Assembly (NCBI GenBank): GCA_947442505.1
Contig: CANEVR010000019.1
Location: forward strand, 1-41,602
Length of the DNA stretch: 41,602 bases
Reading direction: 5' to 3'
Source of the DNA: Flavobacteriales bacterium
GTDB taxonomy: Bacteria > Bacteroidota > Bacteroidia > Flavobacteriales_D > Sanyastnellaceae
In this document: one piece after another, positions 1 to 41,602 of the stretch
How the letters are laid out: each line of letters opens with the position of its first letter
How positions within the stretch are numbered: the first letter of the stretch is position 1
Translations under genes and position numbers: made by a program
Notes under the pieces: generated by a model
What the model saw: only the letters and a program-made list of their open reading frames with translations
Database searches by the model: none
Told to the model about the DNA's origin: nothing

Positions 1-37
1 GAATTCTTGATTTTCTTGCCATCAAATTAGAAGAATT

Positions 38-1351
38 ATGTCGGCAAAATTTGAAATCATCGGAGGTCACAAACTACATGGAGAAGTTATCCCACAAGGG
101 GCAAAGAATGAAGCTCTGCAAATTCTATGCGCAGTGCTGCTTACCCCAGAACGTGTTGAAATTTCAAACATCCCTGAGATCATCGATGTATTAAAATTGA
201 TCGACCTGCTTCAAGATGTAGGGGTCAAGGTTGAAAAATTGGGCAAAGGACATTACGCATTTGAAGCTTCCGAAGTTGATTTGAACTATTTGACAACCGC
301 TGAGTACAAGACCAAAGCAGCCAAATTGCGTGGTTCCATCATGATGGTAGGTCCAATGTTGGGTCGATATGGTGTTGGATACATTCCAAAACCGGGGGGA
401 GATAAAATTGGAAGACGCCGATTGGACACCCATTTCCAAGGATTCATCAATCTTGGGGCAAAATTCAATTACGATGCCAACGAGCATTTTTATAGTGTAG
501 AGGCCAAGGAGTTGAAAGGAACCTACATGCTTTTGGACGAAGCATCCGTAACAGGAACAGCCAATATTGTGATGGCTGCCGCTCTTGCCCAAGGCACCAC
601 TACCATTTACAATGCCGCTTGCGAACCCTATTTGCAACAGCTGTGTAAAATGATCAATTCCATGGGTGGAAAAATTGAAGGCATTGGTTCCAACCTTTTG
701 ATCATTGAAGGAGTGGAAAGCCTAAAGGGATGCACACACCGCTGTTTGCCCGATATGATTGAGATTGGATCGTTCATTGGAATGGCGGCCATGACCCAGG
801 GGGACATCACCATCAAAAACGTAGGCTATCCCCACTTGGGTATCATCCCTGAAATTTTTAGACGAATGGGTATTCAAATGGAATTGGTCAATGGAGATGA
901 TTTGCACATTCCTGCTCAAGAGCATTACGAAATTGAAAGCTTCATTGATGGATCCATCATGACCATCTCTGATGCACCTTGGCCAGGCTTTACACCAGAC
1001 TTGATTTCCATTGCTTTGGTCACAGCCACCCAAGCCAGAGGCTCTGTGCTTATTCATCAGAAAATGTTCGAAAGCCGATTGTTCTTCGTGGACAAATTGA
1101 TTGACATGGGCGCTCAAATCATTTTGTGCGATCCGCACCGCGCCACGGTCATTGGTCTTGACAGAAAATCAACGCTTAAGGGTGTTACCATGTCTTCACC
1201 TGACATCAGAGCTGGAGTAGCTTTATTGATAGCAGCCCTTGGTGCCAAAGGAAAAAGTGTTATCCAAAACATTGAGCAAATTGATAGAGGATACCAAGAC
1301 ATAGAAAGTCGTCTTGCCGCATTGGGTGCAGAAATCAGACGCATTGACTAA
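38..1351 (+). CDS. murA: UDP-N-acetylglucosamine 1-carboxyvinyltransferase
   Basis: A 437-residue protein of normal MurA length. The enzyme transfers enolpyruvate from PEP to UDP-GlcNAc in the cytoplasm, the first committed step of peptidoglycan synthesis. The N-terminal substrate-binding Lys-Asn pair is visible (K22-N23 in QGAKNEA), as is the catalytic loop PGGDKIGRRRLDTH around residues 119-131. The catalytic-loop residue that is Cys115 in E. coli is Asp here (about D122). In other bacteria the Cys-to-Asp form stays active but is not alkylated by fosfomycin, so intrinsic fosfomycin insensitivity is inferred. The ATG at 38 is preceded by GAAGAATT, not a strong Shine-Dalgarno. The gene ends 66 nt before the next start and probably continues an operon from the left of the window. 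Confidence 0.97.
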   Translation: MSAKFEIIGGHKLHGEVIPQGAKNEALQILCAVLLTPERVEISNIPEIIDVLKLIDLLQDVGVKVEKLGKGHYAFEASEVDLNYLTTAEYKTKAAKLRGSIMMVGPMLGRYGVGYIPKPGGDKIGRRRLDTHFQGFINLGAKFNYDANEHFYSVEAKELKGTYMLLDEASVTGTANIVMAAALAQGTTTIYNAACEPYLQQLCKMINSMGGKIEGIGSNLLIIEGVESLKGCTHRCLPDMIEIGSFIGMAAMTQGDITIKNVGYPHLGIIPEIFRRMGIQMELVNGDDLHIPAQEHYEIESFIDGSIMTISDAPWPGFTPDLISIALVTATQARGSVLIHQKMFESRLFFVDKLIDMGAQIILCDPHRATVIGLDRKSTLKGVTMSSPDIRAGVALLIAALGAKGKSVIQNIEQIDRGYQDIESRLAALGAEIRRID

Positions 1352-1394
1352 CTAAAAATGAGTTTGGCATTGTCTTTGGCAATGGGAAAATCAT

Positions 1395-1402
1395 TACATT
1401 TG
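1395..1402 (+). promoter_or_regulatory. Putative -7 box (TACATTTG) for the thioredoxin-fold gene
   Basis: TACATTTG matches the Bacteroidota -7 consensus TAnnTTTG exactly and lies 15 nt before the ATG at 1418. A TTTG at 1375-1378 could be the -33 element but at a short 16-nt spacing. The box lies inside a longer in-frame extension beginning at 1358, which argues for the 1418 start. Confidence 0.5.
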
Positions 1403-1417
1403 AAAAGAATCAAGACC

Positions 1418-1975
1418 ATGAAAAAGATTATTTTAGCATTAAGCGTCGTTGTCATTGGGATATCTGTTTTGTCTTTTAAAGCAACAGAAAACACACCAAC
1501 AACAGTAGAGAAAACAAACAAAATCGGCACCAACATTGGTGACCAAGCGCCGGAGATAGAAATGGCGGGCGTTGATGGTAAGAAAATCAAACTTTCATCT
1601 TTGCGTGGCAAAATGGTATTGATTGATTTTTGGGCTTCTTGGTGCGGACCTTGCAGAAGAGAAAATCCAAATGTGGTATCTGCCTACAACAAATACAACA
1701 AAGCTTCATTCAAATCAGCAAAAGGTTTTGAGGTATTTTCCGTAAGCTTTGACAAAACAATGGAACCTTGGAAACAAGCTATTGAGAAAGACGGTTTGTT
1801 ATGGAAAAACCACGTGAGTGATTTAAGAGGATGGGACAATGCAGCAGGACAACAATATGGAGTAAGCAGCATTCCTATGAGTTTCTTGATCGATGAAAAT
1901 GGCACCATTGTAGGGAAAAACTTAAGAGGCATGGAACTCCACATGAAGCTGGATGAGTTTATAGCTAAATTTTAA
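1418..1975 (+). CDS. TlpA/ResA-like thioredoxin-fold protein, exported
   Basis: A 185-residue protein with a hydrophobic N-terminal segment (about residues 3-20) acting as signal peptide or membrane anchor, followed by a thioredoxin fold. The active site WCGPC is visible with C76 and C79, and the cis-Pro region reads SSIPMSFLID. Members of this AhpC/TSA-TlpA group work in the periplasm as thiol-disulfide reductants, for example in cytochrome c maturation or oxidative repair; the substrate here is unknown. An in-frame ATG at 1358 would add 20 residues, but the 1418 ATG gives a proper Met-Lys-Lys signal-type N-terminus and has a -7 box just upstream. The gene sits alone between murA and a strong terminator. 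Confidence 0.9.
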   Translation: MKKIILALSVVVIGISVLSFKATENTPTTVEKTNKIGTNIGDQAPEIEMAGVDGKKIKLSSLRGKMVLIDFWASWCGPCRRENPNVVSAYNKYNKASFKSAKGFEVFSVSFDKTMEPWKQAIEKDGLLWKNHVSDLRGWDNAAGQQYGVSSIPMSFLIDENGTIVGKNLRGMELHMKLDEFIAKF

Positions 1976-1995
1976 TTTTGACCTAAAAACATTAG

Positions 1996-2023
1996 ATCCC
2001 GACAAATCGTCGGGATTTTTTTT
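1996..2023 (+). terminator. Rho-independent terminator after the thioredoxin-fold gene
   Basis: A perfect 8-bp stem, ATCCCGAC (1996-2003) with GTCGGGAT (2009-2016), 5-nt loop, followed by a run of eight T. It closes the murA/thioredoxin unit and insulates the grpE promoter. Confidence 0.9.
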
Positions 2024-2028
2024 GTCCT

Positions 2029-2036
2029 TACCTTTG
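2029..2036 (+). promoter_or_regulatory. Putative -7 box (TACCTTTG) of the grpE-dnaJ operon
   Basis: TACCTTTG fits TAnnTTTG. It sits immediately after the upstream terminator and 72 nt before the grpE ATG, leaving a leader of roughly 70 nt that contains an inverted repeat ACACTT/AAGTGT (2046-2051 and 2064-2069). No -33 TTTG lies at the expected 19-nt spacing, and no CIRCE element (TTAGCACTC-N9-GAGTGCTAA) is present. Confidence 0.45.
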
Positions 2037-2108
2037 CATATTGTGACACTTTGTCGCCATTTGAAGTGTGGTAACAATTTTGCTCAACGAGAAAAAAATT
2101 AGCGTCTT

Positions 2109-2690
2109 ATGAATACAGAAAATACGACCCATTCAGAACCATTGGAAAACGATAACATCCCTGCTTCAGAAGCAGCCAACGCGTCCAATGAATCCATAGA
2201 ATCGAACCAAGAAGAAAACCAATCGGAGGAGACCAACGGCGAAAGTCAAAATCAAGAGCAAGCCGCACAAGAAGATTGGAAAAACAAATACTACTATTTG
2301 GCAGCTGATTTCGACAATTTCAGAAGAAATCAAGCCAAAGAGAGAAGAGAATTATTGGCCACAGCGGCCCAAGGGGTCATCAAAGATTTGCTACCCATTT
2401 TAGACAACTTTGAAAGAGCCATCAAAGCCAATGAATCACTGGAGGATATCGAAGCCATCAAAGAAGGATTTTCATTGATTCACTTGGGACTAAAAAACGG
2501 ATTGGAAAAGCAAGGTCTAAAATCCATTGAAAGCAACGGAGACGTTTTCAATAGTGATTTGCATGAAGCCATTGCGCAGATTCCTGCACCGTCAGAAGAA
2601 TTGAAAGGAAAAGTTTTGGATACCGTGGAGAAAGGATACAGTTTAAACGATAAAGTAATTCGCTACGCCAAAGTAGCAGTAGGTTCATAA
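2109..2690 (+). CDS. grpE: Nucleotide exchange factor GrpE
   Basis: A 193-residue protein. It releases ADP from DnaK and so resets the Hsp70 chaperone cycle in the cytoplasm. The first 55 or so residues are a Glu/Asn/Gln/Ser-rich disordered tail. The long coiled-coil dimerisation helix starts near residue 56 and contains the family signature region with DFDNFRRNQAKER. The C-terminal beta domain includes HEAIAQIPAPSEELKG and ends NDKVIRYAKVAVGS, as in the family. The gene is three bases upstream of dnaJ, so the two are almost certainly co-transcribed; dnaK is not in this window. Confidence 0.96.
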   Translation: MNTENTTHSEPLENDNIPASEAANASNESIESNQEENQSEETNGESQNQEQAAQEDWKNKYYYLAADFDNFRRNQAKERRELLATAAQGVIKDLLPILDNFERAIKANESLEDIEAIKEGFSLIHLGLKNGLEKQGLKSIESNGDVFNSDLHEAIAQIPAPSEELKGKVLDTVEKGYSLNDKVIRYAKVAVGS

Positions 2691-2693
2691 GCC

Positions 2694-3800
2694 ATGGCAA
2701 AGAGAGATTATTACGAGGTATTGGGTGTTTCAAAAGGTGCGAGTGAAGCAGAAATAAAGAAAGCCTACCGTCAATTGGCCATCAAATATCATCCAGATAA
2801 AAATCCAGATGATGCCAGTGCCGAGGACAAATTCAAAGAGGCTGCGGAAGCTTATGAGATATTGAGTGATCCAGAGAAGAAGGCGCGCTATGATCAATTT
2901 GGTCACGCCGGAATGGGAGGAGGATTTGGTGGCGGAGGAGGCGGAGGAATGAACATGGATGACATCTTCTCCAACTTTGGTGATATTTTCGGTCAGGCAT
3001 TCGGAGGAGGACGCAGTGGAGGGGGAAGTCGCAGGGTGAAAGGAAGTAACCTGCGCATCAAGGTAAAATTGAATTTAGAAGAAATTGCCTTTGGGGTAAC
3101 CAAAAAGGTAAAAGTGTTTAAGATGGTAAACGCCGAGGGCGTTAGCTACGACACCTGTGGCACGTGCAAAGGAAGTGGACAGATTCGCAGGGTTCAGCAA
3201 ACCATATTGGGAGCCATGCAGACTGCTACCACTTGTCACGTTTGTAACGGAACCGGTAAATCCATTAAAACCAAACCGAAAGATGCGGATGCCAATGGCC
3301 AGAAAAGAGAGGAGGAGTTGATCGAAATCAATATCCCTGCAGGAGTTGGAGATGGCATGACATTGAATGTTTCTGGCAGAGGAAATGCAGGACCTTTTGG
3401 TGGAGTTCCAGGAGATTTATTGGTTCAAATTGAAGAAGAAGAACACGCATTGCTCAAGCGAGATGGAATCAATCTTTACCATGATTTGTACATCAACTTT
3501 GCGGATGCTGCATTGGGAGCGTCTGTCGAAGTTCCTTTGGTAAAAGGTAAGGCGCAGATTAAGATTGATGCAGGAACGCAAAGCGGAAAAATTCTGAGAC
3601 TAAAAGGAAAAGGATTGCCGGAAGTCAATGGCTATGGACAAGGAGACTTGTTGGTCAACATCAATGTTTGGACGCCGCAAAAGTTGAACAATGAAGAAAA
3701 AGAAATACTTGAAAAATTGAGAACTGCTGAGCATTTCAAACCAGCCCCAGGAAGCAAGGACAAGTCTTTCTTTCACCGGGTGAGAGAGATGTTTTCGTAA
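2694..3800 (+). CDS. dnaJ: Chaperone DnaJ with a two-motif zinc domain
   Basis: A 368-residue Hsp40 co-chaperone that stimulates the DnaK ATPase and delivers unfolded proteins. The J domain (1-70) has the HPD tripeptide at 33-35. A Gly/Phe-rich linker follows (71-115). The zinc domain has only two of the usual four CxxCxGxG motifs: CGTCKGSG (C155, C158) and CHVCNGTG (C181, C184). By alignment with the E. coli layout these are motifs 2 and 3 (zinc site II); motifs 1 and 4 (zinc site I) are replaced by cysteine-free sequence. The C-terminal substrate-binding domains are intact. The start is 3 nt after the grpE stop. The reduced zinc domain matches what I recall of other Bacteroidota DnaJ proteins. 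Confidence 0.96.
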
Positions 3801-3826
3801 GGTTTTTCTATTTTACTCGAAATAAA

Positions 3827-3848
3827 AAAGCGCCCAATTGGGCGCTTT
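3827..3848. terminator. Bidirectional terminator between dnaJ and pdhC
   Basis: A perfect palindrome of 11-bp arms, AAAGCGCCCAA (3827-3837) and TTGGGCGCTTT (3838-3848), flanked by an A-run on the left and T-rich sequence on the right. It lies between two convergent genes and can serve both strands. Confidence 0.9.
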
Positions 3849-3870
3849 CTCTTTTCATATCGTTGTCTTT

Positions 3871-5121
3871 TTATACAAACATCAAAACGGGTTGTTCTAA
3901 GAACGACTTGATGGTGTTCAAGAAAGCTGCTCCGCTGGCGCCGTCCACAACGCGGTGATCGCAACTCAACGTTACTTTCATTACATTACCTGGAACCACA
4001 ACTCCATTCTTCACTACTGGAACTTGCTTGATTCCACCTACCGCCAAGATGCAAGCATCGGGTGGATTGATGATGGCCGTAAACTCTTCGATTCCAAACA
4101 TTCCTAGATTAGAAATGGTGAAGGTATTGCCTTCCCAATCTTGGGGTTGCAATTTCTTGGTCTTTGCTTTTTCAGCAAATACTTTTACTTCTGTACCAAT
4201 CTGAGCGAATGACTTGGTGTTGGCATGTCTTACAACAGGAACCAACAATCCATCTTCTACCGCAACAGCCACTCCAATGTGAACGTGGTCATTGTAACGA
4301 ATGCGATCACCCAACCAAGATGAATTGATCACAGGATGCTTTTTCAATGCCATTGCACAAGCTTTCACGACCATATCATTGAAAGAAACTTTGATTCCTT
4401 GATCATTGATGGCCTTGCGTGCTGTCATTGCATTGTCCATGTCAATGTCCATGGTCAAATAGAAGTGCGGTGCGCTGAATTTGCTCTCCGCCAAACGACG
4501 GGCAATTACTTTTCTCATTTGAGAAACCTCCACTTCATAGAAACTCTCTACTGCGTTGGCACTGCCTTGCACAGAACCAGCCATAAACGCATCAATATCT
4601 CTCTTTACAATTCTTCCTCCATCACCAGAACCTGGGATGTAGTTCAATGGAAGACCTTTTTCGTCTGCTAATTTCTTGGCCAATGGAGAAACTTTTGTTC
4701 TTCCATTGTTGGCTGCCACAGGTGCAGGTGCTGCCTTGGCTGCCGGAGCAGAAACCTGAACTGGTGCAGGCGCTGTTTCTGCCTTAGCCACTGGTGCAGC
4801 TGCTGGAGCTGGAGCGGCTTTGGGCTCTTCCGCTTTTGGAGCTGCTGATGCTTCTGCTGCAATAATCGCGGCAACATCTTCTCCTTCTTTTCCCAAGATG
4901 GCCAAGATGGAATCTACTGGAGCGCGTTTTCCTTTGTCAACACCAATGTGCAACAACACTCCGTCTTGAAAAGATTCGAACTCCATGGTTGCTTTGTCGG
5001 TTTCAATTTCCGCCAACAAATCACCCGTCTTTACTTTATCTCCAATCTTTTTGTGCCAAGCTGCTACCACCCCTTCGGTCATGGTATCGCTCAACTTGGG
5101 CATTCTAACTATCTCTGCCAT
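3871..5121 (-). CDS. pdhC: Pyruvate dehydrogenase E2, dihydrolipoamide acetyltransferase
   Basis: A 416-residue E2 subunit. It accepts the acetyl group on a lipoyl arm and passes it to CoA, forming the core of the pyruvate dehydrogenase complex. One lipoyl domain (1-76) carries the lipoylated lysine K43 in ETDKATME. An Ala/Pro-rich flexible linker (about 90-137) leads to the E1/E3-binding domain (about 142-178, VSPLAKKLADEKG). The catalytic domain follows, ending with DHRVVDG (H389, D393), and the chain stops at PVLMFV as in other E2 proteins. It begins 5 nt after the pdhA stop, so the order is pdhA-pdhC without an E1-beta gene between. The alternative family member, 2-oxoglutarate E2, is less likely given the adjacent PdhA. 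Confidence 0.95.
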   Translation of the reverse strand: MAEIVRMPKLSDTMTEGVVAAWHKKIGDKVKTGDLLAEIETDKATMEFESFQDGVLLHIGVDKGKRAPVDSILAILGKEGEDVAAIIAAEASAAPKAEEPKAAPAPAAAPVAKAETAPAPVQVSAPAAKAAPAPVAANNGRTKVSPLAKKLADEKGLPLNYIPGSGDGGRIVKRDIDAFMAGSVQGSANAVESFYEVEVSQMRKVIARRLAESKFSAPHFYLTMDIDMDNAMTARKAINDQGIKVSFNDMVVKACAMALKKHPVINSSWLGDRIRYNDHVHIGVAVAVEDGLLVPVVRHANTKSFAQIGTEVKVFAEKAKTKKLQPQDWEGNTFTISNLGMFGIEEFTAIINPPDACILAVGGIKQVPVVKNGVVVPGNVMKVTLSCDHRVVDGASGAAFLNTIKSFLEQPVLMFV

Positions 5122-5126
5122 ATTCT

Positions 5127-6152
5127 TTAGTCTTTAACGTATGGATAAGGATCTGAATAAACATCTTCGTAAATCTCGTGCACCTCAGGCATTGCAGATT
5201 CTTCGGCAAATTTCACAGACTCTTCCACCACTGCCTTGATTTCCTCTTCCACTTTATCCAAGTCTTCTTGGGTCATCCATTTGTTCTCTAAGATAACCCT
5301 TGCAACATACTCCAATGGATCTTGCTCTTGGTATTCTGCTACTTCTTCTTTGGTGCGGTATTTCTGAGGGTCAGACATACTGTGCCCTTTGTAACGGTAG
5401 GTTTGAATATCCAACAATGTTGGACCATCACCGCGACGAGCACGATCCGCTGCACGCTTAAATGCATCGGCCACTGCTTCAGGACGCATACCATCTACTG
5501 ACTCACTGGGCATTTCGAAAGATGCACCCAACTTGCTCAAATCGGTCACATTGGAAGTACGCTCGATAGATGTTCCCATGGCGTATTGATTGTTTTCAAT
5601 AACAAAAATCACCGGAATTTTCCAAGTCATGGCCATGTTGAAAGTCTCGAACAAAGCTCCTTGACGGGCTGCTCCATCACCAAAGAAAGTCAACGTAACG
5701 TTGTCTTCTCCGCGGTACATGTCTGCAAAAGCAATACCTGCACCCATTGGAATTTGAGCACCAACGATACCATGCCCACCGAAAAGATTGTGCTCTTTAT
5801 CAAACATGTGCATTGATCCACCCTTTCCCTTTGAAAGACCTGTGACCTTTCCGTACAATTCCGCCATTACTCTTTTGGGATCAGATCCCATTACCAAAGG
5901 ATGTGCGTGATCGCGGTAGGCAGTAATCACTTTATCAGTAGGACGGATGGCAGACATCATTCCAGAAAGAATGGCCTCTTGTCCTATGTACAAGTGACAA
6001 AATCCACCAAACTTTTGTTGGATATACAAGTGTCCGCACTTCTCTTCAAAACGACGCATCAACATCATCTCGCGATGCCACTTGATGTAGTCTTCTTTTC
6101 CGTATCCAGTAGCTGTCGCTTTGGATTCTTTTTTCTTGGTCGCAGTAGCCAT
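5127..6152 (-). CDS. pdhA: Pyruvate dehydrogenase E1 component alpha subunit
   Basis: A 341-residue alpha subunit of the heterotetrameric alpha2beta2 type E1. It binds thiamine diphosphate and decarboxylates pyruvate. The ThDP signature runs from FFGDGAARQG (GDG at 158-160) to IENNQYAMGT (NN at 186-187), and the conserved loop YRYKGHSMSDPQKYR is at 252-266. The first 15 or so residues are Lys/Thr-rich and low complexity. The E1-beta partner is not adjacent: pdhC follows directly. A -7 promoter box TATATTTG lies 23 nt upstream. A 2-oxoacid dehydrogenase for branched-chain acids is a possible alternative, but the sequence and E2 neighbour favour pyruvate. Confidence 0.95.
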   Translation of the reverse strand: MATATKKKESKATATGYGKEDYIKWHREMMLMRRFEEKCGHLYIQQKFGGFCHLYIGQEAILSGMMSAIRPTDKVITAYRDHAHPLVMGSDPKRVMAELYGKVTGLSKGKGGSMHMFDKEHNLFGGHGIVGAQIPMGAGIAFADMYRGEDNVTLTFFGDGAARQGALFETFNMAMTWKIPVIFVIENNQYAMGTSIERTSNVTDLSKLGASFEMPSESVDGMRPEAVADAFKRAADRARRGDGPTLLDIQTYRYKGHSMSDPQKYRTKEEVAEYQEQDPLEYVARVILENKWMTQEDLDKVEEEIKAVVEESVKFAEESAMPEVHEIYEDVYSDPYPYVKD

Positions 6153-6175
6153 GTAATCGATTTTTAAGCTGAACG

Positions 6176-6183
6176 CAAATATA
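6176..6183 (-). promoter_or_regulatory. Putative -7 box (TATATTTG) of the pdhA-pdhC operon
   Basis: Read on the minus strand, TATATTTG matches TAnnTTTG exactly and lies 23 nt before the pdhA ATG at 6152. No convincing -33 element is seen at 19 nt; the terminator-like hairpin occupies that position. Confidence 0.5.
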
Positions 6184-6192
6184 AAAGGAAAC

Positions 6193-6216
6193 GCCCCTTC
6201 ACAGGGGCATTTTTTT
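6193..6216. terminator. Terminator-like hairpin between pheS and pdhA
   Basis: GCCCCT (6193-6198) pairs with AGGGGC (6203-6208) around a TCAC loop. The run of seven T follows on the plus strand; on the minus strand, the direction of pheS, the stem is followed by GTTTCCTTTT, a weaker T tract. It probably ends pheS transcripts, but its better orientation would stop antisense transcripts. Confidence 0.6.
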
Positions 6217-6242
6217 GATAAGTGTAAAAATCACACTAAGTA

Positions 6243-7262
6243 CTAATGAGAGAACTGATCAAAGGGAGCCAAAAAGCGTTGATCATTCTCAAAGAAATGT
6301 CTCAAATCGTCAATCTGATAGCGCAACATGGCGATGCGCTCAATGCCCATCCCAAAAGCAAAACCACTATAAATTTCGGGATCTATACCACTTGCGGAAA
6401 GAACGTTGGGATCAACCATTCCGCAACCCATAATTTCCAACCAGCCTGTTCCTTTGGTGATCCGGTAATCAGCCTCTGTTTCCAATCCCCAATATACATC
6501 CAACTCAGCGCTGGGCTCTGTAAATGGGAAGTACGAAGGGCGCAAACGAATTTTTGCCTTTCCAAAAAAAGACTGCACGAAATACAACAAAGTGGCCTTC
6601 ATATCAGCGAAGGAAACATTCTTGTCAATGTACAATCCTTCAATCTGATGAAATTGACAATGGGCTCTTGCGCTGATGGCTTCATTTCTGAAAACCCTAC
6701 CTGGCATGATGATGCGAAAAGGCGGTTGCCTCTTTTCCATCTCGCGCACCTGCACACTGGAAGTATGGGTGCGCAACAACCAATCGGGATTGGTTTGCAC
6801 AAAAAAGGTATCCTGCATGTCGCGCGCTGGATGTTCTGGTGGAAAATTCAAACCACTGAAAACGTGCCAATCATCCTCAATTTCGGGACCTTCAGCAACA
6901 CTGAAACCAACCTTTTCAAAAATGGAAATGATCTCGTTCTGAACCAAACTCAATGGATGTCTTTTGCCACGACCAGGAAGACCACTGGGCACAGAAAAAT
7001 CCCAGTTTGGATTCACCGCATCCGCTGACGGTGCAGCATTTTGAAAACTCTCCCATTTCTCTTGGGCAGCCATTTTTAGAACATTCAATTCCTTGCCCAA
7101 TGCTTTTTTTTGATCATTGGGCACTTGTTTGAAAGTTTCAAATAAATCATTCATCACTCCCTTACGACCCAAGAACTGAATACGGAATTGCTCCGCTTGT
7201 TCAGGAGTGGAAATGACAGCGTTTTGAATCTCGATGAGGAGACTTTGAATTTGTTCTTGCAT
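6243..7262 (-). CDS. pheS: Phenylalanine-tRNA ligase alpha subunit
   Basis: A 339-residue alpha chain of the alpha2beta2 enzyme that charges tRNA-Phe in the cytoplasm. The N-terminal coiled-coil tRNA-binding arm (1-85) is followed by the class II catalytic core. Motif 2 reads MPGRVFRNEAISARAHCQFHQIEG, and motif 3 includes FAFGMGIERIAMLRY near the C-terminus. The substrate-pocket segment PSYFPFTEPSAELDVYW is present. Length is normal. The beta subunit gene pheT is in this window but more than 4 kb away on the other strand. It starts 5 nt after the stop of the upstream cyclophilin lipoprotein gene, so both probably share a transcript. Confidence 0.97.
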   Translation of the reverse strand: MQEQIQSLLIEIQNAVISTPEQAEQFRIQFLGRKGVMNDLFETFKQVPNDQKKALGKELNVLKMAAQEKWESFQNAAPSADAVNPNWDFSVPSGLPGRGKRHPLSLVQNEIISIFEKVGFSVAEGPEIEDDWHVFSGLNFPPEHPARDMQDTFFVQTNPDWLLRTHTSSVQVREMEKRQPPFRIIMPGRVFRNEAISARAHCQFHQIEGLYIDKNVSFADMKATLLYFVQSFFGKAKIRLRPSYFPFTEPSAELDVYWGLETEADYRITKGTGWLEIMGCGMVDPNVLSASGIDPEIYSGFAFGMGIERIAMLRYQIDDLRHFFENDQRFLAPFDQFSH

Positions 7263-7267
7263 ACAAC

Positions 7268-8041
7268 TTATGGAAGAATCTCCATTTTCATCGTGATATC
7301 GGTAATAGGACGATCGCCCGGCTTGGTAGGTTGTGCCAAAATTTTATCCAACACATCCAATCCTTCTACTACTTCGCCAAACACCGTATAATCCATGTCC
7401 AACATTGCAGTACCGCCGACGGTCTTGTAGGCTTGGCGTTGTGCATCTGTGTATTTGAAACCTGGCACCTTCATGGCTGCTCTGGACTCAAATTGGCTGA
7501 TCTGGTTGTCATTCAATTGTTGACCTTGAACGATGTAGAATTGACTACCGCTAGAAGCCTTCTTTGGATTCATTTGATCACCCTGACGAGCAGCAGCCAA
7601 AGCGCCTTTCTTGTGCACAAAATTGGCGTTGAACTCAGCTGGAACTGTATATCCAGGACCGCCCATACCCAATGCTTTGGATGGAGCAGCACCGCGGGAT
7701 TCTGGATCACCACCTTGCGCCATGAAACCTTTGATGCAACGGTGGAAAAGAAGATCATTGTAAAAACCTTCTTTCACCAATTTGATGAAATTATCTCTGT
7801 GCAATGGTGTTTCATTGTACAATTCTACCACCATGTCGCCTTGCGAGGTGGTTACTTTAACACGTGTATTCATTGTTTGTTTGGTTTCTGGTTTTGGAGC
7901 TGGTTTTGCCTCTTCTTGTGGAGCCGCAGGAGCAACAGCAGCTGACTCTGAGGAGTTCTTGGGACTATTGCAGGCCACGTTCAAAATGGCCCATGTTAGG
8001 GCTAGGCCACAAGAGAAAGGAAATTTTAGGCTTTTCAACAT
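7268..8041 (-). CDS. Cyclophilin-type peptidyl-prolyl isomerase, lipoprotein
   Basis: A 257-residue cyclophilin catalysing proline cis-trans isomerisation. The N-terminus has a hydrophobic signal and a lipobox-like end, NVACNS, so an envelope lipoprotein is inferred. An Ala/Pro/Glu/Lys linker precedes the catalytic domain from about residue 57. Recognisable cyclophilin core motifs are FHRCIKGFMAQGGDP, SSGSQFYIVQG and YTVFGEVVEGLDVLDKI. Relative to short cyclophilins it has an insertion between the last two motifs (about residues 175-210), common in Bacteroidota members as I recall. A -7 box TAAGTTTG lies 23 nt upstream. It heads a unit that continues into pheS, five bases downstream. Confidence 0.92.
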   Translation of the reverse strand: MLKSLKFPFSCGLALTWAILNVACNSPKNSSESAAVAPAAPQEEAKPAPKPETKQTMNTRVKVTTSQGDMVVELYNETPLHRDNFIKLVKEGFYNDLLFHRCIKGFMAQGGDPESRGAAPSKALGMGGPGYTVPAEFNANFVHKKGALAAARQGDQMNPKKASSGSQFYIVQGQQLNDNQISQFESRAAMKVPGFKYTDAQRQAYKTVGGTAMLDMDYTVFGEVVEGLDVLDKILAQPTKPGDRPITDITMKMEILP

Positions 8042-8064
8042 TTTTTTTGTTTCTTTGTTTTTTG

Positions 8065-8072
8065 CAAACTTA
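8065..8072 (-). promoter_or_regulatory. Putative -7 box (TAAGTTTG) of the cyclophilin-pheS unit
   Basis: On the minus strand TAAGTTTG matches TAnnTTTG and is 23 nt from the ATG at 8041. It lies in the 59-nt divergent gap shared with the plus-strand lipoprotein gene at 8101. Confidence 0.5.
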
Positions 8073-8100
8073 CGGATTTGCGAAAATTATTTTTAACCCA

Positions 8101-8529
8101 ATGAAAAAATTTAGTTTAAACTACACTTTACTCTTTTTTGTTACCGCAGGATTAATGACCATCGTTGCCGGAGCATGCAAGCGCTATAAGATTGAGCCTA
8201 CCAAGGCCTTGATTCGGGTGATTGATGCTGATGGACAGCCGGTACAATTTTCTAAGGTTAGAATTTACGCATTGCCTTCTGAATTTCCACCACCCTCTAA
8301 CGAAGTGCGTTTTGATACCTGCGGAGTAACCAGTGCGGATGGCTCAGTAGAATTTGATTTCACCCAGTACTATGAAGCTGGTCAAGCAGGATTTGCTGTA
8401 TTGGACATTACAGCTTGCAAGAGTGGCTTTGTTGGAGAGGGTATTATCAAGATAACCGAAGAAGAGAACAACGAGGAGACAATCACCATTTTGGCCGGGC
8501 CTTGCACAATTCCTTCAGATTGCCAATAA
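8101..8529 (+). CDS. Small lipoprotein with a carboxypeptidase-regulatory-like beta domain
   Basis: A 142-residue protein of unknown function. The signal sequence ends in a lipobox-like IVAGAC (C26), suggesting a lipoprotein. The body resembles the small Ig-like/carboxypeptidase-regulatory fold: it opens ALIRVIDADGQPVQFSKVRI, has a central VTSADGSVEFDF turn, and closes with an EETITIL strand. Four further cysteines (in DTCGV, ITACKSG, AGPCT and SDCQ) could form disulfides outside the cytoplasm. The ATG at 8101 was chosen over a far upstream in-frame start because it gives a canonical MKK signal peptide and lies outside the divergent cyclophilin gene. The family was not identified by name. Confidence 0.85.
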   Translation: MKKFSLNYTLLFFVTAGLMTIVAGACKRYKIEPTKALIRVIDADGQPVQFSKVRIYALPSEFPPPSNEVRFDTCGVTSADGSVEFDFTQYYEAGQAGFAVLDITACKSGFVGEGIIKITEEENNEETITILAGPCTIPSDCQ

Positions 8530-8536
8530 AATTGAT

Positions 8537-8544
8537 TATTTTCG
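8537..8544 (+). promoter_or_regulatory. Putative -7 box (TATTTTCG) of tRNA-Pro
   Basis: TATTTTCG is one base off TAnnTTTG and begins 26 nt before the mature tRNA 5' end. The surrounding 32 nt (8529-8560) are 29/32 identical to 16739-16770 upstream of another gene, supporting a real promoter. Confidence 0.55.
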
Positions 8545-8562
8545 CGCCCACAAAAAACTAAT

Positions 8563-8635
8563 CGGGATGTAGCTCAGTTGGTAGAGTACACGTCTGGGGG
8601 GCGTGTGGTCGCAGGTTCAAGTCCTGTCATCCCGA
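8563..8635 (+). tRNA. tRNA-Pro (anticodon GGG)
   Basis: The full cloverleaf folds. The acceptor stem is CGGGATG with CATCCCG. The D arm is GCTC/GAGT. The anticodon stem CACGT/GCGTG (one G-T pair) encloses the loop CTGGGGG, giving anticodon GGG. The T arm is GCAGG-TTCAAGT-CCTGT. The discriminator is A and no CCA is encoded; CAACA follows. A promoter-like box lies upstream and a terminator follows within 12 nt, so it is a single-gene transcription unit. The downstream XRE/Bro-N genes make its 3' end a candidate integration site, though no duplicated 3' end was found. Confidence 0.97.
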
Positions 8636-8646
8636 CAACAAAATTG

Positions 8647-8671
8647 AAAACCTTCTTCGGAAGGTTTTTTT
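8647..8671 (+). terminator. Terminator after tRNA-Pro
   Basis: AAAACCTTC (8647-8655) pairs with GAAGGTTTT (8660-8668) around a stable TTCG tetraloop, followed by T to 8671. Confidence 0.92.
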
Positions 8672-8694
8672 GTGTGCCATTGCTATTTTTTGAC

Positions 8695-8702
8695 TAGATT
8701 TG
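8695..8702 (+). promoter_or_regulatory. Putative -7 box (TAGATTTG) of the XRE regulator
   Basis: TAGATTTG matches TAnnTTTG and ends only 7 nt before the ATG at 8710, implying a leader of a few bases at most. A TTTG at 8669-8672 is 22 nt upstream. Confidence 0.5.
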
Positions 8703-8709
8703 TCAAATT

Positions 8710-9027
8710 ATGTCGACCCTTGCTCAACATCTCAGGAATGCGCGCAAATCTGCACGCCTTACTTTGCAAAAAGTCTCCTTAGAATTAGGTGTTGACGTGG
8801 CGATACTCAGTAAGATTGAACGTGGCTTGAGGCCGGTGTCTCAAGAACAACTCAAATCACTTTGTCATTTATACCAAATCGACTATCATCACCTCGTAAA
8901 AGTGAAATCTGCCGAACAAATTTTGCAGATTCTGAATTATTCGGAAGACTCACTGCAAATTTTAAAAATAGCTGAGCAAGAGGTGACCTATCAGACAAGC
9001 CGAAAAAAAACTGAATCTAAAAAATGA
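8710..9027 (+). CDS. XRE-family helix-turn-helix regulator
   Basis: A 105-residue cytoplasmic DNA-binding protein. The helix-turn-helix of about residues 5-62 has the typical pattern LRNARKSARLTLQKVSLELGV followed by the recognition helix AILSKIERG. A short helical tail (about 67-95, ILKIAEQEVTYQ) and a Lys/Glu/Ser end follow. The shape (LSKIERG, then a helix with IAEQEV) recalls small Bacteroidota XRE proteins often next to DNA methyltransferase genes, but no methyltransferase is present. It follows the tRNA-Pro terminator and has its own -7 box. A large inverted repeat overlaps its stop codon. It may repress itself or the Bro-N gene downstream (inference). Confidence 0.88.
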   Translation: MSTLAQHLRNARKSARLTLQKVSLELGVDVAILSKIERGLRPVSQEQLKSLCHLYQIDYHHLVKVKSAEQILQILNYSEDSLQILKIAEQEVTYQTSRKKTESKK

Positions 9028-9046
9028 CTTTGGCTTTTTAGATTCA
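9012..9046. repeat. 12-bp inverted repeat across the XRE stop codon
   Basis: TGAATCTAAAAA (9012-9023) and TTTTTAGATTCA (9035-9046) are perfect inverted arms around an 11-nt loop containing the TGA stop (9025-9027). No T-run follows the stem, so it is not a classical terminator. A further copy of AATCTAAAAA occurs at 9130-9139 just before the next gene, and CTTTGGC (9028-9034) is repeated inverted as GCCAAAG (9098-9104). The cluster suggests a protein-binding or RNA-folding control region. Confidence 0.6.
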
Positions 9047-9150
9047 ATGAAACCCAAGATTAAAAAGACCTTGAACTATGAAATGAAATAGTTCTATGCC
9101 AAAGCCTGAGATTAGAATTCAATTTAATAAATCTAAAAACCACTGACACC

Positions 9151-9993
9151 ATGACTAAAATAAAACTCTTTGAAAGTAAAAAGATTCGATCAGAATGGAA
9201 TGAATCAGAACAACAATGGTATTTCTCAATTATTGATGTTATTGAGGTTTTAACAGAAAGTCCAAGACCCAGAAAATACTGGAATGCCCTCAAAACAAAG
9301 ATTATCAAAGAAGGGAATGATCAGTTGTCCCAAAATTTGGGACAACTGAAAATGATGTCTTCAGATGGTAAATCCTATCTAACAGATGTTACCAATACCA
9401 AAACACTATTGCGTATCATACAAAGTATCCCTTCACCCAAGGCAGAACCTTTCAAAAGATGGCTTTCTGAAGTTGGTGCAGATAGGCTTGAAGAAATTGA
9501 AAACCCTGAAATTGCCACTCAGCGCACAAGAGAACTTTTTAAACTTAAGGGATACCCTGATGACTGGATTGAAAAAAGAATGAGAAGTATTGCTATTCGA
9601 GAGGAGCTCACAGATGAATGGAAAAACCACGGAATAAAGGAACAAATTGAATTTTCTATTTTAACCGCAGAAATATCAAAAGCCACTTTTGGCATTACTC
9701 CAAGCGACCATAAAAAATTGAAAAATCTCAAAAGTCAAAATCTTAGAGATCACATGTCTGATCTAGAGTTAATATTCTCAATGCTTGGCGAAGCTTCAAC
9801 AACTGAAATTGTAAAGAAAAAAAATCCGTTGGGTTTTATTGAAAATAAAAAGGCTGCAATACAAGGTGGAAAAATAGCTGGGGATGCTCGAAAAGCACTT
9901 GAGCTAAAATCTGGAGAAAAAGTAGTTTCCAAAACAAACTTTCTTCCACCAAACAAAAACAACAAAACCCTAAAATCAAAAAATAAGAAATAA
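9151..9993 (+). CDS. Bro-N / phage antirepressor-like protein (DinD-like)
   Basis: A 280-residue protein. Residues 1 to about 110 look like a Bro-N domain, the DNA-binding N-terminus of phage antirepressors, with WYFSIIDVIEVLTES and YWNALKTKIIKEG, then the family block QLSQNLGQLKM and the IPSPKAEPFKRWLSEVG helix. The rest (EKRMRSIAIREELTDEWKNHG and so on) resembles the DinD-type C-terminal region seen in chromosomal homologues. The tail is Lys/Asn-rich. DinD in E. coli is DNA-damage induced; the role here is unknown. Base composition looks AT-richer than the flanks. It lies with an XRE gene directly after a tRNA, consistent with a small acquired insert. A perfect 27-bp palindrome sits inside the gene. 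Confidence 0.85.
   Translation: MTKIKLFESKKIRSEWNESEQQWYFSIIDVIEVLTESPRPRKYWNALKTKIIKEGNDQLSQNLGQLKMMSSDGKSYLTDVTNTKTLLRIIQSIPSPKAEPFKRWLSEVGADRLEEIENPEIATQRTRELFKLKGYPDDWIEKRMRSIAIREELTDEWKNHGIKEQIEFSILTAEISKATFGITPSDHKKLKNLKSQNLRDHMSDLELIFSMLGEASTTEIVKKKNPLGFIENKKAAIQGGKIAGDARKALELKSGEKVVSKTNFLPPNKNNKTLKSKNKK
9322..9348. repeat. Perfect 27-bp palindrome inside the Bro-N gene
   Basis: CAGTTGTCCCAAA (9322-9334) and TTTGGGACAACTG (9336-9348) are perfect 13-bp arms around one A. It is exactly nine codons in frame, Q-L-S-Q-N-L-G-Q-L, the conserved family block. Confidence 0.9.
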
Positions 9994-10039
9994 CAGCCAA
10001 TATTAAACTACGTTTACTGCTTTATTTAGAACCACTCCA

Positions 10040-10507
10040 ATGACCAACAACAGCATCTTTCGCCGCATCCGATTCATTTATAATTTCAGTGACCATGATT
10101 TGATGGACATCTTTAAATTGGTGGGATTTGTCGTCAATAGAACACAAATCATTCGTTGGCTCAACAAAGAGGACCACGAGGATTATTTGGTCATGAAGGA
10201 CGAGGAGTTGGCCACTTTTCTCAATGGATTTATTGTCCTTAAGAGAGGCAAAAAAGAAGGCCCGCAACCGCAACCGGAAAAGCAATTGACCAACAATATG
10301 ATTTTCCGCAAGATGCGCATTGCACTGAATTTAATCGACGAGGATATCATCCAAATTTTGGCTTCTGTAGAAATGCGCATGAGCAAACATGAGTTGAGCG
10401 CATTGTTCAGAAACCCCAATCAGCGCCAATACGTGGAATGCAACAACCAGGTTTTAAGAAACTTCTTTCAGGGATTGGAGGTCAAAGAAGATCGACCCCG
10501 AAACTAA
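10040..10507 (+). CDS. DUF1456 family protein (YehS-like)
   Basis: A 155-residue protein made of two similar repeats, each opening TNN(S/M)IFR(R/K)(I/M)R and each with a later short basic helix. Repeat 1 is about residues 2-70 and repeat 2 about 84-150; a charged linker RGKKEGPQPQPEK separates them. This matches E. coli YehS and the DUF1456 family in length and design; its molecular role is unknown. There is no signal peptide, so it is cytoplasmic. A weak -7-like TACGTTTA lies at 10009-10016. Its stop codon interlocks with the stop of the convergent gene (CTAA at 10504-10507). Confidence 0.9.
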   Translation: MTNNSIFRRIRFIYNFSDHDLMDIFKLVGFVVNRTQIIRWLNKEDHEDYLVMKDEELATFLNGFIVLKRGKKEGPQPQPEKQLTNNMIFRKMRIALNLIDEDIIQILASVEMRMSKHELSALFRNPNQRQYVECNNQVLRNFFQGLEVKEDRPRN

Positions 10508-10842
10508 AGGGCATCAGCAAAATACCGCATCACCGCTTCCCGCATCAATCGATCTTGTTCAGCTGGTGACAGTTCTGGAAGTTCGTCACTTCTTTCGAAA
10601 TGGGGCCATCCTTCTTCATCTCTTCCAATGAATGCATAATAGCCATAGGGCATCAACAAACTACATATGCCAATGTGCATGATGCCCACCTTCTCATCCT
10701 TCTTAAATACCTTATCAAACTGCTGTAACTCTTGCAATCCGACCAAAAAAATCACAGCAGTCAGATCCGGCTGCCCCATATCAAACTTCTCCCCGATGCG
10801 CTTTAAAGTTTCCAACCACTCCCGCTCAAACTGATAATCCAT
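10504..10842 (-). CDS. Conserved hypothetical protein, 112 aa
   Basis: Function unknown. The protein is acidic and cytoplasmic with no signal or membrane segment. Visible features are a helical start DYQFEREWLETLKRIGEKF, a hydrophobic middle TAVIFLVGLQELQQF, a Gly/Tyr-rich segment SLLMPYGYYAFIGRDEEGWPHFE, and a helical end LSPAEQDRLMREAVMRYF. It looks like a small protein conserved in Bacteroidota, from memory. An in-frame ATG at 10896 would add 18 residues, but that extension covers the promoter elements of the divergent TonB gene. The ATG at 10842 follows a -7-like box (GACTTTTG) by exactly 4 nt, with TTTC 19 nt further up, so a leaderless start there is preferred. Confidence 0.75.
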   Translation of the reverse strand: MDYQFEREWLETLKRIGEKFDMGQPDLTAVIFLVGLQELQQFDKVFKKDEKVGIMHIGICSLLMPYGYYAFIGRDEEGWPHFERSDELPELSPAEQDRLMREAVMRYFADAL

Positions 10843-10846
10843 AACG

Positions 10847-10877
10847 CAAAAGTCGTATAAATTTCGGCTTGGCGAAA
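10847..10877 (-). promoter_or_regulatory. Putative leaderless promoter of the 112-aa gene
   Basis: On the minus strand, TTTC (10874-10877), a 19-nt spacer, then GACTTTTG (10847-10854), ending 4 nt before the ATG. It overlaps the plus-strand promoter of the TonB gene. Confidence 0.4.
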
Positions 10878-10880
10878 TTT
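10859..10880. promoter_or_regulatory. 22-bp palindrome joining two overlapping divergent promoters
   Basis: AAATTTCG (10859-10866), 6-nt spacer, CGAAATTT (10873-10880). Each arm contains the -33 TTTC of one of the two opposing promoters (10862-10865 plus, 10874-10877 minus), so one bound protein could control both. Confidence 0.5.
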
Positions 10881-10892
10881 TAGTTATCTTCG
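10862..10892 (+). promoter_or_regulatory. Putative promoter of the TonB-C gene
   Basis: TTTC (10862-10865), exactly 19 nt, then TATCTTCG (10885-10892), one base off in each box from TTTG-N19-TAnnTTTG. The ATG is 18 nt downstream. Confidence 0.55.
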
Positions 10893-10910
10893 TCACTAAA
10901 TTTTCTAACT

Positions 10911-11597
10911 ATGCGTAGTCTATTAATCGCCTTCGTTTTTTCATCTTTTTGTCTCTCTGCTTGGAGCCAGAAAAAAGAATATTTGAATAGTGAATTCGTT
11001 GTCATCGAAGAAGAGTCTGTTTCCTCTTACACTAGAACATCAACATTGAAAGATGGATTGTATGATGTAACCATTACTTTTTTGGGTGGACAAATGTTCA
11101 TGACTGGAAAATACATGGACGAAAAGTTAGAAATGCCCCATGGTCATTTTGTATTTTATAACCAAAACGGAAACAAAGAAGCCGAGGGTGATTATCACAA
11201 AGGAATGAAAGTAGGGACATGGAAACGTTGGAATGCAGAAGGTGCTCCGATGCCCGATCGTGGCTATCAAAAAGCGCCGGAGGAAGCAGCAGCCGTCAAA
11301 GAAAATTCCAATAAGGCAAATACTCCAGCAAGCTTTACAGACTTAGAAAACTACATTGACAAAAACTTACGTTACCCTGAAAAAGCCATTGTCAATGGCA
11401 TCAAAGGAACGGTTTACTTGTCATTTGTTGTTGGAAAAGATGGTTTGGTTAGAAGTCCCAAAGTTACTCAAGGTGTGCATCCTGAATTGGATGCCGCGGC
11501 CATGCAATTTGTAATGGGCATGCCCGCTTGGAACCCCGGTCAGCGCAATGGATCCGCCATTGAATCTGATGTTATACTTCCCATTAGTTTTGAATAA
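10911..11597 (+). CDS. TonB C-terminal domain protein with MORN-like repeats
   Basis: A 228-residue exported protein. Residues 1-20 are a signal peptide ending AWSQ. The middle (about 75-115) has MORN/YwqK-type repeats, HGHFVFYNQNGNKEAEGDYHKG and KVGTWKRWNAEG. The C-terminus (about 145-228) is a TonB-C domain: NLRYPEKAIVNGIKGTVYLSFVV, then the TQGVHPELDAAAMQFV helix. True TonB energy transducers keep an uncleaved inner-membrane anchor and a Pro-rich spacer; both are missing. A periplasmic protein that uses the TonB-C fold for other contacts is therefore more likely than a classical transducer (inference). The promoter is shared symmetrically with the divergent 112-aa gene. pheT follows 27 nt downstream. 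Confidence 0.88.
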   Translation: MRSLLIAFVFSSFCLSAWSQKKEYLNSEFVVIEEESVSSYTRTSTLKDGLYDVTITFLGGQMFMTGKYMDEKLEMPHGHFVFYNQNGNKEAEGDYHKGMKVGTWKRWNAEGAPMPDRGYQKAPEEAAAVKENSNKANTPASFTDLENYIDKNLRYPEKAIVNGIKGTVYLSFVVGKDGLVRSPKVTQGVHPELDAAAMQFVMGMPAWNPGQRNGSAIESDVILPISFE

Positions 11598-11624
11598 TCG
11601 CTTACGCGATACTTGTATTTTTCT

Positions 11625-14027
11625 ATGCGTATTTTTTACAACTACCTTGCTCATTTTATTCACCCACTTCCAACTGCAGAGCAAGCAGCAGAGCGTCTTA
11701 CCCGTGTCGGTTTAGAAGTTGAAGGAATTGAAGAAGTAGAAACCATCAAAGGCGGATTAAGCCAGGTAGTAGTGGGTCACGTCATTGACGTACAACCCCA
11801 CCCCGATGCAGAGCGCCTGCGCGTTACCCAAGTTGAGGTTGGTCAAGATGGTCCGTTGCAAATTGTATGCGGGGCTCCAAACGTTGCATTGGGACAAAAG
11901 GTACTGGTGGCCTTGGTAGGTTGTACTTTATACCCCCAAGGAGGAGAAGAGGCATTAAAAATCAAAAAGAGTAAAATTCGCGGCGTTGAGAGTCATGGTA
12001 TGATCTGCGCTGAAGATGAATTGGGCATTGGACAAAGCCATGACGGCATCATGGTATTGCCTGAAAACGCCAAAGTTGGAATGCCTGCCGCTGAATATCT
12101 GAATATGGGATCCAACACCACCTTGGAAATTGGACTGACCCCTAATCGTACTGATGCCATGTCCCATTACGGTGTTGCCCGCGAATTGATGGCTGCATCT
12201 GATGATGAAGTCAAATCCAGCTCATTTCTTCAAAAAATCCCCCACCTCCCCAAGTTGGGACATGGTGATTTTCAATTGAACATTGATCCAGCAACACAAG
12301 TCAAGCGTTATGGTATCATTCAACTGGATATTAACCCCATTAGCGTTACTCCAGACTGGATGAAAACCAGCCTCCAAGCCATTGGACTAAAATCCATTCA
12401 TCCAGTAGTGGACATCACCAATTGGGTGCAACATGAAATGGGACAACCCCTGCACGCCTTTGATGCAGACATCATGGGCAATCATGTTCATGTTAGAAAC
12501 GGTTTGGCAGATGAAGTTTTGGTTACTTTGGATGGCACAACTAGAAAATGTTCGGATACAGATGTTGTCATTGGAGACCACAAAAATCAAGCAGCTTGTT
12601 TGGCCGGCGTTATGGGCGGCAAGGACAGTGGGGTCTCCGAAAATACAACGCACATCTATTTGGAATGTGCCTTGTTTGATGCTGTTCGTGTAAGAAAATC
12701 AGCACGGGCACATGGCATTCACAGCGATAGTTCTTTTCGTTTTGAACGTGGTGTAGATGCAGAAATGTATGAAGCCGCTAAAGCCCGGGCCGTTGCCTTG
12801 CTTATCGAAATATGCGATGCTCAGCCAAAAGGCATGCAAGAGGTTACTTTGCTGCCATTCGAAAGACCACAGATTGTTTTTCACCCCAGTAAGGCACAAC
12901 AAATCATCGGAAAAAAGATTGATTCTGATACCATGCACAACATTCTGCATAGATTGGAATTTGGCATAGAGCGAAAAAATGAAGATTCGTGGATTATCAG
13001 TGTGCCCGGCTGCAGAGCAGATGTAACGCGTGAAATAGATATAATTGAAGAGGTATTGCGCGTATATGGGTTTGACAATGTAGAACCTTCATCCCAAGTA
13101 AGTTTTTCATGGGGCAATGCCTATTTGGCTCCACACCACAGAAAAAACCAATTGGCAGAAATGCTGTGTTCCATGGGATTGACTGAGATACAAAGTCTCT
13201 CATTGACCAAAACCAACTACCATACAGACAAAGAAAATGTTGTTTCGATATTAAATCCTTTGAGTCAAGATTTGGGTGTATTAAGACCCGAATTGATCCA
13301 TGGTGGATTAGAAGCTGTTGCTTTAAACATCAACCATAAGAATGGCAATTTGGCCATGTTTGAGATGGGGAATGTCTACCAGAAATCAGAAAACGGATTT
13401 GAAGAACAAATGATGTTGGGCATTTGGTTGAGCGGTCAAACGGAGAACATCAATGCCCATGGCACAGTGACTAACATGAGCTACCGCCATGTGCGCTATT
13501 TTGCTGAGCAGTTGATGAAAAGATTGGGACAACCCCTAAGCAACGGACAAGCCATTGCCCATGCGCACTTCAGTGAAGCTGCCCAATATGCATACAAGAA
13601 ATTGACCATCACATTGGGCAAAGTGTCTGCCAAGACGCTACACGAGCACGACATCAAACAACCCGTTTATTATCTTGAATTGAACTTGAACGAATACATC
13701 TCGTTGTTAAACAAGACAAAAACGCCTCCTGTATCCATCGCTAAGTTTCCATCTGTAAGAAGAGATTTAGCATTGTTATTGGATGAAAAAGTATCATTCC
13801 AAGCCATCGTCCAAGCGGCTTTCCAATCAGAGAAAAAACTATTGAAAGATGCTTTCTTATTTGACATTTATCAAGGAGATAAATTGCCCCAAGGTAAAAA
13901 ATCTTACGCCGTTGGTTTTGTACTACAAGACCACAGCGCAACATTGACCGATGGGCAAATAGAGAAAGCCATGGAACGCATCACCCAAGGCATTTGCGAA
14001 CCATTGGGTGCTGAATTAAGGGGTTGA
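11625..14027 (+). CDS. pheT: Phenylalanine-tRNA ligase beta subunit
   Basis: An 800-residue beta chain, normal length. It partners PheS in charging tRNA-Phe. The N-terminal tRNA-binding fold (about 40-150) has VVVGHVIDVQPHPDAERLRV and GMICAEDELG. The B3/B4 editing region and B5 domain follow, with SDSSFRFERGVD near residue 370 and the B5 segment CRADVTREIDIIEEVLRVYG near 465. The C-terminal anticodon-binding (FDX-ACB) domain spans about 707-800 and includes KFPSVRRDLALLLDE. The start was set at the ATG at 11625, giving the family's usual MRIFYNYL opening; an upstream in-frame TTG at 11613 is not needed. It stands apart from pheS. Confidence 0.97.
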   Translation: MRIFYNYLAHFIHPLPTAEQAAERLTRVGLEVEGIEEVETIKGGLSQVVVGHVIDVQPHPDAERLRVTQVEVGQDGPLQIVCGAPNVALGQKVLVALVGCTLYPQGGEEALKIKKSKIRGVESHGMICAEDELGIGQSHDGIMVLPENAKVGMPAAEYLNMGSNTTLEIGLTPNRTDAMSHYGVARELMAASDDEVKSSSFLQKIPHLPKLGHGDFQLNIDPATQVKRYGIIQLDINPISVTPDWMKTSLQAIGLKSIHPVVDITNWVQHEMGQPLHAFDADIMGNHVHVRNGLADEVLVTLDGTTRKCSDTDVVIGDHKNQAACLAGVMGGKDSGVSENTTHIYLECALFDAVRVRKSARAHGIHSDSSFRFERGVDAEMYEAAKARAVALLIEICDAQPKGMQEVTLLPFERPQIVFHPSKAQQIIGKKIDSDTMHNILHRLEFGIERKNEDSWIISVPGCRADVTREIDIIEEVLRVYGFDNVEPSSQVSFSWGNAYLAPHHRKNQLAEMLCSMGLTEIQSLSLTKTNYHTDKENVVSILNPLSQDLGVLRPELIHGGLEAVALNINHKNGNLAMFEMGNVYQKSENGFEEQMMLGIWLSGQTENINAHGTVTNMSYRHVRYFAEQLMKRLGQPLSNGQAIAHAHFSEAAQYAYKKLTITLGKVSAKTLHEHDIKQPVYYLELNLNEYISLLNKTKTPPVSIAKFPSVRRDLALLLDEKVSFQAIVQAAFQSEKKLLKDAFLFDIYQGDKLPQGKKSYAVGFVLQDHSATLTDGQIEKAMERITQGICEPLGAELRG

Positions 14028-14061
14028 GATAGCATGAACTGCTCCTATTAATAATACCAAA

Positions 14062-15444
14062 ATGATCAATTCAGAATTAACCAATGTTTCTCAGGAAGTT
14101 AAAATTGAATTGACAAAACTGACCCAAGCCAATCACGACTTGGTCATCCGTGTAGTTACTGTCCTTAATATTTTGTTTTCTATCAGTGATTATTTCACCG
14201 CACCCAATTTTTGGCTCAATTTTTTGGTTATTCGTGTTATCATCACGTCCATCTTCTTTTCCGTTTATTATTTTCAAGAGCAATTATCCATCCATCCAAA
14301 GTGGACGCTTTACATCGCTTACTTGGGTTGTATCGTTGAAAATTCATACATGTACAATGTCCTTGATGCGGTGACACTACAAAAATTTACGTTTTCTTTT
14401 ATTACAACTTTTATAGGCGCCGGTTTATTTGCCATATGGAATCTTAGACTTTCTATTGTGGCTGTAATATTTAGTGTAATGCTCAATGCCTTTTTGTTTG
14501 TTCTACTCAGTCCTTTATCCCTGAATGAATTCCTTTCCAATGGCGCTTTTCTGACGCTCATGGTAGCCATTTTCTCTGTTATCCCCATACATACAAGGAT
14601 GTCTGCGTTGATCAAAGAAATCACTTATCGGTTTCAACTGGCCTCTGCAAGCAATGTTATCGCCAACAAAAACAAGAATATTCTGGACAGCATTGAATAC
14701 GCCAAGCGCATACAAGATGCTATGTTACCCGCACAAAAAGATTTGGACGCATTGCCTTTTGATTGCTTTGTTTTTTATCAACCCAAAGACATTGTTAGCG
14801 GAGACTTTTATTGGTTCAATCCATTGATGCAACAAGAAAGCCAAGTCATGATTGCGGCCATTGGTGATTGCACAGGACATGGGGTACCTGGTGCATTGAT
14901 GAGTATTTTGGGTATGTCATCGATGCAAGAAATTTATGCAAAAGATGAATTGCTCCCACCTCATCAGATATTGGATCAATTGCGAAAGAAAATCACCACC
15001 AATTTGAAGCAAACCGGTGAGTTGGGCGAACAAAAAGATGGGATGGATTTGGGACTCATTCACTATTTCGCAAATGAAAGAAGACTTGAATTTGCTGGGG
15101 CCAATCTACCTGTTTGGATAGTGAGACAAGATGAATTGATTGAACTCAAAGGAGATCGTTTTCCCATAGGAATCCATTACGGACAGGAAAAACCATTCAA
15201 CATTCAATCCATCAACCTAGAAGTTGGGGATTGGATTTACCTTTTCACTGATGGCTTTGCCGATCAATTGGGTGGTGAGCTGGGTAAAAAGTACTTATCC
15301 AAAAACTTTAAAAACCTCCTTTTGTCCACTTCAAAGTTGACCTCCAAGGAGCAGCATGAATCGATTAGAACTGAATTTAATCATTGGAAAAATCAACTGG
15401 ACCAATTGGATGATGTCTTGGTCTTTGGTCTAAGGGTTCAGTAA
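14062..15444 (+). CDS. Membrane-bound SpoIIE/RsbU-type serine phosphatase
   Basis: A 460-residue protein. Residues about 30-185 hold five or six hydrophobic segments, a membrane sensor-like region of unnamed type. A helical linker, ILDSIEYAKRIQDAMLP (207-223), matches the segment that precedes SpoIIE phosphatase domains in Bacteroidota. The PP2C-like catalytic domain (about 225-460) has the metal-binding aspartates in VSGDFYWF (D248), AIGDCTGHGVPGALMS (D269), LFTDGFADQ (D397) and QLDDVLVFGL (450-451). Such enzymes dephosphorylate anti-sigma-factor antagonists or other phosphoproteins. No partner STAS or kinase gene is adjacent. It begins 34 nt after pheT and ends back to back with the convergent alanine dehydrogenase. 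Confidence 0.9.
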   Translation: MINSELTNVSQEVKIELTKLTQANHDLVIRVVTVLNILFSISDYFTAPNFWLNFLVIRVIITSIFFSVYYFQEQLSIHPKWTLYIAYLGCIVENSYMYNVLDAVTLQKFTFSFITTFIGAGLFAIWNLRLSIVAVIFSVMLNAFLFVLLSPLSLNEFLSNGAFLTLMVAIFSVIPIHTRMSALIKEITYRFQLASASNVIANKNKNILDSIEYAKRIQDAMLPAQKDLDALPFDCFVFYQPKDIVSGDFYWFNPLMQQESQVMIAAIGDCTGHGVPGALMSILGMSSMQEIYAKDELLPPHQILDQLRKKITTNLKQTGELGEQKDGMDLGLIHYFANERRLEFAGANLPVWIVRQDELIELKGDRFPIGIHYGQEKPFNIQSINLEVGDWIYLFTDGFADQLGGELGKKYLSKNFKNLLLSTSKLTSKEQHESIRTEFNHWKNQLDQLDDVLVFGLRVQ

Positions 15445-16668
15445 TTAAAAACCCGTTGCAATCAGCAACTCCAATGGTTTCCATGGCAATTCAAAATGAG
15501 TACCAATGGTTTCATTGGTCAAAGTACCGTGGTACATGTACACTCCTGATTGCCATCCAGCATGACCCCGGATGAGATTAGCAACACCGCCTTCATCGCC
15601 CATTTGAATAAAGTCCGGTGCAAAAATGTTGCTCAAAGCATAAGAGGCGGTTCTAGAAACACGCGCCGCAATATTGGGAACGCAATAATGAATGACACCA
15701 TGGCTTTGGAAAACGGGATGATCATGGTTGGTTACACGCGACGTCTCAAAACATCCACCTTGATCAATACTCACATCTACGGCAACGCTACCAAATTTCA
15801 TGTTGCTAATCATGTCTTCAGTTACTACCATTGGGGTACGACCCTTGGTGGTATGAATGGCACCGATGACAACATCAGCAGTTTCCAATGCATTGCGCAA
15901 TTCTGATGGCAAAATGGTTGAGGTCCAAATGCGCATGCCCAAATCATTTTGCAAGCGACGAAGACGGTAAATATCGTTGTCAAACAATTTGACCGATGCA
16001 CCCAAGCCAATGGCTGCTCGTGTGGCAAATTCACCTACAGTTCCAGCTCCCAAAATCACAACCTCAGTAGGACGAACACCTGAAATACCACCAAACATCA
16101 ATCCCTGCCCCCCGTGGGTATGCGACAAATACTCAGCCGCAATTTGAACAGAAGTATAACCTGCAATTTCACCCATTGCCCTAACCACGGGAAAGATTCC
16201 CGCCTCATCACGAATATAATCCCAAGCAATGGCAGTGATTTTTTTATTGGCCAACGCCTGAAACAAATCTACTTTTTGCGCACTCAATTGCAAGGCTGAA
16301 ATCAAAGTCTGCTTGCCTGGCATTAAGGCTATCTCTTCCAAACTGGCGGGGGCCACTTTCAATATAATATCCGATTTAAAAACTGCGCTTTTGTCGTAAA
16401 CGATGGTTGCCCCAGCCTCACTATAATCGTGATCGGTGAACTTGGACTCCAATCCAGCATTGGTTTCCACAATGACCTCGTGACCATTGTTGACCAACAA
16501 TCCTACACTTTCAGGGACCAAAGCAACGCGTCGTTCCTGAAAACTGGTCTCCTTGGGGATTCCAATGGTCAAGTGGTGGCGCTTTTTGGCTACTTCCAAC
16601 ATTTCTTCTTTTGGAGATAAAGCAGCCTCTTGGGCCAAAGCTGAGACAAAAGATTTTTTTGGGTCCAT
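15445..16668 (-). CDS. ald: Alanine dehydrogenase
   Basis: A 407-residue NAD-linked enzyme of the alanine dehydrogenase / transhydrogenase alpha family, interconverting alanine with pyruvate and ammonia. The N-terminal substrate domain has IGIPKETSFQERRVALVPESV. The Rossmann NAD site is VVILGAGTVGEFATRAAIGLG, and GSVAVDVSIDQGGCFETSR and HYCVPNIAARVSRTASYALS follow as in the family. A further 40 or so residues precede the usual family start; this extension is common in the Bacteroidota form as I recall. The ATG at 16668 (MDPKKSF) was chosen over one at 16698, because GGAAGG directly precedes it and a -7-like TATCTTTA lies in the upstream codons. Confidence 0.88.
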   Translation of the reverse strand: MDPKKSFVSALAQEAALSPKEEMLEVAKKRHHLTIGIPKETSFQERRVALVPESVGLLVNNGHEVIVETNAGLESKFTDHDYSEAGATIVYDKSAVFKSDIILKVAPASLEEIALMPGKQTLISALQLSAQKVDLFQALANKKITAIAWDYIRDEAGIFPVVRAMGEIAGYTSVQIAAEYLSHTHGGQGLMFGGISGVRPTEVVILGAGTVGEFATRAAIGLGASVKLFDNDIYRLRRLQNDLGMRIWTSTILPSELRNALETADVVIGAIHTTKGRTPMVVTEDMISNMKFGSVAVDVSIDQGGCFETSRVTNHDHPVFQSHGVIHYCVPNIAARVSRTASYALSNIFAPDFIQMGDEGGVANLIRGHAGWQSGVYMYHGTLTNETIGTHFELPWKPLELLIATGF

Positions 16669-16684
16669 CCTTCCTGTTTTGCAA

Positions 16685-16692
16685 TAAAGATA
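16685..16692 (-). promoter_or_regulatory. Putative -7 box (TATCTTTA) of alanine dehydrogenase
   Basis: On the minus strand TATCTTTA differs by one base from TAnnTTTG and lies 16 nt before the ATG at 16668. A GGAAGG just before that ATG is one of the few Shine-Dalgarno-like stretches in the window. Confidence 0.4.
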
Positions 16693-16723
16693 CTGCAATT
16701 ACCAAGAGCTGTGAATTGTCATC

Positions 16724-16754
16724 GTTGGATTTTCGGTGAAATTGATTATTTTCG
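16724..16754 (+). promoter_or_regulatory. Putative promoter of the 76-aa membrane protein gene
   Basis: GTTG (16724-16727), 19 nt, then TATTTTCG (16747-16754), 18 nt before the ATG. Positions 16739-16770 repeat the tRNA-Pro promoter region at 29 of 32 bases. Confidence 0.6.
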
Positions 16755-16772
16755 TGCCAACAAAAAAGTATT

Positions 16773-17003
16773 ATGGCACAAAATCACAGCAAAGAATCAT
16801 CACCAGTATTGTACACTATCATCATTGCAGCCGCTATGATGACTTTATTGTTTGTCTCTGTTAATCACAATACCAAATCACCCAAATCGCAATTGGCAGG
16901 AGATTTTTCTGACATCACTGTTGTAGTAAAAGACACCACTGCTCAAGCTGACACAACGCATGCTGCCGCGGATACAAGCCACGCAGAGCCTGCAGCGCAT
17001 TAA
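16773..17003 (+). CDS. Small single-pass membrane protein, 76 aa
   Basis: Function unknown and family not recognised. The N-terminus is short and polar, then one transmembrane helix spans about residues 12-30 (VLYTIIIAAAMMTLLFVSV). The rest is a hydrophilic tail with Asp-Thr-Thr repeats and a low-complexity Ala/Asp/His end (DTTHAAADTSHAEPAAH). The lack of an obvious signal cleavage site suggests the tail is anchored. It has its own promoter, strikingly similar to that of tRNA-Pro. It ends 4 nt from the stop of the convergent giant secreted protein; a 7-bp hairpin, TAATTTC/GAAATTA at 17001-17017, covers both stop codons. Clear start, promoter and codon use support a real gene. Confidence 0.75.
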   Translation: MAQNHSKESSPVLYTIIIAAAMMTLLFVSVNHNTKSPKSQLAGDFSDITVVVKDTTAQADTTHAAADTSHAEPAAH

Positions 17004-17007
17004 TTTC

Positions 17008-20000
17008 TTAGAAATTATCCAAATCCACGGGTCGCATTACGCCGAACCATTTCAAGATTTTCTCTCCCACTCCAGGAACGTTTACATGGATGATGTAGGT
17101 TCCTGATGCAATGGGGATGTTCTTGCCATTCTTCAAGTCCCAATCCAAGCTCGTCAATGGATCAGCCTTCTTGAACTGTCTGATCATCGTTCCATTCATG
17201 TCGTATATCGTTACCACACACTCCTCGGGCAAGTTGGTGATCTTAATGCGGTTGTCCAACTTGCTCGTCTCATACAAGCTGAATGCATAGTATGGATTTG
17301 GAACAACATTAATCATGCTCAATGCATCCTCAGCCGTTGTTGCATCACCCAACACCGGTGCAATGCCCTTGGTGCTGAATCGGTACAATGGTCTCCACGT
17401 ATTTTGTGCTGTACTCAAGTCGTTCACATCTCCGCTGTTGTAACGGAACTTATCATACACCTGTGCAACACGCAATCTCACCCTGAGTGTATTGGGAATC
17501 AAGCCTTCCGTTACGGGCAACAAGCTATAGCCTGGTGTCAAGGCCGCTGATCCAACCCATGTCGCTGCGCGGAAGATCTTCTTCCAGTTGCTCGAGCTCA
17601 AGGCGCTATTGCTCAATTGATCGTACATGAACTGTCCGTTGTCATATCCAGGAACGACAGTCGTGCTGTTGTCCTCATTGGCAAAGTTCTTAAACACATA
17701 AATCCAGTGTTGTCCTGCTGCTACTGAGCCAAAGCCTTGTGGTGCAATCAAGTTCGATGTTGGGTTCCAAATCATATCATTGCCATTCTCACCCACCAAC
17801 CATGAATCTTCGCCAAAAGCCAAGTTCAAACGCTCTCCGGTTCCTTGGTCAATCGCATAGCCAGGGAACCAACCCATACCCCAATCACCCACCAAGTTTC
17901 CTTCTGCTGCATTGAAACCTGCATCGTCTGCTGTTCTTCCGTTCTTGTCCACTGACTTGTGGTGACGCATCTTCATCTTGGTTGGTGTGCCATTGCTGAT
18001 GCCATCATTGTCATCTGCAAGACCATTGGCGTTCATCTCAAACACCACGCAACGGGTCCACTTGCTCTTGTCGCTCGTCATCACCACATCCACATTGTTC
18101 AAGCCGCGGATATTGCTTCTGCGGTCGGCGTCGATTGTGTTGTTGTCTCCTTTGACATCATTGATGGTTGGTGCAACATTGTTCACTGTTACTGTTGGGG
18201 TTGTTGCATCGCCATCTGTATCAAAGTTCAATACGGAATAAGAAGCCAAGCAATAAGGTCCCCATGTTCCTCCTACTACACTCTCATACTTCTCTGAAGC
18301 ATCCGTGAAGGGGTCATCACCACTGCCTTGCTCGAAATCGTCATACAACTGCTCAAACAATGCCGCTGCATCTGTGCCTTCTGTCTTCACGCTTCCTGCT
18401 CTGAGCCAGTTGCCCTCTTGGAAACCTTCTTGGTCAGGAATACCGGCAAACCATGGTTTGGATGGATCGGCAAACTCCATGCTTCCCGAAATCAACTCTG
18501 TGTAATGTTTTACAAAAGCGCCATCATCATTCAAGTATTGGTACTGACTCCAATTGATGGACAATCCATAATCGAGGAGTACATCCTCACTGCCCATTCT
18601 AAAGCTGTGGGTTGGCGTCAAAGTATCACCTGTCGTTAAGTTCACCAACTGCCATGACATCGAATCAGGGCTTGACTCCGTGTTGTCTGTTGCTACCAAA
18701 GACAACTCAAAATCTGCTGCTGGCAAAGCCAATGGATCGACAACCTTCACGTCAACAGGACCCATACCAGGAAGGTAAGTGCACTCTGAAGAAGTGATGT
18801 TGGATAAGATGGCCGCCTCTGTTGCAGCATCCAAAGTCAAACTGTTCAAGCCATTTCCTTTTCCTTCGATGCGCGTAATCGCTACTCCATCGCCATACTG
18901 AGCATTTAAAATTGAACCACCATTGGCCGGGGTTTGGCTGTGGGGGATGGCCGCGATGACGGGAATTTCACCCAAAGCAGCCTTACGTGAAGCAAGGAAA
19001 GCTTCGTCTTGTCCATTCTCAGCTGCCAAATCATAATTCAAATAATTGTTATGACCATAAGCCAATACCATGAAGTAATAGGTCTTGTGATTGATCAAAC
19101 GATTATCACCTTGAGCAAACGCATCCGTCTTCACTTGGAATGAACGGCGGATACCTTCATTTGCCCCTTGAACTTTCAACTCAGGAACGATGTAACCTGA
19201 AATTGGATCGCGCACAAAGTTGACAATATTGATGACATCATTCTCTACATCACACTGGGCTACCATACGTGCTTTGGCAATATCACCCAATTCACTTGCG
19301 CTCACATCTGCGTTGGCCAATTGATAAACCATGTAACCTTCAAATTTGTATGAACGTGCAGTTGTATCCAATTGGGTTCCATCAGCCAATTCTTCAGGAA
19401 TACTTGGATCGAAACCAGCTTGATCGGGACCGAAATTCTCGTTGTAATTGGTGCTGATAATGTTATCATTGCTCAACATCAAAATGATTTCACGGTCCAA
19501 CTCACGTACAGAAACATCTGGCGCATCGGGTCCTGAAACCAACTCAAAACAATTGTCAAACAAAGCTTGCGCTTTATCATCGTATTGTCTCAACAAACGC
19601 ACACTTTCAAAAGCCTCACCCGTTGTTGCACGTGCCCAAACCACACCCATGGTAATGTTATTGTAATCTCCGGGCTCCAAAGTAAATGGACCAGCAGACT
19701 GAATAAAACGTCTATCTGCAGCAACGTTTCCGCTACTCACTTCAGACCATGGCTCAACTTGGATACCAAAAGTTCCCCAGTTATAGGGATCCGTGTCATC
19801 TGGGAACATATACTGTGCAGGAACACCAGTTAATACACCAGCTCCGCTAACACCGTTTCCGCCGTACAACATCTGGGCACCATTTTTCCATACACCGCGC
19901 ATATAATTATAGAAATGCAATGGAACAGATGGTTCACCAAAAATAGGGTTGGTACTGTTGTTATAGTATACAAAACGACGCATACCAAAACGCTCATTAT

Positions 20001-21201
20001 CTGCAACACCATCACCATATCCAATACCCAAACCACGATAAGGGATACCAATAGAGTCAGTGGCATTGATAATGTCTGTAGTCAATGGATTATCAATGTT
20101 GTCCTCATCCTGATAAGGACCTTCAAAAAAGTCAATACCCACCGCTGGAGGATTCAAACCATATCCCAAAGATGATGATGATGACTGGTCATTATTATCA
20201 CCATTGTAACAATATCCCAAACCTCTTTTAACATCACATCCCACATAGTCATCTGTTGCAGTTCCCAAATCCGCATCCACCCATGAACCGAAATAAGTAT
20301 CCGTCAATGTTTGTGTACCTTGGTTAATCAACACATAATTATAAAAAGTCATGTTGTTGATTTCGTCATTGGAGTTGAATGCAAAAGCTTGTGCACGAAT
20401 CTCCATACCAATGGGCTGTCCTTGAGATTCGGTATGTGCGTTACCCTTGTCATTGAATATCCAGTAAAAAGTTTGGTCACCAAACAAAGGAACGATGTCC
20501 TCTCTTCTACGAGAAGCGCAATTCACCTCTCTCAAGAAATCATACCATGGATAGTCACCATTTTGAGGATTGTAAAAACCATCCTGATCGTAGTCATAGA
20601 ATGGAGCCAAATACAAATCTTGTCCAGCTGCCGTATTTCCCATCGCTGGGTAATCATAGAAATAACCTGGAATAGAATAGTTCTCCTCGCAATCATCATC
20701 ACCAGCAGAAACGCAATCATAATAAGCTCGGTGTCTTTGCGCGTCTTGACGCAAGGAAACAAAGAACCTATCGTACTGCTCACAAGTGTTTTCATTCACG
20801 GAGGCACTTCCGTCGTTGGTCAATGGTCCTGGCCAATAGTCATTTCCACTTCCTCTAAAAGTCAATGCGGCCAACTTTAACTGTTGGTCAGGAGAACGAC
20901 CTCCCATCCACAATGCACCGGCGTACAATGAAGAAACACCGCCACCCTTGGGCACCTCGTAAGAAGGCATTCCATTGGCACGGTCCATCCACATATTACC
21001 ACCCGTTTCAATGGTGGCTTTTACATTGTTCCATTCCAAATCCTTGAGTCCGGTAGCCGGAGCACAAGCTGCTGCCTTTACCTGACCGTTGGATGTATTC
21101 TCAGATTGATTGCGCACGTTCACCGACTTGTATGCCGACGCGCTCATGGTCATCACCGCCATGAAGACAACCATCACTAATTTCATATATCTCTTTTCCA
21201 T
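17008..21201 (-). CDS. Giant secreted protein with T9SS-type C-terminus, receptor-linked
   Basis: A 1397-residue exported protein of unknown function. The signal peptide covers about residues 1-23 (KLVMVVFMAVMTMSASA). The N-terminal region has blocks known from a family of large Bacteroidota secreted proteins: NNVKATIETGGNMWMD, SLYAGALWMGGRS and GNDYWPGPLTNDG, later FGDQTFYWIFNDKG. The C-terminal 100 or so residues resemble a type IX sorting module (INVVPNPYYAFS, VTIYDMNGTMIRQF, IPIASGTYIIHVNVPG) followed by a short tail, KWFGVMRPVDLDNF. It lies 17 nt downstream of a TonB-dependent receptor gene, so the two are co-expressed. An outer-membrane or surface role beside the receptor is inferred. 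No enzyme domain was recognised. Confidence 0.85.
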   Translation of the reverse strand: MEKRYMKLVMVVFMAVMTMSASAYKSVNVRNQSENTSNGQVKAAACAPATGLKDLEWNNVKATIETGGNMWMDRANGMPSYEVPKGGGVSSLYAGALWMGGRSPDQQLKLAALTFRGSGNDYWPGPLTNDGSASVNENTCEQYDRFFVSLRQDAQRHRAYYDCVSAGDDDCEENYSIPGYFYDYPAMGNTAAGQDLYLAPFYDYDQDGFYNPQNGDYPWYDFLREVNCASRRREDIVPLFGDQTFYWIFNDKGNAHTESQGQPIGMEIRAQAFAFNSNDEINNMTFYNYVLINQGTQTLTDTYFGSWVDADLGTATDDYVGCDVKRGLGYCYNGDNNDQSSSSSLGYGLNPPAVGIDFFEGPYQDEDNIDNPLTTDIINATDSIGIPYRGLGIGYGDGVADNERFGMRRFVYYNNSTNPIFGEPSVPLHFYNYMRGVWKNGAQMLYGGNGVSGAGVLTGVPAQYMFPDDTDPYNWGTFGIQVEPWSEVSSGNVAADRRFIQSAGPFTLEPGDYNNITMGVVWARATTGEAFESVRLLRQYDDKAQALFDNCFELVSGPDAPDVSVRELDREIILMLSNDNIISTNYNENFGPDQAGFDPSIPEELADGTQLDTTARSYKFEGYMVYQLANADVSASELGDIAKARMVAQCDVENDVINIVNFVRDPISGYIVPELKVQGANEGIRRSFQVKTDAFAQGDNRLINHKTYYFMVLAYGHNNYLNYDLAAENGQDEAFLASRKAALGEIPVIAAIPHSQTPANGGSILNAQYGDGVAITRIEGKGNGLNSLTLDAATEAAILSNITSSECTYLPGMGPVDVKVVDPLALPAADFELSLVATDNTESSPDSMSWQLVNLTTGDTLTPTHSFRMGSEDVLLDYGLSINWSQYQYLNDDGAFVKHYTELISGSMEFADPSKPWFAGIPDQEGFQEGNWLRAGSVKTEGTDAAALFEQLYDDFEQGSGDDPFTDASEKYESVVGGTWGPYCLASYSVLNFDTDGDATTPTVTVNNVAPTINDVKGDNNTIDADRRSNIRGLNNVDVVMTSDKSKWTRCVVFEMNANGLADDNDGISNGTPTKMKMRHHKSVDKNGRTADDAGFNAAEGNLVGDWGMGWFPGYAIDQGTGERLNLAFGEDSWLVGENGNDMIWNPTSNLIAPQGFGSVAAGQHWIYVFKNFANEDNSTTVVPGYDNGQFMYDQLSNSALSSSNWKKIFRAATWVGSAALTPGYSLLPVTEGLIPNTLRVRLRVAQVYDKFRYNSGDVNDLSTAQNTWRPLYRFSTKGIAPVLGDATTAEDALSMINVVPNPYYAFSLYETSKLDNRIKITNLPEECVVTIYDMNGTMIRQFKKADPLTSLDWDLKNGKNIPIASGTYIIHVNVPGVGEKILKWFGVMRPVDLDNF

Positions 21202-21218
21202 GGTTTCCTAGTGTTGAA

Positions 21219-24200
21219 TTAGAAGTCAAATCTTAATCCCAAACGAATCTGACGAGGTGCCCCCAGATTGTAAGGGTTATTTACATACATGCTGTAGTAG
21301 TTTCTGAAAGAATCAGGAGAGTTTTGCGACTCAATCTGTGACTGGTATTGTGCAGCAGCCAAGAATCCATCATCATCAGGCGTTCCTGTAAAACGATACA
21401 CACCTGAGATATTCATGGTATTCAACAAGTTGTTGACCCATAAATAAACATTCAAGTTTGCGGCCTTTTTCTTTCCATCTTTTCCTTTCAATTCAACATT
21501 AAAATTACGGTCAATATTCATGTCCACATTGAACTGCCAAGGCAAACGAGCGCCATTGATTGAACCTTCTGTGGTTGGAGAAACTTCACCAGTAATTGGA
21601 GTGGCGATAACTTGTGGTGTATATGGAGTACCTGAACCCAAGTTGGCAATAAAGTTAACCCCAGTGTTTTCAAAGATGGGCTTATTGAACCATACTGGAC
21701 CATTATAATCAGCTCCTGAACCATAACGATAATCAACTGTAGTAACAATGCGGTGTCTTTGATCGTAGTTCACTGGATTCACAGTTCTCAAGTTGGGCAA
21801 TCCGGCATTGATCAAAGCCAATTGCGTTTGGGTTGACGATCCTGTTCCATCTGCAAACTGCAAAGTGTACGAGCTCTTTAACCAAAGATTTCCTGTTGGT
21901 CTCAAGTCGTAAGACAAAGTCAAACCTTTAACAGTTCCGAAATCCAAATTATCAAAAGCCTTGTATGTGGCAGGATACGCACCAATGAATGATCTCACCT
22001 GTATCATGTTGCGCAACTCACGGTAGAATGCCTCAACCTTCAAAGAAGATGTTTTGGACAACACTTGTTGGAATCCAAGTGCATAGTCCACTGTGCGCTC
22101 TGGTTTCAAATTGGGGTTGTTCAACAAAACATTGCGATTGGTATTCAAATACAAATAATCAATGGGATTAAAGCGATTGCTTTCTGTTGGACGCTGGGTC
22201 AACACATCATAGTGAGCAAAGAACAAAGCCTCATCAGAAATCGGGAAAGAGAAGGCGATACGTGGCATGAAATTCACCACTGGCTCGTACTCCTTGAAGG
22301 ACTTAGAAGACATTTCAGCCTTGGGGTCTACTTTCAAGTATGGTTTCACTTGGCCACCAGAAGCAACTGAAGTAAATGGATCAGAGACCAAAGCTCCTGA
22401 TGCGTTGTACCAATTGTTTCCATCGCGGTAACCAGTAATGGCTGATGGCTGCTCCACATTATCAACATACACAACAAAATCTTCACCGATGTTGTTGGGT
22501 TTGTTCACTCCGAATTTATCAAAATTAACCTCCCCAGCAGTATATGCCTCACTGATTACAAATGGATCAATGGGCACATATTGGTTGGCATCGTATCTGT
22601 CGATACGCAAACCAACGTTGAAAATTAAATCATCGAAAGCAAATTTATCCATCACATATCCTGAGATATAGGTTGGCTCAAAAGCACCAATTCTTCTCGT
22701 CTTGAAGCTTTTTCCATCTGCCAACGAATACTCCTCCGAGAAAAAGTCATCGATGGTTGGACGACGACCAGACAACTTGTTTCCGTATGGATCATAACCA
22801 TAATAAGTAACAATGTTGTTTCCTTGGTTTAATAAATCATCAGCACCAAACATGCTTACACTCAACTCATCTGGATTCAAAGCATCAACATTGATATAAT
22901 CTGTTCCATTGACATCCAATCCCAATGATTCACGCAAATTGTAATCAAACTCAAATTGATCGGCTCCAACCAAGTTACCATAATTCACATAAGTGATTCC
23001 ATCTTCGCTGAAATAACTAGGATTGTCTGTATCCAATTCTCGGTTATGGAAATTGGCCAATTGACGTGCACGCAACCAAAGTCCTACTGGAGCAATAGCA
23101 TAACCAGCATCTCTTCTTTGCTCAAACTCAAAACCCACTTGAATGGCATGGTCACCAATATCTGCTGAACCTGTACCTGATACACGGAATTGTTTGTTTG
23201 AACTCACACTATAATTATTGCTCTGACCTCCGTAATAATTCCACAACCCATAAGTATCGTTGGGCAATTGTCCGTTGATCAATCCATTGTTACCCTGAAT
23301 GTTTGTCAAAGAAGCGTATGGAGATTCTCCAATTTGCAAAATCTCAGTGGTAAACTCGTTGTTAGAGGCATCAAAGAAACCATCATCGGTAATCAACATG
23401 TCAGTTCCATTCACCACTTCATTCACGCTCGTTGGGGTGTTGAACAATCCAAAAAACTGACTGGTAATAGCCGCTAAGTCAGGATTGTACTCACTTGGGG
23501 TAAAGTTAACATTAACATCCTGCCATCCATTCTGAATGTAATATCCACCTTCTGGAGCCAATGAATAAGAACGAGCACGCAATTGATCAAAACGACCAAC
23601 GTGACCATATCTAAACAACTCGTCCTTATGGGTAGCGTCTTGTCTTAAGCGATATGAGCTACTGTAATCAGCCATGATTGAATAGAATACATTCTTCAAG
23701 GTAGAAGTCTCGTCTTCTCCGTTTTTAAAACGTTGACTGAATTTCACATATCCTCTCCAATCCAAATCTGTTGATTGCTGATTGTTATCAAAGTTCATCA
23801 ACATATTGTTGTAGTCAAAGTCATTGCCTCTTCTGTATGCAGCAGTTCCTCCTACGGTCAAAGTCATGGTTTCAGAAGCTGTCAAATCCACTTTTCCAAC
23901 TAAGTTCAATGAACGATTGCGAACATTCATTCGGGTATCGATTTTTTCAAAATCATCTGCCGTTAAAAAGTCTGCATTGTACAAAGCACCATTCACCGTT
24001 CCATCTGCCTGTACATTTTGACGCAATGGATTTTCTCTCAAACCTTCAATAGCAGCGTCTTTCATTTTATAAACTCCTCCAAAAGCAGGACCACCATCCA
24101 CTATGTCGGTGTAATTGCTGGACAAGAAGAATCCCAACAAAGGACGACCTTTGCTTCCGTCTGATTTCTTCTTGAACAAAATGGGTCCAGAAAGAGATCC

Positions 24201-24980
24201 TTCCAAAAGATTGTAACCGTACTTATCCAAACCAACAACCTTATCATTGATTTTAAATCCAGAAGAAATGGCTTCAATTCCACCAGTGTAATTGGCAGAG
24301 GCAGAGCGCAAAGAGATATTGATTACCCCTCCGGTAACGTCACCAATATTGGCAGGAACACCACCAGTAATAACGGAAACCTCTTCAATTGCTGACTTAG
24401 GCAATGAAGAAGAACCTCGGACTTTAATTCCATCAATGTAAACCCAAGTAGATCCTGTACGTGCACCACGGATTGAAATTCCACCACCTGTTCCAGCACT
24501 GCTAACACCCGCTACTGTTTGAGCCAAGCCCAAAGCGTCACGAGATGGCATTCGTGCCAACTCTTCACGTGTAACTGTTCCTCCTGATGCTCCACCATCC
24601 TTGTCAATCAAAGGAACTTTAAATTCATTGATTTCCAGAGTTTTCATTTCCTTACCAGCCGTTAATTCGGTGTTGGCAAATTGGATTTTTCCTCCCGAGA
24701 TGGGAACCCCTTTTAACTCTTGTGAAGTGTAGCCCACAAAATTGAATTGAACATCATAAACACCCGGATCAATGGGCTTGATGGTGTATTCACCGTCAAT
24801 ATCAGTTGCCCCTCCGGTAATCAAGTTACCATTGAGGAATAATATTACGTTTACAAACGGTAGTGGTTGTTTGGTATCTTTATCAGTTACCTTTCCCTTC
24901 AAAGTACCAGTGTTTTGGGCCATCGCACCTGTCAAGGTGACCAGGAAACCAACCAACATTAGCGCAACTTTTTTCCGCAT
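21219..24980 (-). CDS. TonB-dependent outer-membrane receptor with carboxypeptidase-like domain
   Basis: A 1253-residue receptor. After a signal peptide (1-21, ending GAMAQ), residues 24-105 form the carboxypeptidase-regulatory-like beta domain (GTLKGKVTDKDTKQPLPFVNV, with ATDIDGEYTIKPIDPGVY). The plug domain follows (about 140-235) with SIRGARTGSTWVYIDGIKVRG and VSVITGGVPANIGDVTGGVINI. The remaining 1000 or so residues form the beta-barrel, ending with the aromatic signature RQIRLGLRFDF. No SusD homologue is adjacent; the partner is the giant T9SS-type protein 17 nt downstream. The ligand cannot be read from the sequence. The 134-nt upstream gap to ddl is AT-rich with no clear promoter box. 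Confidence 0.93.
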   Translation of the reverse strand: MRKKVALMLVGFLVTLTGAMAQNTGTLKGKVTDKDTKQPLPFVNVILFLNGNLITGGATDIDGEYTIKPIDPGVYDVQFNFVGYTSQELKGVPISGGKIQFANTELTAGKEMKTLEINEFKVPLIDKDGGASGGTVTREELARMPSRDALGLAQTVAGVSSAGTGGGISIRGARTGSTWVYIDGIKVRGSSSLPKSAIEEVSVITGGVPANIGDVTGGVINISLRSASANYTGGIEAISSGFKINDKVVGLDKYGYNLLEGSLSGPILFKKKSDGSKGRPLLGFFLSSNYTDIVDGGPAFGGVYKMKDAAIEGLRENPLRQNVQADGTVNGALYNADFLTADDFEKIDTRMNVRNRSLNLVGKVDLTASETMTLTVGGTAAYRRGNDFDYNNMLMNFDNNQQSTDLDWRGYVKFSQRFKNGEDETSTLKNVFYSIMADYSSSYRLRQDATHKDELFRYGHVGRFDQLRARSYSLAPEGGYYIQNGWQDVNVNFTPSEYNPDLAAITSQFFGLFNTPTSVNEVVNGTDMLITDDGFFDASNNEFTTEILQIGESPYASLTNIQGNNGLINGQLPNDTYGLWNYYGGQSNNYSVSSNKQFRVSGTGSADIGDHAIQVGFEFEQRRDAGYAIAPVGLWLRARQLANFHNRELDTDNPSYFSEDGITYVNYGNLVGADQFEFDYNLRESLGLDVNGTDYINVDALNPDELSVSMFGADDLLNQGNNIVTYYGYDPYGNKLSGRRPTIDDFFSEEYSLADGKSFKTRRIGAFEPTYISGYVMDKFAFDDLIFNVGLRIDRYDANQYVPIDPFVISEAYTAGEVNFDKFGVNKPNNIGEDFVVYVDNVEQPSAITGYRDGNNWYNASGALVSDPFTSVASGGQVKPYLKVDPKAEMSSKSFKEYEPVVNFMPRIAFSFPISDEALFFAHYDVLTQRPTESNRFNPIDYLYLNTNRNVLLNNPNLKPERTVDYALGFQQVLSKTSSLKVEAFYRELRNMIQVRSFIGAYPATYKAFDNLDFGTVKGLTLSYDLRPTGNLWLKSSYTLQFADGTGSSTQTQLALINAGLPNLRTVNPVNYDQRHRIVTTVDYRYGSGADYNGPVWFNKPIFENTGVNFIANLGSGTPYTPQVIATPITGEVSPTTEGSINGARLPWQFNVDMNIDRNFNVELKGKDGKKKAANLNVYLWVNNLLNTMNISGVYRFTGTPDDDGFLAAAQYQSQIESQNSPDSFRNYYSMYVNNPYNLGAPRQIRLGLRFDF

Positions 24981-25114
24981 ATTAGGATAGAATTAATTGT
25001 ACGTTTCTATTGTTAAAGGGTGCTAAAATAAGGAAAAAGACGTTTTTTAACTCATCTTAACACCAACTATTTATTTTCAACTCACTTATTAATTGATTTT
25101 CAATTATTTAACAT

Positions 25115-26092
25115 TCAAAAACAGCCCTCAATCACCGCTGATATCAGAGATTTTTTGTCAATTCCCACCGCTGCAGCTTGCTGTGGTATAATCGACGCTT
25201 CAGAGAATCCAGGGACGGTGTTGACCTCAATCACATGGGGCACATCTTCCTGAATAATAAAGTCCACCCGTATCATTCCCCTGCAATCCAAATCACGGTA
25301 AATTCCCATTGCCAATCTTTGAACATTCTCAAAAACCAAAGTATCCACCCGTGCAGGCGTTATTTCTTCTGATGCTCCATTGTACTTGGCCTCAAAATCA
25401 AAAAACTCATTGGCCGTGACGATTTCGGTTAATGGCAGCGCTTTCAATTTCCCCTGCCATTGTATCACACCGCATGTAACCTCCGTTCCACTCACAAATC
25501 GCTCTATGATGGCTTGAGCATCCACTGCCAAAGCTTTTTGAATGGCTTCCGCCAATTCTGACGATTCTTTGACCTTGGATGTTCCCAAGGATGACCCTCC
25601 ATTGTTGGGCTTCACAAAACAAGGCAGTCCAACCTTTTGCAAGATTTGATCCGCATGAACTTCATCTTCTCTTCCTACAATGACACTATTGGCCACTTGA
25701 TAGCCCAATTGATGCAATGCATCCGTGGTGGCCTTTTTATTAAAGGTCAACGCCATATTTAAAACACTGCCTGTAGTGTAGGGCAATCCTATGAGTTCAA
25801 AGTAACCCTGCAACAATCCATTTTCCCCAGGCGCACCATGAACAATAATAAAAACTCCATCAAACTTCACCTTATCCGCTCCAATACTTACGGAGAAATC
25901 ATTTTTATCCAAAGGCAGTTGGTCTCCTTGCTCTGACAAAGCGAACCATCTTTCGCGTTCAATGACCACCTGAATCGGGGCGTATTTCTCTCGGTCAATA
26001 TTGGCCATCACCATAGACGCGCTGCGCATGGACACAACAGACTCTCCGCTGTATCCACCGCAAACAACTGCGATTCTCTTTTTGGCATTCAT
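25115..26092 (-). CDS. ddl: D-alanine--D-alanine ligase
   Basis: A 325-residue ATP-grasp enzyme making the D-Ala-D-Ala dipeptide of peptidoglycan in the cytoplasm. The N-terminus has IAVVCGGYSGESVVSMRS. The ATP-grasp region has CFVKPNNGGSSLGTSKV, and the metal/substrate loop reads EVNTVPGFSEASIIPQQA, close to the consensus EVNT-PG. Nothing points to a D-lactate ligase. The start was set at the ATG at 26092 (MNAKKRIAVV); ATG 26098 is almost equal, and a GTG at 26158 would add an atypical leader overlapping the promoter and operator. GGAGAATGGGA lies just upstream, as does a -7-like TATCTTGG. The gene is monocistronic and divergent from the DUF4258-like gene. Confidence 0.93.
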   Translation of the reverse strand: MNAKKRIAVVCGGYSGESVVSMRSASMVMANIDREKYAPIQVVIERERWFALSEQGDQLPLDKNDFSVSIGADKVKFDGVFIIVHGAPGENGLLQGYFELIGLPYTTGSVLNMALTFNKKATTDALHQLGYQVANSVIVGREDEVHADQILQKVGLPCFVKPNNGGSSLGTSKVKESSELAEAIQKALAVDAQAIIERFVSGTEVTCGVIQWQGKLKALPLTEIVTANEFFDFEAKYNGASEEITPARVDTLVFENVQRLAMGIYRDLDCRGMIRVDFIIQEDVPHVIEVNTVPGFSEASIIPQQAAAVGIDKKSLISAVIEGCF

Positions 26093-26109
26093 TCCCATTC
26101 TCCAAATAT

Positions 26110-26117
26110 CCAAGATA
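26110..26117 (-). promoter_or_regulatory. Putative -7 box (TATCTTGG) of ddl
   Basis: On the minus strand TATCTTGG is one base off TAnnTTTG and lies 17 nt before the ATG at 26092. Confidence 0.35.
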
Positions 26118-26150
26118 ATTTCTTTTCCAACATCGGTATTTTCACGGAAT

Positions 26151-26167
26151 CCATTCACGGTGAATGG
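26151..26167. promoter_or_regulatory. 17-bp palindrome, candidate operator between ddl and DUF4258-like gene
   Basis: CCATTCAC, one G, GTGAATGG: perfect 8-bp arms in the divergent control region, immediately upstream of the -33-like ATTG (26171-26174) of the plus-strand gene. A half-copy, TTCACGGAAT, is at 26141-26150. Confidence 0.5.
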
Positions 26168-26170
26168 TTA

Positions 26171-26200
26171 ATTGTTTTTGTCAAAAAAAACGCATCTTTG
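26171..26200 (+). promoter_or_regulatory. Putative leaderless promoter of the DUF4258-like gene
   Basis: ATTG (26171-26174), 18-nt spacer, CATCTTTG (26193-26200). The box ends 4 nt before the GTG start at 26205. Confidence 0.45.
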
Positions 26201-26204
26201 CTTG

Positions 26205-26588
26205 GTGAAATTCAGTCAACGCCTTTTCAGATTCCTTATCGGGGTAACCATCGGTTGCCTTTTGGTTTATGTCATGTTCCCCAATTATGATTGGTTGGGA
26301 TGGCTGCCCGGAAAACAAATTCGCGGCAATATTTTATCCAGACATCAAACCATCGGCACAGAAGCACAATGTGAAGCAAATTTCTTCGCCATTACTGAAA
26401 GTGAATGGAAATCAGTTTTGAATGATGGCTCCGTTAATTTTGAAAAAAGCCAAACCAAAGGAGAAGACAAAATCTATTATTTGGAAAACGACTTGATTGG
26501 CGTAGAAGTCTTGCTCAAAGATTCAACGGCCTATATTCAACACATACAACGCCTTGGTGTAAACACACAAACCCCCTGTAAAGATTAA
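26205..26588 (+). CDS. DUF4258-like single-pass membrane protein
   Basis: A 127-residue protein with an N-terminal membrane segment (about residues 8-24, FLIGVTIGCLLVYVMF) behind a basic KFSQRLFRF start. The C-terminal half, SVLNDGSVNFEKSQTKGEDKIYYLENDLIGVEVLLKDS (pieces at about 68-106), resembles the DUF4258 pattern in which a strand like NG-V-F-KS precedes a YYLE strand and a closing TAYIQHI strand. Function unknown. An in-frame TTG at 26172 would add 11 residues across the promoter, so the GTG at 26205 is preferred. It ends 4 nt before the M20 amidohydrolase gene, so both are probably one transcript. Confidence 0.7.
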   Translation: MKFSQRLFRFLIGVTIGCLLVYVMFPNYDWLGWLPGKQIRGNILSRHQTIGTEAQCEANFFAITESEWKSVLNDGSVNFEKSQTKGEDKIYYLENDLIGVEVLLKDSTAYIQHIQRLGVNTQTPCKD

Positions 26589-26592
26589 TTCC

Positions 26593-27777
26593 ATGTCCAT
26601 CATTTCTTCCATTCAAAAAAATACAGCTGAACAACTGGAAAAATGGCGATCGATCAGAAGACATTTGCACGCCAATCCAGAACTGTCATTCCAAGAATTT
26701 GAAACTTCAGCTTTCATCAAAAATCAATTGGATGCTGCTGGAATTGACTACACCGGTGGTTGGGTAAATACCGGAATCACCGCCATTATCAAAGGAAAAA
26801 ATCCTGACAGTAGATTCATCAGCCTCCGTGGCGACATGGATGCACTGCCCATTTTGGAAAAAAACACCGTTGATTACAAGAGCAGGATAGATGGCGTAAT
26901 GCATGCTTGTGGCCACGATGTCCACACCACTTGCGTTTTGGGCGCAGCGATTGTTTTACATCAACTAAAAGAAGAGTGGGAAGGAACGGTGCAGATTATT
27001 TTTCAACCTGGAGAAGAAATACTACCAGGCGGTGCCAATGAAATGATTAAAGCGGGTATTTTCAATGATCATCAACCTGAGGCCATTTACGGCCAACATG
27101 TATACCCCGAATTGCCTGCAGGAAAAGTAGGATTCAAATCAGAGTGGTACATGGCCAGCACGGATGAAATCTATATCACCGTGAAAGGGAAAGGTGGTCA
27201 CGGGGCAAAACCCAATCAGTGCATTGACCCCATTGTTGCCGCGGCGCAACTCATTGTGGCATTGCAAACCATCCCCAGTAGACGTGCAGAACCCGCCACA
27301 CCAACGGTGTTAACCATAGGAAAAATTCAAGGACTAGGTGCCACCAACATCATTCCTGATGAAGTAACCATGGCTGGCACCTTTAGAACGTTTGATGAAA
27401 ATTGGAGATACCAAGCCCATCAACACATTCGTGACATTGCTAAAGGCATAGAGCAAGCTACAGGAACCAAAATTAATGTAGACATTCATGTGGGTTATCC
27501 AGCATTGTTCAATAACCCAGAAAAAACAGCTTTGGCCAAATCTTTGGCTGAAGAATTTTTAGGAAAGGACAATGTAGTTGAATTGTCTTTAAGAACAACA
27601 GCGGAAGACTTTGCTTACTTTGCTCAGCAATATCCGGGCTGTTTTTATCGACTAGGGACAACCAGTGCAGATGGAAAGCAATTCAACGCTCCTGTTCACA
27701 ATAACTGCTTTGATATTGACGAAAACGCCCTTTTAACTGGTGTTGGACTGATGGCTTTTCTTGGTGCCAAAGGCTAA
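26593..27777 (+). CDS. M20-family amidohydrolase (N-acyl-amino-acid / hippurate type)
   Basis: A 394-residue metallo-amidase of the M20D group, which remove acyl groups from amino acids. Metal ligands are visible: HACGHDVHTT (C106, H108), the QPGEE pair at 141-142, H169 in YGQHVYPE, and a C-terminal HNNCFDID. LRGDMDALPI at about 78-87 is a family hallmark, and the dimerisation domain has VKGKGGHGAKPNQCIDPIVAA. No signal peptide, so cytoplasmic. The physiological substrate cannot be read; alternatives are indole-acetyl-amino-acid or peptidoglycan-derived substrates. It is the second gene after the DUF4258-like gene. Its stop interlocks with the folA stop in CTAA at 27774-27777. Confidence 0.92.
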   Translation: MSIISSIQKNTAEQLEKWRSIRRHLHANPELSFQEFETSAFIKNQLDAAGIDYTGGWVNTGITAIIKGKNPDSRFISLRGDMDALPILEKNTVDYKSRIDGVMHACGHDVHTTCVLGAAIVLHQLKEEWEGTVQIIFQPGEEILPGGANEMIKAGIFNDHQPEAIYGQHVYPELPAGKVGFKSEWYMASTDEIYITVKGKGGHGAKPNQCIDPIVAAAQLIVALQTIPSRRAEPATPTVLTIGKIQGLGATNIIPDEVTMAGTFRTFDENWRYQAHQHIRDIAKGIEQATGTKINVDIHVGYPALFNNPEKTALAKSLAEEFLGKDNVVELSLRTTAEDFAYFAQQYPGCFYRLGTTSADGKQFNAPVHNNCFDIDENALLTGVGLMAFLGAKG

Positions 27778-28295
27778 ACTTTCTTGTTGTATTCATAAAC
27801 AACAAAAGCATATTGGTGCTTTTCATCTTTTTCCTTGATTGACAATGTTTTTTTTTCCCATTGATTTTCTAAAAACGCAGGAAAAAAAACTTCGGCATCT
27901 GAAAAAACCGCATCCACTTCCGTGATGTACATTCTGTCAACAACCCCCAGCTCAAGGGCTTCTCGGTACACTTGACCTCCGCCAATCACAAAAACCTCAT
28001 TCTCCTCATTCTGCTTTGCGGCAATCAAAGCATCGCTTAAATTTTGTACCAAAATACAATCCGGCGCATTGTAATTGGCTTGACTGCTAATCACAATATT
28101 CAATCTATTCTTGAACGGTCTATACTTCTCTGGAATACTCTCATAATTCTTTCGCCCCATGATCACGGGATGACCAAAAGTCTTGTCTTTAAAGAACTTC
28201 ATGTCCTCTGGCAAATGCCACATCAAATCATTGTTTCGGCCAATACCCCTATTGGCTGACATGGCGACAATGATGCTTACAATAGGTGTTTTCAT
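27774..28295 (-). CDS. folA: Dihydrofolate reductase
   Basis: A 173-residue enzyme that regenerates tetrahydrofolate from dihydrofolate with NADPH. It has the N-terminal IVAMSANRGIGRNNDLMWHLPEDMKFFK, with catalytic acid and substrate pocket as in chromosomal DHFRs, then GHPVIMGRKNYESIP and FVIGGGQVYREAL. Length is standard. Its start codon shares one base with the thyA stop (TAATG), so translation is coupled and the pair supplies dTMP while recycling the dihydrofolate that ThyA produces. Confidence 0.96.
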   Translation of the reverse strand: MKTPIVSIIVAMSANRGIGRNNDLMWHLPEDMKFFKDKTFGHPVIMGRKNYESIPEKYRPFKNRLNIVISSQANYNAPDCILVQNLSDALIAAKQNEENEVFVIGGGQVYREALELGVVDRMYITEVDAVFSDAEVFFPAFLENQWEKKTLSIKEKDEKHQYAFVVYEYNKKV

Positions 28296-29089
28296 TAGAC
28301 AGCAACAGCGGCTTTGATGTGTGGATGTGGATCGTAATTCTCCAACGAAAAATCCTCGTACTTAAAGTCAAAAATATTTTTGACCTCTGGATTCATTTTC
28401 ATTTTAGGCAATGGTCTAAAATCCCTTGATAATTGCAATTGCGCTTGTTCAACATGATTGCTATACAAATGAACATCTCCGCCAGTCCAAACAAACTCTC
28501 CAGGCTCATAGCCGCATACTTGCGCCATCATCATGGTCAACAATGCATAAGAAGCAATGTTAAACGGAACTCCTAAAAATGTATCTGCACTTCGTTGGTA
28601 TAACTGACAACTTAATTTACCTTCTGCTACATAAAATTGAAACAAGCAATGGCAAGGGGGCAAGGCCATTTGATCAATAAATGAAGGATTCCAAGCGGAA
28701 ACTATGTGTCTACGGCCATCAGGATTCTTTTTTAATCCCTCAACCAATTTGGTAATCTGATCTGTTTGTGTACCGTCAGGATTGGGCCAACTTCTCCATT
28801 GGTATCCGTACACCGGTCCCAAGTTACCATTCTCATCCGCCCATTCATCCCAAATACTTACACCATTCTCTTTCAAATAAGCAATATTGGTTTCTCCTTT
28901 CAAAAACCAAAGCAATTCGTGGATAATACTCTTGGTATGCAGTTTCTTGGTGGTCAACAATGGAAAACCTTCCTTCAAATCAAAACGCATTTGATGACCA
29001 AACACGCTGAATGTGCCTGTTCCTGTACGGTCAGATTTTTTAACTCCATTGTCCAACAAATGTTGCAACAAGTCATGATACTGCTTCAT
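28295..29089 (-). CDS. thyA: Thymidylate synthase
   Basis: A 264-residue enzyme, the same length as E. coli ThyA. It methylates dUMP to dTMP using methylene-tetrahydrofolate. The catalytic cysteine is in [13 protein letters not shown], and the family patterns [39 protein letters not shown] and [12 protein letters not shown] are all present. It is the first gene of a thyA-folA pair. A -7-like box TAGTTTAG ends exactly 4 nt before the ATG, with TTTT 19 nt further upstream. purK ends 47 nt before it on the same strand. Confidence 0.98.
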
Positions 29090-29093
29090 ATGG

Positions 29094-29124
29094 CTAAACT
29101 AACATTCTTTATTCAATACTAAAA
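29094..29124 (-). promoter_or_regulatory. Putative leaderless promoter of thyA-folA
   Basis: On the minus strand, TTTT (29121-29124), 19-nt spacer, TAGTTTAG (29094-29101), ending 4 nt before the ATG. One mismatch in each box. Confidence 0.4.
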
Positions 29125-29136
29125 CTCTCACCTCAA

Positions 29137-30282
29137 TTATTCACCTACCACCTTCAAAGTCTTCATCACCCAACGGGCTTTTTCCTTGGCCACTTGAATG
29201 TCTTGATCCATGATGGTGACATGTCCCATTTTCCGAAAAGGACTGGTGCGCTCTTTTCCATACAAATGAACATAAACTCCCTTTTCTTTCAAAACGGTTT
29301 CCATTCCCTCATACACGGCTAAGCCATGGCTTTCTTTTTCTCCCAATAAATTAACCATCACGGCAGGTTGAATGATGGAGGTATCGCCCAATGGCCAATT
29401 GAGAATGGCCCTGAGGTGTTGTTCGTATTGTGATGTAATACAACATTCAATGGTATGATGACCGCTATTGTGCGGCCTTGGGGCAACTTCATTGACCATA
29501 ACATCTCCGTTTTTTAAAACAAACATTTCTACGGCCAAAACACCAACAATTTGCATCTGCTCTGCTACCTTGACAGCCAATGCTTCCGCTTTGGCCAATA
29601 CCGCTGAAGATTGCTCAGATGGGGAAAACAGAAACTCTACCAAGTTGGCTTCCCCATTGAATTCCATGTCTACTGGAGGAAATGTTACTACTTGTCCATC
29701 TTCATTTCTAGCCACCATTACCGCCAACTCACTTTCAAAATCCACCCATGATTCAAGGACGGAAGGCGCATCAAAAGCCTTTTCCAAATCACTTGCACTT
29801 CTCAATGACTGTACTCCTTTTCCATCATATCCACCCGTTCTCAATTTCTGCATGCATGGGAAAATAGATTTCTGCTGAAGCACAGCATCCTTGTTCTCCA
29901 CCAAAACAAAAGGGGCCGTAGGAATTCCGTGCTCTTGATAGAACAACTTCTGCAAACCTTTGTCTTTTATCGTGGCCAAAACATGTGGCTGAGGAAAAAC
30001 TTTTTTGCCCATTTTTTCCAAAGCAAACAATGCCTCCAAATTCACATGCTCAATTTCAATGGTAATGATGTCCTTATCTGCGGCCCACTGCATGACCGTT
30101 TCATAATCATTAAAATCACCAACTGAAAAGGAGGGAGCGAGCTCCGAACAAGGAGCGTTTTTCTGCGGATCCAATACAGATATATGAACATCATACCTGC
30201 TAGCCTCCTCAATAAACATCCGTCCCAACTGGCCTCCACCCAATATTCCAATCGTTGGTTGTTTTTTCCATGCATTTGACAT
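29137..30282 (-). CDS. purK: 5-(carboxyamino)imidazole ribonucleotide synthase
   Basis: A 381-residue ATP-grasp enzyme of purine synthesis that carboxylates AIR using bicarbonate and ATP; the product is normally rearranged by PurE, which is not in this window. The N-terminal nucleotide fold has IGILGGGQLGRMFIEEA. Central blocks include KLRTGGYDGKGVQ and SWVDFESELAVMVARN, and the metal/ATP region has NEVAPRPHNSGHHTIE. The ATG at 30282 (MSNAWKKQ) was chosen over one at 30327 because a perfect -7 box TATCTTTG (30287-30294) ends 4 nt upstream of it. It is divergent from the secreted propeller gene. Confidence 0.95.
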   Translation of the reverse strand: MSNAWKKQPTIGILGGGQLGRMFIEEASRYDVHISVLDPQKNAPCSELAPSFSVGDFNDYETVMQWAADKDIITIEIEHVNLEALFALEKMGKKVFPQPHVLATIKDKGLQKLFYQEHGIPTAPFVLVENKDAVLQQKSIFPCMQKLRTGGYDGKGVQSLRSASDLEKAFDAPSVLESWVDFESELAVMVARNEDGQVVTFPPVDMEFNGEANLVEFLFSPSEQSSAVLAKAEALAVKVAEQMQIVGVLAVEMFVLKNGDVMVNEVAPRPHNSGHHTIECCITSQYEQHLRAILNWPLGDTSIIQPAVMVNLLGEKESHGLAVYEGMETVLKEKGVYVHLYGKERTSPFRKMGHVTIMDQDIQVAKEKARWVMKTLKVVGE

Positions 30283-30286
30283 GCAA

Positions 30287-30294
30287 CAAAGATA
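30287..30294 (-). promoter_or_regulatory. Putative leaderless -7 box (TATCTTTG) of purK
   Basis: A perfect TAnnTTTG on the minus strand, 4 nt from the purK ATG. No clear -33 box at 19 nt. Confidence 0.55.
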
Positions 30295-30329
30295 GCGGGG
30301 AATTGGTCTTTGCCTTATTATTGCCAATC

Positions 30330-31406
30330 ATGAATTATCAAAGGACACTCTTTTTGCTCGCTTGTATTTGCTCAAGCCTTGTGTTTCAAGCACAAAATCT
30401 TCAAACCATTGAATCCATAGAATATGATCCCATTCAGGGAAGATTCTTGGTCAGCAACAGCAACAGTGTTGTGCATGTTGACGGTGATGGAAACGGTGTT
30501 TCAACCTTGCCTTCTCCTCTGGCTGCGGCCTATGGCATGGAGATTTTTAACAACCACTTATTCGCGATTCATTCCAATCGGGTAAAAGTTTTTAATTTGG
30601 CCACCAATACATTGGTTCAAAACGTAAACATCACTGGAGCTGGATTTCTCAATGGGATGGCTTCAGATGGCGTTGCTCGTGTATGGGTAACTGATTTTAG
30701 CACCAAAAAAATCCACCAGATTGACTTCACTGATTTGGCCAATCCCATAACTACACTGTTGTCTAATAGCACAACAACAACTCCCAATGGAATCGTGTAC
30801 GATGAAGCCAACAACCGTCTTGTTTTTGTTGCCTGGGGTAACAATGCACCCATCAAGGCGCTTGACCTAACAGACAACACCATCACTACTTTGACAACAA
30901 CGACGCTAGGGAATTGTGATGGGATAGACAAAGACGGCCTTGGAAATTATTTTGTGGCCAGTTGGTCACCCAACCGCATCACCAAATACAGCCCTGATTT
31001 TTCTGTGAGTGAAATCATTACTGTAGCTGGTGGATTGAGCAGCGCCGCCGACATCTGCTATGCAAATGAAATTGACACATTGGCTATCCCCAACTCAGGA
31101 AACACCACAGTTGTTTATGTTGGTTTTGACAATACACCAAACAGCGTCAACACCTTAATCAATCATACCGGATTCAAAACCGCTACCTTCAGCGATCATT
31201 GGGAAATATCCAACAATGGGGGTGATCAAAAAAACATTCACTATTTGCTTTTGGACTCCCAAGGGAAAGTCATCATATCTGACAATTGGTTGTTAGAAAA
31301 CACAACCAACAGATTGATTGTTCCAAACCAATCATTGCCTACTGGTACATATTTCTTGGTCTTGACTGGCGATAAGTTGCCCGCTATCAAACTATCCAAG
31401 ATGTAA
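30330..31406 (+). CDS. Secreted beta-propeller (SMP-30/NHL-like) protein
   Basis: A 358-residue exported protein. The signal peptide is residues 1-22 (LFLLACICSSLVFQAQ). Repeating blade-like units of about 45-50 residues follow, for example LVSNSNSVVHVDGDGNGVS, DGVARVWVTDFSTKKIHQIDF, YDEANNRLVFVAWGNNAPI and DGLGNYFVASWSPNRITKY, typical of a propeller related to SMP-30/NHL proteins. The last 60 or so residues (YLLLDSQGKVIISDNWLLE to TGTYFLVLTGDKLPAIKLSKM) resemble a T9SS sorting module. Ligand and function are unknown. The ATG at 30330 was chosen for the signal peptide; a TATTATTG box ends 6 nt upstream. Its 3' end overlaps the convergent gene by 15 nt. Confidence 0.85.
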   Translation: MNYQRTLFLLACICSSLVFQAQNLQTIESIEYDPIQGRFLVSNSNSVVHVDGDGNGVSTLPSPLAAAYGMEIFNNHLFAIHSNRVKVFNLATNTLVQNVNITGAGFLNGMASDGVARVWVTDFSTKKIHQIDFTDLANPITTLLSNSTTTTPNGIVYDEANNRLVFVAWGNNAPIKALDLTDNTITTLTTTTLGNCDGIDKDGLGNYFVASWSPNRITKYSPDFSVSEIITVAGGLSSAADICYANEIDTLAIPNSGNTTVVYVGFDNTPNSVNTLINHTGFKTATFSDHWEISNNGGDQKNIHYLLLDSQGKVIISDNWLLENTTNRLIVPNQSLPTGTYFLVLTGDKLPAIKLSKM

Positions 31407-32597
31407 ATACGTCACCTGATCTCGGGAGATTTCAATTTTCTTCAAACCACCATTGGGGCCTTGGATGATGAAGGGCTGCGCGATTTCCTCGCCCAACATA
31501 TTTTTCAACTTGGCCTTGATGCGTGAAATTTTTTCACTGACGGAATTGCTCAATGGATTGGTCAAATCCGAGACCCTTTCCATTGCCGAATCGCTATCCA
31601 AGTGTGGATTGATCTCCATATAAATCGCCAAAATCTCTTCAAAGTAATCAGGGAGATAAGACAAGATAATACCCAATGGGTGTTGTATAAAAAAACAATA
31701 GGTCGTTAATTCCAAAGGATTGAGCTTGACCTTCAAATTGGACAATTCAGGAAAAACCAATTCTCCCTTTTTTCGATCCAATACCAAATGCGGATAGGTC
31801 TGCAATGCCAAAAAGCGTTCTCGAAAAAGAACCTGAGAACGCACATGATCAAACACCTTTAATGTTTGATTCAATAATTTACGATTAACGGATTGATCGG
31901 CCAATGCGCGCATACAATCAGGACAAATGTCTGCTGTCCTTAACTTCAGAATCACATCGGTCTTGTTCCAACACATGTCCATCATGCAGCCCTTGGGCGT
32001 ATCGTGCGTCAACGGGAGGTACTTCGTGATATCTCCAAAAGTCTCATTTTTCAAAATGGTCGACATGATGTGATAAGCCACTGGATATACTGGCTCTGAC
32101 AAAATGTAATGGTGCCAATACAACAGATGAACAAAATGATTTCGGCCGTTGTGCGCCTCTGAACCCACAAACCATTTTTCCACATTGGCTTGATACGTTA
32201 AGATAAATACATGTTCGCCGTCTTGGGGAACTGTTTTCTGCCCAAGAGTTAGCGCAGGCAACGGATTCTCCTTTTCTTTTTGATTGCTTTGTTTCCTGAA
32301 CTTTTTAATCAAATCAAAAAACTTCTCCCAAGGATATGCATTGACTTTTTCAAAATCCAAATCCACAGACTTCAACCGAATCTCTGAATCACACAATTTA
32401 TTCATCAGAAAATCCTCTTGAACATCAAAATCCTCATCCACTTTTTTGATGACCCGTTTCGGTTTCCCAGACAAGACGATTGACTCATCATGATGCACAA
32501 ATTCCACCTCTCCTTTGAACTGTTGCAAATACTGCACAACGGAGGCAAATACCTCCTCATCCACCTCCGAAGTGCGTATCAAATGAGCTTTAATCAT
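31392..32597 (-). CDS. Cysteine-cluster and winged-helix-like protein, partner of VWA
   Basis: A 401-residue cytoplasmic protein; the family was not recognised by name. Three parts can be seen. The N-terminal 110 residues are charged and helical. A middle domain (about 125-235) holds four cysteines, GCMMDMC (C204, C209) and DICPDC (C225, C228), joined by NKTDVILKLRTA, a likely zinc site; it faintly recalls the C-terminal cysteines of archaemetzincins but lacks HExxH. The C-terminal 110 residues (LNPLELTTYCFFIQHPLGI, then SEKISRIKAKLKNMLG and FIIQGPNGGLKKIEI) look like a winged-helix DNA-binding domain of response-regulator style. The ATG at 32597 lies 8 nt inside the end of the VWA gene, so translation is coupled. 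A role as regulator or effector working with the VWA protein is inferred. Confidence 0.75.
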   Translation of the reverse strand: MIKAHLIRTSEVDEEVFASVVQYLQQFKGEVEFVHHDESIVLSGKPKRVIKKVDEDFDVQEDFLMNKLCDSEIRLKSVDLDFEKVNAYPWEKFFDLIKKFRKQSNQKEKENPLPALTLGQKTVPQDGEHVFILTYQANVEKWFVGSEAHNGRNHFVHLLYWHHYILSEPVYPVAYHIMSTILKNETFGDITKYLPLTHDTPKGCMMDMCWNKTDVILKLRTADICPDCMRALADQSVNRKLLNQTLKVFDHVRSQVLFRERFLALQTYPHLVLDRKKGELVFPELSNLKVKLNPLELTTYCFFIQHPLGIILSYLPDYFEEILAIYMEINPHLDSDSAMERVSDLTNPLSNSVSEKISRIKAKLKNMLGEEIAQPFIIQGPNGGLKKIEISRDQVTYLHLG

Positions 32598-33228
32598 TCT
32601 TCTTCTTGTTGTTCTTTTTATCAAAATTAAAAGAATCCTTGAATCTTCCTGCTTGCTTGGCCACAATATAATCGTTCATCATCAGGTTTACTTCTTTGAA
32701 AACGGCATTGGTTTGTGTTTTTTGGTATCGCATCTGCTTCTCGGCATCAATCTTTAGTTTTCGGGCCATATCAAAAATGTCGAAATCTGCACCCATCAAT
32801 ACAAAAGACCACTTGCCATTCGCTTTCAACGACTCAATCATTTTACCAATTTGTCCAAAACTGTATTCCCTTGAAGCGTTCTCCTCTCCATCTGTCAGAA
32901 TAATGCAAACAACATCGTCATCTGGATGCATTACATGTTGGATGCGTTGAATGCCTTGGCCAATTCCGTCCAACATAGCAGTACATCCTGATGGAAAAAG
33001 TCGTTGGGTATTCAGCGGTTCCAAATGCGCCGCAGGAACATTGAGAAACTCGAAATGGACATCATCATTGAAGGTTAAAAAATTCACCTTAATCGGCACC
33101 TCAGTGTTGCGCTCTTGTACCGTTCTGATGGATTGAATCTGCTCATTCAATGCGCTCATGGTGCTGTCCCAGCAATCAGCCATGCTGCCGCTGCGATCTA
33201 AAATCAATAAATAATGGGTTGTGTTCAT
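32590..33228 (-). CDS. Cytoplasmic VWA-domain protein (TerY-like)
   Basis: A 212-residue protein that is almost wholly a von Willebrand A domain. The metal-ion-dependent adhesion site is complete: DRSGSM (11-16), the threonine in SGCTAMLDGIG (T83), and TDGEENASREY (D113). The segment WSFVLMGADFDIFDMA is shared with the TerY-like cytoplasmic VWA group. There is no signal peptide or membrane helix, and the tail is Lys/Asn-rich. TerY-like VWAs act as metal-dependent docking modules in stress and tellurite-type systems, where they usually accompany a PP2C phosphatase and a kinase; here the partner is a cysteine-cluster/winged-helix protein instead. No exact promoter box was found; GAGATTTG lies 19 nt upstream. 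Confidence 0.88.
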   Translation of the reverse strand: MNTTHYLLILDRSGSMADCWDSTMSALNEQIQSIRTVQERNTEVPIKVNFLTFNDDVHFEFLNVPAAHLEPLNTQRLFPSGCTAMLDGIGQGIQRIQHVMHPDDDVVCIILTDGEENASREYSFGQIGKMIESLKANGKWSFVLMGADFDIFDMARKLKIDAEKQMRYQKTQTNAVFKEVNLMMNDYIVAKQAGRFKDSFNFDKKNNKKKND

Positions 33229-33297
33229 GGTGTTATTATTTTGACTGCAAATCTCCGCTTTGCATTTTCAAAATAATCCATTTACAAGCTTGCAAGA

Positions 33298-34143
33298 CTA
33301 TTGTCCCAAGGTATCCAAAGGTGAGGCATTCACAGTGGTGTCAGGGCTTTCGCTGCTGATTGCATCATCGACTACAGGTACCAACAAATCCTCCACCGGG
33401 ATTTTTTCCAATGCTCTGTCTACCTCTGCTTCTTTCTTGTCTCTCTTTTCTGTTGACCATTCTGAACCATAACGCTCAAAATAATCATCACCCAAACACT
33501 TCATCAATCGCATAATCTTGCGCTTGCGCTTTTGCATATAGGCCGAAGGCCTCTCCAATTTGAACTTCTTGGGATTGGGCAAGCAAGAGGCAATCAAAGC
33601 CGCTTGCTCTCTCGTCAATCGATCAGCCGTTGTTTCAAAATACAACTCCGATGCTGCACCTACACCATACGTGCAAGGTCCCATCTCTATGACATTTAAG
33701 TACATTTCCAAAATGCGCTCCTTGCTCCAGAAAAACTCGATCAACACCGTAAAATATGCCTCTAAACCCTTTCTCAACCATGATCGAGCAGGCCATAAAA
33801 AAACATTCTTTGCTGTCTGCTGCGAAATGGTGCTGGCACCGCGCTTTTTCTTGTGGGTCTCATTGTAACGTTGGGCCTTTTCAATCGCCTCCCAATCAAA
33901 CCCATTGTGTGACATGAAATGATTGTCTTCGCTGCTGACAACAGCCAATTTAACCTGTGTAGAAATCTGATCACCATCTACCCATTGATAATGATAGGTA
34001 CAATCCTCCACCTTGGCGCGATCCATCATGTGGAAAAGTGTTATTGGTGGATTGACCCACTTGTAAAGCAATACCCATCCTATCGTGAATCCAAAGAAAA
34101 CGATGGAGGACCAGAGTATTATTCTAAATATCAATCGAAGCAT
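33298..34143 (-). CDS. mtgA: Monofunctional biosynthetic peptidoglycan transglycosylase
   Basis: A 281-residue GT51 enzyme that polymerises lipid II glycan strands at the outer face of the inner membrane. One N-terminal transmembrane helix (about residues 5-26) is followed by the glycosyltransferase domain. Motif 1 is SSEDNHFMSHNGFDW with the catalytic glutamate E72; KKRGASTISQQTAKNVFL, RKGLEAYFTVLIEFFWSKERILEMYLN and ELYFETTADRLTREQAALIAS are the next family motifs. There is no transpeptidase domain. A C-terminal tail (about 220-281) is acidic and longer than in E. coli MtgA. Its ATG shares one base with the stop of the upstream C1 peptidase gene (TAATG). Confidence 0.95.
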   Translation of the reverse strand: MLRLIFRIILWSSIVFFGFTIGWVLLYKWVNPPITLFHMMDRAKVEDCTYHYQWVDGDQISTQVKLAVVSSEDNHFMSHNGFDWEAIEKAQRYNETHKKKRGASTISQQTAKNVFLWPARSWLRKGLEAYFTVLIEFFWSKERILEMYLNVIEMGPCTYGVGAASELYFETTADRLTREQAALIASCLPNPKKFKLERPSAYMQKRKRKIMRLMKCLGDDYFERYGSEWSTEKRDKKEAEVDRALEKIPVEDLLVPVVDDAISSESPDTTVNASPLDTLGQ

Positions 34144-35264
34144 TACTTACCCATCTTCTTTTGCAATTCCTTTGGAAGTGCATCCTTGTGAACCACCATA
34201 CAGACGGTCTTGGCTTTAAAATATGAACCAGAAACATGCTGATATCCTTTGGAGGAATTCTTCTCTCCCCAAGAATTTTTTGTCAAAAAATACAACCCTC
34301 CATTTTGATCTTTACTCAATCCTACAATATGCATCAAATGATCATCGGTGGTAGCAAAGCGATCATAATCCTTTTGACGTGACTCCTGCGTAACAATTGG
34401 CTCAACATGCTTAGTGGTGAACATCTCTTCTTTCTTAACGCCTTCATCCAACAAAACGGCAATGTTGTTCTTATAAGAGAAGCCCCTTTCACTCACGTCT
34501 GCGTCCCAAGCGATGGTATATCCATTCTCCAATGCATGAACTGCCGCTTGGTAAAACTCCTCCAATGGCAAATTGAAATATTGTCCTTTAGACCAATTGT
34601 CAGGAACCTCTACTGCAAAGTTTGAATAATAAGGATGGTGACTAAACGAAGTCAACATCACATAATCATCTGCCTTGATTCCCAATGCATCTCTGAAAGT
34701 AGCTGGTGTATAGGATTTACCTTCAAAATCAAAAGAGGTCGGTATCCTTCCGATGTAGGTGTCTAGCAAAGTCTCAACACCAGATTTCCAATCATTGTTC
34801 TCCTCATTCAGTTTTCTATCCAATACCATTTTGGCCGTTGTTTCCATATAGGCATCCAAAACGTTGTGGTTGTATACACTTGAGCCCATGACAAATCCAC
34901 TGAACACAGATTCTGGAACCAATCCGTACTCTCTAACGGCTTGAATAACATCATGGCTCAAACCTCCTGGTCCCAATTGCTGCTTGCCTTGATACCGAAC
35001 ATATGAATCCACCTTCTTTGGATACATCAAACGTGGATTAATCAATTCCGACAAATCCACTTGCTTGTTGCTGATCCTTGCCACTTCTGATTCCAAAAAT
35101 GAAACCGTAGCAAAACTCCAACAAGTACCTGTTTGACACTGGTCTTCCACCGCACCGTGCTTAATCTCTTTGACAATATTAAACTGATAAGGAAACGCTG
35201 ATTGTTCCTTCTGAGCCGCGGCCATAGAAGCCATCAATGAGAAAATTATTCCTATTTTTTTCAT
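34143..35264 (-). CDS. Exported C1-family cysteine peptidase (bleomycin hydrolase-like)
   Basis: A 373-residue papain-fold peptidase. The start at 35264 gives a short signal peptide (MKKIGIIFSLMASMAAAQ); a longer frame from 35381 would hide it and run through the divergent promoter. The catalytic Cys is C48 in QTGTCWSFATVSF, the His is in DDHLMHIVGLS, and the Asn is in TKNSWGEK. The layout resembles PepC/bleomycin hydrolase (C1B) enzymes, which are usually cytoplasmic, but this one is predicted to be exported. Homologues in Bacteroidota are often annotated aminopeptidase C. It is translationally coupled to mtgA downstream. The -7-like TACCATTG ends 4 nt before the ATG with TTTC 19 nt above it. 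Confidence 0.9.
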   Translation of the reverse strand: MKKIGIIFSLMASMAAAQKEQSAFPYQFNIVKEIKHGAVEDQCQTGTCWSFATVSFLESEVARISNKQVDLSELINPRLMYPKKVDSYVRYQGKQQLGPGGLSHDVIQAVREYGLVPESVFSGFVMGSSVYNHNVLDAYMETTAKMVLDRKLNEENNDWKSGVETLLDTYIGRIPTSFDFEGKSYTPATFRDALGIKADDYVMLTSFSHHPYYSNFAVEVPDNWSKGQYFNLPLEEFYQAAVHALENGYTIAWDADVSERGFSYKNNIAVLLDEGVKKEEMFTTKHVEPIVTQESRQKDYDRFATTDDHLMHIVGLSKDQNGGLYFLTKNSWGEKNSSKGYQHVSGSYFKAKTVCMVVHKDALPKELQKKMGK

Positions 35265-35268
35265 ATTG

Positions 35269-35299
35269 CAATGGTAAGACTTTTCACACGAATTAGAAA
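35269..35299 (-). promoter_or_regulatory. Putative leaderless promoter of the peptidase-mtgA operon
   Basis: On the minus strand, TTTC (35296-35299), 19-nt spacer, TACCATTG (35269-35276), ending 4 nt before the ATG at 35264. Confidence 0.5.
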
Positions 35300-35320
35300 A
35301 CAAATTCCCCTTCGGATAGC

Positions 35321-35328
35321 TACATTTG
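35321..35328 (+). promoter_or_regulatory. Putative leaderless -7 box (TACATTTG) of the ABC operon
   Basis: A perfect TAnnTTTG ending 4 nt before the GTG start at 35333. No -33 box at 19 nt. It faces the peptidase promoter across a 68-nt gap. Confidence 0.55.
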
Positions 35329-35332
35329 CCTT

Positions 35333-35959
35333 GTGTTACAAACGCAATCATTAAAATACCAATACCCTTCCGGAAAACCACTGGTTTTTCCTGATATCCA
35401 TTTTCCTGATGAACAACCCGCCCTAATCTTGGGCGAAAGTGGTTGTGGAAAAACTACTTTACTGCATCTTCTGGCAGGACTAAGAACACCCACGTCAGGG
35501 AATGTAATCCTGGGTCAAACCAATTTGTATTCTCTAACAACTTCTGAAAGAGATGTCTTTAGGGGAAAAAACATTGGGGTTGTATTTCAAACGGCACATT
35601 TCATCCCTTCATTATCGGTACTGGAAAACATCATGATGTCGCTTTATCTCAATGGAAAAGTGCAAGATGAAAACAAAGCCAAGGACTTTTTAAACCTGGT
35701 AAATCTATTCCACAAAGCCTTCCAACCCATAGGATCATTGAGCGTGGGAGAGCAGCAGCGCATTGCCATTGTTAGATCCATCATTCATGAACCGCAGTGG
35801 ATTTTTGCCGATGAACCAACAAGTGCCTTGGACAATAAAAACACAGATCAAGTCATTCACTTATTCATGGAGATGACAAAAACCGTCAACGCTCAGTTGA
35901 TCGTTGTCACACATGACAACCGTTGGGATAATGTTATTGCTAATAAAGTGCAATTATGA
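35333..35959 (+). CDS. ABC transporter ATP-binding protein (LolD/MacB type)
   Basis: A 208-residue ATPase. It has Walker A GESGCGKTT (about 33-41), the Q-loop region VVFQTAHFIPSLSV, the signature LSVGEQQR, Walker B WIFADEPTSALD, and the H-loop VVTHDNRW. It powers the FtsX-type permease encoded next; the ATPase stop and permease start overlap as ATGA, so the two are coupled. The start is GTG, placed 4 nt after a perfect -7 box. LolD/MacB-type ATPases serve lipoprotein release, export or, with this operon layout, metal uptake; the His-rich permease and DUF3299-like partner favour a metal role (inference). Confidence 0.93.
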   Translation: MLQTQSLKYQYPSGKPLVFPDIHFPDEQPALILGESGCGKTTLLHLLAGLRTPTSGNVILGQTNLYSLTTSERDVFRGKNIGVVFQTAHFIPSLSVLENIMMSLYLNGKVQDENKAKDFLNLVNLFHKAFQPIGSLSVGEQQRIAIVRSIIHEPQWIFADEPTSALDNKNTDQVIHLFMEMTKTVNAQLIVVTHDNRWDNVIANKVQL

Positions 35960-37263
35960 ATTTGATTAAACTGGCATTAAAAAACATTAAGTACCAATGG
36001 TTAGACACCATGCTCAGCGTCATTTTATTGGCGTTTGGACTAGGGACGGTTTCCATGCTCATTTTGGTTGAAAAACAAACCGCTGAACAATTCAATAAAA
36101 ACATCAAGGACATTGATATGGTTCTTGGTGCAAAGGGCAGCCCACTTCAATTGATATTGGCCAATGTTTATCACGTTGATGCACCAACAGGAAACATCAA
36201 AGTGGGTGATGCGCGCATGGTCACGGAAAATCCAACCATTGAAAGGGCCATCCCTCTGGCTTATGGTGACAATTTTGAGCAATGGAGAATTGTGGGAACC
36301 GATCAGGGTTATCCAGATCATTATGAAATGAAATTGTCACAAGGACAAAATTTTCAATCCGATTATGACGCCTGTATCGGCGCGGATGTAGCCAAGGTTA
36401 CTGGCCTTAAATTGGGCGACCCCTTCCTCAGCACCCACGGACTGGATCAATCTGAAAATGATGAAGAGCACGCCCATCACCACAATTACACAGTTGTGGG
36501 CATTTACGAGCCCTCTGGAACGGTGATCGATAAACTTATTCTTACACCAGTGTCCACGGTTTGGCACGCACATGAAGACCAAGAAGTGGAAAAGCCAGCG
36601 GAACCCGACACAACATTGACGGTAGAGAAAATTGTTATTAAAAACAACCCTCCCACAATTCGGAAAGGACCGTTGATGATGCTTCGCCCTGCCAAGGAAA
36701 GAGTAGCATCTCCCAATGACAACAAAGAAGTTACGGCATACCTTTTGAAGAAAAGAACGCCAATGGCTCAAATGATTCTGCCCAACCTCATCAAAGAAAC
36801 CAACATGCAGTTGGCACTTCCTGCTATTGAAATCAACCGACTTTCTGAAAATTTTGGTCTAGGTATGGATACCATCAAAGCCATTGCCTTGGTCATCATC
36901 GCACTTTCCTTCATCAGTATTTTTATTTCATTGTTCAATGCATTGAGAAAAAGAAAAAAAGAGATTGCCATCATGAGAACCATGGGCGCAACTAGAATCA
37001 AAGTATTTTGTTTGATTCAATTAGAAGGTCTACTATTGGTCATCATTGGCGGTGCGTTAGCATGGGGGCTAAGCCGAATTGGACTCAGCATTCTAAGCCA
37101 ACAATTGAACAACAATTTCCACTATACCTTTAACATCAAAGACGGATCGCTAGAGGAACTTTACTTATTTGGCGCAGCAATTTTAGCAGGAATGATAGCC
37201 TGTTGGATTCCCGCATATCAAGCCTACAAAATGGACATTTCAAAAACTTTAAGCAATGAATAA
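35956..37263 (+). CDS. FtsX-type ABC permease with His-rich periplasmic loop
   Basis: A 435-residue permease with the FtsX/MacB layout: one N-terminal transmembrane helix (about 18-38), a large periplasmic domain (about 40-305), then three C-terminal helices (about 306-330, 350-375, 403-425). The EIAIMRTMGATRIKVF block that follows the second helix is the MacB/FtsX hallmark. The periplasmic domain has a histidine cluster, H161 then H172 and H174-H176 (EEHAHHHN), and H204 and H206 in TVWHAHED, suggesting metal binding. From memory, similar His-rich permeases occur in Zur-regulated zinc operons of Vibrio and Pseudomonas. It ends 8 nt inside the next gene. Confidence 0.9.
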   Translation: MNLIKLALKNIKYQWLDTMLSVILLAFGLGTVSMLILVEKQTAEQFNKNIKDIDMVLGAKGSPLQLILANVYHVDAPTGNIKVGDARMVTENPTIERAIPLAYGDNFEQWRIVGTDQGYPDHYEMKLSQGQNFQSDYDACIGADVAKVTGLKLGDPFLSTHGLDQSENDEEHAHHHNYTVVGIYEPSGTVIDKLILTPVSTVWHAHEDQEVEKPAEPDTTLTVEKIVIKNNPPTIRKGPLMMLRPAKERVASPNDNKEVTAYLLKKRTPMAQMILPNLIKETNMQLALPAIEINRLSENFGLGMDTIKAIALVIIALSFISIFISLFNALRKRKKEIAIMRTMGATRIKVFCLIQLEGLLLVIIGGALAWGLSRIGLSILSQQLNNNFHYTFNIKDGSLEELYLFGAAILAGMIACWIPAYQAYKMDISKTLSNE

Positions 37264-37789
37264 AATTGGTTTCCTGGTTTCTTTTCTATTTCTCTTCTCT
37301 TGCGCATTCTCTGCCGATGAAGACCCCATTTTTGTATTAAAAGCCAAACCACTTCCTCCTGCTCAAAAATACTTTTTACCCAACAACATAGCCGATTTCA
37401 TGGGAGGGCCTGTGGAATTAACATGGAAAACATTGACCGATGTTGAATTCAAAGACATTTATGTCAAAGAATTGGATGCGTATTATTGGAAACCAACATT
37501 TGGTGCCAGCATCAAAGCATTGGAGGGTAAAGAGGTGTATGTGACCGGTTACGTCATTCCCGTGGACTATGACGCCAACTTCTACGTCGTTTCCCGATAC
37601 CCCTATGCCAATTGCTTCTTTTGTGGAGGTGGTGGTCCGGAGTCTGTGGTGGATTTGAGATTCACTGTCAAACACAGGGCTTACAAGACAGATGAAAGAT
37701 TAACGTTCAAAGGCAAGCTCAAACTGAACGGTGATGATGTGTACCAAATGAATTACATCTTAGAAGGGGCTGTAGAATTCAAACCATAA
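37256..37789 (+). CDS. Exported DUF3299-like protein
   Basis: A 177-residue exported protein; function unknown. The signal region MNKIGFLVSFLFLFSCAFSA could end as a lipoprotein (C16) or by ordinary cleavage after AFSA. The domain includes LEGKEVYVTGYVIPVDYD (about 89-106), the DUF3299-like strand, and RYPYANCFFCGGGGPESVVDL with a CxxC (C120, C123) that may bind a metal. DUF3299 proteins accompany ABC operons of the zinc-uptake type in proteobacteria, matching the two genes before it, which overlap or abut it. The metal-binding DUF2796 subunit of those operons is not seen in this window. The family call is from memory and moderate. Confidence 0.75.
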   Translation: MNKIGFLVSFLFLFSCAFSADEDPIFVLKAKPLPPAQKYFLPNNIADFMGGPVELTWKTLTDVEFKDIYVKELDAYYWKPTFGASIKALEGKEVYVTGYVIPVDYDANFYVVSRYPYANCFFCGGGGPESVVDLRFTVKHRAYKTDERLTFKGKLKLNGDDVYQMNYILEGAVEFKP

Positions 37790-37800
37790 TCAACATTTAT

Positions 37801-37808
37801 TACATTTG
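37801..37808 (+). promoter_or_regulatory. Putative -7 box (TACATTTG) of efp
   Basis: A perfect TAnnTTTG, 21 nt before the efp ATG. The -33 position reads TTCA. Confidence 0.55.
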
Positions 37809-37829
37809 CACGGCAATTAATCAAAAAAA

Positions 37830-38396
37830 ATGGCAGCTACTACCGCAGACATCAGCAATGGAATGTGTTTCCGAATGGACACACACATCTACAAAGTAAT
37901 TGAATTCTTACACGTGAAGCCAGGTAAAGGTCCTGCTTTTGTTAGAACCAAATTGCGCAACTTGAACAATGGTAAAATCATTGATCATACTTTCAACTCA
38001 GGAGTTAAAATGGATACCGTTCGTATTGAAACGCGCGAGTACCAATACTTATACAAGGATGACTCCTTCAATTTCATGAACATGGATGATTACGAACAAA
38101 TCACCATACCTGAAGCAATGATCAATGCGCCTGGTTTTTTAAAAGAAGGAATGAAGTGCATTGTCATGTTCAACGCTGAAGATGATCAACCCATGTCTTG
38201 CGATTTACCTACATTGGTAGAATACGCCATCACTTACACTGAACCTGGTATCAAGGGAGATACAGCAACCAATGCGATGAAACCAGCAACATTGGATGTG
38301 GGTATGGAAGTAAGGGTTCCGCTTTTCATCAATGAAGGTGATTTAATCCGCGTGGATACCTCAACCGGTCAGTACCACGACCGTGTAAAAAAATAA
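37830..38396 (+). CDS. efp: Translation elongation factor P
   Basis: A 188-residue protein that rescues ribosomes stalled on proline runs. The KOW domain loop HVKPGKGPAFVRTKL has lysine K33 at the tip, the residue modified in the lysine-type EF-P group (not the arginine-rhamnose type). The OB domains follow, with YAITYTEPGIKGDTATNAMKPATLDVGMEVRVPLFINEGDLIRVDTSTGQY, the standard end. No modification gene is adjacent. Its own promoter and a strong terminator make it a single-gene unit. Confidence 0.97.
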   Translation: MAATTADISNGMCFRMDTHIYKVIEFLHVKPGKGPAFVRTKLRNLNNGKIIDHTFNSGVKMDTVRIETREYQYLYKDDSFNFMNMDDYEQITIPEAMINAPGFLKEGMKCIVMFNAEDDQPMSCDLPTLVEYAITYTEPGIKGDTATNAMKPATLDVGMEVRVPLFINEGDLIRVDTSTGQYHDRVKK

Positions 38397-38400
38397 TATC

Positions 38401-38430
38401 AAGGCCGTCTTCAGGACGGCCTTTTTTTTT
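38401..38430 (+). terminator. Terminator after efp
   Basis: AAGGCCGTC (38401-38409) pairs with GACGGCCTT (38415-38423) around a 5-nt loop, followed by T to 38430. Confidence 0.93.
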
Positions 38431-38454
38431 GCATCTTAGCCCTCAGAAGAATTC

Positions 38455-39666
38455 ATGCAACAAGGGCTAAAAGACAAAATCAAACAACGCGATTTCAAAC
38501 TGCAATCGCTTTTGGAAATTACCAAAGCCATCAATGCCGATGTGCACATCGATGATCTTTTGGCCCTGTATCAAAACATACTCATCGAGCAACTACTTAT
38601 TGGGAAAACATTGTTGGTTTCTACCCAAGACCAACAATTACAAACCCTTATGGTGCATGGGTTTGATCAACCCACACAATGGCATTCAATCATCCAAGAA
38701 AACGCTCAAAAAAGCAAGCCAAAAATAGAAACCATTGCAACCAATGGTGCTCAGGCAGTCATTGTACCCATTGAAAAAGACGGTGCCCCTATTGCATTTG
38801 TTGTTCTTGGAGACAACGATGAAGAAGAGATAAGTCTTAGTCCCTCAATCAAGCACATGCGCTTTGTGCAAACGCTCACGAGCGTGCTGATTGTGGCCAT
38901 TCAAAACAAGAAACTAATTACTGAAAGCATTGCACAAGCGGGATTGAAAAGAGAATTGGAACTGGCAGCAGAAATGCAAAGCATGCTCCTTCCCAAACAA
39001 CTTCCGCAAACCAACACCTTGTTGGTTGATGCCTATTACAAGTCACATGGGCAAGTGGGGGGTGACTACTATGACTTCATACAAATCAATGAGCATGAAT
39101 GGATCTGTTGCATGGCAGATGTTTCTGGAAAGGGTGTCAGCGCAGCATTTTTAATGGCCGGTTTACAAGCACAACTGAGGGGGTTGATAGAATCTTATGG
39201 CTGTGATTTGGAGAAAATAATTTCCGCTCTCAATACCAAAGTTCTTGAATCCGCCCAAGGAGAAAAATTTGTCACTTTTTTCATTGGACATTACCATTCC
39301 AAAAACCAAGAATTCTCCTACATCAACTGCGGTCACAATCCTGGATTTGTTTTTCATGACAACGCAAACACCTGGATGAACGCCCAAATCCCTGCATTGG
39401 GAATTATTGATTCATTTCTAGGGCTTAAAAAAAACACTCTTCATCTCAGCACGGGCACGCATATTTTGCTCTATACTGATGGCCTCGTAGAGGTGGAAAA
39501 TGAAATGCTCCAACCTTTTGGAGAGATGGGAATCTCTGAAGCATTTGAGCAGTGGGGACAACTGTTTTCAAATGTGCAATTAATGGAAAAGGTAAATCAT
39601 TATATAGGAAAAATGAAATTTATTGATGATATTGCCTTGTTGCATATTTTGATTAATGAACCCTGA
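38455..39666 (+). CDS. SpoIIE/RsbU-type serine phosphatase with N-terminal GAF-like domain
   Basis: A 403-residue cytoplasmic protein with no membrane segment. The N-terminal 150 residues resemble a degenerate GAF sensor (KLQSLLEITKAINADVHIDDLLALY, then AVIVPIEKDGAPIAFVVLGD). A helix ELELAAEMQSMLLPKQLP (167-184) leads into the PP2C-like domain. The metal aspartates are in QVGGDYYDF (D204), MADVSGKGVSAAFLMAGLQ (D222), LLYTDGLVEVE (D342) and FIDDIALLHI (391-392). It probably dephosphorylates an anti-sigma antagonist or another partner. It overlaps the next gene, a histidine kinase, by 11 nt, so the two form one operon with the response regulator that follows. Confidence 0.93.
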   Translation: MQQGLKDKIKQRDFKLQSLLEITKAINADVHIDDLLALYQNILIEQLLIGKTLLVSTQDQQLQTLMVHGFDQPTQWHSIIQENAQKSKPKIETIATNGAQAVIVPIEKDGAPIAFVVLGDNDEEEISLSPSIKHMRFVQTLTSVLIVAIQNKKLITESIAQAGLKRELELAAEMQSMLLPKQLPQTNTLLVDAYYKSHGQVGGDYYDFIQINEHEWICCMADVSGKGVSAAFLMAGLQAQLRGLIESYGCDLEKIISALNTKVLESAQGEKFVTFFIGHYHSKNQEFSYINCGHNPGFVFHDNANTWMNAQIPALGIIDSFLGLKKNTLHLSTGTHILLYTDGLVEVENEMLQPFGEMGISEAFEQWGQLFSNVQLMEKVNHYIGKMKFIDDIALLHILINEP

Positions 39667-41284
39667 AGAAAAAATAGCGCTGCTCGAAAATCAAATCTTC
39701 GAAGCTAAAGAAACGCAAGCGACGATTCAATACATTGTGAGCTCCGTGTTGTCTCAAAACACAATTAAAGACGTTCTTTGGCAGATTGTACACAACTGCA
39801 TCCGTCAACTGGGGTTTGTTGATTGCGTGATTTACCTTTACCAAGAAAACGCCAATGCGCTGATTCAATCTGCTGCGTTGGAAAATAAAACCATTTCTTT
39901 TCAAGAAATCAACAACCCCATTAAGTTACAAATTGGAGAAGGGATTGTTGGAAACGTAGCCAAAGCAAGAAAAGCAGAAATAATCAGCGATACCTCTAAA
40001 GATTCAAGATACATTATTGATGACGCCTCACGACTTTCAGAAATTGCGGTTCCCATATTATTGGGGGACAAACTCATTGGGGTGATAGACAGTGAACATC
40101 CTGAGAAAAACTTTTACACCCCTAGACATTTCGAAATTCTTTCCACCATAGCATCCTTGTGCGCTTTCAAAATTGATAGTCTTTACACAATGGAGAAAAT
40201 GCAGCGGGTCAATGCTCAATTGCGCATTGCGCAAAAAATTGCGCAAATGGGATCGTGGGAGTATCATATCAACTCAGAAAAAATCCACTTTCATGCCAGG
40301 GTAGAAGAAATGATGATAAAAACATCCAGTGAACCCGGTTTAACCTTTGATGAGTTTGAAAAAAATCTTCACCCTTCAGACGCAAAAACATTTAGAGCAA
40401 ACTGGATTCTTTTCCTGGAAAAAGATATTGCCGAGCCTGGGTACATGAGAATTATTCTCAATGGCCATGAGCGTGAAATCTTATGGAGAATAGCGGATAA
40501 AAAGTACATCGAGTTTGACAAGTCAGGAATTATTCCCGGAGTGTTTTTAGACATCACAGACCTTAGAAATCTTGAGAAAGAAAAAGGGCATCTTATACTT
40601 GAATTAACCAAAAGGAATCAGGCACTTTCTCAATTCAACAAAATCATCTCACATAACCTCAGAGCTCCAGTTGCCAATATTATAGGCATCCTCAGTCTCT
40701 TGGAACACATTTCTCCAGAGGAGGATGACCACAAAGAACTCCAGAATGAGTTGACCCATTTAGCGGCCGGAGTAGATGGCATTATCAAAGATCTAAATGG
40801 GGCCCTTAGCCATAATATTGAAATCAACGAAGCCAAATCCAAAATTCTTTTTGAAGATATTATTCAGTCCAATATTGATCTTTTATCTGCAGCAATAAAA
40901 GAAGTTAATCCCACCATCAGATTGAATTGCAAAGCAGAATACGCATTTGGTTTTCCAGCCTATCTCAACTCCATTTTTTACAACCTCTTAGCCAATGCGC
41001 TGAAGTATCGACAGCCCGATAGACCCCTAGTCATCGATATTTCCACACATACGGATATGACTGATGTTCACATTGTTTTCAAAGACAACGGAAGAGGTTT
41101 AAATACATCAAAATCTGATGATAAAATTTTTGGTCTCTATTCAAGATTTCACAAAGAAATAGAAGGCAAAGGACTCGGGTTGTTTATTACCAAACAGCAG
41201 ATAGAATTCATGGGTGGCAACATATATGCCGAGGGTAAAGAAAATGAAGGGTTAACCGTTCACATTCAACTTCCTAAAATGTAA
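39656..41284 (+). CDS. GAF-PAS hybrid sensor histidine kinase, soluble
   Basis: A 542-residue kinase without a membrane segment. A GAF domain spans about residues 25-175 (IGEGIVGNVAKARKAEIISD, IAVPILLGDKLIGVID). A PAS-like domain spans about 185-305, ending in a DITDLRNLEKEK coil. The phospho-acceptor histidine is H333 in ISHNLRAPVANIIG. The ATPase domain has the N box FYNLLANALKY, G1 DNGRGL (477-482), F box FGLYSRFH, and G2 GKGLGLFI (504-511). The signal is unknown but intracellular. It overlaps the phosphatase gene and is followed 5 nt later by a response regulator, its likely phosphotransfer partner. Confidence 0.95.
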   Translation: MNPEEKIALLENQIFEAKETQATIQYIVSSVLSQNTIKDVLWQIVHNCIRQLGFVDCVIYLYQENANALIQSAALENKTISFQEINNPIKLQIGEGIVGNVAKARKAEIISDTSKDSRYIIDDASRLSEIAVPILLGDKLIGVIDSEHPEKNFYTPRHFEILSTIASLCAFKIDSLYTMEKMQRVNAQLRIAQKIAQMGSWEYHINSEKIHFHARVEEMMIKTSSEPGLTFDEFEKNLHPSDAKTFRANWILFLEKDIAEPGYMRIILNGHEREILWRIADKKYIEFDKSGIIPGVFLDITDLRNLEKEKGHLILELTKRNQALSQFNKIISHNLRAPVANIIGILSLLEHISPEEDDHKELQNELTHLAAGVDGIIKDLNGALSHNIEINEAKSKILFEDIIQSNIDLLSAAIKEVNPTIRLNCKAEYAFGFPAYLNSIFYNLLANALKYRQPDRPLVIDISTHTDMTDVHIVFKDNGRGLNTSKSDDKIFGLYSRFHKEIEGKGLGLFITKQQIEFMGGNIYAEGKENEGLTVHIQLPKM

Positions 41285-41289
41285 TCACT

Positions 41290-41602
41290 ATGATCATCAT
41301 CATCGACGACGATCCCATCAGCAGCAAAATTGCCGCGCTTTCCATCAAAAAAGGAATCCCGGAAAAACAATGCATTATTTTTAACAATCCGGAAGTTGCA
41401 TTAAAAGACATCAGTGAACTCAAAGAGACTCAACCTGAGCTAAACCCTCTTTTACTCATTGACATCAACATGCCTGAAATGAATGGCTGGGAATTCATTG
41501 AAGCGCTCAACCTTCTTATTCCCGAGTCAGAAAACCGTTATTTAGGAATGATTCTGTCATCCTCTGTCGACCCCGCCGACATTGATAAAGCCAAGAGCTA
41601 TC
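41290..41602 (+). CDS. Response regulator receiver domain (truncated by window)
   Basis: The first 104 residues of a receiver domain. The acidic pocket IIIIDDDPIS (DDD at 6-8), the phospho-acceptor aspartate in LLLIDINMPEMNGWEF (about D58), and the T/S switch region ILSSSVDPADIDKA are visible. The window ends before the conserved lysine region and any output domain. It starts 5 nt after the kinase stop. Similar small stand-alone receivers in Bacteroidota often end near 130 residues, so an output domain is not assured. Confidence 0.92.
   Translation, partial: MIIIIDDDPISSKIAALSIKKGIPEKQCIIFNNPEVALKDISELKETQPELNPLLLIDINMPEMNGWEFIEALNLLIPESENRYLGMILSSSVDPADIDKAKSY

Follow-up and report, generated by a model that had tools for sequence, protein, structure and literature searches.

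The window, as the whole 41,602-nt stretch of Flavobacteriales DNA is called here, carries three consecutive genes of an ABC-type operon on its forward strand. The first (35333-35959) starts with GTG and encodes an ABC ATPase resembling ZrgC and LolD (PF00005, E 1.4e-28); the second (35956-37263) encodes a ZrgB/PA4065-like permease with a predicted MacB/LolE fold and four transmembrane helices, assigned from PF02687, PF12704, tblastn and a structural model; the third (37256-37789) encodes an exported protein with an OB fold that belongs to the DUF3299 superfamily and is of a type bearing a CxxC motif (C120, C123), assigned from PF11736 matches of its family, Foldseek and VIA. The genes are coupled by overlaps, as the preliminary description had stated, of 4 nt and then 8 nt, and the GTG start of the ATPase is kept among relatives in a 23-sequence alignment.

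A 68-nt gap (35265-35332) separates the operon from a divergent upstream gene for a papain-like peptidase. Within it, TACATTTG (35321-35328, forward strand) is a putative promoter element that fits TAnnTTTG, a consensus for the Bacteroidota -7 box; it is kept in 4/4 aligned members of the genus, with the GTG start 5 nt downstream. Read as a -7 box, an element so close to the start codon suggests that the ATPase message may be leaderless. Over 35262-35335, both divergent genes appear to start a few nucleotides from a conserved element that is TAnnTTTG or resembles it, so their transcripts may be leaderless. In other loci the divergent position is often taken by a DUF4258-like gene of about 130 codons, directly upstream of the ATPase gene in 42 of the best 80 of 552 loci (e.g., L072:4473-4880); it was set aside as a subunit, the pattern looking like synteny.

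Downstream of the third gene by 40 nt lies efp, encoding elongation factor P (37830-38396, forward strand; PF09285/PF08207/PF01132). No forward-strand terminator was found between 37789 and 37830, a strong one is located at 38401-38423, and efp is possibly co-transcribed with the operon. An efp-like gene follows the operon in 6 of 31 family loci and in 8 of the best 80 of 552; efp is nevertheless outside the machine proposed below.

Relationship to Zrg systems

The permease matches FtsX (PF02687, E 1.2e-18), MacB_PCD (PF12704, E 4.9e-10) and no other Pfam family. Its predicted model (pLDDT 86.9) has LolE as the first-ranked Foldseek match, MacB is also matched, and the structural matches include HrtB, a heme exporter. 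At the level of sequence, ZrgB queries score 140.4 bits (Pseudomonas) and 150.5 bits (Phaeobacter) against this permease, versus 28.0 and 30.9 bits, respectively, against a MacB-like paralogue of the same genome. A tblastn search of plasmid records with the permease matched 118, the best of them at full length (98-100% coverage, E 1e-28 to 1e-32); among the 14 records opened, the gene order is DUF2796-ATPase-permease-DUF3299 in Pseudomonas aeruginosa and Fur-DUF2796-ATPase-permease-DUF3299 in Phaeobacter.

All histidines of the cluster noted in the preliminary description (H161, H172, H174-176, H204 and H206) are present in the permease, but H172, H175, H176 and H204 are not conserved. H161 and H206, by comparison, are identical in 23/23 aligned family sequences, each of which also has one to five histidines in the loop between them. 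This three-histidine pattern (H161, a loop histidine, H206), which falls in the periplasmic domain, is common to the Pseudomonas and Phaeobacter Zrg permeases and the window permease, and all of its elements are absent from the MacB-like paralogue.

The operon thus shares with ZrgABCDE of Vibrio and PA4063-PA4066 of P. aeruginosa a separate ATPase and a four-helix MacB-type permease, with the Pseudomonas and Phaeobacter Zrg records the order ATPase-permease-DUF3299 and the histidine pattern, and with PA4066, the last subunit, the fold of the third protein. It differs in lacking ZrgA and in having no Zur box that could be found with a gammaproteobacterial motif. The DUF2796-type subunit ZrgA, described earlier as missing, was searched for across the window genome and not found there, and none of 392 Bacteroidota genomes has a ZrgA match (PF10986/DUF2796) over the curated cut-off, four giving weak sub-threshold matches; in the positive control 3/4 plasmid records matched. 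Since neither the sampled genomes nor the window genome yields a passing match, the absence of ZrgA is a phylum-level feature within this sample and not a local loss. The operon is a Zrg core without ZrgA, hence not ZrgABCDE proper, and very likely works like that core.

For regulation, the searches made here show no parallel to the Zur-linked systems. No Zur-box-like palindrome had been seen in the upstream gap, and a search for inverted repeats over 35200-35345 likewise gave none. Allowing up to three mismatches, a Zur box search gave four matches in the window, with 1.81 expected by chance and none near the operon start, the box being a gammaproteobacterial one that may not be the motif of this phylum. 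The single Fur-family protein of the window genome is closer to Fur/PerR models. Of the proposed resemblance to Zur-linked zinc-uptake operons of Vibrio and Pseudomonas, the Zrg part is supported as homology in sequence, gene order, motif and predicted structure, and a metal (zinc) link by neighbourhoods elsewhere in Bacteroidota and in further phyla. The parts concerning uptake and a Zur link lack support here, given the missing Zur-box-like site, the nature of the Fur-family protein, the absence of ZrgA from the sampled phylum and the reading of the Pseudomonas version as a MacB-type exporter in the accessible text of PMC11481552.

A search by title (DUF3299, zrgB/zrgE/PA4065/PA4066, COG0523 and zinc-uptake topics), with subscription journals mostly outside its scope, found no literature on this operon in Bacteroidota, and none was found naming COG3495, presumably the COG of DUF3299.

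The exported OB-fold protein

The CxxC motif reported for the third protein was confirmed as C120-FF-C123, and its DUF3299-like character could be recovered in part. Taken alone, the window protein has no Pfam match, and the identity emerges through the family profile and the predicted fold. A PF11736 profile search of the window genome gave no DUF3299 match, and the protein as a single query (Pfam, NCBIfam, PDB, plasmids) returned nothing useful, so a family alignment and a model were needed. Among 31 family members, 24 match DUF3299 (PF11736) at E<=1, weakly, with a best value of 8.5e-5. The model of the third protein (pLDDT 80.6, exceeding 90 over most of the core) has a single Foldseek match below 0.001, namely 4hsp (E 2.8e-4), which is the DUF3299 protein PA4066. 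The same structure also ranks first in VIA (Z 9.0, rmsd 3.3, 109 aligned), with other OB folds close behind, at Z 8.7 and below and within 1 of it. A match of profile A1 to the "Putative transfer protein" 8s7l (E 0.0065 over 56 positions) was set aside.

Alignment of profiles with hhalign relates the family both to canonical DUF3299 proteins of the PA4066 type (94.7%) and to the small CPFC proteins of the phosphatase loci described below (96.1%). The direct comparison of canonical DUF3299 with CPFC proteins is weak (24.9%), so the link between these two groups runs through the Bacteroidota family. CxxC occurs in 133/135 third-protein sequences, CxxH in one and neither in one, the 135 being drawn from sets that overlap; it also occurs in 9/9 CPFC proteins, whereas the canonical DUF3299 proteins have C-I/L-H at the same place (5/5 viewed). 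Such a Cys-to-His exchange at the second position would be easier to reconcile with a metal site than with a disulfide. For PA4066 itself, the accessible part of PMC11481552 describes no evident Zn binding. The third protein has a signal sequence and, judged by eye, may be a lipoprotein (C16). One relative (L175:5144-5692) has CFFH in place of CFFC, a natural Cys-to-His swap.

Conservation and metal-linked neighbourhoods

The three-gene unit is common in Bacteroidota. The third gene is present in 30/40 relatives; 23 of the 31 loci fetched have ATPase, permease and third gene in this order, two are cut by a contig end and six contain no more of the unit than the third gene. When named genomes were scanned, all three genes were found in 71 of the best 80 of 552 loci, the permease and third gene in seven and the third gene alone in two, and a relative of the third gene occurs in 62/392 Bacteroidota genomes (46 of these at E<1e-8). 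The family to which the window genome belongs also takes in a contig labelled Crocinitomicaceae (L075).

In that family the operon has no recurrent zinc gene as a neighbour, and the window genome has no match for CobW_C or alkaline phosphatase. The metal link comes from other Bacteroidota and from other phyla. Of the 19 genomes having both genes, 13 (11 genera) place CobW_C no more than 3 kb from the third gene, where random placement predicts about 0.05 such pairs. The test took 63/79 third-gene matches (E<1e-8), corresponding to 46/62 genomes, 19 of them with CobW_C. Fifteen of the 16 genomes left out have CobW_C, none within 3 kb by eye, and the proportion becomes 13/34 if these 15, with their weak third-gene matches, are kept. 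A CobW/COG0523 gene stands directly upstream of the ATPase gene in three loci (L158, L162, L163) and beside a lone third gene in three more (L159, L164, L166), and CobW GTPase genes are found near the third gene in L175 and L176 as well, so that several Bacteroidota families are involved. All four CobW GTPases tested are ZigA-like, scoring 529-570 bits, just short of the 600-bit cut-off, with the next model far behind. ZigA is a zinc metallochaperone; COG0523/CobW proteins serve other metals too.

Alkaline phosphatase provides a second type of neighbourhood. In Bacteroidota it adjoins the operon in two loci (L157 and L162), and was rejected as a general partner in this phylum because, in a search covering 46 of the 62 third-gene genomes, it came as near as 3 kb to the third gene in 3/46 (distances by eye). 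In L157, a GTP cyclohydrolase I gene is also found upstream of the operon. On plasmids of Alphaproteobacteria and Deinococcus, an annotated alkaline phosphatase precedes the small protein in 9/9 CPFC-type loci viewed (L065-L069, L177-L180), PF00245 being confirmed for one of the phosphatases; the five other plasmid loci that were viewed belong to the DUF3299 type and lack this phosphatase-first layout. These phosphatase-CPFC-ATPase-permease loci resemble the window operon in having the same permease family with its histidines and a related CxxC small protein, and differ in gene order, the small protein being encoded ahead of the ATPase and a PhoA-type phosphatase coming first in the set. Several CPFC proteins begin, by eye, with twin-arginine-like signals. 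A text search found no mention of alkaline phosphatase in an RNA-seq study of zinc limitation in Paracoccus denitrificans (PMC5387054), in a strain that may or may not carry the locus, or in PMC4176598.

Possible function

The ZigA-like CobW and alkaline-phosphatase neighbourhoods elsewhere make handling of zinc (or cobalt) the best-supported role of the operon, and one that we consider somewhat probable. Several points count against this role: the window genome has neither CobW_C nor alkaline phosphatase, its own family shows no recurrent zinc neighbour, no Zur box was found, ZrgA is reported as essential and a single zrgE knockout as without effect in V. cholerae, PA4066 is described as having no evident Zn binding, the Paracoccus zinc-limitation study is silent on alkaline phosphatase, and CobW proteins serve other metals too. 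Uptake, and control by Zur, are not supported here. In the proposed mechanism, two ATPases and two permeases would assemble in the inner membrane into an ABC machine of the MacB/LolE (mechanotransmission) type, in which ATP hydrolysis would move the periplasmic domains of the permease. H161, the loop histidine and H206 would bind Zn2+ (or Co2+), and the OB-fold CxxC protein, as a periplasmic or membrane-anchored partner and putative carrier, would exchange metal with this histidine site, filling the place held by ZrgA in Vibrio. Overall, the machine would most likely manage metals in the cell envelope, either when zinc is scarce or on behalf of zinc enzymes, and would not act as a classical channel-type importer. 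Mechanotransmission is cited for the MacB superfamily in the accessible text of PMC11481552.

It is tempting to generalize, in a proposal that we regard as speculative and rather unlikely, that the binding partner is modular around a widespread envelope-metal ABC core made up of an ATPase, a MacB-like permease with the three histidines and an OB-fold protein. Vibrio and Pseudomonas would employ ZrgA together with a C-x-H OB protein, whereas Bacteroidota, Alphaproteobacteria and Deinococcus would employ a zinc-carrying CxxC OB protein that delivers zinc to enzymes such as alkaline phosphatase or removes it from them. This protein would cooperate with ZigA, in the absence of ZrgA, and no metal would cross the membrane.

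ZrgA is reported to be essential to the Vibrio system, yet the same core occurs without it in the sampled Bacteroidota. If this is confirmed, the machine that is conserved would consist of ATPase, permease and OB protein, with ZrgA as an accessory, and the disputed choice between import, export and periplasmic metal transfer would become testable in strains with the minimal set. The ZigA-like and alkaline-phosphatase neighbourhoods provide two independent ways to approach the substrate.

Readings other than envelope metal handling draw on the same relatives. A LolCDE-like lipoprotein-sorting machine, with the CxxC protein as lipoprotein carrier, would explain why the LolD equivalog is the best NCBIfam match of the ATPase, why lolCE is among the best of the permease and why LolE heads its structural matches; both scores, however, fall far below the equivalog cut-offs (167.9 bits versus 307.75 for LolD, 39.1 versus 362.45 for lolCE). 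Together with the family-specific histidines, the DUF3299-fold partner and a permease much nearer to Zrg permeases than to the genome's own MacB-like paralogue, this makes lipoprotein sorting highly improbable, even though the fold and topology of the permease are shared with both LolCDE and MacAB-TolC. A true importer that brings zinc into the cytoplasm and uses the CxxC protein for solute binding also appears doubtful. According to the accessible parts of PMC9817125 and PMC9820375, zrg genes aid zinc-limited growth in V. parahaemolyticus and V. cholerae, respectively, the latter source describing ZrgA as essential and a single zrgE knockout as without effect. The window genome, moreover, has no match for ZnuA (PF01297; 11/14 controls matched), which counts for import, but its two ZIP loci could bring in zinc. 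No MacB-superfamily permease is known to pass substrate through its helices, which counts against import. With ZnuABC (cluster A-I zinc importers) the operon has in common the proposed substrate alone, as its permease comes from an unrelated family and the genome is without ZnuA.

Compared with envelope metal handling, a MacB-type exporter that clears the periplasm of a metal chelate or another small molecule, with the small protein as accessory adaptor, is possible but less likely. The MacB, LolE and HrtB matches of the permease fit it, and PMC11481552, in its accessible text, proposes for PA4063-PA4066 a MacB-type export of pyochelin-cobalt and reports that, in a background starved of zinc, cells deleted for PA4065 contain more cobalt and pyochelin. 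Unlike MacAB-TolC, however, the window operon has an ATPase that is not fused to the permease and contains no MacA/HlyD-like gene, and neighbour clustering over 111 loci (31 plus the best 80 of 552, with neighbours partly annotated) revealed no recurring adaptor gene. Pyochelin itself is not expected in the window organism, which also counts against export. In favour of an exporter, a DUF3299 locus on a plasmid of Rhodobacteraceae M382 (L181:1516-5443) has an HlyD-like gene beside the ATPase gene, on its upstream side. A His-rich small membrane protein is encoded in the same locus as well, likewise ahead of the ATPase, permease and DUF3299 genes.
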